This document shows, piece after piece, positions 1 to 64,000 of a DNA stretch of 64,000 nucleotides. The notes beneath the pieces are model-generated. The model was not told the DNA's origin. It saw only the letters and a program-made list of their open reading frames with translations, and did no database searches. The translations under genes and the position numbers were made by a program. Position 1 is the stretch's first letter; every line of letters starts with the position of its first letter. Source of the stretch: Gammaproteobacteria bacterium (GTDB taxonomy: Bacteria > Pseudomonadota > Gammaproteobacteria > JAADGQ01); assembly GCA_015490755.1 (NCBI GenBank), contig WFXF01000076.1:1-64000 (forward strand), in the 5' to 3' direction.

Positions 1-142
1 GGAAGTCGTAGCGAGGGAAAGCCATTTTGAGGCAGATTTGGTGTAAATTTGAGGCGAATAGTTGTTCTATTTAACGAAAATTTACACCAAATATGGCCGA
101 AATGGATTTTCCGCAGTAGACTTTTCATTCTCGGACAGGCTC
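1..142. repeat. MITE-like repeat, left end cut by the window edge; nearly identical to 39578-39720
   Basis: Near-identical to the 39.6 kb copy except around 'atggccgaaa' vs 'ctgcctcaaaa'; ends ...cattctcggacaggctc followed by CTAG (143-146). Confidence 0.85.
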
Positions 143-156
143 CTAGGAATAAAACA

Positions 157-1767
157 TCAGTAACCTGATGTGATTGGATAACGCCGGTCTCGCCCGAAAG
201 CTCGCTGTGTAATACGAATTCCGAGCGGGGCCTGGCGGCGTTTGTATTCATTACGATCAACTAGCGTAGTCACACGTCTCACTACATTTTCATCATATCC
301 TGCGGCAATAATTTCTTCGACACAATGATCCTGCTCAATATACATCAACAAAATTGCATCCAGAATCGGGTAAGGCGGCAGACTGTCTTCATCTTTTTGG
401 TTGGGAGCCAGTTCAGCGGAAGGTGGGCGATCAATAACGCGCTGTGGAATGACCTGCGAGACCGTATTTCGGTAATGAGCCAACTCATAAACCAGACATT
501 TTGGCACATCCTTGATCGGCGCAAAACCACCGGCCATATCACCATACAATGTGGAATAACCCACAGACATTTCACTTTTATTGCCCGTTGTTAAAACGAT
601 TTTATGTTTTTTATTAGAAATTGCCATCAGCAAAGTACCACGACAACGCGCTTGAATATTCTCTTCTGTCACATCCTCTTCAAACCCGAAAAAAACACCG
701 CTCAAGCTCTCAAGAAAAGCAGTGAACGTAGACTCAATAGGAATCACATCATAATGCACATTTAAAGATTCAGCTTCGGACTTTGCATCTTCAAGGCTCA
801 TATTTGCACTATAACGAGAAGGCATCATCACACCTTCAACACGCTCACTACCTATGGCATCAACAGCAATGGCAAGTGTCAATGCTGAATCAATACCGCC
901 CGATAAGCCAATAAGCACTCCACTAAAGCCATTTTTTTCAATATAGTCCCGTACACCCAATACCAATGCACGGTAAACAGACTCCAGATTTGCCAGTTCA
1001 GGAGATTTTATAGCAGATTGCAAATGAACATTTTGAGCGCTAACCTCACACGTTACAACTTGAACAGACTCTTCAAGAGCCGGACTTTTCTGAGCAATTG
1101 TACCATCAGCATTCATGGCAAACGAACACCCATCAAATACCAATTCATCTTGTCCACCCACCAGGTTGGCATAAATCACTGGAGTTCTATTTTCTGATGC
1201 TCGCCTGGCAATAATCGCTTCACGCTCCCCTGCCTTTCCGCTATGAAAAGGGGATGCATTCAAACTCAGAATAATCTTGGCCCCTGCATCGACCATTTTT
1301 TTTGAAACATCAGGAAACCAGAGATCCTCACAAATAGCGATACCGATTGAAACACCTTTGATAGAAGCGACACAAAAGCCGTCACCTGTAGCAAAATAAC
1401 GATGTTCATCAAACACACCATAATTAGGCAAATTCTGTTTATGGCACGTTGCCACTATCTTGCCATCATGAATCAATGAGGCCGCATTATAAAGGCCCTT
1501 ATCACTCTTGACAGGATGCCCGACAATAAGATCAATACCTGTAACTTCATTGCACAAAGTTTTCATACCCTGCCCGACACGTCGCATTAAACCTGGGCGC
1601 AATAATAGATCTTCAGGTGGATAACCGGTAAGCGTTAATTCAGGAAACAGTATGGCATCCGCACCCTGCTCATCACGCGCATGCCGTGCTGTTTCAATAA
1701 TATGCGCTACATTACCGGATACATCACCGACCAATAGATTAATCTGTGCAATAGCTATTTTTAACAT
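157..1767 (-). CDS. nadE: Glutamine-dependent NAD+ synthetase (amidase + synthetase domains)
   Basis: 536 aa; N-terminal nitrilase-like domain (FPELTLTGYPPEDLL, AICEDLWFP) and C-terminal SGGIDSALT PP-loop. Confidence 0.95.
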   Translation of the reverse strand: MLKIAIAQINLLVGDVSGNVAHIIETARHARDEQGADAILFPELTLTGYPPEDLLLRPGLMRRVGQGMKTLCNEVTGIDLIVGHPVKSDKGLYNAASLIHDGKIVATCHKQNLPNYGVFDEHRYFATGDGFCVASIKGVSIGIAICEDLWFPDVSKKMVDAGAKIILSLNASPFHSGKAGEREAIIARRASENRTPVIYANLVGGQDELVFDGCSFAMNADGTIAQKSPALEESVQVVTCEVSAQNVHLQSAIKSPELANLESVYRALVLGVRDYIEKNGFSGVLIGLSGGIDSALTLAIAVDAIGSERVEGVMMPSRYSANMSLEDAKSEAESLNVHYDVIPIESTFTAFLESLSGVFFGFEEDVTEENIQARCRGTLLMAISNKKHKIVLTTGNKSEMSVGYSTLYGDMAGGFAPIKDVPKCLVYELAHYRNTVSQVIPQRVIDRPPSAELAPNQKDEDSLPPYPILDAILLMYIEQDHCVEEIIAAGYDENVVRRVTTLVDRNEYKRRQAPLGIRITQRAFGRDRRYPITSGY

Positions 1768-1770
1768 GAC

Positions 1771-2643
1771 TTAATTGGACAATTTACCCAGCATCGCAGC
1801 CCCAATTTCAGCCGGTGAACGCACCACCGTCACACCCGCTGCTTCCAGTGCAGAAATTTTACCTTGAGCGGTACCTTTACCGCCGCTCACAATCGCGCCA
1901 GCATGCCCCATTCGCTTACCAGAAGGGGCCGTTACGCCTGCGATATAAGCAACAACGGGTTTACTGACATAAGTTTTTATATATTCCGCAGCATCCTCTT
2001 CAGCTCCACCACCAATCTCACCCACCATCACGATTCCTCGCGTCTGCTCGTCCTTTTCGAACAGGTCGATACAATCGATAAAGTTCATACCCTGAATAGG
2101 ATCACCACCAATCCCCACGCAAGTACTTTGCCCTAAACCATTCAGAGTTGTTTGGTGCACTGCCTCATAGGTTAGAGTACCTGAGCGTGAAACAATCCCA
2201 ACCTGACCTTTCATGTGGATGCTGCCAGGCATGATACCAATTTTGCACTCCCCCGGCGTAATCACACCAGGACAGTTTGGACCAACCAGGACTGCACCAC
2301 TAGCACGTAATGCCGCTTTAACTTTCACCATATCCAAAACGGGAATGCCTTCGGTAATACAGACAATCAGATTGATTCCAGCATCTGCCGCTTCCAGAAT
2401 GGAGTCCGCTGCAAATGGGGCCGGTACATAAATCATCGTAGCATCCGCACCTGTTTCAGCCACCGCATCACGTACTGTATCAAAAACAGGCAGACCCAGG
2501 TGTGTCATCCCCCCTTTACCTGGTGTCACACCACCCACCACTTTTGTACCATAAGCAATCGCTTGTTCAGAGTGAAAGGTTCCTTGTTTGCCTGTAAATC
2601 CCTGACAAATCAATCGTGTTGCGCTGTTTATTAAAATTGCCAT
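1771..2643 (-). CDS. sucD: Succinyl-CoA ligase (ADP-forming) subunit alpha
   Basis: 290 aa; [20 protein letters not shown] and [14 protein letters not shown] motifs. Confidence 0.96.
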
Positions 2644-2646
2644 GAC

Positions 2647-3816
2647 TTATTGACTCCCTGCAGCTAAAGCAACAGCTTGTTCAGCGGCCTGCGTCAAATT
2701 TTCCGCTGTAACAATGCTTAAATGACTCTCTTGCAACAATGTTTTGCCTTGTTCAACATTAGTACCTTCCAGACGAACCACCACTGGAATATTAATTCCA
2801 ACCTCTTTGACCGCATTGATAATTCCAGTCGCAATCAAATCACAACGAACAATACCACCAAAAATATTGACCAGAATCGCATTGACTTTATGGTCGCCGA
2901 GAATCAGTTTAAATGCTTCAGCAACACGTTCAGCCGTTGTGCCACCTCCTACATCGAGAAAATTGGCAGGCCTTCCTCCATGTAATTTAATTAAATCCAT
3001 TGTCGCCATTGCAAGCCCTGCGCCATTGACCATGCAGGCAATATCACCATCCAGAGTAATGTAATTTAAACCCAGTTTTTCAGCTTTATGCTCAGTCACA
3101 TCTTCTTGAGATGCATCCGCCATGGCTTGAACAGAGGGCAAACGATAAAGCGCATTATCATCAACAACCAATTTGGCATCCAGTGCCATCAAATCACCCG
3201 AATCAGTGACCACCATTGGGTTAATTTCAGCCAGACTGCAATCCTTCTCCTGATAAAGACGATAGAGGTTTTGCAATAATTTTCCAAACGATCCGAGCTG
3301 ATTTTTCTCTAAGCACAAAGCAAAACCGAGCTGGCGACACTGGTAAGGTTGCAAACCAACAATCGGATCAATGGAAATTGTATGGATTTTTTCAGGAGTA
3401 TCCGCTGCAACGGTCTCAATATCCATTCCACCTGCAGCAGAGACCATCACCATAATACGCTCACTTTGACGGTCTACGAGCATCCCCAGATACAGCTCTC
3501 GTCTAAAAGGTTGAACTTTTTCGATGAGCACAGTATTTACCGGCAAACCGGAAGAGTCAGTTTGCGGTGTCTGGAGCGTTGAACCCAGCAAAGCAGTAAC
3601 AGCAGTTTCCAGCTCACTCATATTAGAAACCGGCTTAATACCACCGCCTTTGCCACGCCCCCCTGCATGGATTTGTGCTTTTACAACCCATTGATCACCA
3701 CCCAGGGCCGAGGCAACTTCAGGTGCTTCAGCCAATGACCCAGCTGACCGCCCCGAAGGTATGGGAATTCCATAATCTGCGAACAGTTGTTTCGCTTGAT
3801 ATTCATGCAGGTTCAT
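2647..3816 (-). CDS. sucC: Succinyl-CoA ligase (ADP-forming) subunit beta
   Basis: 389 aa; MNLHEYQAKQLF start, ATP-grasp, NIFGGIVRCD. Confidence 0.96.
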   Translation of the reverse strand: MNLHEYQAKQLFADYGIPIPSGRSAGSLAEAPEVASALGGDQWVVKAQIHAGGRGKGGGIKPVSNMSELETAVTALLGSTLQTPQTDSSGLPVNTVLIEKVQPFRRELYLGMLVDRQSERIMVMVSAAGGMDIETVAADTPEKIHTISIDPIVGLQPYQCRQLGFALCLEKNQLGSFGKLLQNLYRLYQEKDCSLAEINPMVVTDSGDLMALDAKLVVDDNALYRLPSVQAMADASQEDVTEHKAEKLGLNYITLDGDIACMVNGAGLAMATMDLIKLHGGRPANFLDVGGGTTAERVAEAFKLILGDHKVNAILVNIFGGIVRCDLIATGIINAVKEVGINIPVVVRLEGTNVEQGKTLLQESHLSIVTAENLTQAAEQAVALAAGSQ

Positions 3817-3855
3817 CTATTTATCCCTAAGTTTATGGCGTTGCCGAGTACATGA

Positions 3856-4341
3856 TTAGAAAGGTATGTCATCATCAAAGTCATCCATACCACCTGATTT
3901 TTGGGGCTGGCTTTGCTGTCCCACTGGCTTTGAAGAGGGCGCGGGCTGCTCCCCACCGCCTCCCATAGAATCACCGCCATATTGCTGACCGCCACCACTA
4001 CCGCCACGCGCTCCGAGCATTTGCATCTCATTTGCTACGATTTCAGTGGTATAACGATCATTGCCGTTATTATCTTGCCACTTGCGTGTCTGCAGACGAC
4101 CCTCAACATAAACCTGTGAACCCTTACGCAGATATTCGCCCACAATTTCAGCCAAACGGTTAAAAAAAACAACACGATGCCATTCGGTACGCTCTTGTTG
4201 CTCCCCGCTCTGTTTATCTTTCCAGGAATCACTGGTCGCAATGGTGATATTTGTCACTGCATTACCATTTGGCATATAGCGGGTTTCAGGGTCATTCCCG
4301 AGATTCCCAACCAATATAACTTTATTAATACCTCTTGCCAT
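3856..4341 (-). CDS. ssb: Single-stranded DNA-binding protein
   Basis: [21 protein letters not shown] fold, Gly/Gln-rich linker, acidic tip [10 protein letters not shown]; likely start is the internal Met of the 166 aa ORF. Confidence 0.95.
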
Positions 4342-4370
4342 AACTCTATTCCTCAATCTCTATTTTTGAA

Positions 4371-5792
4371 TTAACGTTCATCAATGGAGTATGTATAAAG
4401 CAAGTCCCAATCAACTGCTTCATCATCCACTTTTAAATAAGCGACTCCATTTTCACTCACAACGACAGCTTCAGCAACACCCGTTAGTGACTTAAGCTCT
4501 TCTTCCAAAGTAGTCGCTTTTATTGAATCAACAGCACCCACATTAATCATGTAGGTCATCAAGTGCGGAGGCACCTTCATACCCACCGCCACAAGCCCCC
4601 AAACACCTGCACTCATCGCACAAAACAGGAACACCATTTCAAGACCAAAGTGCTGATGAATCCAGCCACCAATCAAACCACCACAAAACGCACCAAAAAA
4701 CTGTGAGCTGGAATAAACTCCCATTGCAGTTCCTTTTTTATCAGCCGGTGCTGTTTTGCTGATCCAGGAAGGCAGTGTCGCTTCCAATGCATTAAAAGCA
4801 ATAAAAAACAGCAAAAGTGTGACAAATACAGCCCAAAATGAATCAATAGCAAAAACCAGAATAGCCTGCGCCAAACCAATCAAAATAGTTGCCGTAACAA
4901 ATACCTGCTTCATTTTACGGTACTTTTCAGCCAGAATCACCAGAGGCACAAAACCAATAAAAGAGAGTATCATTACACTTAAATAGATCTGCCAGTGATC
5001 ACTGACCTCAATGCCCGTATGGTCTCGCAATGCCAATGGCATCACTACAAAGCTGGCCGTCAGAATCATATGAAGAATAAAAATACCGAAGTCCAGACGT
5101 AATAGCTGACTGTTTTTTAAAACATCTTTAAATTGTGAAGGTGATGCTTCAGCATCACGGTGAAATCTGCACTTTTCAATCTTCGGAACTCCATATTTAA
5201 GCAATACCAAACCCAGTAAAGCCAGCACAGCCGTCAACCAAAAGATGCCATCCACACCAATCCAGTTATTCAGCACCGGCCCCATCGCAAGTGAGATGGC
5301 AAATGCAGAGCCGATGGTCATGCCAATCATAGCCATCGCTTTAGTACGATGTTCTTCGCGGGTCAAATCTGCGGTCATCGCCATAATGACTGCCGCAATC
5401 GCGCCACCGCCTTGCAAAGCCCGACCTATAATCACGCCAACAATACTGTCTGACATAGCCGCCACAACACTGCCCGCAGCAAAAATCAACAGACCGATTG
5501 CAATCATGAGTTTACGCCCAAAACGGTCAGACAACATGCCAAACGGAATTTGCAACAGCGCCTGAGTCAAGCCATAAATACCAATCGCCAAACCAATCAA
5601 CAAAGGGGTCGAACCTTCCAGGCTCTCACCATACAAAGCAAAAACGGGCAATATCATAAAGAGTCCGATCATTCGCAGAGCAAAAAGCCCTGCCGCCGAA
5701 ATCGCAGCTCGCCGCTCTAGAGGGGTCATGTCCTGTTTTATCATAGGAGTATCAATTGTGATCCGGTTATTCTCTTCTAAAGTCCGCTGCAT
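4371..5792 (-). CDS. MFS transporter
   Basis: 473 aa multi-TM protein; GMLSDRFGRK motif; uvrA/MFS/ssb neighbourhood is common in gammaproteobacteria. Confidence 0.88.
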   Translation of the reverse strand: MQRTLEENNRITIDTPMIKQDMTPLERRAAISAAGLFALRMIGLFMILPVFALYGESLEGSTPLLIGLAIGIYGLTQALLQIPFGMLSDRFGRKLMIAIGLLIFAAGSVVAAMSDSIVGVIIGRALQGGGAIAAVIMAMTADLTREEHRTKAMAMIGMTIGSAFAISLAMGPVLNNWIGVDGIFWLTAVLALLGLVLLKYGVPKIEKCRFHRDAEASPSQFKDVLKNSQLLRLDFGIFILHMILTASFVVMPLALRDHTGIEVSDHWQIYLSVMILSFIGFVPLVILAEKYRKMKQVFVTATILIGLAQAILVFAIDSFWAVFVTLLLFFIAFNALEATLPSWISKTAPADKKGTAMGVYSSSQFFGAFCGGLIGGWIHQHFGLEMVFLFCAMSAGVWGLVAVGMKVPPHLMTYMINVGAVDSIKATTLEEELKSLTGVAEAVVVSENGVAYLKVDDEAVDWDLLYTYSIDER

Positions 5793-5901
5793 TCTATCAG
5801 GTTAATTTATTGAGACACAGTTCTTAGTCTTGAAAAAAACACCCCGCCTCCCCTTATAGGTAGCCACTCGTATGCCGCTTATCCTTGCAAATATTTTTAA
5901 C

Positions 5902-7512
5902 ATGACTGACTCAATAAATATGAATACAAACCATCCACCCAGAAACCCGACTTTACTCGTCATACTTGATGGTTTTGGCATTAGCAACAGCAAAACAGAC
6001 AATCCAGTTGCTTATGCTGATACTCCCATATTAGACCGATACTTCAGCAACTTTCCCAACACCCTGCTGGAAGCCTCTGGAACAGCCGTTGCACTTCCAG
6101 AAGGGCAGATGGGTAACTCTGAGGTGGGTCACTTAACACTCGGAGCCGGTGCAACTGTACCGCAATACCTTGTCAGCATTGACAACGCAATCAAAGATGG
6201 AAGTTTTTTCAACAACGAAGCATTTGTCACTGCAATCAAGAGATCCAGGAAATCACAGCGCCCCATTCACCTTGTTGGCCTGGTTTCAGATGGCGGTGTA
6301 CATAGCCACAACAGACACCTCTATGCACTGATTAAACTCTGTCATCGTTATGGTGTACGTCCACTACTGCATATGATTACTGATGGCCGGGATACAGCAC
6401 CACACGCGGCTCAAAACTATGCACAAGAGCTATCAGCAGCACTCACCAAAGCCAATGGCGATGTTGCCACAATTTGTGGTCGTTATTATGCAATGGATCG
6501 AGATCAACGCTGGGAACGTACAGAACTTGCCTGGAGAGCCATAGTACTGAATCAGGCACGCACAAACCACACACTGGAAACCGCTCTCTATGATGCCTAT
6601 AAAAACGGTGAATCCGATGAATTTATCAAACCCACCGTACTACCCGGCGCAATCCCCATAGAGATGAATGATGAAGTTATTTTTTTTAATTACCGAAAAG
6701 ATCGTGCCAAACAACTCACCGCAGCAGTTGCAACAGAACACTTCAATTACTTTGATCGATGCAACCACACGACAGCTTCAGTCACTTGCATGACAAACTA
6801 CGTGCCAGAATTCAAACTACCGTATGCCTTTGACCAACAGAGACCCAAGACCACTCTGGCTGAAACAATCAGTCATGCGGGCCTCAGCCAATTCCATTGC
6901 GCCGAAACAGAAAAATACGCTCATGTGACCTATTTTTTCAACGGCGGCCGCAAAAAACGTCATGACAAAGAAGAGCGCTGCATCGTACCTTCGCCCAAAG
7001 TCAGCACATACGATCACGCCCCGGCAATGAGTGCAGCCCAGATAACGGATGAAGTCATTCATACCATGGAACAGCAACAACCATCATTTATCGTTGTTAA
7101 TTTTGCCAATGGCGACATGGTTGGACACACAGCATCACGAGATGCAATCATTCAGGCCGTGGAAGCTCTCGACCATGAGGTCGGGCGCTTACTTGATGCT
7201 GCAGTATTGGCAAACTACTCAATAGTACTAACCGCAGATCATGGCAACTGCGAACAGCTGATTGACCCTGACACAGGTAAACCACACACACAACACACCC
7301 TCAACCCGGTCCCCTGTTTAATTATTGATCCAGATCGCTGGAAACTGGAAAGTGGTGGCAGTTTAAAGGACATTGCTCCCACCGTATTGCAACTCATGGG
7401 CCTGAAAGTACCCCATGAAATGACGGGCCATTCTCTGCTTATCAAAGAAACAGAAGAGACTCCAGCTTTCATACCAGAACGACTACCTTCCGAAACAACA
7501 CATGCGGATTAA
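5902..7512 (+). CDS. gpmI: 2,3-bisphosphoglycerate-independent phosphoglycerate mutase
   Basis: LLVILDGFGIS, GNSEVGHLTLGAG, HSHNRHLYAL, TADHGNCEQ; start may be 5872 or 5902. Confidence 0.94.
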   Translation: MTDSINMNTNHPPRNPTLLVILDGFGISNSKTDNPVAYADTPILDRYFSNFPNTLLEASGTAVALPEGQMGNSEVGHLTLGAGATVPQYLVSIDNAIKDGSFFNNEAFVTAIKRSRKSQRPIHLVGLVSDGGVHSHNRHLYALIKLCHRYGVRPLLHMITDGRDTAPHAAQNYAQELSAALTKANGDVATICGRYYAMDRDQRWERTELAWRAIVLNQARTNHTLETALYDAYKNGESDEFIKPTVLPGAIPIEMNDEVIFFNYRKDRAKQLTAAVATEHFNYFDRCNHTTASVTCMTNYVPEFKLPYAFDQQRPKTTLAETISHAGLSQFHCAETEKYAHVTYFFNGGRKKRHDKEERCIVPSPKVSTYDHAPAMSAAQITDEVIHTMEQQQPSFIVVNFANGDMVGHTASRDAIIQAVEALDHEVGRLLDAAVLANYSIVLTADHGNCEQLIDPDTGKPHTQHTLNPVPCLIIDPDRWKLESGGSLKDIAPTVLQLMGLKVPHEMTGHSLLIKETEETPAFIPERLPSETTHAD

Positions 7513-7619
7513 ACCACCTATTCAAAATCAACAGTATGGTGTGAATCAGAACATATAATCCCGTAAAAAAAACTGATACTCTATATGACCTTTCAATCCA
7601 TCCAAAACAAGAATTATTT

Positions 7620-10466
7620 ATGGATACAATCCTCATTCGCGGCGCACGTACACACAACTTAAAAAATATTGATATTGCTCTACCTCGTGATCAACTCATT
7701 GTGATTACCGGCCTTTCCGGCTCTGGCAAATCATCACTGGCCTTTGATACGATTTATGCCGAAGGGCAGCGTCGCTACGTAGAATCACTCTCTGCCTATG
7801 CGCGTCAATTTCTTTCCGTGATGGAAAAGCCCGATATTGAGCATATTGAGGGGCTTTCTCCCGCAATCTCTATTGAACAAAAATCAACTTCTCACAACCC
7901 ACGCTCTACCGTGGGCACTGTAACTGAAATTTATGATTATCTGCGACTGCTTTTTGCTCGCGTTGGCGAACCTCAATGCCCCGATCATAAAATCACTCTG
8001 GAAGCTCAAACGGTCAGCCAGATGGTGGATCATATTCTGTCGCTTCCGGAAGGCACAAAACTGATGCTGCTCTCGCCCGTCATACGTGACCGTAAAGGGG
8101 AACATCAACAAGTTTTCAATCAACTGCTGAGTCAAGGATATGTGCGAGCCCGCGTTGATAGTGAAGTAATTGAGATTGATCAGGCACCAACACTGGATCG
8201 CTATAAAAAACACAACATCGAAGTTGTCATTGACCGCTTTAAAGTCCGTGATGACATCAAACAACGCCTCGCAGACTCCGTTGAATCTGCACTTGCACTG
8301 AGCGATGGGCTGCTTTACATCGCCTTTATGGATGATGACAAAAAAGCTGATCTGGTTTTTTCTGCACGCTTTTCTTGCCCCCATTGCGGCTACAACATTC
8401 CTGAATTGGAGCCGCGCCTTTTTTCTTTTAATAATCCAGTCGGTGCCTGCCCCACTTGTGATGGTTTGGGCACGATGCAGATATTTGACCCCGCACGTGT
8501 TGTTCAAAATGCAGAATTAAGCCTTGCGGGAGGAGCCGTGCGCGGCTGGGATCGACGCAACAACTACTATTTTCAGCTTCTGAGCGCACTCTCCGCACAT
8601 TATAAATTCAGTATTGAAACGCCCTTTAGTGACTTGCCAGAAAATATCAGGCAAGTAGTGCTGTATGGAAGCGGAGATGAAAAAATTGAGTTCACTTACC
8701 AAAGTGACAATAAGTCCACCTGCCGCTCCCATGCTTTTGAAGGGGTGATCCCTAATATGGAACGCCGTTATCGTGAGACCGAGTCCAATGTTGTACGCGA
8801 CGAATTAGCCAAATACATCAGCCATCAACCATGCACTGGCTGCCATGGCACTCGCCTACGCCGGGAAGCGCGCCATGTACTTATTAACGAATATACACTG
8901 CCCGTGGTTTCTGCCATGTCGGTCGGTGATGCCTATACACTATTTACCACACTGAAGCTGCCTGGGAGTCGTGGACAAATTGCAGATAAAATCGTCAAGG
9001 AAATTGCCCAACGTTTGAGTTTCCTGGTCAACGTCGGGCTGGACTACCTGAGCCTGAACCGTAGTGCCGATACTCTTTCCGGTGGCGAAGCACAACGCAT
9101 TCGTCTTGCCAGCCAAATTGGAGCAGGTTTAGTTGGCGTAATGTATGTACTTGATGAACCCTCAATTGGGCTGCATCAACGAGATAATGACCGATTGTTA
9201 AAAACGCTGACTTATCTGCGTGATCTTGGCAATACTGTAATCGTCGTTGAGCATGATGAAGATGCGATTCGTATGGCTGATTATGTGCTCGACATTGGCC
9301 CCGGCGCAGGTGTACATGGAGGCAATATCATTGCACAAGGTACGCCTGATGAAGTCATTAATAATCCGGATTCACTGACGGGTCAGTATCTTCTCGGCAC
9401 TAAAAGTATCACAGGACCAAACACATCAGCTGAATTCGACCCTGAACGTGTTTTAAAAATTATTGGGGCAACGGGCAATAATCTGAAAAAGGTTGATGCT
9501 GAAATTCCAGTCGGTTTAATCACCTGCATCACTGGCGTTTCGGGGTCAGGAAAGTCAACCCTGATTAACGATACGCTCTACCGGGCTGCTGCAATCGCCA
9601 TCAACAAAGGTGGTGAAGCACCTGCCCCCCATGAAAAGATTATCGGTTTAGAGCAATTTGATAAAATTGTTGATATTGATCAAAGCCCGATTGGCCGCAC
9701 ACCACGCTCCAACCCCGCAACCTATACGGGACTTTTTTCACCGATACGTGAAATTTTTGCGGGCACAAAAGAGGCTCGCTCACGGGGTTATATGCCTGGC
9801 CGATTCAGTTTCAACGTCAAGGGTGGACGCTGTGAAGCCTGCCGTGGTGACGGTGTGATAAAAGTTGAAATGCATTTTTTACCTGATATCTATGTACCAT
9901 GCGATGTATGCAAAGGCCAACGTTACAACCGTGAAACACTGGAGATTAAATACAAAGGCAAAAATATACATGAAATTCTTGAAATGACTGTTGAAGATGC
10001 GGCCGTTTTTTTCGATGCCATTCCTGTTGTAAAGCGTAAATTACAAACCCTGCTGGACGTGGGTCTCTCGTACATCACGCTGGGACAAAATGCCACCACC
10101 CTTTCTGGAGGAGAAGCACAACGCATCAAGCTCGCACGTGAACTATCCAAACGAGATACAGGGAAAACACTCTATATTCTTGACGAACCAACAACAGGGC
10201 TGCATTTTCACGACATTCAACAACTGCTCAATGTACTATATCGCCTGCGTGAACATGGCAATACCATCGTCATCATTGAACACAACCTGGATGTCATCAA
10301 GACAGCTGACTGGATTATTGATTTAGGCCCCGAAGGCGGCCATGGCGGTGGCATGATTCTTGCGGCAGGCACCGTTGAAACACTGTGCAATCATGCAGAA
10401 TCTTACACAGGGCAGTTTTTGGCCAAACATATTAAAAACGCACCACCCATTACGGTAAATTCTTAA
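7620..10466 (+). CDS. uvrA: Excinuclease ABC subunit A
   Basis: 948 aa; two ABC ATPase modules, zinc-binding CxxC motifs, [11 protein letters not shown]. Confidence 0.97.
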
Positions 10467-11490
10467 CAATTTTTGGCCCGAGCCAGGTGCTTACTCCTAA
10501 AGGTAAGCGCTGCCATGCATTAATCGCCATTTTGTACTTTGGGTTATCAGGGTTCAGCTGAGGCACCTCCCCACCCTCTTTTAACCAATAGTGCCAATAG
10601 AGCTGCTTCGCCTCAGCACCCCACTGTTTTTTAAAACGATAGGTACCACACCCTATAGTAGAGCGCCCAAAATCAAAAATCTTATACTCTCTGGCAATCG
10701 CTAACTTGAGCACATTCCAGTACAGCGCCATATTGACACCAATACGATTATATTTTCGCAGTGACGAAGCCCACGGAATTTCCAGCCGATCATTAAAACC
10801 AAGCAAAAAACCTGCGGCGACGGGTCCGCCATCATGGTGGACCAATACAATATAACTATTATCGGGAAACGCTTTTAATATTTCCGTAAAAAGTGATTTT
10901 GAATAGACAGGTGTACCCAAGTCACGCATATTTTCAGAAAAGACTCGATAAAAGCCATCGACCAGCTCCAGGCCACCACAACGAATTTCCACACCTTCAC
11001 GTTGTGGGCGTTTCACCTGCGCCCTTACTTTAGTACCAATGCTCGACCACAACACATCTTCAGAGTCAGGTAGCGCCAGCTCCATAACAACCTTGTCTTC
11101 ACGTACAGGCCACTGTTCACCACGCGCCACCGCATCACGGAACTCAATGTGTTGCACACCCAGATCAGTAGCAAGTTCGCCCGCCCGATTCATCAAAGCC
11201 AGCTCGATATCGGGTGAATTCGCCAACGCTCCGCCATAATTAAAAAATGGCATGGAGACGATATAATCACCAAATAACATGCTTTTTAAACGAACAAGCG
11301 GTAAAACCCCAATAACCCTGTCATCATCAGACATCGCCTGTAGATAATAAGATGAATGACCAAAAACCTGATAAATCAAATTTTTCCATACAGATAAGTG
11401 ATAAATTGATGCGCTACTTTTAGTTTTAACGAATGCATCCCATGCGTTCGTATCAGAATCAACCTGTATAATCTGGCATGCAGCCGCCAT
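10450..11490 (-). CDS. FemAB family protein, XrtA/PEP-CTERM system-associated
   Basis: 346 aa GNAT/FemAB-like protein ([22 protein letters not shown]); at the edge of the XrtA locus; converges on uvrA with a 17 bp overlap. Confidence 0.85.
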
Positions 11491-11510
11491 AACTCAATCC
11501 TTATTTATTA

Positions 11511-12809
11511 TTAACAGCTACGTGAACCGGCAGCCTCTTGATGCGCTTGTGTGACTTCAAGCAGCTTTTCCTTCTCTAACTCACGTCCAATCACCACCGA
11601 CGTTAAAACAATTAAACCAATGATATGGTAAAGCAGATCAAAATAAGCCAAGCCAATCACAATACCACCCGTAGCGTAACCGATCAAACACACTTGCAAA
11701 GCCAACCCCAAGTCATAAGCCCACCTTAATGAAGCAATCCCTTTAGTCGTACGACGAATGTGCATTGTTTTAAGAAATGCCAATAGTGCCAGCAATAGAA
11801 ACAGTGCCAATCCTACAAACCCTTGCTCACCCAACACTTCAAAATAGATACTGTGTGAATCATGAAAAGCATCTGGATCAGGGGCATACAAGTGAAAAGT
11901 TGACGGATTAAAAGCACGAAATCCTCCACCAATAAATGGACGGTCCAGCGCTAAATTATAAGCGAAGTGCCACGCATTATAGCGCCCCCCCATTGAAGCA
12001 TCCTCTTCATAATCCTCAATCGTATTCATTCGATCCATCCACTGCTGTGGCAAAAAGTTCAGTGCCGCATAAACAATAGTAGCCAAACCAATCAGTAACC
12101 GTATGCGTTGTTTATGTTTCAAGATAAAATAAAAAGAGATCACACCAATTGAAATCAGCGCTCCGCGAGAGTAGGTCGCCAATATTGATATCAGCAGTGC
12201 AATGGCCACAATCATCAGAGCCACTTTAAACAGTCGTTTTTCAACCTGAGTACGCAAATATACAGCTAAAGGCAATACAAGCATCATCGTAAAACCAATC
12301 TCATTATTTCCTGCCATAAAGCTTTCAGGTGGCCCAACAACACTCCATTGCCCTCCTGTCAACACAGTAAAAATAGCCCCTTTGACTCCATAAAAACCAA
12401 CAGAAATCACAATAATAGCGATCAAACCGTTAATGCGCTCTTTAGACTGACAGAGCATTACTGTAAAAAAAGCAAATAACTGAATCTTTATAAAATGACT
12501 CCACTCATTCACCGCATTTCCAGGCACCATTGCGAACAGTGTGGCAAAACTGAACCAGGCAATCATGAGCAACCACACGATAGTAATCGGTGTCCATGGC
12601 ATACTCTTTTTTTCTTTGGTACATAACAAGCTCACAATCGTCATTCCTGCAATAATTGCAGAAAATGGAAAATTATAAGCAAACCCCCAGGTTAAACGAT
12701 GAGGGTTAAGATACGCCAACAAGCTCCACATATAGATACCAATATGTGGCCGCAGCCAAATATAAGGCAATGAGCTCAATATGGCCAGTGTGACGATAAT
12801 ATCCCGCAT
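11511..12809 (-). CDS. Putative O-glycosylation ligase, exosortase A system-associated (Wzy/WaaL-like)
   Basis: 432 aa polytopic protein; MRDIIVTLAILSSLPYIWLRPHIGIYMWSLLAYLNPHRLTWGFAYNFPF start typical of this family. Confidence 0.85.
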   Translation of the reverse strand: MRDIIVTLAILSSLPYIWLRPHIGIYMWSLLAYLNPHRLTWGFAYNFPFSAIIAGMTIVSLLCTKEKKSMPWTPITIVWLLMIAWFSFATLFAMVPGNAVNEWSHFIKIQLFAFFTVMLCQSKERINGLIAIIVISVGFYGVKGAIFTVLTGGQWSVVGPPESFMAGNNEIGFTMMLVLPLAVYLRTQVEKRLFKVALMIVAIALLISILATYSRGALISIGVISFYFILKHKQRIRLLIGLATIVYAALNFLPQQWMDRMNTIEDYEEDASMGGRYNAWHFAYNLALDRPFIGGGFRAFNPSTFHLYAPDPDAFHDSHSIYFEVLGEQGFVGLALFLLLALLAFLKTMHIRRTTKGIASLRWAYDLGLALQVCLIGYATGGIVIGLAYFDLLYHIIGLIVLTSVVIGRELEKEKLLEVTQAHQEAAGSRSC

Positions 12810-12813
12810 ATCC

Positions 12814-14025
12814 CTAACCCGAGCAGAGTTGAACTGATTTTTTTACATCCGGTTTAACTTTTTTATAAAGCTCTATGACCCATTTTGCGTTCTTCATCCA
12901 GCTAAAGTGTGTAACTACATCGTCACAACCTGCTTTTGCAATATTTGAGCGCAGAGCAGGATCATTCAAGCTGAGTAACAGTTTATTTTTCAGTTCAATG
13001 GGGTCATCTGGTTTAAACAGCAGGCCGGTTTGATCAGGCTTGATAATGTCTCTAATATTTTCCATATCGGGCGCAATCACACACTTGCCCATCGCCATAT
13101 ATTCCAAAATTTTCATGGGTGATGAGTGTTTTACAGCAAATGGGCTGATAGCAATATCAATCATTTCCAGATATTCGGGCATTTTATCATGCGGCAAACG
13201 GCCCAAAAACAGGATGTTATTTTCCTCGCCCAATGATTTTGCATACTCTTTTAACTCATCCATAAAACTACACTCACCGATGATCAGCATTTTTGCATTG
13301 TACTGATCCAGCCCTATTTCATGCAGAGTCTTGATGAGTTGATCCATCTTGTGCCAACGTCTGACTGCACCAATAAACCCTAATACAATTTCTGAATGAA
13401 TCTGATGTTTATTTTTGTATTTATCCTTCAAACCCAAAGGGTAAAACAGTTCGGCATTCACTCCGTTTGGCATTACAGTGATTCTGTTTTCGCTAATACC
13501 ATACTTAAGTACCGATTTTTTGAGTGTTGTCGAAACAACAACAATATGAGAAACAGACTCAAAAACCTTTCGCTCCGTCCATTTCAAAAGACCTGGAAAG
13601 TAGACCTTTTCCCACTCTTTTTTATATTCATAATAGGGGACATTCGCCTCTAAAATAATCGGAATACTGTTTTTTTTAGCCGCATACGAAGCCGCAATGC
13701 CATAATTTGAATAGCGTTCATAAATAAAATCCGGCTGAAACTCCTTAATGCTTTTATTGACTAATCGCCACGCCGGAATATTTGTCACCATTTCCGCAAT
13801 TTCATATGCAAAGTCAGGCAATAACCAGCGAATTTTTTCAATAACTTTATCTTTAAAGTTCCCTTTCAAGCGATGCCCACCCGATTCGGGAACAGCAGCT
13901 TCATCACTGAGAAGAGAGACAACCTTGACCTCATGCCCCATTGATCTAAAGCTATTAACAATTTCTCTGATATGAATACCTTCAGCGCCGTCAGCAAGTG
14001 TTCTATGGTAATAAAGTATTTTCAC
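12814..14025 (-). CDS. Glycosyltransferase family 4
   Basis: 403 aa; GT-B fold with C-terminal SPMKILEYMAMGKCVIAPD. Confidence 0.85.
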   Translation of the reverse strand: MKILYYHRTLADGAEGIHIREIVNSFRSMGHEVKVVSLLSDEAAVPESGGHRLKGNFKDKVIEKIRWLLPDFAYEIAEMVTNIPAWRLVNKSIKEFQPDFIYERYSNYGIAASYAAKKNSIPIILEANVPYYEYKKEWEKVYFPGLLKWTERKVFESVSHIVVVSTTLKKSVLKYGISENRITVMPNGVNAELFYPLGLKDKYKNKHQIHSEIVLGFIGAVRRWHKMDQLIKTLHEIGLDQYNAKMLIIGECSFMDELKEYAKSLGEENNILFLGRLPHDKMPEYLEMIDIAISPFAVKHSSPMKILEYMAMGKCVIAPDMENIRDIIKPDQTGLLFKPDDPIELKNKLLLSLNDPALRSNIAKAGCDDVVTHFSWMKNAKWVIELYKKVKPDVKKSVQLCSG

Positions 14026-15215
14026 GATACTAAAACCGTCTCGGAAGATTGATTAACTAACTCTTTAAAGAGCAACCGCTGTTGTTCTGTCGTTTCATCC
14101 CAACTGAATTTTTCAGCATATTTTCGGGTTTCTGTCCGATCAGGATAATTTTTCATAAGAGTCCTGATGGCCGTGGCAATTCCAAGTGCAGAACGATCAC
14201 TAATTAATTGCCCTGCGGCTGGAGCTTTCACAATATCTATAGTACCTGATACAGCAGTAGCGACCACCGGCGTACCACAAGCCATGGACTCTAGCAGCAC
14301 ATTCGCCCACCCTTCACGACTCGATGCTAATACCAAACCATCCGCCACACTATAATATTGAAAAAGTTCATCATGAGGCAGACATCCCAAAAACATAACT
14401 CGCTCATCCAGGCCCAATTTTTTCACCTGTCTTTTTAATGACTTTTCCATAGGGCCTGCCCCGGCAATCATCAGATTAACATCCGATAAATGCTGCAAAG
14501 CATCAATCACCAAATGATGCCCTTTAAGCTCAATATGACGGCCGACCGAAATCAATGTGAAACCTTTTAGCCCTAGCTCTTCTCTTTTTTCATCTCTGGG
14601 TCCAGGTGAAAAAACATCCAGATCCACACCATTACGCATCACTTTAATCATCGTTTGATTCTCACCCAAACGAGCCGCATCATCTGCCAATGACTGACAT
14701 ACAGCGATCACCGCATCCGCACGATTAATCGCCCACTGAATCATCTTTTTTGGCATGTAGTAGGTCGGATATAGCGCCAGATCCGTCCCCCGTGCTGTCA
14801 CAACTACTTTCTTATTAAAAATACGCCCCAAACAGACAGCTGCTACACCATCAGGATAAAAGAAATGAGCATCAATCAAATCAAAATCAAATCCTGCTTT
14901 TTGTATTTTTTTAATTTGGGGAACCATTGCACTCACCATAAGAAATGGTGCGAGATTCATGCCGACTTTAGGTATCACCGGGTAGCGTGGATGAAAAATT
15001 TCCATACCATATCGCTCCTCTTTTTGGGGAACTCCAGCAAATTTTCCATACTCCCCAAACACTTCATGCTTTAATGGAAACCACGGCACAGGTGCTAACA
15101 CTTTAATTTCAACACCACCACTTTCCACAAGTTTGCTCAAACGATTCTCAACAAAAACACCATGTCCGGGCTGCTTTTTATTTGGATAAAGCGTTGTAAA
15201 GCTCAAAACTTTCAA
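14022..15215 (-). CDS. Glycosyltransferase family 4
   Basis: 397 aa; MRNGVDLDVFSPG, EGWANVLLESMACGTPVVAT. Confidence 0.87.
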   Translation of the reverse strand: MKVLSFTTLYPNKKQPGHGVFVENRLSKLVESGGVEIKVLAPVPWFPLKHEVFGEYGKFAGVPQKEERYGMEIFHPRYPVIPKVGMNLAPFLMVSAMVPQIKKIQKAGFDFDLIDAHFFYPDGVAAVCLGRIFNKKVVVTARGTDLALYPTYYMPKKMIQWAINRADAVIAVCQSLADDAARLGENQTMIKVMRNGVDLDVFSPGPRDEKREELGLKGFTLISVGRHIELKGHHLVIDALQHLSDVNLMIAGAGPMEKSLKRQVKKLGLDERVMFLGCLPHDELFQYYSVADGLVLASSREGWANVLLESMACGTPVVATAVSGTIDIVKAPAAGQLISDRSALGIATAIRTLMKNYPDRTETRKYAEKFSWDETTEQQRLLFKELVNQSSETVLVS

Positions 15216-15218
15216 GGC

Positions 15219-16064
15219 TCAAATACCTGACCTTGGCAATGCTAGCTCAGCATTTTTTTCACGTCGCAAACGTTTATAAATCTTACGCAACCCAAAGCCA
15301 TACCGATGCTTTCTAAAAAGATAAAGCAGGCCAAAAATATGGCTGAAAACAAATTTATTCAATTTAAAACCGCGTGATATTTCCTGCGCATCATGCACAA
15401 TAGAGACCGATGGTTCATAAATAACCTGATAACCTGACTCCCAGACACGCAAACAAAAATCAACATCTTCTGGTGAGTAAAAAATATCTTCATCAAGATA
15501 ACCCACTTCATCAAGCAGCTCACGTCGAAAAAGCCAAAATGCTGAAATGGCATAATCAACTGGCATTCTAAGCTTATAATCATAAGGTGAGCTTTTATCT
15601 TCCATACCTTTTAAAAACAGAAAGCGCTTAGCTTTACGCAAAAGTGTCGGGAACTGATCCACCGATATTTGAAAGCGTCCACTTGAATAAGTGAGCTTTG
15701 GGCAAATAATGCCCCATTTAGGGTGCGTTTTAAGAAGTTTGACCAAGGATTCTACAGCGACATTATTAACATAGGCATCTGAATCCAAAATCAGGATATA
15801 TTCACCTGTAGCCTGTTTCAGTGCCGCATTGCGCGAATAGGTTGTTCCCCTGTTTTCATTAAAAAGAATCGTTTTAATTTGCTCGGGGTAACGTGAACGA
15901 TAAGACTCAATAACATCAAGTGTGCCATCACCCGATCCATTATCTACAATAAATATTTCTGAGTTTTTGCCTATTTTTGGCAATGTTTCCAATAAACTGT
16001 CAATACATTTTTCAATATATCTTACAGAGTTATACGTTAATACGATTGCTGAAATTTTACACAT
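15219..16064 (-). CDS. Glycosyltransferase family 2
   Basis: 281 aa; AIVLTYNSVRYIEKCIDSL, ILDSDAYV, YSPEDVDFCLRVW. Confidence 0.87.
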   Translation of the reverse strand: MCKISAIVLTYNSVRYIEKCIDSLLETLPKIGKNSEIFIVDNGSGDGTLDVIESYRSRYPEQIKTILFNENRGTTYSRNAALKQATGEYILILDSDAYVNNVAVESLVKLLKTHPKWGIICPKLTYSSGRFQISVDQFPTLLRKAKRFLFLKGMEDKSSPYDYKLRMPVDYAISAFWLFRRELLDEVGYLDEDIFYSPEDVDFCLRVWESGYQVIYEPSVSIVHDAQEISRGFKLNKFVFSHIFGLLYLFRKHRYGFGLRKIYKRLRREKNAELALPRSGI

Positions 16065-17309
16065 GACTGCTCGTAGACCTCGTCCAGGTTTTTGCCTAAC
16101 TCACGTGCTCGTGAGTGCCTTGAGTACTGCGTCACTGCTGCTAACTCGGGAACAAAAACCTTACCTTTGGCAAGATTATCTACAAGTTCTTTCAATCCGT
16201 TTTTTATTATTTTTATACTCGTCATAGGAAATATCGACTCACACCCCATTTTCTTTAATACTTTTGCAGTCTCTCCTTCCAGATCAACCAGCCCCACAAT
16301 AGGCCGGCCGATTCGAAAATATTCATAAATTTTTGCAGGGATCTGATTATTAAATTTTCGCCCTTGAATCACCATCAAGGCATCGACTTTAAAACATTCT
16401 GCCAGTGCATCAATATACGGAATCATGGGTTCAATTTTTACAAAATCATTGACCTTATGCTCTTGAGCCATCTGGCTGAAATAGTTATCATCACCGCACC
16501 CTCGGAAAATAAATTGCACCTGACCTGGTAAGACTTCCTCTTCCTTTCGAAGCATAGCAAGTGCCTGAAACAGACAAGATGGATCTCGATCAAGGGGATA
16601 AAGTCCACCACTATGCAAAATTGTTAGCGGCGCTCTATTTTGAGGCTCGCTGCTCCGCCCATGCAATACTTGTTTCATCATAACCATTTTCAATCACCGT
16701 AATTTTTTCATCGGGTATGCCATACCTAGACTGATAAAGGCTACATGCTCCCTCTGTCACCATCACAATACGATCACACTGTTTAACCGTCATGGTTTCA
16801 AGCCACTTTTTAGACACTTTTTCAAGCTTATGATAGCTGTCACATTCGAAATACATCGGATCTCTAAACTCTGCAATCCAGGGCAGGCCTGTCATTTTTT
16901 TTACTGAAGCCGCAATCAAATGAGATGTGGCCGTTGGATAAGTGCTCCAGATAAGCTGCGGCTTCTCTCTCCTTATTATTTGTAATGCCTTCGGAAATGC
17001 ACTAAACCACCAACTCGACCAACGATCAGGAATCGCTAAAAAACCTGGATAACGATTTAATAATGACAAATCCCGCGCCACATCAAATGCAAACGTTCGC
17101 GTAACATTACTCCCTTTCAACAGATCACTTTTATAGTTACTTTCATCAACTTCAGCATAAGCTCGTGGCTTTACCGTCAATATCAAAGGCTCCCATCCCG
17201 TCTCTTTCAAGTAGCGGGAAAAACTCATAATACGGTGTACACTGCTACCACCTGCAAATGGTGGCATGTGAAAAGCAATCATTAAGACTTTTTTATTCTT
17301 ATTATTCAT
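16037..17309 (-). pseudogene. Glycosyltransferase (GT4-like), split by an apparent frameshift into ORFs 16635-17363 and 16037-16693
   Basis: N-half (MNNKNKKVLMIAFHMPPFAGGSSVHR...ENGYDETSIAWAEQRAS) runs into the C-half (NRAPLTILHSGGLYPLDRDP...) after removal of one base in TTTT at 16638-16641. Confidence 0.75.
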
Positions 17310-19230
17310 AATGTATCGCGGGTTTATTAACACCTTTAAAAGTTTTTTTATAAAACGAATCAAACATCAACAAAGACCAAATCGTCGCACTATAATCTTT
17401 TGCTCCACAAATATGAGCCTCCGAAATTTTCTTCAAGGTCTTATCGCTAAATATTCCAGTTTCTCGAATAGAATCACCGAGCAGTACATCTTTCACACGA
17501 TCCTGCAATGGCCCACGGAACCAATTAGATAACGGAATCGAGAAGCCCATTTTTTTACGATACAAAATATCTTCTGGCAAAATATTTTCTAATGACTTTT
17601 TGAAAACTGATTTTCCTTCGCCGCCTTTTAATTTCAGTTCAGGTGGAATTCCTGATGTCCAGTCGACAAATTTGTGATCCAGAAGTGGAACCCGAACTTC
17701 CAGTGAATGTGCCATGCTGGCTCGATCCACCTTGGTTAAAATATCTCCTGGTAACCAGGTTTTCATATCCAGATATTGAATCAGTGACAGGGGGTGATCG
17801 GTGGGTGATTTTTCGGCAATATCCCTAAACACCGAGTCGCCTTTATAACCCTGCAGGTTTGATTTAAAGCTCAACGAATAGAGCTGGCCACGTAAATCTT
17901 CATTAACAATCGAGACTGTATTCAAGTAGGCTGCAATGCTGTCTCTGGCCAAAGACTGGAATGTCGATTTACCACGAAAAACCTGGGGAGCCCAGTCCAG
18001 TTTAGGATACGTTTTACCCAACGCACCAAAAACAGGAGAGCGCAAACCGGAAGGCAGTATTTGCCTGACCTTCTCTTCATTCATATGAAAACGATGACGA
18101 CGATATCCTGCAAATAACTCGTCACCACCGTCACCGGAAAGCGCTACCGTTACATGTTTGCGTGCCATTTCACAAACTCGATAGGTTGGCATCGCCGAGC
18201 TATCCGCATAAGGTTCGTCATAAATACCGGCTAACTTATCCAGCAAATCAAAATCGTCCGATTCAACAATCGAAGTATGGTGGTTTGTTTTATATTGTCT
18301 TGCGACCTGTTTTGCATAATCTGTTTCATTGTATTTTGGATCATTAAAGCCGATCGAACAGGTATTCAGTGGCGAATCATTGCTCGAAATATCATTCATC
18401 AGCGCCACAATGGCACTAGAGTCAACACCACCCGATAGAAAAGCACCCAATGGCACATCAGCCATCATGCGAATGTCAACAGCCTCTTTCAATCTTGCAA
18501 TCAACTCTTCCTGAATTTCTTGCTCATCGATTACATCAATCACTCTAAATGAAAGATCCCAATAGACCTTGCTTGCAGGAACTTTTTGGGAAAAATTCAG
18601 TGTCAAGGTATGCCCGGCTTGAAGCTTTTTTACCTGTTTAAAAATTGAACGCGGCTCGGGTACATAACCAAAAGTGAAATACTCTTCAATTGCAAAAGAG
18701 TCCAGCTCGCGCTTTAAGCCAGGGTGAACAAGCAGTGCCTTAAGCTCAGAAGCAAAAATAAACTGCCCATCATCCAACTCGGCATAATAGAGTGGCTTAA
18801 TACCCAAGCGATCTCTGGCCAGAAACAGTCTATTCTGATTTCGATCCCAGATTGCAAAAGCAAACATCCCTCGAAAATGCTCTACACAAGCTTCGCCCCA
18901 CTTCTCCCACGCATAAACAATGACTTCAGTATCACAATTTGTATGGAACGTATAACCTGACTTTTTCAGCTCAGAAGCTATTTCTTTAAAATTATAAATT
19001 TCACCGTTATAAACAACAGCAATCGAACCATCTTCATTAAAAAGTGGCTGCTGACCATTGGAAAGATCAAGAATAGAGAGACGACGATGCCCCAATCCAA
19101 TACCGGGTTCAAAATGAAGCCCACCTTCATCCGGCCCACGATGAAACTGGGCTTGATTCATATTAGAGAGTAGTTTTTTATCAATATCATACTTCTCTCT
19201 CAGGTGGAAAATACCTGTAATACCGCACAT
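17302..19230 (-). CDS. Asparagine synthase-like amidotransferase, XrtA/PEP-CTERM system-associated
   Basis: 642 aa; MCGITGIFH Ntn glutaminase Cys2, GAFLSGGVDSSAIVALM synthetase. Confidence 0.92.
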   Translation of the reverse strand: MCGITGIFHLREKYDIDKKLLSNMNQAQFHRGPDEGGLHFEPGIGLGHRRLSILDLSNGQQPLFNEDGSIAVVYNGEIYNFKEIASELKKSGYTFHTNCDTEVIVYAWEKWGEACVEHFRGMFAFAIWDRNQNRLFLARDRLGIKPLYYAELDDGQFIFASELKALLVHPGLKRELDSFAIEEYFTFGYVPEPRSIFKQVKKLQAGHTLTLNFSQKVPASKVYWDLSFRVIDVIDEQEIQEELIARLKEAVDIRMMADVPLGAFLSGGVDSSAIVALMNDISSNDSPLNTCSIGFNDPKYNETDYAKQVARQYKTNHHTSIVESDDFDLLDKLAGIYDEPYADSSAMPTYRVCEMARKHVTVALSGDGGDELFAGYRRHRFHMNEEKVRQILPSGLRSPVFGALGKTYPKLDWAPQVFRGKSTFQSLARDSIAAYLNTVSIVNEDLRGQLYSLSFKSNLQGYKGDSVFRDIAEKSPTDHPLSLIQYLDMKTWLPGDILTKVDRASMAHSLEVRVPLLDHKFVDWTSGIPPELKLKGGEGKSVFKKSLENILPEDILYRKKMGFSIPLSNWFRGPLQDRVKDVLLGDSIRETGIFSDKTLKKISEAHICGAKDYSATIWSLLMFDSFYKKTFKGVNKPAIHYE

Positions 19231-19259
19231 ATGGCTTACCTGCTTATTTATTATTATTT

Positions 19260-20360
19260 TTATACATAGCCATCGTACAATGCGAAATACCGTTCGATCA
19301 TACGTTGAATACTGAATTTTTTTTCGACCCGCATCCGCCCTGCCCAGCCATGGCTGATACGTTCATCGGGCCTGTTTAAATATTTTTTTATAGCACCCGC
19401 CATCGCATCAGGGTTCTCGGGGGGAACCAGATAACCGGTTTGACCTTCTTGCACTAATTCAGGATTTCCGCCTACATTTGTCGCAATGACGGGTAAGCCG
19501 CTTGCCATCGCTTCAAGAATCGTATTAGAAATTCCTTCACCTAAAGATGGTAGTACAAAAATGTCCATTTGCCTGAGCTGCTCTGGAATATCACTTTTTT
19601 CACCAAGCAAATTCACAAACTTCCCCATATTTTCATCTTTTATACGTTGTTCAATTTTCTCTCTTAACAGTCCACCACCAATAATAGATAACTCAATATT
19701 AATATCGCTTTTTGTCAGCCGCTTTAAGCGAATAAAGGCTTCCAGCAGTGTTAATTGGTCTTTTTCAGCACTTAACCGCCCAACCGTTCCAATCACGATC
19801 GATTTATCTGAAATTGATTCCTGCGGAAAAAAGTTATCAATATCGACACCGTTATATATTTGGGCTGTCTTTTCTGGAGCAATTAAAACAGACTGAACGA
19901 GCCAGGATTCCAGGTCTTTAGAAAGTGCAACAAAACGAGTAACAAATGGTGAACAAGCACGACGTAAAAATATATACTTTTTATTTGTGCCATCAATATC
20001 AGCCATATCACGCCCGTGCTCACCATGAATACGGCACTTCACTCCTGCAAAAAAAGCAGGAATAACACATTCTAACGTACCAATATTACGGGTATGTAAA
20101 ATATCTGGCTTCAATTTTCTCAACAAACGCCACAAACGAAAGTAAACACCATAATCTTTACCCTCTTTTTTATGCAGCTCGTAAAATTGCGTATCCGTCC
20201 GTTTGATTCTAAAGCGAAAATCGGTATGCTCTGTCAAACTAATCACAATATGCCGATATTGACTTTCTGGAGAGTGATTGATGAGGTTAACAAGGCCATT
20301 TTCCAAACCGCCGACAGACAGACGGTAGACGATATGCGCGATAACTTTTTGCCGCATCAC
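19260..20360 (-). CDS. Glycosyltransferase family 4, XrtA-associated type
   Basis: 366 aa; VIAHIVYRLSVGGLENGLVNLIN, LPSLGEGISNTILEAMASGLPVIATNVGG. Confidence 0.85.
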   Translation of the reverse strand: MMRQKVIAHIVYRLSVGGLENGLVNLINHSPESQYRHIVISLTEHTDFRFRIKRTDTQFYELHKKEGKDYGVYFRLWRLLRKLKPDILHTRNIGTLECVIPAFFAGVKCRIHGEHGRDMADIDGTNKKYIFLRRACSPFVTRFVALSKDLESWLVQSVLIAPEKTAQIYNGVDIDNFFPQESISDKSIVIGTVGRLSAEKDQLTLLEAFIRLKRLTKSDINIELSIIGGGLLREKIEQRIKDENMGKFVNLLGEKSDIPEQLRQMDIFVLPSLGEGISNTILEAMASGLPVIATNVGGNPELVQEGQTGYLVPPENPDAMAGAIKKYLNRPDERISHGWAGRMRVEKKFSIQRMIERYFALYDGYV

Positions 20361-20652
20361 CTGCTAAATACCCAAGCAAATATGCAATAGAGGGGGTCAA
20401 TCATAAATTTTATTATTATTGTTTTACTTTATCATGGGTGTCGTTTTTAACGACTTTCCCCATATACCTTTAACGCTATATCGTTCACTTTGTGAAATTC
20501 TTTAGATATTTGTAATTTATTGTCACAATAAAAGTGTCAATATGATAACTTCATCAATAATTACAAAGAGCAGTAACGGTAGGATAATAGACTCAATCTC
20601 ATTATAAGCAGTAAAATGAGCATTAACTTTATTTACATGTGGTTAAGAATGG

Positions 20653-21576
20653 ATGCGTAATATCTGGAGGAATTTTATAATCATAGCAGTCGTTTTACTA
20701 CTACCAGGTTGTGGTAGTAAAAGTGGAGAAGAGACAACAAGCCCTGCAACCAAAACAAAATTTGACTCATATACGCTTAAAAACAGGCCACCTACCAGTA
20801 TATTAGAGAGCGAAACTTACTCTTATACACCAATATTTACCCCCCCCATTGAAAAAGGGGTTGTTTTCACAATAACAAACCCACCTAAATGGACACTCTT
20901 TAACCCTGCCACGGGAACAATAAGCGGCAGACCTTCCCAAGCAGATATTGGTACTGATTCCAATATTATAATTAAAACCACGATTGGAAATACCACATTA
21001 ACAACTGCACCATTCTCTATCACAGTAGAAGAGAATAACCTTCCGCCACAAATCAGTGGTACACCAGAAAAGACAACCTTCTATGCCTCACGTTGGTACA
21101 CTTTCACACCCACTGCATATGACCCCGAAGGAAGCAGGCTAAAGTTTTTTATATCGAACACTCCCGGCTGGATCAGTTTTGACGAAAATACAGGAACAAT
21201 CTCTTCTCAACCAACAATTGATGATATTGGCTCAGAATATGAAATTACCATTTCTGTTTCAGATGGCAAGAATATGACCGATCTTGAGCCCTTCACCCTT
21301 TCAGTAGAGGCAGGTATAGAAACAGCGCTCATTAGCTGGACTCCTCCAACAAAAAATAGAGATGGAACTGTGCTGGAAGATTTAGCAGGCTATAAAATCT
21401 ATTATGGTAGTGAAGCAGGAAAATATAATGAATCAATTACACTCAGTTCTCTAGAGATCACTGCCTACACCATAAAAAACCTGCCCTTACCTGAGTACTT
21501 CTTTGCAATGACGGCTTTTGATATTTATGGTAACGAAAGTGAGTTCTCAGAAACAGTCAATAAACGAATTGATTAA
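20653..21576 (+). CDS. Putative lipoprotein with two Ig-like (He_PIG-type) domains and an FN3-like domain
   Basis: Signal/lipobox LLLPGCGSK; repeated PGWISFDENTGTISSQPT pattern; C-terminal Fn3-like strand pattern. Confidence 0.75.
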   Translation: MRNIWRNFIIIAVVLLLPGCGSKSGEETTSPATKTKFDSYTLKNRPPTSILESETYSYTPIFTPPIEKGVVFTITNPPKWTLFNPATGTISGRPSQADIGTDSNIIIKTTIGNTTLTTAPFSITVEENNLPPQISGTPEKTTFYASRWYTFTPTAYDPEGSRLKFFISNTPGWISFDENTGTISSQPTIDDIGSEYEITISVSDGKNMTDLEPFTLSVEAGIETALISWTPPTKNRDGTVLEDLAGYKIYYGSEAGKYNESITLSSLEITAYTIKNLPLPEYFFAMTAFDIYGNESEFSETVNKRID

Positions 21577-21579
21577 GCT

Positions 21580-22716
21580 CTACCGTAGCATTGAAATATA
21601 GATCGCTCTATATTTCTCAGCCATTATTTTTGATGATAGCCGACTTATCAGAAACCTAAAGCCTGCTTCAGACTTGCAAGTAAAAGACTCCCTGTTGCTT
21701 GCAAAACGGTTAATCTCCTCTATAAATTTCTGCTTTGGCGGCTCTGTTTCAACCAATGTACCCAGTTTACCCTCATCTAAAGCAGCGGGAATCCCACCCA
21801 CCGCAGTAGAAATAATTGGAACTTTAAGCGCAAGTGCCTCCAAAAGGGTCATAGGTAACCCCTCATGCATAGAAGTAATCAGTAGCAAATCCAGCTTCGA
21901 AAGATAAGCGGCTATATTTTCTTGAAACCCCATCAAAAAAACACTGTTTTCAATATCATAATGTGACACGAGACTTTTTATATCATTAAGTAGTGGCCCC
22001 TCACCAAAAATATAGAACTCATATTGTGATGGATTTTTTTTTATTAGATGAGCGGCGATTTCAATAAAGAGGTCAATTTGCTTAACGGGCACAAACCTTC
22101 CCACAAATGCTATTTTTATACGGTTATCAGGAAAATCCTGCTCTATAGCTTCTTTGGCTCTTACTGCAACCTCGTCAGGATCAATACCATTGCCTATTGT
22201 GATGAGTCTATTTTTATGAAAAGTTTTTTGTAGTTTTTGAGTCAAATCCTCTGAGACTGAAATCACATGCTTTTGTATATATTTACCACATAGTTCATCG
22301 AGCTTATGCAGAGCTGTTTTATGCGCTTGCCAAAATTTAAAGGTAAATTCTTGTGCACCGTGACATGTTCGAAGAGACGATATTCGTAAAGAAAGTAACG
22401 TAACGATAGAACCAATAATATTTTCTTTGAATCGATGCGTATGTATTAGATCGGGCTTCTGGTCATAAACCCACTTTATAACTTTAAATATAATCTGGGC
22501 TGTGTTGAATCTGGTTTCATCAAAAACAGTAACGCGTATATTTTTTTCAAGTAGTTTTTGTTCAAGCAATCCGTGATTTAATAAAATGACTGATAGTGAA
22601 ATATCAGGATAGTTATCCAGCTCTTTTACCAAGTTGTATAACTGCACTTCTGCTCCAGCCCATAAATCCCCTGATGCGAGATGAATCACCTGGATTGTTT
22701 TTTGCGAATGAGACAT
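21580..22716 (-). CDS. Glycosyltransferase family 4
   Basis: 378 aa; GDLWAGAEVQLYNLVKEL, SMHEGLPMTLLEALALKVPIISTAVGG. Confidence 0.85.
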   Translation of the reverse strand: MSHSQKTIQVIHLASGDLWAGAEVQLYNLVKELDNYPDISLSVILLNHGLLEQKLLEKNIRVTVFDETRFNTAQIIFKVIKWVYDQKPDLIHTHRFKENIIGSIVTLLSLRISSLRTCHGAQEFTFKFWQAHKTALHKLDELCGKYIQKHVISVSEDLTQKLQKTFHKNRLITIGNGIDPDEVAVRAKEAIEQDFPDNRIKIAFVGRFVPVKQIDLFIEIAAHLIKKNPSQYEFYIFGEGPLLNDIKSLVSHYDIENSVFLMGFQENIAAYLSKLDLLLITSMHEGLPMTLLEALALKVPIISTAVGGIPAALDEGKLGTLVETEPPKQKFIEEINRFASNRESFTCKSEAGFRFLISRLSSKIMAEKYRAIYISMLR

Positions 22717-22722
22717 TCGGTA

Positions 22723-23880
22723 CTAACTATACTTTTTTAAAATAAATTCGATTGTATCCAGTGATCGGTCACGCACACGCGAATGTGTAGGGAGCGTAAT
22801 CAATCGATCAGCAAAGCTGACTGCATTAGGGTAATGGCCTCTCTTATCAAGAAAATCATCCATACCATCAATTTCTGATAGTGGCTTTTTGTACATTTTT
22901 GAAACACCCACTCCAGACAGATATAAAGCAGTTAATGCACCCTCTCTATCCGCATGGCTTTTAAGTAATAACGGATAACGTAACAACCTTGAGCCACCGC
23001 TATCATCACACTGACTTACAAGATCAACCACACTTTTGCCATCAAAAGCAGCCATCATCTCTCTGAACCGATATTCAACGAGAGAGTCACGAGCAATGTA
23101 TTCAACCAGATTTGCAGGCAAATCATAAAATGTACGCCAATCAATCCCTTCAATTGATGAAAGCTCTTTATACTTTGTTTCACCTAACTTTAAAAAAGGG
23201 ACTTTATCAATCCACCAAAAGGTCGCCGGATTAATCAGCCGATTATAGAGTGAAACTTTTGTTTTTCGCTTTAACAGTGCACGCTTTGATTTTTCCCCAG
23301 TAAATAGTGGCTGTTCCAGATAAGTATCCATGGAATCATCACGACATAAAACCGCACCGCCACCCATCAAGTTAACAGGCTTACCCCGCCCAAAACTCAA
23401 TACAATCAAATCACCTAGCCAAATATTGGTCGCACCTGGCTCACGGAATGCCTGCGCGCTATCTTCGATTAATAAAAGTTCATTTTTTTGGGTGAGTTGT
23501 CGAATTGCAGAAAGATCCTCCGGAATGCCCAGAAAATTGACCGCAATCACTGCAACACTGTTTTCAGTGATTTTTGCAGCCATCTCTTCCAGATTCATTC
23601 TGGGTTGATCTTCACGAAAGTCTACAAGCACAGGACGTGCACCCGCATAAATAGTCGCACTCACCAGATCAGGACAAGCATATGCAGGTATTAAAACTTC
23701 CGGTGTATGAATATCTTTTTTGTGGCGAATAGCGGCCAATACAGCCGATGCCAGAGCCGCTGTTCCTGATCTATAATAATTAACAGTAAACCCACCAAAT
23801 ACAGCATCTAAAACTGTTTTTGGGTTTTCAAGGCCTTCAAATTTAATCGGTTCACCGACAACTGTTTGCTGATAAAACAT
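22723..23880 (-). CDS. DegT/DnrJ/EryC1-like PLP-dependent aminotransferase family protein
   Basis: 385 aa; YYRSGTAALASAV, LLIEDSAQAFRE, LSFGRGKPVNLMGGGA. Confidence 0.75.
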   Translation of the reverse strand: MFYQQTVVGEPIKFEGLENPKTVLDAVFGGFTVNYYRSGTAALASAVLAAIRHKKDIHTPEVLIPAYACPDLVSATIYAGARPVLVDFREDQPRMNLEEMAAKITENSVAVIAVNFLGIPEDLSAIRQLTQKNELLLIEDSAQAFREPGATNIWLGDLIVLSFGRGKPVNLMGGGAVLCRDDSMDTYLEQPLFTGEKSKRALLKRKTKVSLYNRLINPATFWWIDKVPFLKLGETKYKELSSIEGIDWRTFYDLPANLVEYIARDSLVEYRFREMMAAFDGKSVVDLVSQCDDSGGSRLLRYPLLLKSHADREGALTALYLSGVGVSKMYKKPLSEIDGMDDFLDKRGHYPNAVSFADRLITLPTHSRVRDRSLDTIEFILKKYS

Positions 23881-23881
23881 G

Positions 23882-25015
23882 TTACCTCTTTGATGGCTGC
23901 CAAGTTGTCATACGTTTCCCTGTCAAAAAAAGAAATATTGCATAAGAAATGGCGATGTTCGACTCAACAAAAAAGAAAGGAATCTTGATGAAAGTACTAT
24001 TTCGTATCGATTCTGATAGAAAGCCAGCAAATACCAAACTATAAAATACGATTTGCAGCCCGAATATTATAGCATAAAAAGCACTATCAACTGCTAAAAT
24101 AGCAGAAACAGACAGTGTCAGTATCATAAATAAAGGAACCAACCACCGCATAATTTTATGGCTCCATACAAGAAAAGAAAAAATACCATACTTTAATGGA
24201 TTGAGTACTTCCACTTTTTTTGCAATGGCTGAAATACCACGCAATACAGTACGAACCTTGCGCTGAAACTCCTTTTTATTATCCTTAACGTCTTTATAAT
24301 AACCATAAACATCAGCCGCTGAAACGGCAATATTACCCTTTTTCACACAATTCAGCGCCGTATTAAAGTCACTGGGAACATCAGCATCCCACTCATCACA
24401 AATATCTTTTCTTGCGGCAAAAAAAGAGCCACTCAGCCCGACTAAACTACAAATATCTGTTTCCATGCGACGTAGCCACATTTCATAGCGCACATAAAGA
24501 CCTTCACCAACCACCTTACCATCGTCACTGATAAAGCGATCTTCACTTGAAACTGCTCCTACAGCAGGATCATCAAAGTATCGAACCATCTTGGTAATAG
24601 CACCATTCGGAATATCGGTTGCGACATCAGAAAATATTAAAATATCACCTGTTGCTTCGTTAATAGCTTTCCACTGTGCATACTCTTTGCCTTTGCGCTC
24701 ATCTACGCATACCAAATGAACCCCCTCACTTTCATAGCGAGATACAATTTCGTGTGTTTTATCCGTAGAAGCATCAGAAGCAATAATAATTTCCAGATGA
24801 CTTAGTGGGTAATTAATCGCCAATGTATTGTCAATTTTTTGGGTGATTCGTGCCTCTTCATTGTGCACGGTGATAATCAATGTCACATTTTTTGTATTAT
24901 GTTCATGATGAGTACGATAAGACGCTCTTCTCTTTCTTACTAACAAGAGAATAACGGGATAAATAAAATAGCTGTAGATTGTTCCAATAAAGACAGCCCA
25001 AAATATAAATTCCAT
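23882..25015 (-). CDS. Glycosyltransferase family 2, membrane-associated
   Basis: 377 aa; LIITVHNEEARITQKIDNTL, C-terminal TM helices. Confidence 0.85.
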   Translation of the reverse strand: MEFIFWAVFIGTIYSYFIYPVILLLVRKRRASYRTHHEHNTKNVTLIITVHNEEARITQKIDNTLAINYPLSHLEIIIASDASTDKTHEIVSRYESEGVHLVCVDERKGKEYAQWKAINEATGDILIFSDVATDIPNGAITKMVRYFDDPAVGAVSSEDRFISDDGKVVGEGLYVRYEMWLRRMETDICSLVGLSGSFFAARKDICDEWDADVPSDFNTALNCVKKGNIAVSAADVYGYYKDVKDNKKEFQRKVRTVLRGISAIAKKVEVLNPLKYGIFSFLVWSHKIMRWLVPLFMILTLSVSAILAVDSAFYAIIFGLQIVFYSLVFAGFLSESIRNSTFIKIPFFFVESNIAISYAIFLFLTGKRMTTWQPSKR

Positions 25016-25130
25016 TCGGTATCCGCGCTTTTTTTAATCAAAGTATACTTAAAGTCAAACTTGGCAGATCAATACCAAGGTCAATAGAATCATTTTAACG
25101 CCGTTCATTCATCTCATTCCGAAGATAGTA

Positions 25131-26258
25131 TTACCCTAATGGAGATAAATAACCTGCAATACGCCTTTTAAAGCTCAGAATACTATTTTCAATTTTAAAT
25201 TTAAGTTTATTTTTTTGGAGCGCCACAGAATACAATATATCAAAATCATTAGAAAGTGACTTTTTATACTGACCATCACCCACCAAAAAATTGTAGATAT
25301 CAGCACCTTGATCCTTGTTATATTCAATCGCCAAATAGTGACAAACATAACCTGGGCGAAATGCTTTATCAGGTAAATAATTAAACCCGGTTTGAATCAT
25401 ATATACGTGGCGATTATGAACCAGGCTATATATATAACCAATGACATCATCACCCACTTTAATTTTGAGTAATTGTACTTCTGAAAATTCAAAACGTTTA
25501 GTGATAATTGATTGGTGGAAATTAACCCAATTTTTCTTTGCAAATATTCCAGCGACACCCTTGGCAATCCAGTATTTTTGGTGCAGTTCACCTAAATTGC
25601 TAAAATATTGCAGAGCTTTATCAACATTATCTGCACAATACAGCGTTACCTTCCCTAACTCTTCATACTTTCTAAGCGAACGACGCAGCTGTGCCCGACT
25701 ATTTTTGCTGAGAGTTGTTATGTAATCCTGGTTGCTATCTTTTAATTTTTTTAGATCCACATATCTGGAAATCCAATCTTCAGTAATACATAATTTTAAT
25801 TTTTTATCTTTTATAACTTTTGAGATAAGCAGTGGATTATCGGACAAAATACGATTGATAATGATTTCATCGAACGAGATATCACTACTCATCAAGTACT
25901 CTAAAAATGCATCTGCAACTTCAACCTCCAATCCCCGCTTTGCAATAAAACCATTATATTCAGCAAACATATCATCGTGACGGTTTCCTGATTCATTTAA
26001 ATAAAGTGCTTTGGAAGATATGATGCCTCGACGTTTGATGTGGTTTATAAAGAATGGAGCAATTCCGACCACATTATGGCCTGTTGTAGCCACAAGAAAA
26101 AACCAATTTCCATCAAATAAATTCGTCCCTGCTTCGTACCAACCCCATGATTGAAAATAAGAGAGATCAGAAAAGGGTTCTAATTGATGAATTAGCTCAT
26201 TAATAACCATTAAGTTATCTATTTTTTTAACCAAAAAAGACATGTTATTTATAAACAA
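25131..26258 (-). CDS. GNAT/FemAB-like (CelD/BcsL-type) acyltransferase
   Basis: 375 aa; central SKNSRAQLRRSLRKYEELGKVTLY pattern; C-terminal YNFLVGDGQYKKSLS. Confidence 0.7.
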   Translation of the reverse strand: MFINNMSFLVKKIDNLMVINELIHQLEPFSDLSYFQSWGWYEAGTNLFDGNWFFLVATTGHNVVGIAPFFINHIKRRGIISSKALYLNESGNRHDDMFAEYNGFIAKRGLEVEVADAFLEYLMSSDISFDEIIINRILSDNPLLISKVIKDKKLKLCITEDWISRYVDLKKLKDSNQDYITTLSKNSRAQLRRSLRKYEELGKVTLYCADNVDKALQYFSNLGELHQKYWIAKGVAGIFAKKNWVNFHQSIITKRFEFSEVQLLKIKVGDDVIGYIYSLVHNRHVYMIQTGFNYLPDKAFRPGYVCHYLAIEYNKDQGADIYNFLVGDGQYKKSLSNDFDILYSVALQKNKLKFKIENSILSFKRRIAGYLSPLG

Positions 26259-26295
26259 TATTCATGGCAAACTGGCGAGCGTTTTAATGCACCAT

Positions 26296-27321
26296 CTAAC
26301 TGACACGTAATTTTTTATCATACGAGGTTCCAAATAAAAGCGATCCATAAGGAATAAAATTAACCACCCTAACTATGCAAATAGTTAAAAACAAAGTGAC
26401 AGTAAGAATTGATAAATACGAGATTATAGGAACATGTACATACTTATTTAAAACCAAAGAAACTCCTTTCAGTATTATTGGGGCATGAAGTAGATATATA
26501 CCCATTGTGTTCTTCCCTACAAAACCTAGCGGCAACCGTCCATTGTAAAAAAACATAAAGAAAAGCACAAAAGTCACTAAATAAAGATATTGAATTAAAA
26601 CTCCACCATAACTTTCGAAGCTATCTTGCATATACAGTGCGAAAATAAAAAATAATAATACCGGCACAAATAATTTTTTAAGATCTGAAGACTCAGATAT
26701 TTTGAATAATACAATGCCCAACAAATAGAACTGAAACCCCCACAAAGCATGCAATATAGGCTCTTGCCCTCCCGAAATTTCCAAGTATGGTGAAATAAAT
26801 GGGACAAGCAGTTTATACGTAACAAAATACAATAAAAATATTAATAATAAGATCGCGTTGTTTTCTATATAGGTAATTTTTTTAATCACAGGAAAACATA
26901 AACGTATCAAAAACAGAGAAAACAAAAAGTACAACTGAGGCGCATAAACAGAGCCATAAGCTGATATAAAAAACTCTTGAAAAGAAGCTCCAACAACTAT
27001 TTTTTCATCAAGAAGTCCCGTTAACTCAAAAATATATCGGGATAAAGCATAAAGTAGTGTAAAAATCACCCATGGAATAATTAACCTAAAAAAACTTTTT
27101 TTAATGTATTCAATATAACTTCCCGTATGTGTCGTACCTCTTAAAAATAAATAACCATCAACAAGAAAAAAAACAGGGACTGAGATGCTATGAACTATAA
27201 ATGAAATAATTTCTTTTTGCTGTTGCGGCAACTCAACACAGTAACTTAAAGCATGTACACCGATAATCATAATGATTGCGATAGCTCGCATATCATCCAG
27301 AAAGTATAGACGGCTATTCAT
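26296..27321 (-). CDS. Acyltransferase family 3 membrane protein
   Basis: 341 aa polytopic; RLYFLDDMRAIAIIMIIGVHA, GYLFLRG. Confidence 0.85.
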   Translation of the reverse strand: MNSRLYFLDDMRAIAIIMIIGVHALSYCVELPQQQKEIISFIVHSISVPVFFLVDGYLFLRGTTHTGSYIEYIKKSFFRLIIPWVIFTLLYALSRYIFELTGLLDEKIVVGASFQEFFISAYGSVYAPQLYFLFSLFLIRLCFPVIKKITYIENNAILLLIFLLYFVTYKLLVPFISPYLEISGGQEPILHALWGFQFYLLGIVLFKISESSDLKKLFVPVLLFFIFALYMQDSFESYGGVLIQYLYLVTFVLFFMFFYNGRLPLGFVGKNTMGIYLLHAPIILKGVSLVLNKYVHVPIISYLSILTVTLFLTICIVRVVNFIPYGSLLFGTSYDKKLRVS

Positions 27322-28514
27322 TGAATGAATTGCCTGATATATACCTTAAATTCAAACAGCGCAGGCTTAATATCTAAAAATCGATTGATTTCATGCTTTG
27401 TTCTCAACGGTCGAATCATTAAAAATTGCATACAGCGAGTAATTTTATCAACCAGAGTATAACGCTCTGACTTTAAATAAATAAACAAACCATCGATATC
27501 TCCTAACAACCACCGAAGCCGAACTCCCTTACGATACTCTTCCGCAATCGGTGCCGCAGTTTTCATTTGTGATGAATATACCCAATGAGGAAAGTTAACC
27601 CCCGAATCAATTGCTAATTGCAGGGAACCCCAAAAGCGTGTGTTAACCTCCATTAAATAGGGTTTTCCTGCTGTGTCGACTCTAAATTCAACCATTGCAA
27701 CACCATGCCATTTCGCATTGCTCAATAAGCTTTGAGCATAATTTTTTAAAGATTCATCAATCGCAATACTTTCACTCAGAACACTAACCCCACCCCATGG
27801 TGGCTTTTCCCGAATTCGCCTATGCGCAAAAAATACTTTAGGCTCTCCTTTATCATAAAAACAGAAGATTCCTGCTCCATGCCCAGGAATAAATTCTTGA
27901 ATCATGAATTCGTGGGTAGCGAGATATTTATCATTATCAAGTGCTTCTTTTAAATCTCGAGTGGATTGCAATATTCGAACTTGCGTACTAATCCACCTGT
28001 TATTTTCAAAAATGTGTGAAAGTGAAGGTTTGAGTACACAAGGAAACTTTTGATTGTTAACATCTAACTCTTCAGCGCATGAATAAAACTTTGACCCAGG
28101 CACAGGAATGTTTAATTCAGGTGCTAGTTTAGTGATTTTGGCTTTATTCGCAATATTCATGACTTGTTGATAGGATGCGAATGGTAATTCTACGTTAGGA
28201 ATCTTATCTTTACAGATCAATATCAATTGACTTGTAATTTCCGTGACAGGTAACAGTAAATTTATCGAATATTTTACAATTACTTCTGATAACCAATTGA
28301 CAAAGATATCAGGATTTTTTTTTGCCGACGGGCATTGCAAATACAAATGAGAAAACCGAGAATTTGCAGCGAGCGCGTTACCCATAGCGTCCGCAGTAAT
28401 AATACGGGTATTTTCTAACAAACCAATTGAGCGAGTGACTGCCAATGCGCTTCGTTGATTAGCATCTAACACCAATACAACCGTGTTACCTGTATCATTT
28501 AAAGACATAAACAA
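27318..28514 (-). CDS. ATP-grasp domain protein
   Basis: 398 aa; FPCVLKPSLSH, FIQEFIPGHGAGIFCFYDKGE, FRVDTAGKPYLMEVNTRFWGSLQLAI. Confidence 0.85.
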   Translation of the reverse strand: MFMSLNDTGNTVVLVLDANQRSALAVTRSIGLLENTRIITADAMGNALAANSRFSHLYLQCPSAKKNPDIFVNWLSEVIVKYSINLLLPVTEITSQLILICKDKIPNVELPFASYQQVMNIANKAKITKLAPELNIPVPGSKFYSCAEELDVNNQKFPCVLKPSLSHIFENNRWISTQVRILQSTRDLKEALDNDKYLATHEFMIQEFIPGHGAGIFCFYDKGEPKVFFAHRRIREKPPWGGVSVLSESIAIDESLKNYAQSLLSNAKWHGVAMVEFRVDTAGKPYLMEVNTRFWGSLQLAIDSGVNFPHWVYSSQMKTAAPIAEEYRKGVRLRWLLGDIDGLFIYLKSERYTLVDKITRCMQFLMIRPLRTKHEINRFLDIKPALFEFKVYIRQFIQ

Positions 28515-28565
28515 ATGAGCTCATTAATTAGTTAATTATACGATAGTTAAGGAATACAGATAAAA

Positions 28566-29681
28566 ATGAAGACCGTTCTTCATGTCATAGATACCACTGG
28601 GCCAGGAGGTGCTGAAACGATTTTCCTTCAGTTAGCTAAAAAAGTCGCTGAAAATGGATATAGAAGTATTGCGTTGATTCGAGGAAGTGGCTGGATTCAA
28701 TCTCAGCTTGAACAACTTGGCATTCCCTTTTACATCATAGATTGCAAAGGCTCCTTCAATCTTAAATACCTGTCATCACTCGTTAAACTGATCCTAACAA
28801 AAAAAGTAGATGTCATTCAATCTCACTTACTGGGTTCCAGTGTTTATTGCAGCATGGCAGGCATCATAACAAAGACTCGTGTTATTTCTACATTTCATGG
28901 AATGGTCGATATCTCTCCAAATGAACGTTTTCTAAAAACAAAGCTTCTCGCACTGCAGCTTGGAAGCAGTAAAATCGTAGCGGTTACAGATATACTTCGC
29001 AAAATGATATGTGATTTAGGAACAATCCAAAGCTCAAAAGTCACAACGATCTATAATGGAATTGATATCAGTTTATACAAAAAAATATCTACTAAAGAGT
29101 ATCGTAATAAATTAAACATCAATGAAAATGATATATTGATCGGTTCGCTGGGTAATATCCGCACACCAAAAAACTATCCGCTGGCCATTAAAACTATTAA
29201 AGAGATCCATAAACAAGACTGGAAGGTTCATTATGCTATTGCAGGTCAAGGCAATAATAAGCAAATGGCTCCGCTTGTAAAATTGATTGACGAACTTAAC
29301 TTAAATGGTTATGTGCACCTTTTAGGGTTCACAGAAAAAACCCAGTCATTTCTCTCTTCAATTGATATTTTTTTAATGAATTCCTCTTCGGAAGGGCACC
29401 CACTGGCATTAACACAAGCGATGGCAAATGAACTGCCCATTGTATCAACAAAGTCTGGTGTAGAATTAATTGTCATAGATAAAAAGGAAGCTTTGATATC
29501 AGGCTCAATGACACCCAAGGAGTTGGCAGATATGATCATCTTGCTTCTTAAGAATGATAACTTAGCTAAAACCATCGGGAAAAATGCTTTTTATAAAGCT
29601 AAAGAGAAATTTACACTGGATTCAATGTATCAGGCTTATTTAGAGCTTTATGTCGAAGATTATCGGCTACCGAAGAGCTAA
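28566..29681 (+). CDS. Glycosyltransferase family 4
   Basis: 371 aa; VIDTTGPGGAETIFLQLA, SSSEGHPLALTQAMANELPIVST. Confidence 0.87.
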   Translation: MKTVLHVIDTTGPGGAETIFLQLAKKVAENGYRSIALIRGSGWIQSQLEQLGIPFYIIDCKGSFNLKYLSSLVKLILTKKVDVIQSHLLGSSVYCSMAGIITKTRVISTFHGMVDISPNERFLKTKLLALQLGSSKIVAVTDILRKMICDLGTIQSSKVTTIYNGIDISLYKKISTKEYRNKLNINENDILIGSLGNIRTPKNYPLAIKTIKEIHKQDWKVHYAIAGQGNNKQMAPLVKLIDELNLNGYVHLLGFTEKTQSFLSSIDIFLMNSSSEGHPLALTQAMANELPIVSTKSGVELIVIDKKEALISGSMTPKELADMIILLLKNDNLAKTIGKNAFYKAKEKFTLDSMYQAYLELYVEDYRLPKS

Positions 29682-29693
29682 AAACGTAGCTAT

Positions 29694-30614
29694 TTACCTC
29701 GTTGACAGCGCCGCAATCAATGAATAGCTCCGCCCAAACAGATATACATAGCAAATAGGTATATTTTTAACGATAAAACCGACCCCATAATCATGGAAAA
29801 TTTTCACGGACATCATAATTGTTAGAATAATTATGAGAGAGATAGCCAAGCTAATATAGGTATTCGACAAAAGGAACAGGCTAATTAAGAAAAATACATG
29901 CAGCCCCCCAAACAGCAATGCCAAATTAGCAACTTTTGATATTTTAAATGCTTTAAAGCTGCTAAAATCCCCTTTTCCGTGCCAAACTTCTCTCTTAAAA
30001 AAAGCTTTGATTGTCACTGGAAATCCATCGTGTATCACTTTTAATTTTTTGTTTACAACAATGTTAACGCCTTTTTTTTTCGCTCTCATCGAAAATTCAT
30101 AATCTTCGCCTGTTTCCAGTGACGAATCAAACCTGCCAATTTTTTCAAATACAGTTCTGCTTAGAACGATATTAGCACCGTTAATATAATCAACATTTTT
30201 AGTAGATAATGGTTTAAACCAGTTCCTTTCAATCCAACCAGGATTTTCTCTGACGCTACAACGAGCTCCCGTTACAATATTGCCATACTCAATAGCGTTC
30301 AATTCCTTGGTTAATTCATTAACCCATGACTGTGTAAGACGGACATCAGCATCCAAAAAAGCAATCACTTTACCTATTGAATGTGACACGCCATAATTCC
30401 TGGCATATGCAACACTATTGCGTTCTATCTCAAAAATATTGCATAAATACTTTAATGCTACCTTTCCTGTATCATCCGTTGAACCATTATTAACGATAAT
30501 CGTTTCATACTTTAAAGGAACCCCTTCAAAGTGCTCTTTTATTGATAATAAAAGATTTTCAATGCACTCACTTTCATTATATGCAGGTATAATTATTGAT
30601 AACCCAACACCCAT
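29694..30614 (-). CDS. Glycosyltransferase family 2
   Basis: 306 aa; SIIIPAYNESECIENLLLSI, AFLDADVRLT, ETGEDYEFSMRAKK. Confidence 0.87.
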   Translation of the reverse strand: MGVGLSIIIPAYNESECIENLLLSIKEHFEGVPLKYETIIVNNGSTDDTGKVALKYLCNIFEIERNSVAYARNYGVSHSIGKVIAFLDADVRLTQSWVNELTKELNAIEYGNIVTGARCSVRENPGWIERNWFKPLSTKNVDYINGANIVLSRTVFEKIGRFDSSLETGEDYEFSMRAKKKGVNIVVNKKLKVIHDGFPVTIKAFFKREVWHGKGDFSSFKAFKISKVANLALLFGGLHVFFLISLFLLSNTYISLAISLIIILTIMMSVKIFHDYGVGFIVKNIPICYVYLFGRSYSLIAALSTR

Positions 30615-30687
30615 CTTGAACCTACCTCAACTAAAAAATAGTTAATTGATACTTTAGAAACACCAAAAAAGTATCAATTTAAACATC

Positions 30688-31734
30688 TTATTTTAACTGT
30701 ACACTAAGATTAGTCGGTGCCTTAGGAACTTTAAGCTCTGCAGGAGGGGTTGTCGAAATTTGCAAGTTATCAATATATAAGCTCTGTGTCTGTGGCGCCC
30801 CCCCATTCCAATAGGTAAAAAGCAAAAAAGAGACCGCTTTATCAGAGGGATTTTTTAGCGTGTAATCTGTATTATCCTCGTAAATAAGCTGCAAACTTCC
30901 ACCAATGGGCTTTCCATCCGTAGTAAACCCCGACTCGCCAATATGTTTATAAAACTGCAACAACGGATCAGTTGTACTAAATTTTACGCGATATACAAAA
31001 GTCTGCCATACGTCTCGAACAATCTCATTACCCGCGCCAAAAAAAGTATTACTATTGTTTCCCAGATATCTTCTTCGCACACTAGACTCACCGCTTGTTT
31101 TCCCTACAATAGTCTCATATTGCTGAAAAACAGGGCTATTTGCGTAATATTCAAATATAAAGCCATATGGCTTTAAAGCTCTGATGAACCCACTAGCACC
31201 GCTAGTTGCTCCTGTTATCGTTTCGCCTACAATATAGTTTTGAACAGCAGCATATTCGGATTGAAACACTTCGAGTCTATTGACTGATGGAAGCTCGTTA
31301 TAGTGGTAATAAGAACCGTCCGGCATAATTAAAAGATCATGATTACCTATATGAGCTCCATCCCCCCCTCTAACATTAAGCCTCAAAAACTTTAACCAAC
31401 CAGTATTAGTCGTAAAATCAAAAGATTGCGGCACAAGCATACTAAGCTTCACCCAAACCTCATCCCCTTCGCCAAGCTTAACAGGGAAATTTTTACGTCC
31501 CCCCCAAAAACCCCAACCATCAGAGCCTTCTTTAATGGTTAGCTTTGCAGAACCCTTCCCCGTATGAACAACATTTTGTTCATACACGGTATCTCCTGAA
31601 GCATCCGAAAACTCTGCAACTTGGGTGCCCACTGTACCCTTATCAAAATTAAAATCTACGATCCACGCTTTACTTGCAACGGGTGCAAACATCAAGAGAA
31701 TAAATATATATTTCGTTGAATTTTTAACCATCAT
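30688..31734 (-). CDS. Secreted protein with a lectin/lyase-like (jelly-roll) fold; function unknown
   Basis: 348 aa; signal peptide; GKGSAKLTIKEGSDGWGFWGGRKNFP, YEDNTDYTLKNPSDKAVSFLLFTYWNGG; Thr/Gly-rich insertion. Confidence 0.55.
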   Translation of the reverse strand: MMVKNSTKYIFILLMFAPVASKAWIVDFNFDKGTVGTQVAEFSDASGDTVYEQNVVHTGKGSAKLTIKEGSDGWGFWGGRKNFPVKLGEGDEVWVKLSMLVPQSFDFTTNTGWLKFLRLNVRGGDGAHIGNHDLLIMPDGSYYHYNELPSVNRLEVFQSEYAAVQNYIVGETITGATSGASGFIRALKPYGFIFEYYANSPVFQQYETIVGKTSGESSVRRRYLGNNSNTFFGAGNEIVRDVWQTFVYRVKFSTTDPLLQFYKHIGESGFTTDGKPIGGSLQLIYEDNTDYTLKNPSDKAVSFLLFTYWNGGAPQTQSLYIDNLQISTTPPAELKVPKAPTNLSVQLK

Positions 31735-31773
31735 AGATTACTCCTTCAATATGTCACAATATAATTTCTTGCT

Positions 31774-33588
31774 CTATTTATCTGAACCTAAAGCAAGATC
31801 TACCTTATTCATCATTTCATGAAATTCAGGGGAATTTTTCATCAACTCTCCATAATTTTCATTTGCTTTTAATTTACCGGCATCCATTACATATATTTTA
31901 TCTGACAGTTTAATTACAGAAGGACTATGCGATATCAAAATAATTAAATATTTATGCTTAAGATCATTCAAACATTGCATAAAATCATGCTCTGAGTGAA
32001 TATCGAGCGCACTTGTTGGTTCGTCAAGCACCAGCATTTTTGTATCGTGATAAAGTGCACGTGCGATACCAATACGCTGCCTCTGTCCACCACTAAGAAG
32101 TTTACCATCTTGTCCTAGTATGGTGTGGATTCCTTGAGGCAATTTTAAAATAAACTCACAAGCATTTGCCAACTCTAACGCCCGCATAACTTTTTCCTCA
32201 CTAATAACCGATGGATCAACACCAAAAGCAACATTAGCCAATACACTTTCATTCGTTAGAAAAATATTTTGAGGTACGTAACCAATAATATTTTGGTAAC
32301 TTGCCAATTTTTTTTGATCCATTACAGAACCATTCACTATAAATTCACCAGAGCCGGGAACCAGTAGCCCAAGAGCAATATCAGCCAGTGTTGATTTTCC
32401 TGAACCAGATAAACCCGCAATAACATTGATATTTCCTTTTTTAAACACCGCACTAATTGAACTCAATACCTCTACACTACTATTAGGGTATGTAAATGAT
32501 ACTTTACATAGCTCAATAGATTTGAGATTTTCCTCATACTTGGGCACATTCGCTGACTTAATATTAATTTGATACTCAAGCTCCCTACCAAGCTTCATAA
32601 CGACAGCCCCATTCGCACTGATGCTAGATAAAGATTTGTAAACTTGTTGCATAGCAGGCAATAATTTGTAACCAGCCAATCCATACAAGCTTAACATTGA
32701 TACGATTTGGGCAATATTTGACTCAGAAAGTAGCAAACTAATAGCAAGCAAGAGTATTGCACCAAAAGAAATCGTTTCGATAATTAACTTTGGCAAATCA
32801 CCCGCCAAAGCTATGGAAGACTGCGAAACCAGTCCGCGACGATTGTAGTATTCAAATTTTTTTTCGTAAGTACCTTCTTTGCTACCGATTATAATTTCTT
32901 TTATACCGACAAATGCTTCTGATAATACAGACTGGACACCCGAGTTCCTTTCAGACACAACCTTTCCATGGCTCAACAGAGATCGCTTAAGTAGTATGTA
33001 GGTAATCAAGTATGCCCCTCCAATAACTACTCCGGCTACGGTCGCAACAATGGGGTCCAGCATGATCAAACCAAACAATATAATGAAGGCTATAAATAGC
33101 TGGCTGGTTAGAATTAAAAGAGGTTGCAATACCATGTAAACAAATCGGGGGGCTTCCTGATTGATCAACGCGATAGCATCGGCATGGTTACTGACTTTGT
33201 GATAGATATAATCTCTGCCAAGTAAATTGTGGAATAAATTATTTTGTAATTTATTCCCAAAATGAATTGAAAATTGAAATGATAACCAGAGCGTTACTCC
33301 TGCAAGTAAATTAGATATTACAATAAGTGCCAAAGAAGCTATGGCAAAAGCAACAATAAACTCGGTATTACTAGAAAAGTTAAAATACCCATATAACATA
33401 ACCAAAACTTCATTTGACTGAATAATATCGGGATTTGATAATATGCCAATAAAGGGAGCAAGACTCGCTACACCAAGCACTTGAATCAATGCAGAAATAA
33501 GAAAAAATAGCTGCAGTAAAATATATTTTCTTTTTGTCGCTTTATCCAGCAGACAAAATACTTCTTTAATTACTTCAAATACATACAT
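31774..33588 (-). CDS. ABC transporter, fused permease/ATPase (PglK/MsbA-like flippase candidate)
   Basis: 604 aa; Walker [35 protein letters not shown], Walker B. Confidence 0.9.
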   Translation of the reverse strand: MYVFEVIKEVFCLLDKATKRKYILLQLFFLISALIQVLGVASLAPFIGILSNPDIIQSNEVLVMLYGYFNFSSNTEFIVAFAIASLALIVISNLLAGVTLWLSFQFSIHFGNKLQNNLFHNLLGRDYIYHKVSNHADAIALINQEAPRFVYMVLQPLLILTSQLFIAFIILFGLIMLDPIVATVAGVVIGGAYLITYILLKRSLLSHGKVVSERNSGVQSVLSEAFVGIKEIIIGSKEGTYEKKFEYYNRRGLVSQSSIALAGDLPKLIIETISFGAILLLAISLLLSESNIAQIVSMLSLYGLAGYKLLPAMQQVYKSLSSISANGAVVMKLGRELEYQINIKSANVPKYEENLKSIELCKVSFTYPNSSVEVLSSISAVFKKGNINVIAGLSGSGKSTLADIALGLLVPGSGEFIVNGSVMDQKKLASYQNIIGYVPQNIFLTNESVLANVAFGVDPSVISEEKVMRALELANACEFILKLPQGIHTILGQDGKLLSGGQRQRIGIARALYHDTKMLVLDEPTSALDIHSEHDFMQCLNDLKHKYLIILISHSPSVIKLSDKIYVMDAGKLKANENYGELMKNSPEFHEMMNKVDLALGSDK

Positions 33589-33684
33589 AAATACAAGTCA
33601 ATTTCGAATATTATAAAATTTACAGTTCAAGGAACGAGCGTGCATGGAATAGTTTATAAATTGTTTTGTGAACGTTACTGAAAA

Positions 33685-35148
33685 TTAATCATCGCCCATT
33701 TTTAAAATTGTTTTTTTTGCTTTTTTCACTATTTTTAGTTCTTTTTTAAATTCTTTTTCTAATTCAGTCGTTCGTTTTTCAAGAACCGCCAACCGTCCAT
33801 CTAGATCATCAATATTATTTTTTGAAACAGAATCATTTAGCTCCTTGCTCTGACTTGTAAGTATCTTAGGTTGATCTATAGCACCACCTGCTATTTCTAA
33901 TTCTATACAATTTTTTAAGGACTGAGACATCATAAGCATCAGATAAATGTATGGATAAAGAAGCACTGACATGAAAAAAGAACCTACCAGGTATGTGACC
34001 AGTGCGGCATCTAACCCGATGGCATATCGGTAAGCCCAATGGTTTTGATTATTTGACTTGAGTAGTTTACGCGTCCCCCTATTAAGCGCATAACACAAAT
34101 ATATTAACCATAAATAAAGTATTAATCCCAAATAACCCAGTGTACTACCGACCTGAATGAATGTATTATGTGCAACCTCTTTACGACTAAAATGATAACC
34201 TTCGTCTGACAGCGCTTCTGCATAATTATCATGAAAATAATACGGGAAACCATAATAACCAATTCCCAGCAGCTTATTTTGATCCATCATTTCAAGCCCT
34301 GCCTTCCAATATACCAGCCGTCTTTCTGAGGTACTATCCTCTCCAGCACTAGAGAACCTTGCTTTCTGCTCTTCAGGTATTAAGCTAAAACTAATAAATA
34401 TGGCCGTAGCAACAATTAAAATATTTTTTATACGAAATTTACCTATGACAACTACAATAACCAGCATACCTGCAATAAGTGCCAACTGCCCACCTCTAGA
34501 GCTTGCCCCCATAACGGTCATTACAGCAGTGATGGGAAGTAAGTAATAAAGCATTTTGACTTTTTTATGGCCCAGAATAAATGCCAAGCTCATAACCGCC
34601 AGCATAGCTATCAACAGTGAAAATTCACCTGAGTTTGCAAAAAAACCGCTTGGCCCAGCAATCCCCCAATCTCTGAATCCGAACCCTCTCCCTATCCAGG
34701 TTGTCGCTCCAAAAAGAGACATCTTAAATAAAATAAGAAAAAACAGAATCGTTAACAATCGATACTCTTTTAATGATCGTACACAACTAGTAAAAAACAG
34801 AACCTCAGCTATCCATATATAATAGGCATCAAGGTGCTCAAACGAAATATCGCGGTAATATGATTGGTACGAAGATGCTAAAATAACTAAAAAAAACAGA
34901 AGCATCACAAAGTGAATTAACTGAAATCGAATTCTGCTTTTGAAAACCAAGTAAGCCAAGCCAAACAATATGCTTAACTCTGTCCATGGTAAAAAGTCAA
35001 TAACTGGATAAATTACATGCGGACGCATGTAAGAAAACACAAGATACGCTGCGAGCATATAGAACGCAAAGTCCTGCGCCTTACATGCAATATAAAATTC
35101 TTTAAAGTCTTTAAGTATTCCGTTAATTGACAACATACAAACAGCCAC
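33685..35148 (-). CDS. O-antigen ligase/polymerase-like membrane protein with C-terminal coiled-coil tail
   Basis: 487 aa polytopic Wzy_C-like protein; cytoplasmic-type tail LDGRLAVLEKRTTELEKEFKKELK. Confidence 0.8.
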   Translation of the reverse strand: MAVCMLSINGILKDFKEFYIACKAQDFAFYMLAAYLVFSYMRPHVIYPVIDFLPWTELSILFGLAYLVFKSRIRFQLIHFVMLLFFLVILASSYQSYYRDISFEHLDAYYIWIAEVLFFTSCVRSLKEYRLLTILFFLILFKMSLFGATTWIGRGFGFRDWGIAGPSGFFANSGEFSLLIAMLAVMSLAFILGHKKVKMLYYLLPITAVMTVMGASSRGGQLALIAGMLVIVVVIGKFRIKNILIVATAIFISFSLIPEEQKARFSSAGEDSTSERRLVYWKAGLEMMDQNKLLGIGYYGFPYYFHDNYAEALSDEGYHFSRKEVAHNTFIQVGSTLGYLGLILYLWLIYLCYALNRGTRKLLKSNNQNHWAYRYAIGLDAALVTYLVGSFFMSVLLYPYIYLMLMMSQSLKNCIELEIAGGAIDQPKILTSQSKELNDSVSKNNIDDLDGRLAVLEKRTTELEKEFKKELKIVKKAKKTILKMGDD

Positions 35149-35211
35149 TCTATAATTAATTTTAATGATTCAATTCACTTAAAATGACTGGCTAAGCAGC
35201 TGAATTAACGT

Positions 35212-36276
35212 TCATTTTTTTATTGTAAATTTTTTAAATTTGAGGCTAGGTTTTTCAATGAAAAACCATGATGTTATGGCAAGCAAAAGCGTTAAAGTAA
35301 TGGCGACCAAGAAGTGCCAGTACTCATCTCGCATACCATAATAAATAAACTGATTCACAATTACCATATGCCAAATATATATGCCATATGAAATATCATT
35401 ACCTTTTAAAAGTTTTCCAAAAATTAAAGGTTTAAAATATGCCATTCTAAAAATAATTAGTACGACAGAAAAGAAGATAAATGGGGAGATTGAATTACCA
35501 AAATCTGTGCCCGTTTTAGAGATAAAATAGGCGATAAATATATAAAAAAACAGTAGCGGGAAAAAAGGAATTTTTGCCACGTATTTTGAAATTATTTTAA
35601 AGTTTCTTTGAATAAATATACCTGTTAGAAACATATAAAACCAAGGTAAAAAACTAACCTTAAATAGTTTCCACCACACTTCATTTGAGTGTTCATCAGC
35701 TAGATGATAAAGAAGACGATTGAACGCTATAAAAATAATAATAAGCACAATAAGTGTTAAATTTTTCAAATGACGATTTTTGCCAAATACTAGATAAAGT
35801 ATAGGAACTAAAATATAAAATTGAAGTTCCACACAAATGGTCCATAGACTTCCATTGAGCACCCCATCTCCAAATGCCCTCATAAAATCTGGATTGTAAA
35901 ACTGAAGAAAAGATATTTTTGCAAAAAATAGCAGAACAATATCTTTTAAATTTGCGCCAGATACAGAGAAGTATCCCGTAGACCAAACCATTAAAATATT
36001 AATAAAAACAACAACTATAAGTGCAGGAAATATACGCAATGCGCGGTTTTTGGTATAAATATTCAGTGTGGGTGAAACTTCGTATGATTTGCTTATCAAG
36101 TAACCACTAATAAAAAAGAAAATGGGTACGCCAGGAAAAAGCCTTAAAATTTCAAAAAATAAAGTACCTGTTTTTTCTGCGAACATAAATTCAGCAGAAT
36201 GAAGTACCGCAACTTGTGCCGCAGCCAATAAGCGAATGAAGTCGAGACTATTTTCCCGAAAAGTCCAATTGCTCAT
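35212..36276 (-). CDS. Acyltransferase family 3 membrane protein
   Basis: 354 aa; LDFIRLLAAAQVAVLHSAEF, PGVPIFFFISGYLIS. Confidence 0.88.
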   Translation of the reverse strand: MSNWTFRENSLDFIRLLAAAQVAVLHSAEFMFAEKTGTLFFEILRLFPGVPIFFFISGYLISKSYEVSPTLNIYTKNRALRIFPALIVVVFINILMVWSTGYFSVSGANLKDIVLLFFAKISFLQFYNPDFMRAFGDGVLNGSLWTICVELQFYILVPILYLVFGKNRHLKNLTLIVLIIIFIAFNRLLYHLADEHSNEVWWKLFKVSFLPWFYMFLTGIFIQRNFKIISKYVAKIPFFPLLFFYIFIAYFISKTGTDFGNSISPFIFFSVVLIIFRMAYFKPLIFGKLLKGNDISYGIYIWHMVIVNQFIYYGMRDEYWHFLVAITLTLLLAITSWFFIEKPSLKFKKFTIKK

Positions 36277-36316
36277 TTTTTACTTATGGCCTATCATGCC
36301 CAAGATTCACAATACC

Positions 36317-37351
36317 TCATAACAAATTGGATACTCTTGATTCAAACGCAGAGGGAGTATTGGAAATATCGTTATGCACTAATACTCGATTAAGTAGAGA
36401 GAGGTTAGATTTAGTAGAGTTCCAGCCTTTTTTAGTCGTGCAAGCATAATCATAAGTTGCCGTTACAAATGATAAACTTCTATCATCAAAATCACCATTA
36501 GGATAACAAAATCCCGTAATTTTATTTTCTAACATACTTTCTAGTACAGCTTTAGACTGGACAATTTCATGCTCCAAACCTTTCTCTGACTCAACCATGG
36601 TCAAGCGCAGGTGTTGCTGAGTATGAGATGCAAAGCTAACTAAACCTGACCTCATCATCTCTTTTATTTGTAATAAATTAAGAATATGGGCAGGCTCATT
36701 CTCTGTAACTTCCAACTCTATATTTTTGTTTTCATTTAATGTTTCAAGTATTTTGTATATTTTATCATCAGGCAACATTTTAAGTTGATTGATAAATCCA
36801 TCAATCATATTTTCATCCAGATTACTTATTTTTTTTTCCGTCAAGCCTAAGTCTGTTAACCACTTTAGATACTCTTTTCCAATGATTGAATATTTTTTTG
36901 ATTTTAACTGGATCAAGATATCAGTGACCCGCTCCGGCCAAAACTTTTGTGCTGTACCAATCATAGAAGAAACCAGGAATATCGTTGCGGGTACATTTTC
37001 TTTTTTTAAAACAGGAAAAGCATACTCGTAATTATCGGCCCACCCATCATCAAAAGTTAAAGCACACGCTTTTTTAGGAACTGGCTTACCCGCTTTTACT
37101 CGTTCAACCCATTCATTCAAATCTATTATTTCAAAGTACTTTTTTAGTATTTGAATATGCATTTCCAATGTATCAGGCTCTACCCTCATACCAGGCTGCA
37201 TTTTTTTATATTCTGGATCATTTAAAGGCAATATACGATGGTAGCCTATAATCAATAACTGCCCCTTTAAAAATGGCCATTTATGTCGCCCAAAAATGGA
37301 TGCTATGAGTTGCATGCTTTTCTTTAGTATTTTTTTTACTTCTTTAATCAA
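36317..37351 (-). CDS. Polysaccharide deacetylase family protein
   Basis: 344 aa; ACALTFDDGWADNYEYAFPVLKK, FASHTQQHLRL, GFCYPNGDFDD. Confidence 0.88.
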   Translation of the reverse strand: MIKEVKKILKKSMQLIASIFGRHKWPFLKGQLLIIGYHRILPLNDPEYKKMQPGMRVEPDTLEMHIQILKKYFEIIDLNEWVERVKAGKPVPKKACALTFDDGWADNYEYAFPVLKKENVPATIFLVSSMIGTAQKFWPERVTDILIQLKSKKYSIIGKEYLKWLTDLGLTEKKISNLDENMIDGFINQLKMLPDDKIYKILETLNENKNIELEVTENEPAHILNLLQIKEMMRSGLVSFASHTQQHLRLTMVESEKGLEHEIVQSKAVLESMLENKITGFCYPNGDFDDRSLSFVTATYDYACTTKKGWNSTKSNLSLLNRVLVHNDISNTPSAFESRVSNLL

Positions 37352-37376
37352 AATAGCAACCTAATTTTTATAAAGT

Positions 37377-38234
37377 CTAAATTTCATTCTGTTTAAATCG
37401 ATTAACTGCATACTCTATTTTTTCAAGCGCAGTTTTAAATTTATCATCCACGCTCAAAGTTGGTTCATTATTAATAGCTATTTTTTTCAGACGCGACTCT
37501 AGTAGTGACAAATTAATGGAGGAAAAAGACTTTTTAACAATTTTTTTAAGGATCGAAAGTGTTGAAATATCTTCTGGGTGCCAAACTCTAGCTAAACCAG
37601 TAGACGTATACTCTATATCTAGCGAAGAGCACCAATCTTCCCATTTAAAAGGAAAATAATCACCAAAGTTAGAATGCACCGCTATCCATGGCACTCTTAA
37701 AGCATCAGCGACGATAGCACCATGCATTGCTTCTGCTATAACAATTTCTGACTCTTGTATACCTTTCACTACATCTTCGACACTACCTAAAGGATCGATA
37801 AGCCTAAAACCTAGGTTTTCACAAACCACCTCCCACCCTTTTCCCATATTCATCCAATGCGGCATATATGCAAACTTATACTTTTTTTGTACTGCCCTAC
37901 TAAAAAGTTTGTGCATCAAAATTGCAGGATCAGTCGCCACCAAGCTTTCTGAAACTCCTAACTTCTTTGCTGATAATTTTCCTCTTAAACAATATATTTC
38001 CCAGCCAGATATAATTTCAGGACTAGGCAACTCTCCATACCCCACACCTGAACCCATAATTATTACTCGTTTTGCTTTGGGTATTCTTTTATTTATTAAT
38101 GTACCAATACCCACGAAAACTTCATCATCAATATCATCAAATATGCCTGAAAGATAATTGTTCCAAATAAATAAGTTTAGTTCGTCTCCAAAGTTACTCA
38201 CCCCTTCAAACCCAGCATAATAATATAATTGCAC
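37377..38234 (-). CDS. Polysaccharide pyruvyl transferase family protein
   Basis: 285 aa; YYYAGFEGVSNFGDELN start, VIAEAMHGAIVADALRVPWIAV. Confidence 0.85.
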   Translation of the reverse strand: MQLYYYAGFEGVSNFGDELNLFIWNNYLSGIFDDIDDEVFVGIGTLINKRIPKAKRVIIMGSGVGYGELPSPEIISGWEIYCLRGKLSAKKLGVSESLVATDPAILMHKLFSRAVQKKYKFAYMPHWMNMGKGWEVVCENLGFRLIDPLGSVEDVVKGIQESEIVIAEAMHGAIVADALRVPWIAVHSNFGDYFPFKWEDWCSSLDIEYTSTGLARVWHPEDISTLSILKKIVKKSFSSINLSLLESRLKKIAINNEPTLSVDDKFKTALEKIEYAVNRFKQNEI

Positions 38235-38342
38235 TTCCTCCCCCCTAAAGTGTATCTTGATATAGAATACAGGTAGATAAGCGCCTAAAGATCGCCATGC
38301 CTCCTAATATTCGATTAGGCATATTACGAATTTCCTGTCAAA

Positions 38343-39467
38343 TTAATCTTTTACACTAGTAATAGATTTTGAAATATGATCTATTTGAAGTTTAACTGAA
38401 AAATTTTCTACTGCTCGTTGGCGCGCGGCTACTGAGTAATTGCTTAGTAACTGCGCATCACCTAAAATCTTCTTAATTGTTTCTGCGAGTTGAATATAGT
38501 CACCAGGACGAACCAACTCACCGGTTTTACCGTCTATTGTTGTTTCAGCCAAGCCATCCAAATCAGATACAATTAAAGGTAAACCGGAAGCAAGCATTTC
38601 TATGCTTGACATAGTAAAGGAGTCCCAACCTGTTGATGCGATAACACCTAAATCACATGATGCCATTAACTTAGGCATATCACTTCTATAACCAGCAAAA
38701 GTTAAATGATTCAGAGCCGTTGAACAACTAACTTCTTCAATATACGTATCAGCCTCATTTTTTTTATTACCACACAGCACAAAATGAATATCCTCAACTG
38801 CATCAATATCAGAAAGATATTTAGTCGCTCGCACTATTGTACGTACACCTTTCCTTTCTTCCATGTGCCCAGAATAGATAACAACTCTACGGTTGAGTGG
38901 TATTTTAAGTATTTTTTTAACATAAGACTTATCTTTGCTTGGTTTATACTCATTAGTATCTACACCAAGAGGGATGACTTGAGTTAATTTAAATGGCACA
39001 CCCCTTCCATGCGTAGCCCTTTTTTGCATGGAAAATGATTCAAAAATAAACTTATCGGGCGCTGCATTACGACAAACAAACCACTCCGCTCTTTTTGCAA
39101 GTAACTTTAAACCAGAGTTTAAACTACTCATACTTGCACCATAGTAAGAAACAATATTTTTTACCCCTGCTTTGCGTGCTGCTTTAGCTATTTTTGCTGG
39201 ATATGGGAGGTCAAAAGCAAGAATACATGTTATGTTTTTTTCGTTAATTATTTTAACAATATTCAATGCAGACGTATCTGATTGGTAGTTCAGAGTAAAC
39301 ACATTAGGATTTAGATCAGTAACCTTCCTATAGCTCCAGAAAATATTTTCTTCTAAAAAACCTGCCTTAATCGCTGCTTTCTCAAATGTAGTTTCCAGCT
39401 TTTCTATTGCATAGCCTGTATTTTGATCACAATGAAACATTAGCAGTATGCTTTTCTTGACAGCCAT
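38343..39467 (-). CDS. Glycosyltransferase family 4
   Basis: 374 aa; VVIYSGHMEERKGVRTIVRA, DSFTMSSIEMLASGLPLIVSD. Confidence 0.85.
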   Translation of the reverse strand: MAVKKSILLMFHCDQNTGYAIEKLETTFEKAAIKAGFLEENIFWSYRKVTDLNPNVFTLNYQSDTSALNIVKIINEKNITCILAFDLPYPAKIAKAARKAGVKNIVSYYGASMSSLNSGLKLLAKRAEWFVCRNAAPDKFIFESFSMQKRATHGRGVPFKLTQVIPLGVDTNEYKPSKDKSYVKKILKIPLNRRVVIYSGHMEERKGVRTIVRATKYLSDIDAVEDIHFVLCGNKKNEADTYIEEVSCSTALNHLTFAGYRSDMPKLMASCDLGVIASTGWDSFTMSSIEMLASGLPLIVSDLDGLAETTIDGKTGELVRPGDYIQLAETIKKILGDAQLLSNYSVAARQRAVENFSVKLQIDHISKSITSVKD

Positions 39468-39561
39468 ATATTATTATCCTCACGATTTAATCACTCTTTT
39501 ATTTACGAATAGACTGTGAATCGTTTCCACCAGGTTTTTTAAGATCCCAGATTCAGACTAG

Positions 39562-39720
39562 GAGGCTGTCCGAGAATGGAAGTCGTAGCGAGGGAAAGCC
39601 ATTTTGAGGCAGATTTGGTGTAAATTTGAGGCGAATAGTTGTTCTATTTAACGAAAATTTACACCAAATCTGCCTCAAAATGGATTTTCCGCAGTAGACT
39701 TTTCATTCTCGGACAGGCTC
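39562..39720. mobile_element. 159 bp MITE-like element (IS5-like termini) with CTAG target-site duplication
   Basis: TIRs GAGGCTGTCCGAGAATG / CATTCTCGGACAGGCTC (one mismatch); CTAG at 39558-39561 and 39721-39724; perfect 29 bp inverted repeat 39599-39627 / 39655-39683; second copy at window start. Confidence 0.88.
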
Positions 39721-39731
39721 CTAGATATTTA

Positions 39732-39889
39732 TCAAAAATTTCTTGATTGGTTCAAAGACTCTGCAAGTAAATCCCCAACACTCACATTGAATATGAGAAA
39801 ATATCATTCTAAACCGTGCTTCAGACCTTCCATACAGATCATCAATTGGTAACATAGGTACATTAATCCCAAGCACCTAATAATCTTTT
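39732..39889 (-). pseudogene. Decayed 3' end of a low-molecular-weight protein tyrosine phosphatase (relative of the end of the 40794-42386 gene)
   Basis: Minus strand reads NVPMLPIDDLYGRSEARFRMIFSHIQ (22/26 identical to the intact gene), then after a 1-nt shift VSVGDLLAESLNQSRNF*. Confidence 0.82.
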
Positions 39890-39975
39890 TCAACATAGAC
39901 CTGCGGCAAACCGATTGTTTCGGCAGTCACGGCGACTAATTCGGCAAAAACCTCGCTTTCTTCATGCAATTTCAT
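39877..39975 (-). pseudogene. Truncated AbiEii-type toxin (nucleotidyltransferase) N-terminus, 32 codons
   Basis: MKLHEESEVFAELVAVTAETIGLPQVYVEKDY*; TAATG stop/start overlap with the upstream antitoxin. Confidence 0.7.
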
Positions 39976-40670
39976 TATCGGATATTCCATTCCTTAGCCA
40001 TTGGCCACTTTGATTGATCCAGTTTTAGCTTATAGATCGTTGTCGGATTGAGAGATTGAGCCAAAGAACTCGGTATCGATAGTTTCAAACTTGTAAACAA
40101 CAAACCAACCAATGCCTTAACTTGAGGACTATAGTAGCTTTGCGCCAATTTAACTAAACGCCCCTGCTCGCAATCCGATAATTCAGCGATATATCGATGC
40201 ATTATCTTAAGGGTAAGATTTACATCAGAATCCAGATATTGAAGAAGCTTAACGTCTTTTTCCTGAATTGGAATACGCGTTACCACTGTTTTAATACGGA
40301 TCGTGCCAAATTCCTTCTCTTGACGACCGCCATTATATGAAACGATAATAGTGCGCGGTACTTGAGTTGTAAGCCCTAGCTGATTATAGAGCGACAACCC
40401 TGTCACATAACCTCGTAAACGACCATCCTTATACAACATTGAACGGATAAGCTCATCACCCGAAGGTTTCCTAATACCAAACAATCCCTTCTTCGGGACA
40501 TAAAATTTACCCTTTGAGAACCGCTCCAACCGCTTATCAGACACCATACGGCTAATTGCCTTAATCACAGCATTAGGTGATTTAGCATAGCTCGGCAATT
40601 CCTGATAGCCAAATATCTGACCAGCAGGCATGGCCTTAACAGTATTTTGAATAGTTTGTGCAATATTCAT
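39975..40670 (-). CDS. DUF6088 / AbiEi-type type IV antitoxin family protein
   Basis: 231 aa; wHTH start (MPAGQIFGYQELPSYAKSPNAVIKAISRMVSDKRLERFSKGKFYVPKKGLFG) typical of this family; AGGAGA RBS. Confidence 0.8.
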   Translation of the reverse strand: MNIAQTIQNTVKAMPAGQIFGYQELPSYAKSPNAVIKAISRMVSDKRLERFSKGKFYVPKKGLFGIRKPSGDELIRSMLYKDGRLRGYVTGLSLYNQLGLTTQVPRTIIVSYNGGRQEKEFGTIRIKTVVTRIPIQEKDVKLLQYLDSDVNLTLKIMHRYIAELSDCEQGRLVKLAQSYYSPQVKALVGLLFTSLKLSIPSSLAQSLNPTTIYKLKLDQSKWPMAKEWNIR

Positions 40671-40692
40671 AGGAATCTCCTTGCCTATCAGG

Positions 40693-40714
40693 GTAGTTCA
40701 ACGAACAGAACTAC
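40693..40714. promoter_or_regulatory. Perfect dyad GTAGTTC-N8-GAACTAC upstream of the antitoxin gene, candidate operator
   Basis: 7 bp perfect inverted repeat 23 bp upstream of the start codon; also contains GTTCAACGAAC. Confidence 0.5.
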
Positions 40715-40793
40715 ACAAGCTTTTACTTCTATAAACATGACTTTTCAAGAGAACCTAACTTTCCATACTATTACATCGCTTCAGTTGAAATGG

Positions 40794-42386
40794 TCAGACA
40801 AGAGTATGATATGCCTTAAGTAAATTCTCTACACTCACCTGAATATGAGAAAACACCATTCTAAACCGCGCTTCAGCTCTCCCATATGGGTCATCAATCG
40901 ACAACATAGGCACATTATCCCAAGCACCTAATAACGTTGTTTGGCAATTTGCTTTTTTCGTCATTTTAGCCATTCGATCCAAATGAGTTGGCTCCATTGT
41001 GACAAGTAAGTCCGTATCGAATAACGCCACCTCTTTAAGCTTCGTAGAACACAAGTGGTCCATATTATAGCCAAACTCTTTTGCTATTTTTCTTGCCACA
41101 GGATCTGGCTGATCGACCCCAGATGCTTCTATACCTGCTGAAATAACTGAAATATCCAGTTCATTTGATAACGCTATAATTTCTGCAAAAGGGCTCCTGC
41201 AAATATTACCGACGCACACAAAAATGATTCTATTTATTCGATCAAATGCCAGCTCTTTTGATTGCTTCAAATAACGACGTTCGGTAAAGTTTTCAACTGC
41301 TTTCAAAGCGGCAGTTCGTCGAATTCCATATGCAGTTACAAATGTATGCCTTAACTTATCTGCATTAGAACGGTCTGCTATATAATCAATTTTAGTAATA
41401 ATTTTTTCTTGAACAAAACGATCATTTGGCATCCCTAGCCGTGGCAAAATCAATGGTTCATCGCTATTACGATCAAGGTCATTAAGAGAAAGGTACGTGC
41501 TATTCGTTGTGAAAGCGAGCTGAATTCCGTTTTCACGTAATATCTTAAAATGGCTTTGATTGTAATCGCCTTGCTGACCATTTGGATAAACAAATATAGG
41601 AAGTGAATTAATGTGTTTATTTATCTCTTTAATTGAGCCTTGAATCTCTTCTTTGGCACGTTCATTTGTTAAATTAGATAAGATGAAGTGACTCTTGGTA
41701 TGAGGAATAAAATTCACACCATCACCCTCTAACCGTTTTACATCATTCCAACTGCAAGACCGATAGTTATCCGGTGCATTTTCTGGCAAATAAATATTTA
41801 ATTTTTCTTCAAGTAGCTTGATACTTTCATACACTTGTTCTTCAGATTGTTTTTTTAGACTTTCACGAACAGCCCTCATAGTTGATAACCTACTTTCATC
41901 ATTAGTAATATCAAATGTACTATTGATATTACTAATAGAAATTTCTGGCAACTCTTTTTCAGTTGTTGTTTCAAATAAGTAACGTACTTTTGCATCCCAC
42001 GGCCAACTATTACCTGAAACAAAATCTGTTATCAGAGCCACAGAAACAGGACAATTATTCTCCTGAAATACCGGCACACCTTTTTCAATCTGATCAAGAT
42101 AGCCATCATCCATCATAAAAATAAACCTGTTTTTTATGACTCCATAAGGCCTTTTAATTTGCTGGAAAAGATCATCCATTCCCATGGGGGTGTAACCATA
42201 TTTCTTTAAACTTTTAAGAAATAAATCTATTGCTTTTATAGAAGTTCCATCTATTCCCCGACCTTTATCTTCTATTCGATGAAGCATAAAAACAGGAATC
42301 ACTCCTTCGCTCATTCTTTGAAGAAAGGATCTTGCTGGTTTGCGACTGACAATAGAAATCGGGATTTTTTTTAGTATAAAATTCAC
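40794..42386 (-). CDS. Polysaccharide deacetylase (NodB-like) fused to a C-terminal low-molecular-weight protein tyrosine phosphatase
   Basis: 530 aa; FIFMMDDGYLDQ and FIPHTKSHFILSN (NodB motifs); IIFVCVGNICRSPFAE (CX5R P-loop) and C-terminal SIDDPYG Asp loop. Confidence 0.88.
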   Translation of the reverse strand: MNFILKKIPISIVSRKPARSFLQRMSEGVIPVFMLHRIEDKGRGIDGTSIKAIDLFLKSLKKYGYTPMGMDDLFQQIKRPYGVIKNRFIFMMDDGYLDQIEKGVPVFQENNCPVSVALITDFVSGNSWPWDAKVRYLFETTTEKELPEISISNINSTFDITNDESRLSTMRAVRESLKKQSEEQVYESIKLLEEKLNIYLPENAPDNYRSCSWNDVKRLEGDGVNFIPHTKSHFILSNLTNERAKEEIQGSIKEINKHINSLPIFVYPNGQQGDYNQSHFKILRENGIQLAFTTNSTYLSLNDLDRNSDEPLILPRLGMPNDRFVQEKIITKIDYIADRSNADKLRHTFVTAYGIRRTAALKAVENFTERRYLKQSKELAFDRINRIIFVCVGNICRSPFAEIIALSNELDISVISAGIEASGVDQPDPVARKIAKEFGYNMDHLCSTKLKEVALFDTDLLVTMEPTHLDRMAKMTKKANCQTTLLGAWDNVPMLSIDDPYGRAEARFRMVFSHIQVSVENLLKAYHTLV

Positions 42387-42394
42387 TTATTTAA

Positions 42395-43267
42395 TTATAA
42401 CGAGTAATGTGAAAACGACTTTCCTGGACCATCAAAAAGAAACACTTCATCCATTCGCCCCCATTGAAAGTCCCTTAATAATTTGTCTAAACGCTGCTCT
42501 GTTTTTTCCAGATTCAAATAGTGCCTAAAACGTGTTCTGGCATCCAGCTCTTTCTGCCTTGGCTGGTCAGGCTCTATTTCCCAGGGATGCAAATAAAACA
42601 CTCCTGGCGCATGATCCTTTTGATTCACACGCTTGATCAACCAACGTGATACAGGGTATGGAAGTAACCTGAAAAAACCACCCCCACCACCTGGGAAATT
42701 ATGCCCAAGCATATGAACCGTTGTGATCGGAATCTCTAATAACTTTTTATTTTCTTTTGGGTAAAATGCAAAACGAGGCGCATGGGGAATTCCATATAAA
42801 TCATGTTTTACCGGATAGATACTGGAGCTATATTCGTAACCTACCTCTTCTAAAACATCTAACGCCCATAGGTTTGATTCCACAATAGAGTAGCTGGTTG
42901 CCCGGTAACCTCGTACTGCACACCCCCCCAGATCTTCCAACATTTTTTTTGTACATTGAACATCTTCACGAAATTCATAGGGTTGCTGCATTGTAGCCCG
43001 AACATGGCTGTAGCCATGGCTCGCCAACTCGTGCCCATCAGCAACAATACGATGAACAATCGCTGGATAACGCTCAGCAACCCAACCCAAAACGAAGAAA
43101 GTTGCTTTAACATTGTGTGCATCAAACAGATCCAGAATACGATGGCTGTTTTTTTCTACCTGACAAGGTAACTGATCCCAATCTTCACGCTTTATATATT
43201 TTTCAAAAGCAGAGACGTGAAAATAGTCTTCCACGTCAATGGTCATCGCATTGATTACTTCTTTCAT
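42395..43267 (-). CDS. XrtA system polysaccharide deacetylase
   Basis: 290 aa; AMTIDVEDYFHVSAFE, ASHGYSHVRA, FYLHPWEIEPDQPRQ. Confidence 0.93.
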   Translation of the reverse strand: MKEVINAMTIDVEDYFHVSAFEKYIKREDWDQLPCQVEKNSHRILDLFDAHNVKATFFVLGWVAERYPAIVHRIVADGHELASHGYSHVRATMQQPYEFREDVQCTKKMLEDLGGCAVRGYRATSYSIVESNLWALDVLEEVGYEYSSSIYPVKHDLYGIPHAPRFAFYPKENKKLLEIPITTVHMLGHNFPGGGGGFFRLLPYPVSRWLIKRVNQKDHAPGVFYLHPWEIEPDQPRQKELDARTRFRHYLNLEKTEQRLDKLLRDFQWGRMDEVFLFDGPGKSFSHYSL

Positions 43268-43300
43268 TACAACTCAACTACATAAAAAGAGTCTGTTAGA

Positions 43301-44434
43301 TTATGTTCGCTCAACAAACTCTTTAATTATTTCAGCAATCCGCAATGCTGCTTTTCCATCCCAATACTCTGGAACACGCCCTGTTTTTCCACCTGTCACA
43401 AAAATATCGTTAACAGCTGCAATAACCTTGTCATGATCAGAACCCACAACCACATTGGTTCCCTCTTCTACCGTAATCGGTCTCTCGGTATTTTCCCGAA
43501 GAGTGACACAAGGAACACCCAGTGCCGTTGTCTCTTCTTGTATCCCGCCAGAATCAGATAAAACAACTCGTGCTTTTGACATTAGACCCAGCATATCCAG
43601 ATAACCCAATGGTGGCAGCTGGATGATGCGCTTTGAATTAATTAGGTTGTCATAAGAAAATTCTTTTATACAACTCAAGGTACGAGGGTGAACAGGAAAG
43701 ATAATAGGTAGTTTCTTGCTGATTTCAGCCACAGTATTCAGTAAACTTTCAAGAATAACGGGGTCATCAACATTTGAAGGGCGATGCAGTGTGAGTACAG
43801 CATAACCTGTTTCACTCTCTAAGACAGTCGATCTGTTATCAATTTTTTCCAGTATTTTATCCAGAGCAGTGGCTTGCGGTAGATTGCGCATGAGAGTGTC
43901 AATCATGACATTGCCTGTGAAATGAATGCGTGAACAATCAATCCCTTCACGCTTCAAATTATCTGTTGCGCTTCGTTCAGTAATAAATAACAGGTCAGAA
44001 AGTTGATCCGTCAATACACGGTTAATCTCTTCCGGCATGGTTCGGTCATAACTGCGTAACCCCGCTTCGACATGAATCACCGGCACACCTTTTTTTGCCG
44101 CAACCAAAGCACAAGCAACCGTTGAGTTCACATCGCCGACTACTAATACAGCTGCCAGACCTTTTTCATCATCAATGAGTGGCTCGAAGCGCCTCATCAC
44201 TTCTGCGGTCTGTACTGCGTGACTTCCTGAACCAACTTCCAGATCAACATCCGGTGTGGGAATACCCAGCTGCTCAAAAAACTGTAAATTCATAGCTACA
44301 TCATAGTGCTGCCCAGTATGCAAAAGCTTGGCATGCAAACCTGTCGTCGCCTTAAGAGCTGCTATAATGGGCGCAATTTTCATAAAATTCGGGCGCGCAC
44401 CCACAATACATAAAATTGTTTTACTATTTTTCAC
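43301..44434 (-). CDS. wecB: UDP-N-acetylglucosamine 2-epimerase (non-hydrolysing)
   Basis: 377 aa; GARPNFMKIAPI, HVEAGLRSYDRTMPEEINR, SDSGGIQEET. Confidence 0.95.
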   Translation of the reverse strand: MKNSKTILCIVGARPNFMKIAPIIAALKATTGLHAKLLHTGQHYDVAMNLQFFEQLGIPTPDVDLEVGSGSHAVQTAEVMRRFEPLIDDEKGLAAVLVVGDVNSTVACALVAAKKGVPVIHVEAGLRSYDRTMPEEINRVLTDQLSDLLFITERSATDNLKREGIDCSRIHFTGNVMIDTLMRNLPQATALDKILEKIDNRSTVLESETGYAVLTLHRPSNVDDPVILESLLNTVAEISKKLPIIFPVHPRTLSCIKEFSYDNLINSKRIIQLPPLGYLDMLGLMSKARVVLSDSGGIQEETTALGVPCVTLRENTERPITVEEGTNVVVGSDHDKVIAAVNDIFVTGGKTGRVPEYWDGKAALRIAEIIKEFVERT

Positions 44435-44471
44435 TTAATTTGAGTATCCGTTCAATTCTATTACGGACTAA

Positions 44472-45521
44472 TTATTCGTCATCCATTAATAAGATTAGTT
44501 TTTTTATTCGCTTACGCTCTTTTTTAAGTTGCTCTTCTAATTCAGTAATTCTTCTTTCAAGAGTGGTTAACCGCTCTTCAAAATCGCTACTACTATTTTT
44601 TACAACAGGATTATTCAATACCTTTTCCTCTATTGAAGCACCTTTAGGCCGATCTTCAGTTTTCAGTGGCTCAGAAGCCACAATATATTCGACGGTCTCG
44701 TCTTTTAATGAACCCCCACCTTGAAGTGCTTTAACTGCTTGCTGAACGAGCTGTTCATCAAACTTTTTCACCTTATTTTTATATCCCAGCTGCAATGTAC
44801 ATTCACATAATGTATTGACTGTTTTTGGTACGCCTTGACTGTATTCATAGATTTTTGCATAGGCAGCTCCATCAAATAGAGCCTCTCCTTGCCAACCTGC
44901 ATGCTGAAGACGGGAATCAACATATGCTCTTGTCTCTTCTTGAGACATGGCTTCCAATTGATAAGCTGCAATCACACGTTGTCGCAGTTGTTCTAACCTT
45001 TCATCCTGCAAAGTTGCTTTAAAATCTGTGTGACCCAGCAAAAAGGTCTGTAAGAGTGCCCGGCCATCTAATGTAAAGTTTGAAAGCATTCTTAATTCTT
45101 CAAGTAAGCGCATTGATAACCGTTGCACTTCATCTACAACAAGCAGCACTTGCTTTCCATTTTTGACTTGCTCAAGAAAAAAAGCTTCCAGATTTTTGAG
45201 CAACGTTGCCTTACTTAAGTTCTCATAAGGCAGAGAAAAAGCTTTTGTAATGAGCCTTAAAGCCTCTTCAGCACTGGGTTTATCGAAAACAATTAATGCC
45301 GCAACAATATTGTCTCTGTTTAAGCTATGAAAAAAAACATGAGACAGCATTGTTTTACCAACACCATGTTCTCCAGTAATCACGACAAAACCTTCTCTTT
45401 GCGTTAAGCCATAATGCAAATATGAAAGCGCCCGCTTTTGTCCACCACTTTCAAAAAAATAATTGGGATCATGATCTAATTGAAATGGTTTTTTTTTGAG
45501 ATTATAAAATAGTCCATGCAT
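44472..45521 (-). CDS. XrtA/PEP-CTERM system-associated AAA ATPase (ExeA-like)
   Basis: 349 aa; MHGLFYNLKKKPFQLDHDPNYFF, GEHGVGKTML, VLLVVDEVQRL. Confidence 0.92.
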   Translation of the reverse strand: MHGLFYNLKKKPFQLDHDPNYFFESGGQKRALSYLHYGLTQREGFVVITGEHGVGKTMLSHVFFHSLNRDNIVAALIVFDKPSAEEALRLITKAFSLPYENLSKATLLKNLEAFFLEQVKNGKQVLLVVDEVQRLSMRLLEELRMLSNFTLDGRALLQTFLLGHTDFKATLQDERLEQLRQRVIAAYQLEAMSQEETRAYVDSRLQHAGWQGEALFDGAAYAKIYEYSQGVPKTVNTLCECTLQLGYKNKVKKFDEQLVQQAVKALQGGGSLKDETVEYIVASEPLKTEDRPKGASIEEKVLNNPVVKNSSSDFEERLTTLERRITELEEQLKKERKRIKKLILLMDDE

Positions 45522-45560
45522 TTTTATCTCACCTGATTTTTATATATTTGAATAGCGATC

Positions 45561-46991
45561 TTACCATTCCAGATTAATACTACTGTTTATATAGTTTTCA
45601 ATATAATTCTGGTTTATTAATGGCCCTTTACTATCGGCATAAGAGTAGCTCAATAATAGTGACGCATTTTTTGCCAAACTGTGTTCAATAGAAAGGTGAC
45701 TATATTTAATCTGACTCTCTCCGACCTGAATTGAATTAGCCTGCCTCTGGATTTGAGCAGCAAGTGTAAATTTTGTATCCCGTGTTAAACGCTTTTTCCA
45801 ATACAACTCCACACCTTTATGTTTAGTGGAACCTATGTTGACTATACCAGGAACAGATGCGTTGGTCTGATTTTCCATTTGTTCGAAAAAACTTTCAATA
45901 CCAATACGATTCCCACCTGTATCATACCCCACTTCGAACTTTGCTCTTTTTCTGATATAGGCATCTGCATTCAGCCCCAATGCATTGAATGACGGCGGCA
46001 TGACTATTCCCGTATCATCAAAAGCCTTTATTGTACTTTGAACCTGCGATATATTTACAATATCTTCATTATAATTGAACAACTGCTCCAACTTTCGGGA
46101 ACGGTGTCTGATATCGAGAAAGTAACTCTCACCATAAAACCGCTTACCTGCCCCTATTTTTAATCGTGTGCGCTGACCGGGTGTCCATATAAATCCACTC
46201 ATCCATAAACGACCCACCGGTCGATCTTTTGCCCCAGTAAATTCATAATTATTATTTTCATAGCCTATATCACCATATAGTGCGAAACTTCTGGAAAACC
46301 TGTACTGAAGCAATATATTAGATTTTTCCAAACGAATATCAGAAACAATATCTGTTTCATACTCTATATCACTTCTTGAATAGTCCAGTGCCCAATTGAA
46401 CCCACTTTTCTGCAACATCGAATCCAGATGCACTGAAACTGTCTGATTGATATTATCAAGTGAGGATTTTTCATATACAGCACTATCAAACTTGTAACGC
46501 AGTTCACTGTTAATTGAAGAATCAAATGTGTGTTTCAAATATGGGCTGACACTGAGATAGGTTTCGTCTCTGAAAAAGCCTGTAGAAGCACCGCTATTCC
46601 TATTATAAAAATACTCTGGAGAGATGACACCCTGCGTATACAAAATTGAGCCATCAACAAAAAGAGTATCACCTAAAACAGCTTTTGTTACATCAGATTG
46701 CAACTGATTGTATCTTACACTACGTTCACTATTTTCAGAGTAAAAAATATTCTGCAAACGATATTTAGCCATCAGTGTATGGGTTCTACCTTCACTTAAA
46801 ATTAAAAACCCTGGATTCACTTCAAAGATTGCTTCAGCGATTTCATTCTCTTTTATTTGCAGTTGAATATTATCGGAATAACCAACTCCTGCCGTCAATT
46901 GAGGTGTAAATGTTGTGCTGGCTCCAATATTGGCCGCACTCAAAAAAAGCAAACAAGCTAGAGCTATTCTCAATTTAAAACTCCGATCCAA
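45561..46991 (-). CDS. PEP-CTERM system-associated outer-membrane beta-barrel protein
   Basis: 476 aa; signal peptide, FTPQLTAGVGYSDNIQL, alternating beta strands, terminal aromatic residue (SINLEW). Confidence 0.85.
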   Translation of the reverse strand: MDRSFKLRIALACLLFLSAANIGASTTFTPQLTAGVGYSDNIQLQIKENEIAEAIFEVNPGFLILSEGRTHTLMAKYRLQNIFYSENSERSVRYNQLQSDVTKAVLGDTLFVDGSILYTQGVISPEYFYNRNSGASTGFFRDETYLSVSPYLKHTFDSSINSELRYKFDSAVYEKSSLDNINQTVSVHLDSMLQKSGFNWALDYSRSDIEYETDIVSDIRLEKSNILLQYRFSRSFALYGDIGYENNNYEFTGAKDRPVGRLWMSGFIWTPGQRTRLKIGAGKRFYGESYFLDIRHRSRKLEQLFNYNEDIVNISQVQSTIKAFDDTGIVMPPSFNALGLNADAYIRKRAKFEVGYDTGGNRIGIESFFEQMENQTNASVPGIVNIGSTKHKGVELYWKKRLTRDTKFTLAAQIQRQANSIQVGESQIKYSHLSIEHSLAKNASLLLSYSYADSKGPLINQNYIENYINSSINLEW

Positions 46992-47038
46992 ACTACTTTA
47001 ATATAATCAGAAATTATTTTATGGCGTTAATGAGTGTG

Positions 47039-47932
47039 CTATTGCTTGGCATAACCGTAGCCATAGCCATAACGACCATACCCATAGCTTGATCCTTTTA
47101 GCTCAATACGATTCTTATTTAAAATCAGTCCTATTATTTTAGATTGATCAAGCAGCTGTAGTGCATCTTTAACAGCCTGTTGATGAGTCTTTTCCGCTTC
47201 AACAACCATGAATATCTGACCCATTTTTTCAGCTAAGACAGCCGCTTCAGTAGTCACTAGCAGTGGTGGTGAATCAAAAATAACAATTCGATCTGGAAAA
47301 CGTTTCGCCAGCTCATCAATCAAATCATCCATGCGTTCACTTGACAAGAGTTCTGTTGCATGCTGATGAGTACGCCCCGCAGGTAAAATTTTTAATTTGG
47401 GCACATCAGAATTTAATATGACATCAGAAAGTGCAGACACGTCTCCAGCTAAAAACTCCACCAAACCGGAATCAATATTTTCAATACCCAAATCTTTTGC
47501 TACAGATGGATTTGCAACATCGGCATCAACTAATAAAACAGTTTTATCCTGCTCCATCGCAATACTCATCGCGAGGTTAATTGCAGAAAAGGTCTTACCT
47601 TCATTAGGCAAAGAGCTTGTTACCATTATAATATTAGGATGATCGACTTTCTTTGCGCCACGCCCTGATACATTCATCAACAAATGACGCTTGATGCGTC
47701 TAAACTCTTCAGTAATCAAGCTTCGACCCGAGTCCATTGTTATCATTCCAGATTCTTTTAATTTATCCAGAATTTTAACACTGACTTGATTATGGTTACT
47801 GCTGCCTTGCTGCTCACCTATCAATAGTTCTGCTTCAGATAACTGAGACTTGCTATTTTTGGTGATCAGTTTTTTTGTCGATTCGATATCATCTTCTATT
47901 AATCGATCGATCGCACGTTCAATAATACTCAT
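47039..47932 (-). CDS. XrtA-associated tyrosine autokinase (BY-kinase)
   Basis: 297 aa; SSLPNEGKTFSAINLA, LLVDADVANPSV; Tyr-rich tail SYGYGRYGYGYGYAKQ. Confidence 0.93.
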   Translation of the reverse strand: MSIIERAIDRLIEDDIESTKKLITKNSKSQLSEAELLIGEQQGSSNHNQVSVKILDKLKESGMITMDSGRSLITEEFRRIKRHLLMNVSGRGAKKVDHPNIIMVTSSLPNEGKTFSAINLAMSIAMEQDKTVLLVDADVANPSVAKDLGIENIDSGLVEFLAGDVSALSDVILNSDVPKLKILPAGRTHQHATELLSSERMDDLIDELAKRFPDRIVIFDSPPLLVTTEAAVLAEKMGQIFMVVEAEKTHQQAVKDALQLLDQSKIIGLILNKNRIELKGSSYGYGRYGYGYGYAKQ

Positions 47933-47988
47933 TGGCCTACACTCTGAAAAAATAACGATTACAATTTATCTAAAATAAAATTCACATT

Positions 47989-49506
47989 CTAAGGCCAAAA
48001 CTGTACTGCAACCACTATTCCATATACAGCAAACAGAGCCAATACGGCTAATGAAAAAATTATGAAATTAGATTTTTTCTTCGATAACTGTGAGTCATCC
48101 CATACCATTGAGATACTACCGTATACAGGCAGACCCGTACCACTGGATAATTCAGTGGCGCTATCGAAAGTAGATCTGACTTGAGATAAAAATAGTGCGA
48201 AAGCAATACCTCCTCCTAAACCAGCAAGTAGCACCAGAGACATAAACAACGGTCGATTTGGCCCAACAGGAACAAGTGGTACAACAGGCGGGTCAATTAC
48301 TTTAAACTGTATATCATCAACACTTTGAGACGCATCCCTTGAAATTTTTGCAGCCTCCCTACGGCTTACAAGCCCATCATAATTTTCTTTATTGATTTTA
48401 TAATCACGATTAAGCTTCAACAAATCAGCTTCCACTTGGGGAACTGTATCTACCAATTTATTCAAACCAGATACTTTACGCTCTAACTCTCTTTTCCGTG
48501 CTCTTAACGCCCCGACTTCAGCTTCAACTTTACCCAGCTCTATTTTTAACTCCTGATATATGGGGTTTTCCACACCAATGTGATTACTTGCTTTAGGATT
48601 TAGTAATTCATCCTCTTGCTGCTTTTTCAATATATCGATCTTCTGCTTAACTGCAATAACATCCGGGTGTCTATCAGTGAATTGCAGCATCAAGGCATCC
48701 CGTTTCTGCTCTAAATCAGAAATTTGATCCATCAGCATACTGACCGTTTCGTTTGTACTCGCCTGCACTATTGATGAAACATCGGATAATTGTGATTTGA
48801 GGGCTTCACGACGCTGAATCGCTTCACTCAGCAGTAATTTTGCTTGATCCAAATCATCGATTGCTTTTTGAATTTTTGCAAAGTATCCGCCTGCTTCTGT
48901 TGGCATCAAACCCACATTAGAGCGTTTAAACTCTTTCAAACGCTCTTCTGCTGCCTCTAGTTTAACCTTATACTCCTGAATCTGCTCATCAAGAAAATCC
49001 TCTGTCAATGCAGTGTCTTTACGTGTCGCCCCCAAGGTATTTTCAACAAAAATAGTAAGCAATGACTCGACGACACGCTTGGCTAATTCGGGATCAGTGT
49101 TCTGATAGCGAATGATATAAATATTGTCTCTAGAACTACCTGTCACTTCAATTTTTGAAGCCAATACTGCGAGTAAACGCTCTTTTTCTTCAGGTGTATG
49201 TACATCTAAATCAAGGTCTGTATCTCGAGCAACTTTTTCCAGATTAGGCCGACTCAACAAAGTTTGCTGCGATGTCAGTGCGACCTGCCTTCTCATATCA
49301 GAATCTACAGCCAACCCTTTCAAAACAGGCCTCAACATTGATTGTGTATCCAGGAATATACGAGCCATCGATTCATATTTATCCGGCATAGTCGCTACAG
49401 TTGCCCACCCAGCAGCACATATAGCCGCCGCAATACCCAATGCGATCCATCGCCTGCGCCAAACCTTCCATGCATACCGCTGTATTTGTTCAATATTTTC
49501 ACGCAT
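47989..49506 (-). CDS. XrtA system polysaccharide chain length determinant (Wzz/GNVR)
   Basis: 505 aa; two TM helices, coiled coil, VIDPPVVPLVPVGPNRPLF. Confidence 0.93.
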   Translation of the reverse strand: MRENIEQIQRYAWKVWRRRWIALGIAAAICAAGWATVATMPDKYESMARIFLDTQSMLRPVLKGLAVDSDMRRQVALTSQQTLLSRPNLEKVARDTDLDLDVHTPEEKERLLAVLASKIEVTGSSRDNIYIIRYQNTDPELAKRVVESLLTIFVENTLGATRKDTALTEDFLDEQIQEYKVKLEAAEERLKEFKRSNVGLMPTEAGGYFAKIQKAIDDLDQAKLLLSEAIQRREALKSQLSDVSSIVQASTNETVSMLMDQISDLEQKRDALMLQFTDRHPDVIAVKQKIDILKKQQEDELLNPKASNHIGVENPIYQELKIELGKVEAEVGALRARKRELERKVSGLNKLVDTVPQVEADLLKLNRDYKINKENYDGLVSRREAAKISRDASQSVDDIQFKVIDPPVVPLVPVGPNRPLFMSLVLLAGLGGGIAFALFLSQVRSTFDSATELSSGTGLPVYGSISMVWDDSQLSKKKSNFIIFSLAVLALFAVYGIVVAVQFWP

Positions 49507-49568
49507 TATGCTTTAAAAACCTTTAACTGTTTTTTCATTTTTCCAACCGGATACAACACAACAGTACC

Positions 49569-50183
49569 TCAAAACCATGCTTCAGGAATGATCAGAATAT
49601 CACCCGCTTGCATCTCTACATTGGCATCAATGTGACCACCACGCATCAAATCTTCAAGGCGTACCTGGAACTCCTGCGACTTGCCATTCACTTTACGCAC
49701 GATACGCGCTTCATTCCCTGCCGCAAACTCGGTAAGACCGCCCACAGCAATCATCACATCCAGCACTGTCATTTTATTTCGATACGGCAATGCTCCTGGT
49801 TTTGCAGCTTCTCCGACAATACGAATCTGTTGCAAATAAGTTCCCGAAAACTGGGATACAATCACTGTCACTACAGGGTCTTTAATATAAGTTGACAAAA
49901 CTCCTTCAATATCTCGAGCCAACTGTGTGGGTGTTTTTCCACTGGCGATCATATCTTCAACAAGAGGTGTTGAAATTCGCCCATCAGGCCTGACGGGAAC
50001 AGTGACAGAAACGTCAGGATTACGCCATACGAAGATATCAATGATATCTCCCGGCCCCACCAAATAATCCGATTTTATAGCGGTTTTTCCAAGGTTTTTA
50101 GGAGCCAGTGGAATATTGTAATTTGCACAGCCTGCAATAAAAACCGTCAACAGGCAAAGAGCGACTAACTGTATTTTTCTCAT
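49569..50183 (-). CDS. XrtA polysaccharide export protein (Wza/SLBB-type lipoprotein)
   Basis: 204 aa; lipobox FIAGCAN; DYLVGPGDIIDIFVWRNPDVS. Confidence 0.94.
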   Translation of the reverse strand: MRKIQLVALCLLTVFIAGCANYNIPLAPKNLGKTAIKSDYLVGPGDIIDIFVWRNPDVSVTVPVRPDGRISTPLVEDMIASGKTPTQLARDIEGVLSTYIKDPVVTVIVSQFSGTYLQQIRIVGEAAKPGALPYRNKMTVLDVMIAVGGLTEFAAGNEARIVRKVNGKSQEFQVRLEDLMRGGHIDANVEMQAGDILIIPEAWF

Positions 50184-50288
50184 TAATAAATTCCTTACGA
50201 ATACTTCAAAACCTTAATCAATATACTTTAATCCTTACATACTTGATCCACCGAACTCAAGTAAGTACATACCACTACATCTTCATTT

Positions 50289-53099
50289 TTACAATTGGTC
50301 GAAAAGCGATTGAGCACTATCGATTTCACCAAATGTTTTACTTGCAGAGGAGTTAATAAGTTCCAACAATGTTTCTCGAGCCTCATCTGTTTTACCTGAT
50401 TTGGCTAGAGCAACCGCTAGATGATAACGGGTATCGGGAATATGTGGCGCCAGCACCAAAGCTTCTCGTAATATCTTTTCACCACGTTTGATTTCACCTT
50501 TTTGCACCAAAATCCAACCTAAAGTATCAAGAATGGCACCATTTTCAGGCTGAAGCCGTGATGCTTTTTCTGCATAATCGAGTGCTTTTGAGTCACCCTG
50601 TTTATGTAATAACAAAGCCAGATTATTTAACGCAAAAGCATTATTTTCATCTCTTTTCAAAATGTATTCATAATGTGGCTGAGCAAGATCATATTGCTCC
50701 ATTTGCTGATAAACACTTGCCAACTCCAACCGCCCACGCACATCACCTGGTTGCGCTTTGAGCCACCCTGTCATTAGCTTGATGGCAGACTTTTGTTGAT
50801 TTGCTTTATTTAAAGCGATAAATGTTTTTGATGCCAATAAACCATTTGGTTCTTTTTTAAAAGCTTTCTGAAAAACCTTTGAAGCCTCTGCAAACTTATG
50901 CTGGGCCATCAGTAAATCACCTTCAAGTATATGCGCTGCATTCATATCAGGTGCGCTCTTTTTTAAATTTTTTACGACAACAGATGCAGCTTCCGGTCTA
51001 TTATCAGAGAGTTCCAGACGCACGAGCAGTGATGCCGCCGGAAAAAACTTCGGCTCCACCTTCAATGCTTTTTTCAAAGAACGCCGCGCCTCACTCAAAC
51101 TGTTTTGCTGTAATTGCAAACGGCCTAAACTTAACCAGGCCAAGGCTGACTCTGGATTTTCATTAACAAGCGCCTGATATGTTGAAACCGCTTGTTGCGA
51201 GTTCCCGGCAGCAAATTGAGCTTTTCCCAGAATCAGCAAAGCATCAGCTGATTTGGTTCCAATAGAAACGGCCTCTGCAGCCAAAGTTACTGCTTTCTCA
51301 GGTTCACCTTTATACAAATAGTAGTTAGCTAAAAGCAGACGAGGTTGAACTGCAGAAGCATCAGATTTTCGTGCTTTTTCAAGCCATTCTAGTGCACCTT
51401 TTTCATCACCTTGCTGGATTGCTAACCGTGATAGCGCTATCATTGAACCAGTATGGTCAGGTTTCCATTGCAAAATACGTTCATAACGACGGCTTGCTGC
51501 ATCAAGCTTTCCATCGTTTTGGTCACTGCGTGCTAAATTAATCGCTGCGGGTAAATACTCTTTTTTTACTTTCAGAGCTTTTTCAAAATAGTGCCGTGCA
51601 TCTTCTTTTTTGCCCAGTTCAAGATAAACAACACCAACAAGGTTTAAGTAGATCGGACTATTTTCAGATTTCTTTAATAATTTTTTTGCAGCAGTGAGTG
51701 CTTGCTGACTCTTTTTATGTTGTAAGTGTGCCAACACCAATAAAGTTCCCGCTTTTTCCTGAGCTTCACCCGACTCGACAACTTTGGTTAACTCTTTAAC
51801 TCCCTTGTTATATTGACCTTCTGCCAAATAGGCTCTCGCCAAGCCAATACGTACCTCGGAATTATCAGGTTCGACTGCCAGAGCTTTTTTGAAATAAGCC
51901 ACACCTTGTACAGCATCACCACCATGCATTGCAACTTGCCCAACCATTGCCAATAATTGTGTATCATCAGGCGCTTGTACTAATGCACCGCTTAAAGCCT
52001 CCATTGCCAATTCGGGTTGATCTTGCTTCATTCGCGTTTCTGCCAGCAGTTTACGTGCCGGAACATGATCGGGTCTGGCCGCCACAAAGCGACTTAAATA
52101 TTCATCCGCTTGCTCCAGGTTCCCTTGTGAAAAATCAATCGCCCCTAACAGTAAAAAACTTGGTTTATGATCAGGCAGAACTTTAACAACCTGTAACAAC
52201 TTCTCTTTTGCAATGTCAAAATCACCTTTATTATAGGCAATTTGAGCTCGAAAAAATTTAGGCATAGGATGATTTGGAAAATCCTTCAACAGAGCATTAA
52301 CTTCACTTAATGCTCTGTTTTCCTGTTTTTGTGAAAGCAGAGTTTTAACCAGCCCCAAGCGCCCTTGAAGCTTCCAAAAAGCACCATCACCATAATCAAC
52401 AACTGTTCTAAATGTCTGTTCAGCCATTGCATAATCTGCTGTCACGAAAGACAAATCACCTTTTATCAACCAGGCCTCCCAATTGCTTTCATCCACTTCA
52501 AGTGCATGTTCAATCTGTTTTTTTGCTCCAGCATAATTACTACCTTTAATTTCCAGCTTAGCTAAACCCAGTAGTGCCTCACTCAAATCTGCTGATTGCT
52601 CAAGTGCCTGTTGATATGCCTGCCGAGCCGATTCAAGTTTATTCAATCCGAAAAAGGCTTCGCCTCGAATAGCTAATAACTTCGCATTAATCTCTTTTGA
52701 ATAATCGTTTGATACATTCACTTCATCAAGCACTCTTTTGAAAGCACTCTGATAAAGGAGCGATCTTCCTAAATAAACTGGAAGCAATTCATTCGAAAAG
52801 CCTCCATTCAATGCATGCCGTAACTCCTTTTCTGCATTTTCACCTTGACGAATAAAGAGATAAGTTTCACCTAATAAAAAGCGTGCCTCTGTATTCCCGG
52901 GGTTTTGGCGTAATGCATTTTTAAATTCTATTACTGCGGCACTCCAATCACTTTTTGACTGGTACTCTTTGGCTTTTTGAATGTGTTCAACATCGGTCAT
53001 TGAAGTTCCACAACCTGCCAATAACAATAGACTTACCAACACCAGACAATAAACTTTAAACCGACAGTTACTAACCTGTTTCTTCATATATATAGCCAC
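50289..53099 (-). CDS. prsT: XrtA/PEP-CTERM system TPR-repeat protein PrsT
   Basis: 936 aa; lipobox LLLAGCGTS, many TPR units; position next to exosortase. Confidence 0.92.
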   Translation of the reverse strand: MAIYMKKQVSNCRFKVYCLVLVSLLLLAGCGTSMTDVEHIQKAKEYQSKSDWSAAVIEFKNALRQNPGNTEARFLLGETYLFIRQGENAEKELRHALNGGFSNELLPVYLGRSLLYQSAFKRVLDEVNVSNDYSKEINAKLLAIRGEAFFGLNKLESARQAYQQALEQSADLSEALLGLAKLEIKGSNYAGAKKQIEHALEVDESNWEAWLIKGDLSFVTADYAMAEQTFRTVVDYGDGAFWKLQGRLGLVKTLLSQKQENRALSEVNALLKDFPNHPMPKFFRAQIAYNKGDFDIAKEKLLQVVKVLPDHKPSFLLLGAIDFSQGNLEQADEYLSRFVAARPDHVPARKLLAETRMKQDQPELAMEALSGALVQAPDDTQLLAMVGQVAMHGGDAVQGVAYFKKALAVEPDNSEVRIGLARAYLAEGQYNKGVKELTKVVESGEAQEKAGTLLVLAHLQHKKSQQALTAAKKLLKKSENSPIYLNLVGVVYLELGKKEDARHYFEKALKVKKEYLPAAINLARSDQNDGKLDAASRRYERILQWKPDHTGSMIALSRLAIQQGDEKGALEWLEKARKSDASAVQPRLLLANYYLYKGEPEKAVTLAAEAVSIGTKSADALLILGKAQFAAGNSQQAVSTYQALVNENPESALAWLSLGRLQLQQNSLSEARRSLKKALKVEPKFFPAASLLVRLELSDNRPEAASVVVKNLKKSAPDMNAAHILEGDLLMAQHKFAEASKVFQKAFKKEPNGLLASKTFIALNKANQQKSAIKLMTGWLKAQPGDVRGRLELASVYQQMEQYDLAQPHYEYILKRDENNAFALNNLALLLHKQGDSKALDYAEKASRLQPENGAILDTLGWILVQKGEIKRGEKILREALVLAPHIPDTRYHLAVALAKSGKTDEARETLLELINSSASKTFGEIDSAQSLFDQL

Positions 53100-53136
53100 G
53101 CTTAACCACTCCCTTTAACCTCTGAATGTAAATTTT

Positions 53137-54681
53137 TTATATACCATCAATTGTTTTTTCATAGATAACCAGACTATCCTCAAGAAACTGCCTCAAACTA
53201 TTTTGACTTGTCTCATACGCAGTTCCCCGATCTACCGCAACCATAAAGACTGTGATTTCCGGTTTTCCAAAAAATACACCTATAACATTTAAAGCTTTTG
53301 CAATGTATGGGTTAACGAGGCGCTGACCTTGAAGGTAATACCAACGCCATACAATTTTTTCTTTTCCTGAAAGTGACCTGATCAGACTCTCTTCCACATT
53401 AAGAGAGATACCTTCCGACAAAACAATCTCAGATTTTTTTTGAGAAAAAACTTTCCACTGCTTACCGTCATAAACCTTGTTATCATCACTCACAGCTTCT
53501 CTACCCTGCTCTTGTCTGGCAAAATATGAGATATAGAGGGAGATTTTCTGACTCTCATCACCTCTATACATCTTTGAGAAAACAACATCCCCTTGTTGAA
53601 TCACTGGCTTCCAGGCTTCACTGTTACTTGCAGAGACTTCTTGCCAACCTGAAAAAGGAACCGGAAGATCTATTTCGTCAAGTGTACTGCTCCTATTTTT
53701 CATATCTGAATACGCAAATACAGCAGGGCCTGTCGCAACAGCAATAAATAACAAAAATAAAATAAAAATATCTGGCGTTTTTTTCAATGGTGATTTCTGG
53801 TCTAAAAAATCCTTCTTTCGTGGTGACATATAGTTATAAAAATGATCGGGAAACAGGCGATTAGTTACAAATAGATAGGCAAAAAAACCCACCATAAAAA
53901 GTACCCACCCCAACGAAACATGCTCTACAGTAATAAAGTAATGCTGCATAGCAGTTTTCTGCCCCATCCAGATAATAATGAAAACCCGTAATATATTTGC
54001 AACAAAAGCAATTAAGGCAATACAAACAATATTAATCAGCCACGCGACTGGCACCATTCGATTAAACCACGACATCAAAACTGCTAACGTCACACCGACT
54101 ACAAACTGATTCACCCCACTACATCCCGGTGTAACTTCAAAGACCCCAGCTGGAATCGTAATCAAAAAGCCATCTAAAAAAGCAGGTAAACCTGTTAAAT
54201 TAAGTAAAGTATCGACTACCAGAGCTGTTCCTATTTGAAGTAAGCTACCAACTTCTCCAAAAACAGGCATAACCAACAATAACAACAGAAGAGGAGTGAG
54301 AAAAAAAGATGCACTCTTCCAGCCCAGCAAACCATATAAAATAGAACCTATCAACATCAAAAAGCTCAATAGCTGAACAATTTGAACATGCCCCAGCTTT
54401 GCTAAAAGCCATAAAAAAGAGACAAGCAAAATAAGTAAAGCACCACTTAGACTTGGTTGCAAAACAATTTTATGGCTCAAGCTTCGCCATTGCTGTGCAA
54501 ATACAAAAATGGCAATCCCAAGCATAAAAAAGCCGTGCGAATAGGGCGTTTCAAGTGTCATCGCCCATATATCCTGCAACGGGGTTAGCGTCGACCAGTA
54601 AAGCCAGACAGCCCATACAACAAGCAAAAACAGGATATTAACAGGCTTCAACAATGCATTAATTTTTTCTTCTTTCATCAA
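53137..54681 (-). CDS. xrtA: Exosortase (A type) with C-terminal EpsI domain
   Basis: 514 aa; PGCSGVNQF (Cys187), ANILRVF (Arg), VEHVSLGW (His); EpsI-like C-terminus (WRWYYLQGQRLVNPYIAKAL). Confidence 0.9.
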   Translation of the reverse strand: MMKEEKINALLKPVNILFLLVVWAVWLYWSTLTPLQDIWAMTLETPYSHGFFMLGIAIFVFAQQWRSLSHKIVLQPSLSGALLILLVSFLWLLAKLGHVQIVQLLSFLMLIGSILYGLLGWKSASFFLTPLLLLLLVMPVFGEVGSLLQIGTALVVDTLLNLTGLPAFLDGFLITIPAGVFEVTPGCSGVNQFVVGVTLAVLMSWFNRMVPVAWLINIVCIALIAFVANILRVFIIIWMGQKTAMQHYFITVEHVSLGWVLFMVGFFAYLFVTNRLFPDHFYNYMSPRKKDFLDQKSPLKKTPDIFILFLLFIAVATGPAVFAYSDMKNRSSTLDEIDLPVPFSGWQEVSASNSEAWKPVIQQGDVVFSKMYRGDESQKISLYISYFARQEQGREAVSDDNKVYDGKQWKVFSQKKSEIVLSEGISLNVEESLIRSLSGKEKIVWRWYYLQGQRLVNPYIAKALNVIGVFFGKPEITVFMVAVDRGTAYETSQNSLRQFLEDSLVIYEKTIDGI

Positions 54682-54797
54682 TAAATAACAACAATCTGAT
54701 TACTCATCCTGAATAAAACTCCAATTTGTACTGTATTTAAACCTGTATGATTAACCCAGCTTATAATTATTGATTCAGGCATAGTATTTAAACAAAG

Positions 54798-56150
54798 CTA
54801 CTCTTTCATGGAAAACTTATCCATCAACGTATAGAGCGTTGGGCGACTGATCCCTAGCATCTCCGCCGCCTGAGAAATATTATCCTGACATAGGCCCAGC
54901 ACACGAAGTACAGCCTGACGTTCTGCATTATCACGAACTTCCCGCAAATTAAAAGGGGTTGAATTTTCGTTGGCAGATAATTCAAGATCATCAGCAGTCA
55001 CCTGACTGCTATCAGACATAATCACTGCACGTTTAACGCGATTCTCCAGCTCACGCACATTACCTGGCCAGCTGTAGGACTCAATTGCTGTTAAAGCATC
55101 CTGACTAAACCCACGAAGTTTGCGGTTGTATTGTGTGCTAAATCTTTCAAGAATAGTTCGGGCAATAAGAACAGCATCGCCTTGCCGCTCTTTTAAAAGA
55201 GGTATTTCTATATTAACCTCACTAATACGATAATACAAATCTTCCCTGAATGTCTCTTTTTCAATCATTGACATAATGTTTTGATGTGTCGCACATACGA
55301 CTCGTACATCAACTGGAATTTCACTGTGCCCTCCCAAACGCTCTACAACACGCTCTTGCAAAAAACGTAACAGTTTGGCTTGTAATGGTAATGGCAAATC
55401 ACCCACCTCATCCAGAAAAAGCGTACCGCCATTTGCATGCTCAATTTTCCCAATCGTTTGTTTGGTCGCACCTGTAAAAGCGCCTTTTTCATAGCCAAAC
55501 AACTCACTTTCAAGTAAAGCATCAGGGATTGCTGCGCAATTAATAGCTACAAATCTGTTTTTTGAACGCGGACTCAAATCATGCAGAGCTCGTGCAATTA
55601 ACTCTTTGCCTGTACCACTTGCACCCAGAACAAGCGTTGTAATATCACAAGGTGCAATTTTCTCAACCGTACGGCATATTTTAAGCATTTGCGGGCTATT
55701 AGAGATAACATTTTGTAATACTGCCCCCTCTTTTTTTTGCATTAGCTGGCGATTTTCTTGCTCTAATTTATGCAGCTGGTAGGCTCTCGCTATAATTAAA
55801 GCAAGCACTTCCGAATCAATTGGCTTTTGGTAAAAATCATAAGCACCCATACCAATGGCACGTACAGCGCTATCTCGCTCTTCATTACCTGTCACCATAA
55901 TTACTTTTGTATCAGGTGCCAGGGAAAGTATCTGTTCTAATGTTGCAAAGCCTTCTGTCGAACCATCAGCATCAGGTGGCAACCCCAAGTCCAATGTAAC
56001 AACTTGTGGCTCATAACGTCGCAAACACGCCAATGCCTCCTCTCGCTTACCTGCGATCTGCACATCAAAATCGTCAAAACACCAACGCAACTGGCTCTGC
56101 AAACCAGGGTCATCTTCTACAATAAGCAACCGTTTTTTATTTTTTTTCAA
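54798..56150 (-). CDS. prsR: PEP-CTERM-box response regulator PrsR (sigma54-dependent)
   Basis: 450 aa; receiver VVTLDLGLPPDADG, GASGTGKELIARALH, GAFTGATK, Fis-type HTH. Confidence 0.95.
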   Translation of the reverse strand: MKKNKKRLLIVEDDPGLQSQLRWCFDDFDVQIAGKREEALACLRRYEPQVVTLDLGLPPDADGSTEGFATLEQILSLAPDTKVIMVTGNEERDSAVRAIGMGAYDFYQKPIDSEVLALIIARAYQLHKLEQENRQLMQKKEGAVLQNVISNSPQMLKICRTVEKIAPCDITTLVLGASGTGKELIARALHDLSPRSKNRFVAINCAAIPDALLESELFGYEKGAFTGATKQTIGKIEHANGGTLFLDEVGDLPLPLQAKLLRFLQERVVERLGGHSEIPVDVRVVCATHQNIMSMIEKETFREDLYYRISEVNIEIPLLKERQGDAVLIARTILERFSTQYNRKLRGFSQDALTAIESYSWPGNVRELENRVKRAVIMSDSSQVTADDLELSANENSTPFNLREVRDNAERQAVLRVLGLCQDNISQAAEMLGISRPTLYTLMDKFSMKE

Positions 56151-56175
56151 AGGAACTCCCCCAATACAATGCGTT

Positions 56176-58251
56176 TTAATTTACTGGCAATCTAATAGTA
56201 AATATCGTGCCATTACCCAATGCGCTCACAACATCAATCTCACCGCCTAACTCTTGAATATAAACACGACTTTCATATACACCAATTCCCATACCTGCAT
56301 CGCCTTTAGTTGAATCAAACGGACGAAACAGCCGATTTCGTATAAACTGCATATCCATCCCGGAACCATTATCTTCAATTTCAATTAAAGCCATACCCTC
56401 CTTTTGATACAGCCGAATTTCAATACTCCCACTATCAGGTGTTGCCTCTTGAGCGTTCTGAACAAGATGTTCAAACACAGCAACTAACCGATCACCATCC
56501 ACATCAACCGTCAATGTCTTTGTATTCTCATGGCAATGAAGTTTTGGGTTAGGCCTTGATACAGACCTCAAAGCAATAACCTTTATTAGCAAATCATGGA
56601 GCAAGATTTTTTCTGACTCATTACTCTTAACATGATCGTGACCAGACTTTAGCTGCTTCAAAAGCTTGGTCATTTTGGCAACCGAATGATCAACTGTTTG
56701 AATGGCATCATCCACAAATGCCGGATTGTGCTTATGTTTTTCAGCATTACTGACAACCAGTGACAACTGAGCGATAACATTTTTCAAATCATGCATCACA
56801 AAAGCAGAAAGCTGATTAAACGCCTCAAATTGTCGTGCGTCAATTAACGCTCTACTTGCATCATCCAACGCCAGATAACTCGCAATTTCTCTACCCGCCA
56901 CTCTTAGCAGATCAATATCCTCCCAATTAAAGTCGCTATCCACTTGAGCTCTTTCCAATACAATAAAGCCCAGCAATTCGCCATGTTGAATTAAAGGAAC
57001 AACCAGCCACGCACTTTGACTGTTTTTTAACCACGCAGGAAGCACCAGACCGTCATAGAGCAAAGGCTTTGTATTATACTCTTTTAGATTAATAACCCAC
57101 TGCCTATCCCGCAAAAACACAATCAATGAACTATCATCCTGCTCCTTTAACGTATAATCCAGGTCTGCGTTCCAAACAGCCACCTGAGAGTAACCACTTC
57201 TGGAATCCTGCTTCATCCAAAGCACTCCACCACGACACATGACGCTATCAGCCATCACTTTAATTGCTCGTTCACGCAACCCATCCTCGCACCCCATAGA
57301 AAGGTTACGATTAAAACGCAACCACTGCTCACGATAATCATATTTATGCGAAAAAAGGTGTTTACCGAACAACACCTTTAAGTGTGCACGCAAGTGTTTG
57401 GAAAATATAATAAACAAAAAGAAAAGTACCGCACAAAACAGAAAAACAACCTGAGCAACCTTTCCCCAATCACCACCATAGTCACGCACATAATAACCAC
57501 CGATCGACATAACAATCAGGTAAGCTGCAGCTCCTAATAGAGCCGTACTATGAAAAATAATCCGCCTGGAAACAAAAATTTCAAGTGACCGCTCTGGACT
57601 ACGGAACACTGCCACAGCAAGGCAAGGTACAATTAATGCGTTAATAGCACCCCGTGCATTCCAGAACTCATGGTCGACCTGCCTAAAAAGCAAAGCATCT
57701 GCATACAATAAAAAATCAAATGCAAACAGCCCTCCCAAACCAAAACAGAGATATTTAATTGCCCAAAGACGCTCACTACGTACCGCACGAAAAAGATTTT
57801 CAACAAGCACTAATCCTGAAATGGCCAGCAAAACAAACACCAAAAAATGTACCCAGAGCCATTCGCTAAAAACCCCTCCCCAAAGCACATAATAAAGCAA
57901 GACAATGCCTTGAAAAAGCACCAAAGTGAATATACTGATTATGGCAGTACGGTACTTTACCGCAAGATTGGTACCACCTTCAGAAGAGCTCAACAATTGT
58001 AACAAAAAAGTTAACCATAACAGGTCACGTGCTGACTCCAACAGCAGCACAAGCATGTAAGTCTGATTATCAGATGTTGTCGCAGCATAACCAGCAACAC
58101 CCGCCCACACCACGGTCGCAAGCGTTGCCAATAAAATAATTGCACCCTGCAATCGACCTCGCCAACGAGTTAATAGTAAAACCGCAAAGATTAAATATAA
58201 AACAGCCGCCAGTAAATAACTCACTACCCCGACATTTATACTATCAAGCAT
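56176..58251 (-). CDS. prsK: XrtA/PEP-CTERM system histidine kinase PrsK
   Basis: 691 aa; N-terminal TM array, GAF-like region, FVMHDLKNVIAQLSLV H-box, DNGSGMD ATPase motif. Confidence 0.94.
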   Translation of the reverse strand: MLDSINVGVVSYLLAAVLYLIFAVLLLTRWRGRLQGAIILLATLATVVWAGVAGYAATTSDNQTYMLVLLLESARDLLWLTFLLQLLSSSEGGTNLAVKYRTAIISIFTLVLFQGIVLLYYVLWGGVFSEWLWVHFLVFVLLAISGLVLVENLFRAVRSERLWAIKYLCFGLGGLFAFDFLLYADALLFRQVDHEFWNARGAINALIVPCLAVAVFRSPERSLEIFVSRRIIFHSTALLGAAAYLIVMSIGGYYVRDYGGDWGKVAQVVFLFCAVLFFLFIIFSKHLRAHLKVLFGKHLFSHKYDYREQWLRFNRNLSMGCEDGLRERAIKVMADSVMCRGGVLWMKQDSRSGYSQVAVWNADLDYTLKEQDDSSLIVFLRDRQWVINLKEYNTKPLLYDGLVLPAWLKNSQSAWLVVPLIQHGELLGFIVLERAQVDSDFNWEDIDLLRVAGREIASYLALDDASRALIDARQFEAFNQLSAFVMHDLKNVIAQLSLVVSNAEKHKHNPAFVDDAIQTVDHSVAKMTKLLKQLKSGHDHVKSNESEKILLHDLLIKVIALRSVSRPNPKLHCHENTKTLTVDVDGDRLVAVFEHLVQNAQEATPDSGSIEIRLYQKEGMALIEIEDNGSGMDMQFIRNRLFRPFDSTKGDAGMGIGVYESRVYIQELGGEIDVVSALGNGTIFTIRLPVN

Positions 58252-58257
58252 GCCGCA

Positions 58258-59652
58258 TCAACGCCCACCCTTACTCCAAAGTACTGCTGCAACCGTTTGC
58301 ACAATAATCATCAAATCAAATAATAAACCATAGTTTTTTACGTAATAAAGGTCATATTGTAACTTTTCTCTGGCATCTTTTTCTGAATCTCCATAAGGGT
58401 AACTAATTTGAGCCCATCCGGTAATACCTGGTTTCACACAGTGTCTCTCCCCATAATAAGGGATATTTTCAGAAAACTGATCTACAAATTTCGGCCTTTC
58501 AGGACGTGGCCCCACAAAGCTCATCTCACCTTTCAACACATTAAAAATTTGAGGTAACTCATCAATTCGTAACTTGCGAATGACTCTACCCACTCGAGTT
58601 ATACGATCATCATCTGCAGCAGCCCACCGTACTTCACCATCTTTTTCCGCACCCACTCGCATACTACGAAACTTCAATACGCTAATCAGTCGCCAATTAC
58701 AGCCCACACGCACCTGTTGGTAGATAACAGGCCCACGATCATCCAGCTTGATTGCACATGCTACCAGCAACATAACAGGCCATGTGATACCGAGCACCAA
58801 CAGACTTACAACAATATCAAAAATTCGTTTACTATAAGAGCGTATCTGGCCAAAGCGAAAGCCATCTGAAAAAACCAGCCAACCGGGTGTCAACATTTCC
58901 AGCATGACCTTGCCGGTCTGCCGTTCAAAAAAAGCAAGCTGATCGACAACCTCATAGCCACTCATTTTGCAGTCCAGCAACTCTTTTACAGGTAACATAT
59001 CTCGCCGCTCATCAACAGCGACGATAATTTCATCAACCTGGTATAACTGAGCCAATGACAATAGATTAGTCTTTTCCCGGATCAGCCTCTCCTCTGAGAC
59101 ATGAGGGCTTTCATCACCTACCGGCACATACCCCACAATATCCAGGCCAAGACGATCTGTTTTACGCCGAAGCTGTGTTTCTATTACCGTAGCATTTTTA
59201 CCTGCCCCCAAAACCAAAACAGCACTTGTTCCACCATTTTCACTCACAAAATCTATCGTCATAATCCTTATAAAAACAATACTGCTCAATGAAATAAGCA
59301 GGGCAAACATGAATACACCACGCCCAATCAAAAGACCTGGGAACAGATAATAGATAAACATCAGGAAGAGCGCACCTAACAAAAAGCTGACACAAACACG
59401 CCAAACCAGCTCTTTTTTATCTGCTCTCATATGCCGTTGATACAACCCCATACCAATAATGCAAATCATAACAACTACAGCAAACAGAATAGCCCTTATA
59501 AATAGCTCACCGTAACTTACCCAGGCCACTTCACTATTTTCTCCAAAACGCAAAAAGGCACCCAGATAAACAGAAAGAACAAGAACTCCCAGCTCTAATA
59601 CAAACAAAAAAACATATATTTTAGGAACGTAATGTCTATGAACTCGATACAT
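58258..59652 (-). CDS. XrtA/PEP-CTERM system initiating sugar transferase (polyprenyl phosphate glycosylphosphotransferase)
   Basis: 464 aa; KRIFDIVVSLLVLGITWPVML, LKFRSMRVGAEKDGEVRWA, VGPRPERPKFVDQF. Confidence 0.94.
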   Translation of the reverse strand: MYRVHRHYVPKIYVFLFVLELGVLVLSVYLGAFLRFGENSEVAWVSYGELFIRAILFAVVVMICIIGMGLYQRHMRADKKELVWRVCVSFLLGALFLMFIYYLFPGLLIGRGVFMFALLISLSSIVFIRIMTIDFVSENGGTSAVLVLGAGKNATVIETQLRRKTDRLGLDIVGYVPVGDESPHVSEERLIREKTNLLSLAQLYQVDEIIVAVDERRDMLPVKELLDCKMSGYEVVDQLAFFERQTGKVMLEMLTPGWLVFSDGFRFGQIRSYSKRIFDIVVSLLVLGITWPVMLLVACAIKLDDRGPVIYQQVRVGCNWRLISVLKFRSMRVGAEKDGEVRWAAADDDRITRVGRVIRKLRIDELPQIFNVLKGEMSFVGPRPERPKFVDQFSENIPYYGERHCVKPGITGWAQISYPYGDSEKDAREKLQYDLYYVKNYGLLFDLMIIVQTVAAVLWSKGGR

Positions 59653-60074
59653 ATATAAAATATTAACTTGGTTATAGTTGTGGCAACTTAGCCAGATAAA
59701 GCTCTATTACAAGACAAAGCTCGCGTTTCCTTTCAACAACCTGTCAAGGCTTTTATAGAAACAGCAGCAAGACATGATATTTTCACTAATTAGAAGATAG
59801 ATAGAAGCTGTTGATTTAGCAGCATTTCCTATATTATATATATTTTTAAAGCATCCGTCTCACTTTCAGTACGATAAATATTGTATCTTAATGATACCCC
59901 ACAGGCACGGACGTAATACACCATTTTGATATTATTAAACTTTTCTGACACCTTACCGATTAATAATGGGGCTCTTGCCTAACCGCAAGTTAAGATGTGT
60001 CAATTGTTTCGTGATCGCTCCCAAGCTGATCCCAATAAAAATAATAAAAATAAGAGTTAAAAGTAGGAAAACTT

Positions 60075-60275
60075 ATGAAAGTGACTGTTTTCGGCTCAGG
60101 ATATGTTGGCCTTGTGACAGGAACCTGCCTTGCTGAGGTTGGCAACCATGTTATCTGCATCAATATTGACTCCAATAAGGAGGCACTTATCTTTGATGGC
60201 CGCAACCTGTTTGACTCTGAACTTATGAGAGAAGCCGGTTTCACCTACCATGCTATTGGCAGAAGCCAGCCATAA
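60075..60275 (+). pseudogene. ugd: Internally deleted UDP-glucose 6-dehydrogenase (N-terminal ~35 aa fused in frame to C-terminal ~30 aa)
   Basis: [35 protein letters not shown] + [28 protein letters not shown]: the two extreme ends of Ugd with the middle missing. Confidence 0.88.
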
Positions 60276-60316
60276 AAGCGCACTACATTAAAATAAATAA
60301 CTTTAAAGGTAACAAG

Positions 60317-61594
60317 ATGTTTGATTTAAAATCCACAAAAATTGGCATGATTGGACTGGGCTATGTCGGCCTGCCATTAGCTGTCGAATTCGGTAAAAAA
60401 TTCACGACAATTGGCATGGATGTAAACGCTGCACGTATTGCTGAACTGAAGCAAGGCAAAGACAGCTCCCTGGAAGTTGAGCCCGAAATACTCAAAGAAG
60501 CCACTCAACTCCGTTATACCACTAATTATGAAGATTTGGCCGAGTGTAATATTTTCGTTATTACCGTCCCGACACCCATCGATAAAAATAAACGTCCCGA
60601 CTTAACCCCACTGGAGCGAGCCAGTGAAACTGTTGGTAAAATACTCAAACCCAATGATATTGTTATTTATGAATCAACTGTTTATCCCGGCGCAACCGAA
60701 GAGGTTTGCATTCCAATTTTAGAGACACAATCAGGGTTAACGTACAATAAGGATTTCTATGCAGGTTACAGCCCTGAACGCATCAATCCTGGTGACAAAG
60801 AGCATCGTGTCAGTAACATTCTAAAAGTCACTTCAGGGTCAACACCAGATGTGGCTGATTTTGTTGATCTGCTTTATCAACAAGTAATTACAGCCGGCAC
60901 TTATAAAGCAAGCACAATTCGTGTTGCTGAAGCAGCAAAAGTGATTGAAAATACCCAGCGTGATGTCAATATTGCCCTAATTAATGAGCTGGCTCTGATT
61001 TTTAACAAACTCGATATTGATACTGAGGAGGTGCTACTGGCTGCAGGTACAAAATGGAACTTTCTACCGTTCCGACCAGGCTTGGTTGGTGGGCATTGTA
61101 TTGGTGTAGACCCTTATTACCTAACCCATAAAGCACAGGAAATCGGCTACCACCCCGAAATGATTTTAGCCGGACGACGTGTTAATGATGGAATGGGTGC
61201 TTATGTTGCTCAGCAAGTTGTTAAGTTAATGACAAAAAAACAAATTCATGTCTCAGGTTCAAAGATTCTTCTTCTCGGCCTGGCCTTCAAAGAGAACTGC
61301 CCAGATCTTCGCAACACTCGTGTTGTTGATATTATTGAAGAGTTTGATGACTACCATGCTCAAATTGATGTTTATGATCCGTGGGTTGATAGCACCGAAG
61401 CACAAAAAGAGTACGATATTACTACTGTTGGCTCCCTTGAAAATGGAAAGTATGATGCAATTATCATTGCCGTCTCCCATAACGAATTTATTGAAATGGG
61501 GCTAAATAAAATTCGTGCGTTGGGGAAAGAAAAATCAGTTTTATACGATATTAAACACCTTTTCTCAGCAGAACAAACGGACGGACGCCTGTAG
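60317..61594 (+). CDS. tviB: UDP-N-acetylglucosamine/galactosamine C-6 dehydrogenase (TviB/WbpO-like)
   Basis: 425 aa; [51 protein letters not shown]. Confidence 0.93.
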
Positions 61595-61747
61595 AGCTCA
61601 TCTACTTTGGAACGAGCACTTCATCACTTCTGCAATCGTGACGTGGAAATTATCTTGTGGACGTTCCCTTGAAATAGAAGAATCAAATATCCTGCCATTA
61701 ATATGGATATTTATTGATGTATCAGTTCTCATAAGGAGATCAGCATA

Positions 61748-62755
61748 ATGAAAATTTTAATAACCGGAACTGCCGGCTTCATTGGAAACGCACTCGCACA
61801 AAAACTGCTGGATAGAGGTGATGAAGTCATAGGTATTGATAACATTAATGACTATTACGATGTCAATTTAAAACTGGCACGTCTAGACAAAATAAAAGAC
61901 CATAACAACTTCACAGAAGTTAAAATTGATATTGAAAACCGTGATGCTATTGCAGAAACCTTTAAAAAACATCAACCACAACGCGTTGTTAACCTGGCCG
62001 CTCAAGCGGGTGTCCGTTACTCTTTGGTAAACCCTCACGCATATATTGATAGCAATATTGTCGGTTTCACTAATATATTGGAAGGCTGCAGACACAACAA
62101 TGTAGAACACCTGGTTTATGCATCCAGCAGCTCCGTTTACGGTGCCAACACCAAAATGCCCTTCTCGGTGCATGACAACGTTGATCACCCTGTTAGCCTC
62201 TATGCAGCCAGCAAAAAAGCCAACGAATTAATGGCACATACTTATAGCCATCTCTACCAACTACCTACTACCGGGCTGCGATTTTTTACCGTTTATGGCC
62301 CATGGGGTCGCCCTGATATGGCGCTGTTTATGTTTACCAAAAATATTCTTGAAGGCAAACCCATTGATGTGTTTAATTATGGAAAGTGTAAACGTGATTT
62401 CACCTTTATTGATGACATTATCGAAGGTGTAACACGCACAATGGACAACGTATCAAAAGCTAATCCTGACTGGTCAGGAGACAACCCTGATTGTGGAACC
62501 AGTTACGCACCTTTCAAAATATACAATATTGGCAATAATCAGCCTGTTGAATTGCAGCATTTCATTGATGTCATTGAAAAAAATCTGGGAACCAAAGCAC
62601 AAAGAAACTTGATGTCGCTACAACCCGGTGATGTCCCGGAAACCTATGCGAATGTTGATGATTTAATTAATGATGTTGGTTTTAAACCCGCAACTTCCAT
62701 TGAAGACGGCATCGCACGTTTTATAGAGTGGTACAGAGATTTTTATAAAGTATAG
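61748..62755 (+). CDS. NAD-dependent epimerase (UDP-glucuronate epimerase-like SDR)
   Basis: 335 aa; [40 protein letters not shown]. Confidence 0.92.
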
Positions 62756-62761
62756 AATAGT

Positions 62762-62793
62762 AAAAAGGGTGATATTTTCATACCACCCTTTTT
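62762..62793. terminator. Bidirectional Rho-independent terminator between convergent genes
   Basis: Perfect 10 bp stem aaaaagggtg / cacccttttt with 12 nt loop, A-tract and T-tract. Confidence 0.85.
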
Positions 62794-62817
62794 CTAAACA
62801 TAAGCTAATTTTGATTA

Positions 62818-63882
62818 TTAGCTAACTTTTGGATCTAACGAACCACTCTCATAGTTTCCAATCATTGTCTCCAGTGAAACCGGTTTTATTTTGGAAGCCA
62901 TACCCTCGCAACCAAACATCTGATAACGAGCTTTACAAATTTCCTTCATTGCATTCGTTGCTTCCTTGTAAAACTTGCGAGGATCGAAATTAGAAGTGTT
63001 CTCAGCCAAGTGACGGCGAATCGCACCAGTCGATGCCATTCGCAAGTCAGTATCAATATTAACCTTACGCACACCGCTTTTAATACCTTCAGCGATCTCT
63101 TCAACAGGCACGCCATAAGTTTGCGCCATATCTCCGCCAAAATCATTGATCACTTTCAACCACTCTTGTGGCACCGAAGAAGATCCATGCATAACCAAGT
63201 GAGTATTAGGGATTCGAGCATTAATCTCCTTGATGCGTGAAATGGCCAGAACATCACCAGTAGGTGGACGTGTAAATTTATACGCTCCATGACTTGTACC
63301 AATCGCAATCGCCAGTGCATCCACTTTGGTTTTCTTGACAAAGTCAGCCGCCTCTTCAGGGTCAGTCAGCATTTGCTCCATAGACAACTTGCCTTCAGCG
63401 CCAACACCATCTTCTTCACCTGCTTCGCCGGTTTCCAAAGAGCCTAAAACACCCAACTCACCTTCAACAGAGACACCACAAGCATGCGCAACATCAACCA
63501 CTTTACGAGTCACTTCAACATTATACTCGTAAGTTGAAGGGGTTTTAGCATCGCTCATCAAAGAACCGTCCATCATAACAGAGCTAAAACCACTCTGAAT
63601 TGAACGTGCACATACACTCGGTGATGAACCATGATCCTGATGCATCACCACAGGAATATGTGGGTACTGCTCAAGTGCAGCCAAAATCAGGTGACGCAAA
63701 AAAGGCTCCCCCGCATAACTGCGTGCGCCTGCGGATCCTTGCATAATAACAGGGCTATTCACCGCATCCGCTGCCTGCATAATCGCATGAACCTGCTCCA
63801 TATTATTTACATTAAATGCAGGTACACCGTAGCTATTCTCAGCTGCATGATCAAGCAATTGCCTTAGAGAAATCAAAGCCAT
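62818..63882 (-). CDS. fba: Fructose-bisphosphate aldolase class II
   Basis: 354 aa; [37 protein letters not shown]-like [14 protein letters not shown]. Confidence 0.95.
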
Positions 63883-63932
63883 TTTTTATCTCCTTAATTT
63901 ATATTTGGAATTAATATCTTAAAATAGTTATT

Positions 63933-64000
63933 TTACGTGAGTTGGGGCTCAGCCATATCGCCCACACAAACAATCTTCATTGCATTTGTTCCTGCAACAA
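63933..64000 (-). CDS. pyk: Probable pyruvate kinase C-terminus (partial, runs off the window)
   Basis: Minus strand reads ...VAGTNAMKIVCVGDMAEPQLT*, upstream of fba. Confidence 0.5.
   Translation of the reverse strand, partial: VAGTNAMKIVCVGDMAEPQLT

Follow-up and report, generated by a model that had tools for sequence, protein, structure and literature searches.

Two types of UDP-glucose 6-dehydrogenase (Ugd) serve as references for the present locus: a TuaD-like long type, with the solved relatives 2y0c, 2y0d and 2y0e, and an E. coli/Klebsiella type, represented by the model PRK15057 and the structures 3phl and 3pid. Degraded genes of the kind that leave pseudogene remnants in bacterial genomes have been described for Rickettsia (PMC2374718). 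Our literature search found no paper that links UDP-glucose dehydrogenase with non-orthologous gene displacement. Here we describe a 66-residue open reading frame (ORF) in a stretch of 64,000 nucleotides (the window) from a gammaproteobacterial draft genome (2.63 Mb in 94 contigs, 99.67% complete). The ORF is very probably the pseudogene remnant of a long-type ugd, which would have been redundant beside a short Ugd and was lost by an in-frame internal deletion.

The 66-residue reading frame and its parent gene

The ORF comprises the Rossmann β-α-β start and the C-terminal tail of a long-type (~440 aa) Ugd, fused in frame (Table 1). Positions 1-36 of PF03721 match residues 1-36 of the ORF with an E-value of 9e-12, above the Pfam cut-off, and the NCBIfam model of TuaD-type UDP-glucose dehydrogenases matches it in two stretches (E=3.8e-19). 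A search of the genome with the intact Ugd of a relative from the same family (termed G002) aligned residues 1-35 of the query at 60075-60179 with 83% identity, and residues 412-440 directly after, at 60180-60266, with 62% identity and in a common frame. This two-ended in-frame match to Ugd is far above chance level. The codon alignment against the intact G002 gene is interrupted once, by 1128 nt (376 codons) missing from the interior. A previous sequence-only reading had proposed that only the two ends of ugd remain, fused in frame, with about 1.1 kb of the core missing and the frame, start and stop kept; the 66-residue ORF is exactly as described there, and the length of the gap agrees.

Both ends are homologous to one parent family and stand in the original order, and a relative has an intact ortholog at the corresponding locus (contig C181 of G002), as characterizes a pseudogene remnant. 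Assessed as a functional enzyme, the ORF matches PF03721 at positions 1-36 only, and the central and C-terminal domains are unmatched. The catalytic cysteine motif (GGSCFPKD in the G002 protein) belongs to the core that is missing from the ORF. The product of the stub, devoid of the catalytic core, should have no dehydrogenase activity.

Table 1. Positions of the ugd remnant and neighbouring features in the window
Feature	Position	Strand	Evidence
ugd remnant ORF, 66 aa	60075..60275	+	ATG to TAA; TuaD and PF03721 matches, codon alignment
Approximate deletion junction, AAG-GAG-GCA	60177..60185	+	Codon alignment, ortholog codons at both breakpoints
Divergent XrtA/PEP-CTERM-system glycosyltransferase (EpsB_2), conserved left neighbour of ugd	58258..59652	-	TIGR03013, 568 bits; synteny
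Upstream intergenic stretch, probable operon promoter region	59777..59952	+	Homologous to DNA directly upstream of G001 tviB
tviB-type UDP-N-acetylglucosamine 6-dehydrogenase, intact, 425 aa	60317..61594	+	NF011729, 649 bits, above cut-off of 592
Nucleotide-sugar epimerase, probably UDP-uronate 4-epimerase type	61748..62755	+	3' of tviB in all three family genomes

At the junction, the codon of Lys35 is joined to the codons preceding the C-terminal (L/V)IFDGRN motif. In the intact orthologs an AAR codon lies to the left of the breakpoint, and in some of them one lies to the right as well. A comparison of the breakpoints with intact ugd genes of relatives, as had been suggested, points to a possible short microhomology, namely an AAR/Lys codon common to both sides, judged from orthologs and not from the direct parent.

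The next gene downstream had been read from the sequence as a UDP-HexNAc 6-dehydrogenase, in line with its equivalog-level match to TviB. The epimerase that follows scores 111 bits against the TviC model, under the cut-off of 760. Upstream of the stub there is a weak promoter-like site at 59816-59844, and the promoter-like matches in this region are not clearly over those of shuffled sequences. The left neighbour of the locus belongs to an XrtA/PEP-CTERM exopolysaccharide cluster on the minus strand (49569-59652), which includes a PrsK histidine kinase, a response regulator, a TPR protein, an export protein and the EpsB_2 glycosyltransferase. The exosortase of this region (53137-54681) reaches neither the curated cut-off of XrtA (159 versus 208 bits) nor that of XrtW (178 versus 425 bits).

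The locus in related genomes and the state of the retained codons

The comparison took in two other genomes of the order, one of the same genus (G001) and G002. The latter, 91% complete, has an intact gene for a 442-residue long-type Ugd. Directly behind this gene come a tviB homologue, which shares 77% identity with that of the window, and an epimerase gene, and to its left lies the XrtA-system glycosyltransferase gene in divergent orientation, an arrangement equal to that of the window. Because the intact gene occupies the same place, the ORF is the result of a deletion that took 376 codons from inside the gene and preserved the frame. In G001, neither the long ugd nor the stub was found. 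The DNA upstream of G001 tviB aligns to the upstream intergenic stretch of the window with a local score of 92, compared to a mean of 34 and a maximum of 55 for shuffled sequences (n=300); therefore, ugd was removed with the upstream region of the operon left in place. Alignments of the 60 nt that precede G001 tviB to the ugd leader of the window and to its stub-tviB spacer did not score above shuffles and give no position for the breakpoint in G001. A single family thus contains ugd in intact, stub and erased form.

In G001 (region L092 1627-9965 of contig C2), the tviB-epimerase pair is separated from the XrtA cluster and has a SulP-type transporter gene on one side and NAD-linked NiFe hydrogenase genes on the other, so these two congeneric species differ by a rearrangement. 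The G001 glycosyltransferase gene sits elsewhere, beside a helicase-like gene.

The retained codons of the stub were compared to 28 intact orthologs. Among 33 positions conserved in these orthologs, the stub departs at two: in the VDID motif, Asn replaces the Asp, which we expect to contact the NAD ribose, and in LYDP, Ser replaces the Pro. Zero such departures are seen in 24 of the 28 orthologs, and none has more than two. The ratio of changes at first plus second codon positions to those at third positions, relative to G002, is 0.40 for the stub and 0.48 (sd 0.12) for tviB of the same genomes. The stub codons diverge like a coding sequence, and ongoing constraint is possible.

This divergence might be taken to mean that selection has kept the 66-residue product or its translation, acting either as a microprotein or as a leader by which the translation of the two downstream genes, tviB and the epimerase gene, is coupled or tuned. 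The start, stop and frame are retained together with a plausible Shine-Dalgarno-like stretch, and the spacing to tviB is just 41 nt; however, a recent deletion also predicts coding-like divergence, and chance alone keeps one third of deletions in frame. Moreover, invariant residues are altered, the search for RNA families and structured RNAs at the stub region gave no match, and in G001, where related DNA precedes the same gene pair, no stub is present. A leader peptide would be expected to be conserved as a short ORF, and no stub was found in the other two family genomes; among the matches listed for 369 gammaproteobacterial genomes, all lie in frames of at least 155 residues except the stub itself. 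We therefore consider a selected stub unlikely. The leader or microprotein role suggested by the sequence-only reading gained no positive evidence. More specifically, the inactivated enzyme gene might have been co-opted as a translated leader cistron through which tviB and the epimerase gene stay linked to the ugd promoter and to ribosome traffic, but this appears quite unlikely. The changed invariant residues and the coding-like pattern together fit a recent deletion followed by slight drift, with selection for the stub not demonstrated; from its codons, the stub looks young rather than functional.

A second type of Ugd and the loss of the first

The genome has four matches to the NAD-binding domain: the stub, TviB, an enzyme of the GDP-mannose dehydrogenase type on contig C19 (nearest solved structure: 1mfz), and a 388-residue enzyme on contig C77. 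The C77 protein aligns over its full length to the E. coli-type Ugd model PRK15057 with 693 bits, below the curated cut-off of 757, and its closest solved structure, at 656 bits, is 3phl, titled UDP-glucose 6-dehydrogenase, which we take to be the Klebsiella enzyme. The protein is thus a predicted Ugd of E. coli/Klebsiella type. Its gene follows a NusG/RfaH-like antiterminator gene closely and is convergent with an ATP sulfurylase-like gene (region L002 15-2606). The C19 and C77 genes were rejected as parents of the stub, to which they have no DNA similarity. A genome-wide search with the intact long Ugd found neither a second long-type ugd nor an orphan core on any contig. The search for another ugd, to which the sequence-only reading had pointed, therefore yielded no copy of the same type and one separate predicted Ugd of the other type.

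The draft state of the genome, with its 94 contigs, raises the question of an assembly error in which the core of a real, intact ugd was lost or collapsed. We regard this as very improbable: the 100-kb contig is continuous across the locus, no contig carries an orphan core, the completeness is high, and the stub is altered at invariant positions, as expected after loss of the gene. The concern is further weakened because the separately assembled G001 also lacks a long ugd. Hardly credible is the switch from a glucuronic to an N-acetylhexosaminuronic acid precursor proposed earlier, with tviB taking over as the next gene, since tviB already stands behind an intact ugd in G002 and therefore did not replace it, ugd shortly precedes tviB on two further gammaproteobacterial contigs (L016 and L008) as well, the predicted short Ugd is retained, and none of the three family genomes has lost the epimerase gene downstream.

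The short Ugd is also encoded in G001, with 85% identity to the C77 copy, and was not found in the 91%-complete genome of G002. Because the window genome and G001 differ in the flanks of the short ugd, one gain in their common ancestor is not demonstrated. Among 368 sampled gammaproteobacterial genomes, the window genome excluded, a long-type match was found in 5 of 32 genomes with a short Ugd versus 241 of 336 without (Fisher p=6e-10, uncorrected for relatedness); the query for the long type was the 66-residue stub, which may count some related dehydrogenases. The two types of Ugd largely exclude each other, which supports the replacement of one type by the other.

Loss of a redundant long ugd would then have proceeded as follows. 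Ancestrally, ugd, tviB and the epimerase gene probably formed one operon in this order, with the XrtA-system glycosyltransferase gene divergent from it, an arrangement that is observed in G002. The short 388-residue Ugd, observed elsewhere in the genomes of the genus, would have made the long Ugd redundant. In this species, a single internal deletion, its frame kept by chance, would have removed the long ugd; in the sister species, the gene would have been removed completely. The end states in both species are observed, and from them we infer the order and number of deletion events. The stub keeps the start region of the operon and may be translated ahead of tviB as a passive 66-residue leader. 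The locus provides a clear snapshot of the loss of one enzyme type where another of the same predicted function occurs, and cautions that a short ORF may be the relic of a gene even when its domain matches are good.

Comparison with known systems

Altogether, the locus presents no new system but an ordinary pseudogene remnant with an instructive displacement history. Compared to the intact long-type Ugd of G002, the ends of the ORF are homologous and share order, frame and neighbourhood; however, the ORF misses 376 of ~442 codons, including the substrate-binding and catalytic core, and has two invariant residues changed. The C77 enzyme, predicted to catalyze the same reaction as the long type (UDP-glucose to UDP-glucuronate), belongs to a distant subfamily with 31% identity to the long type over 360 residues and is not the parent of the stub. 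Similar to the gene remnants of Rickettsia (PMC2374718), the stub is a positional remnant of a gene that is intact in relatives. It differs from them in that a single clean in-frame deletion takes the place of several frameshifts and stops, and in that its genome has a second enzyme type that offers a reason for the loss.
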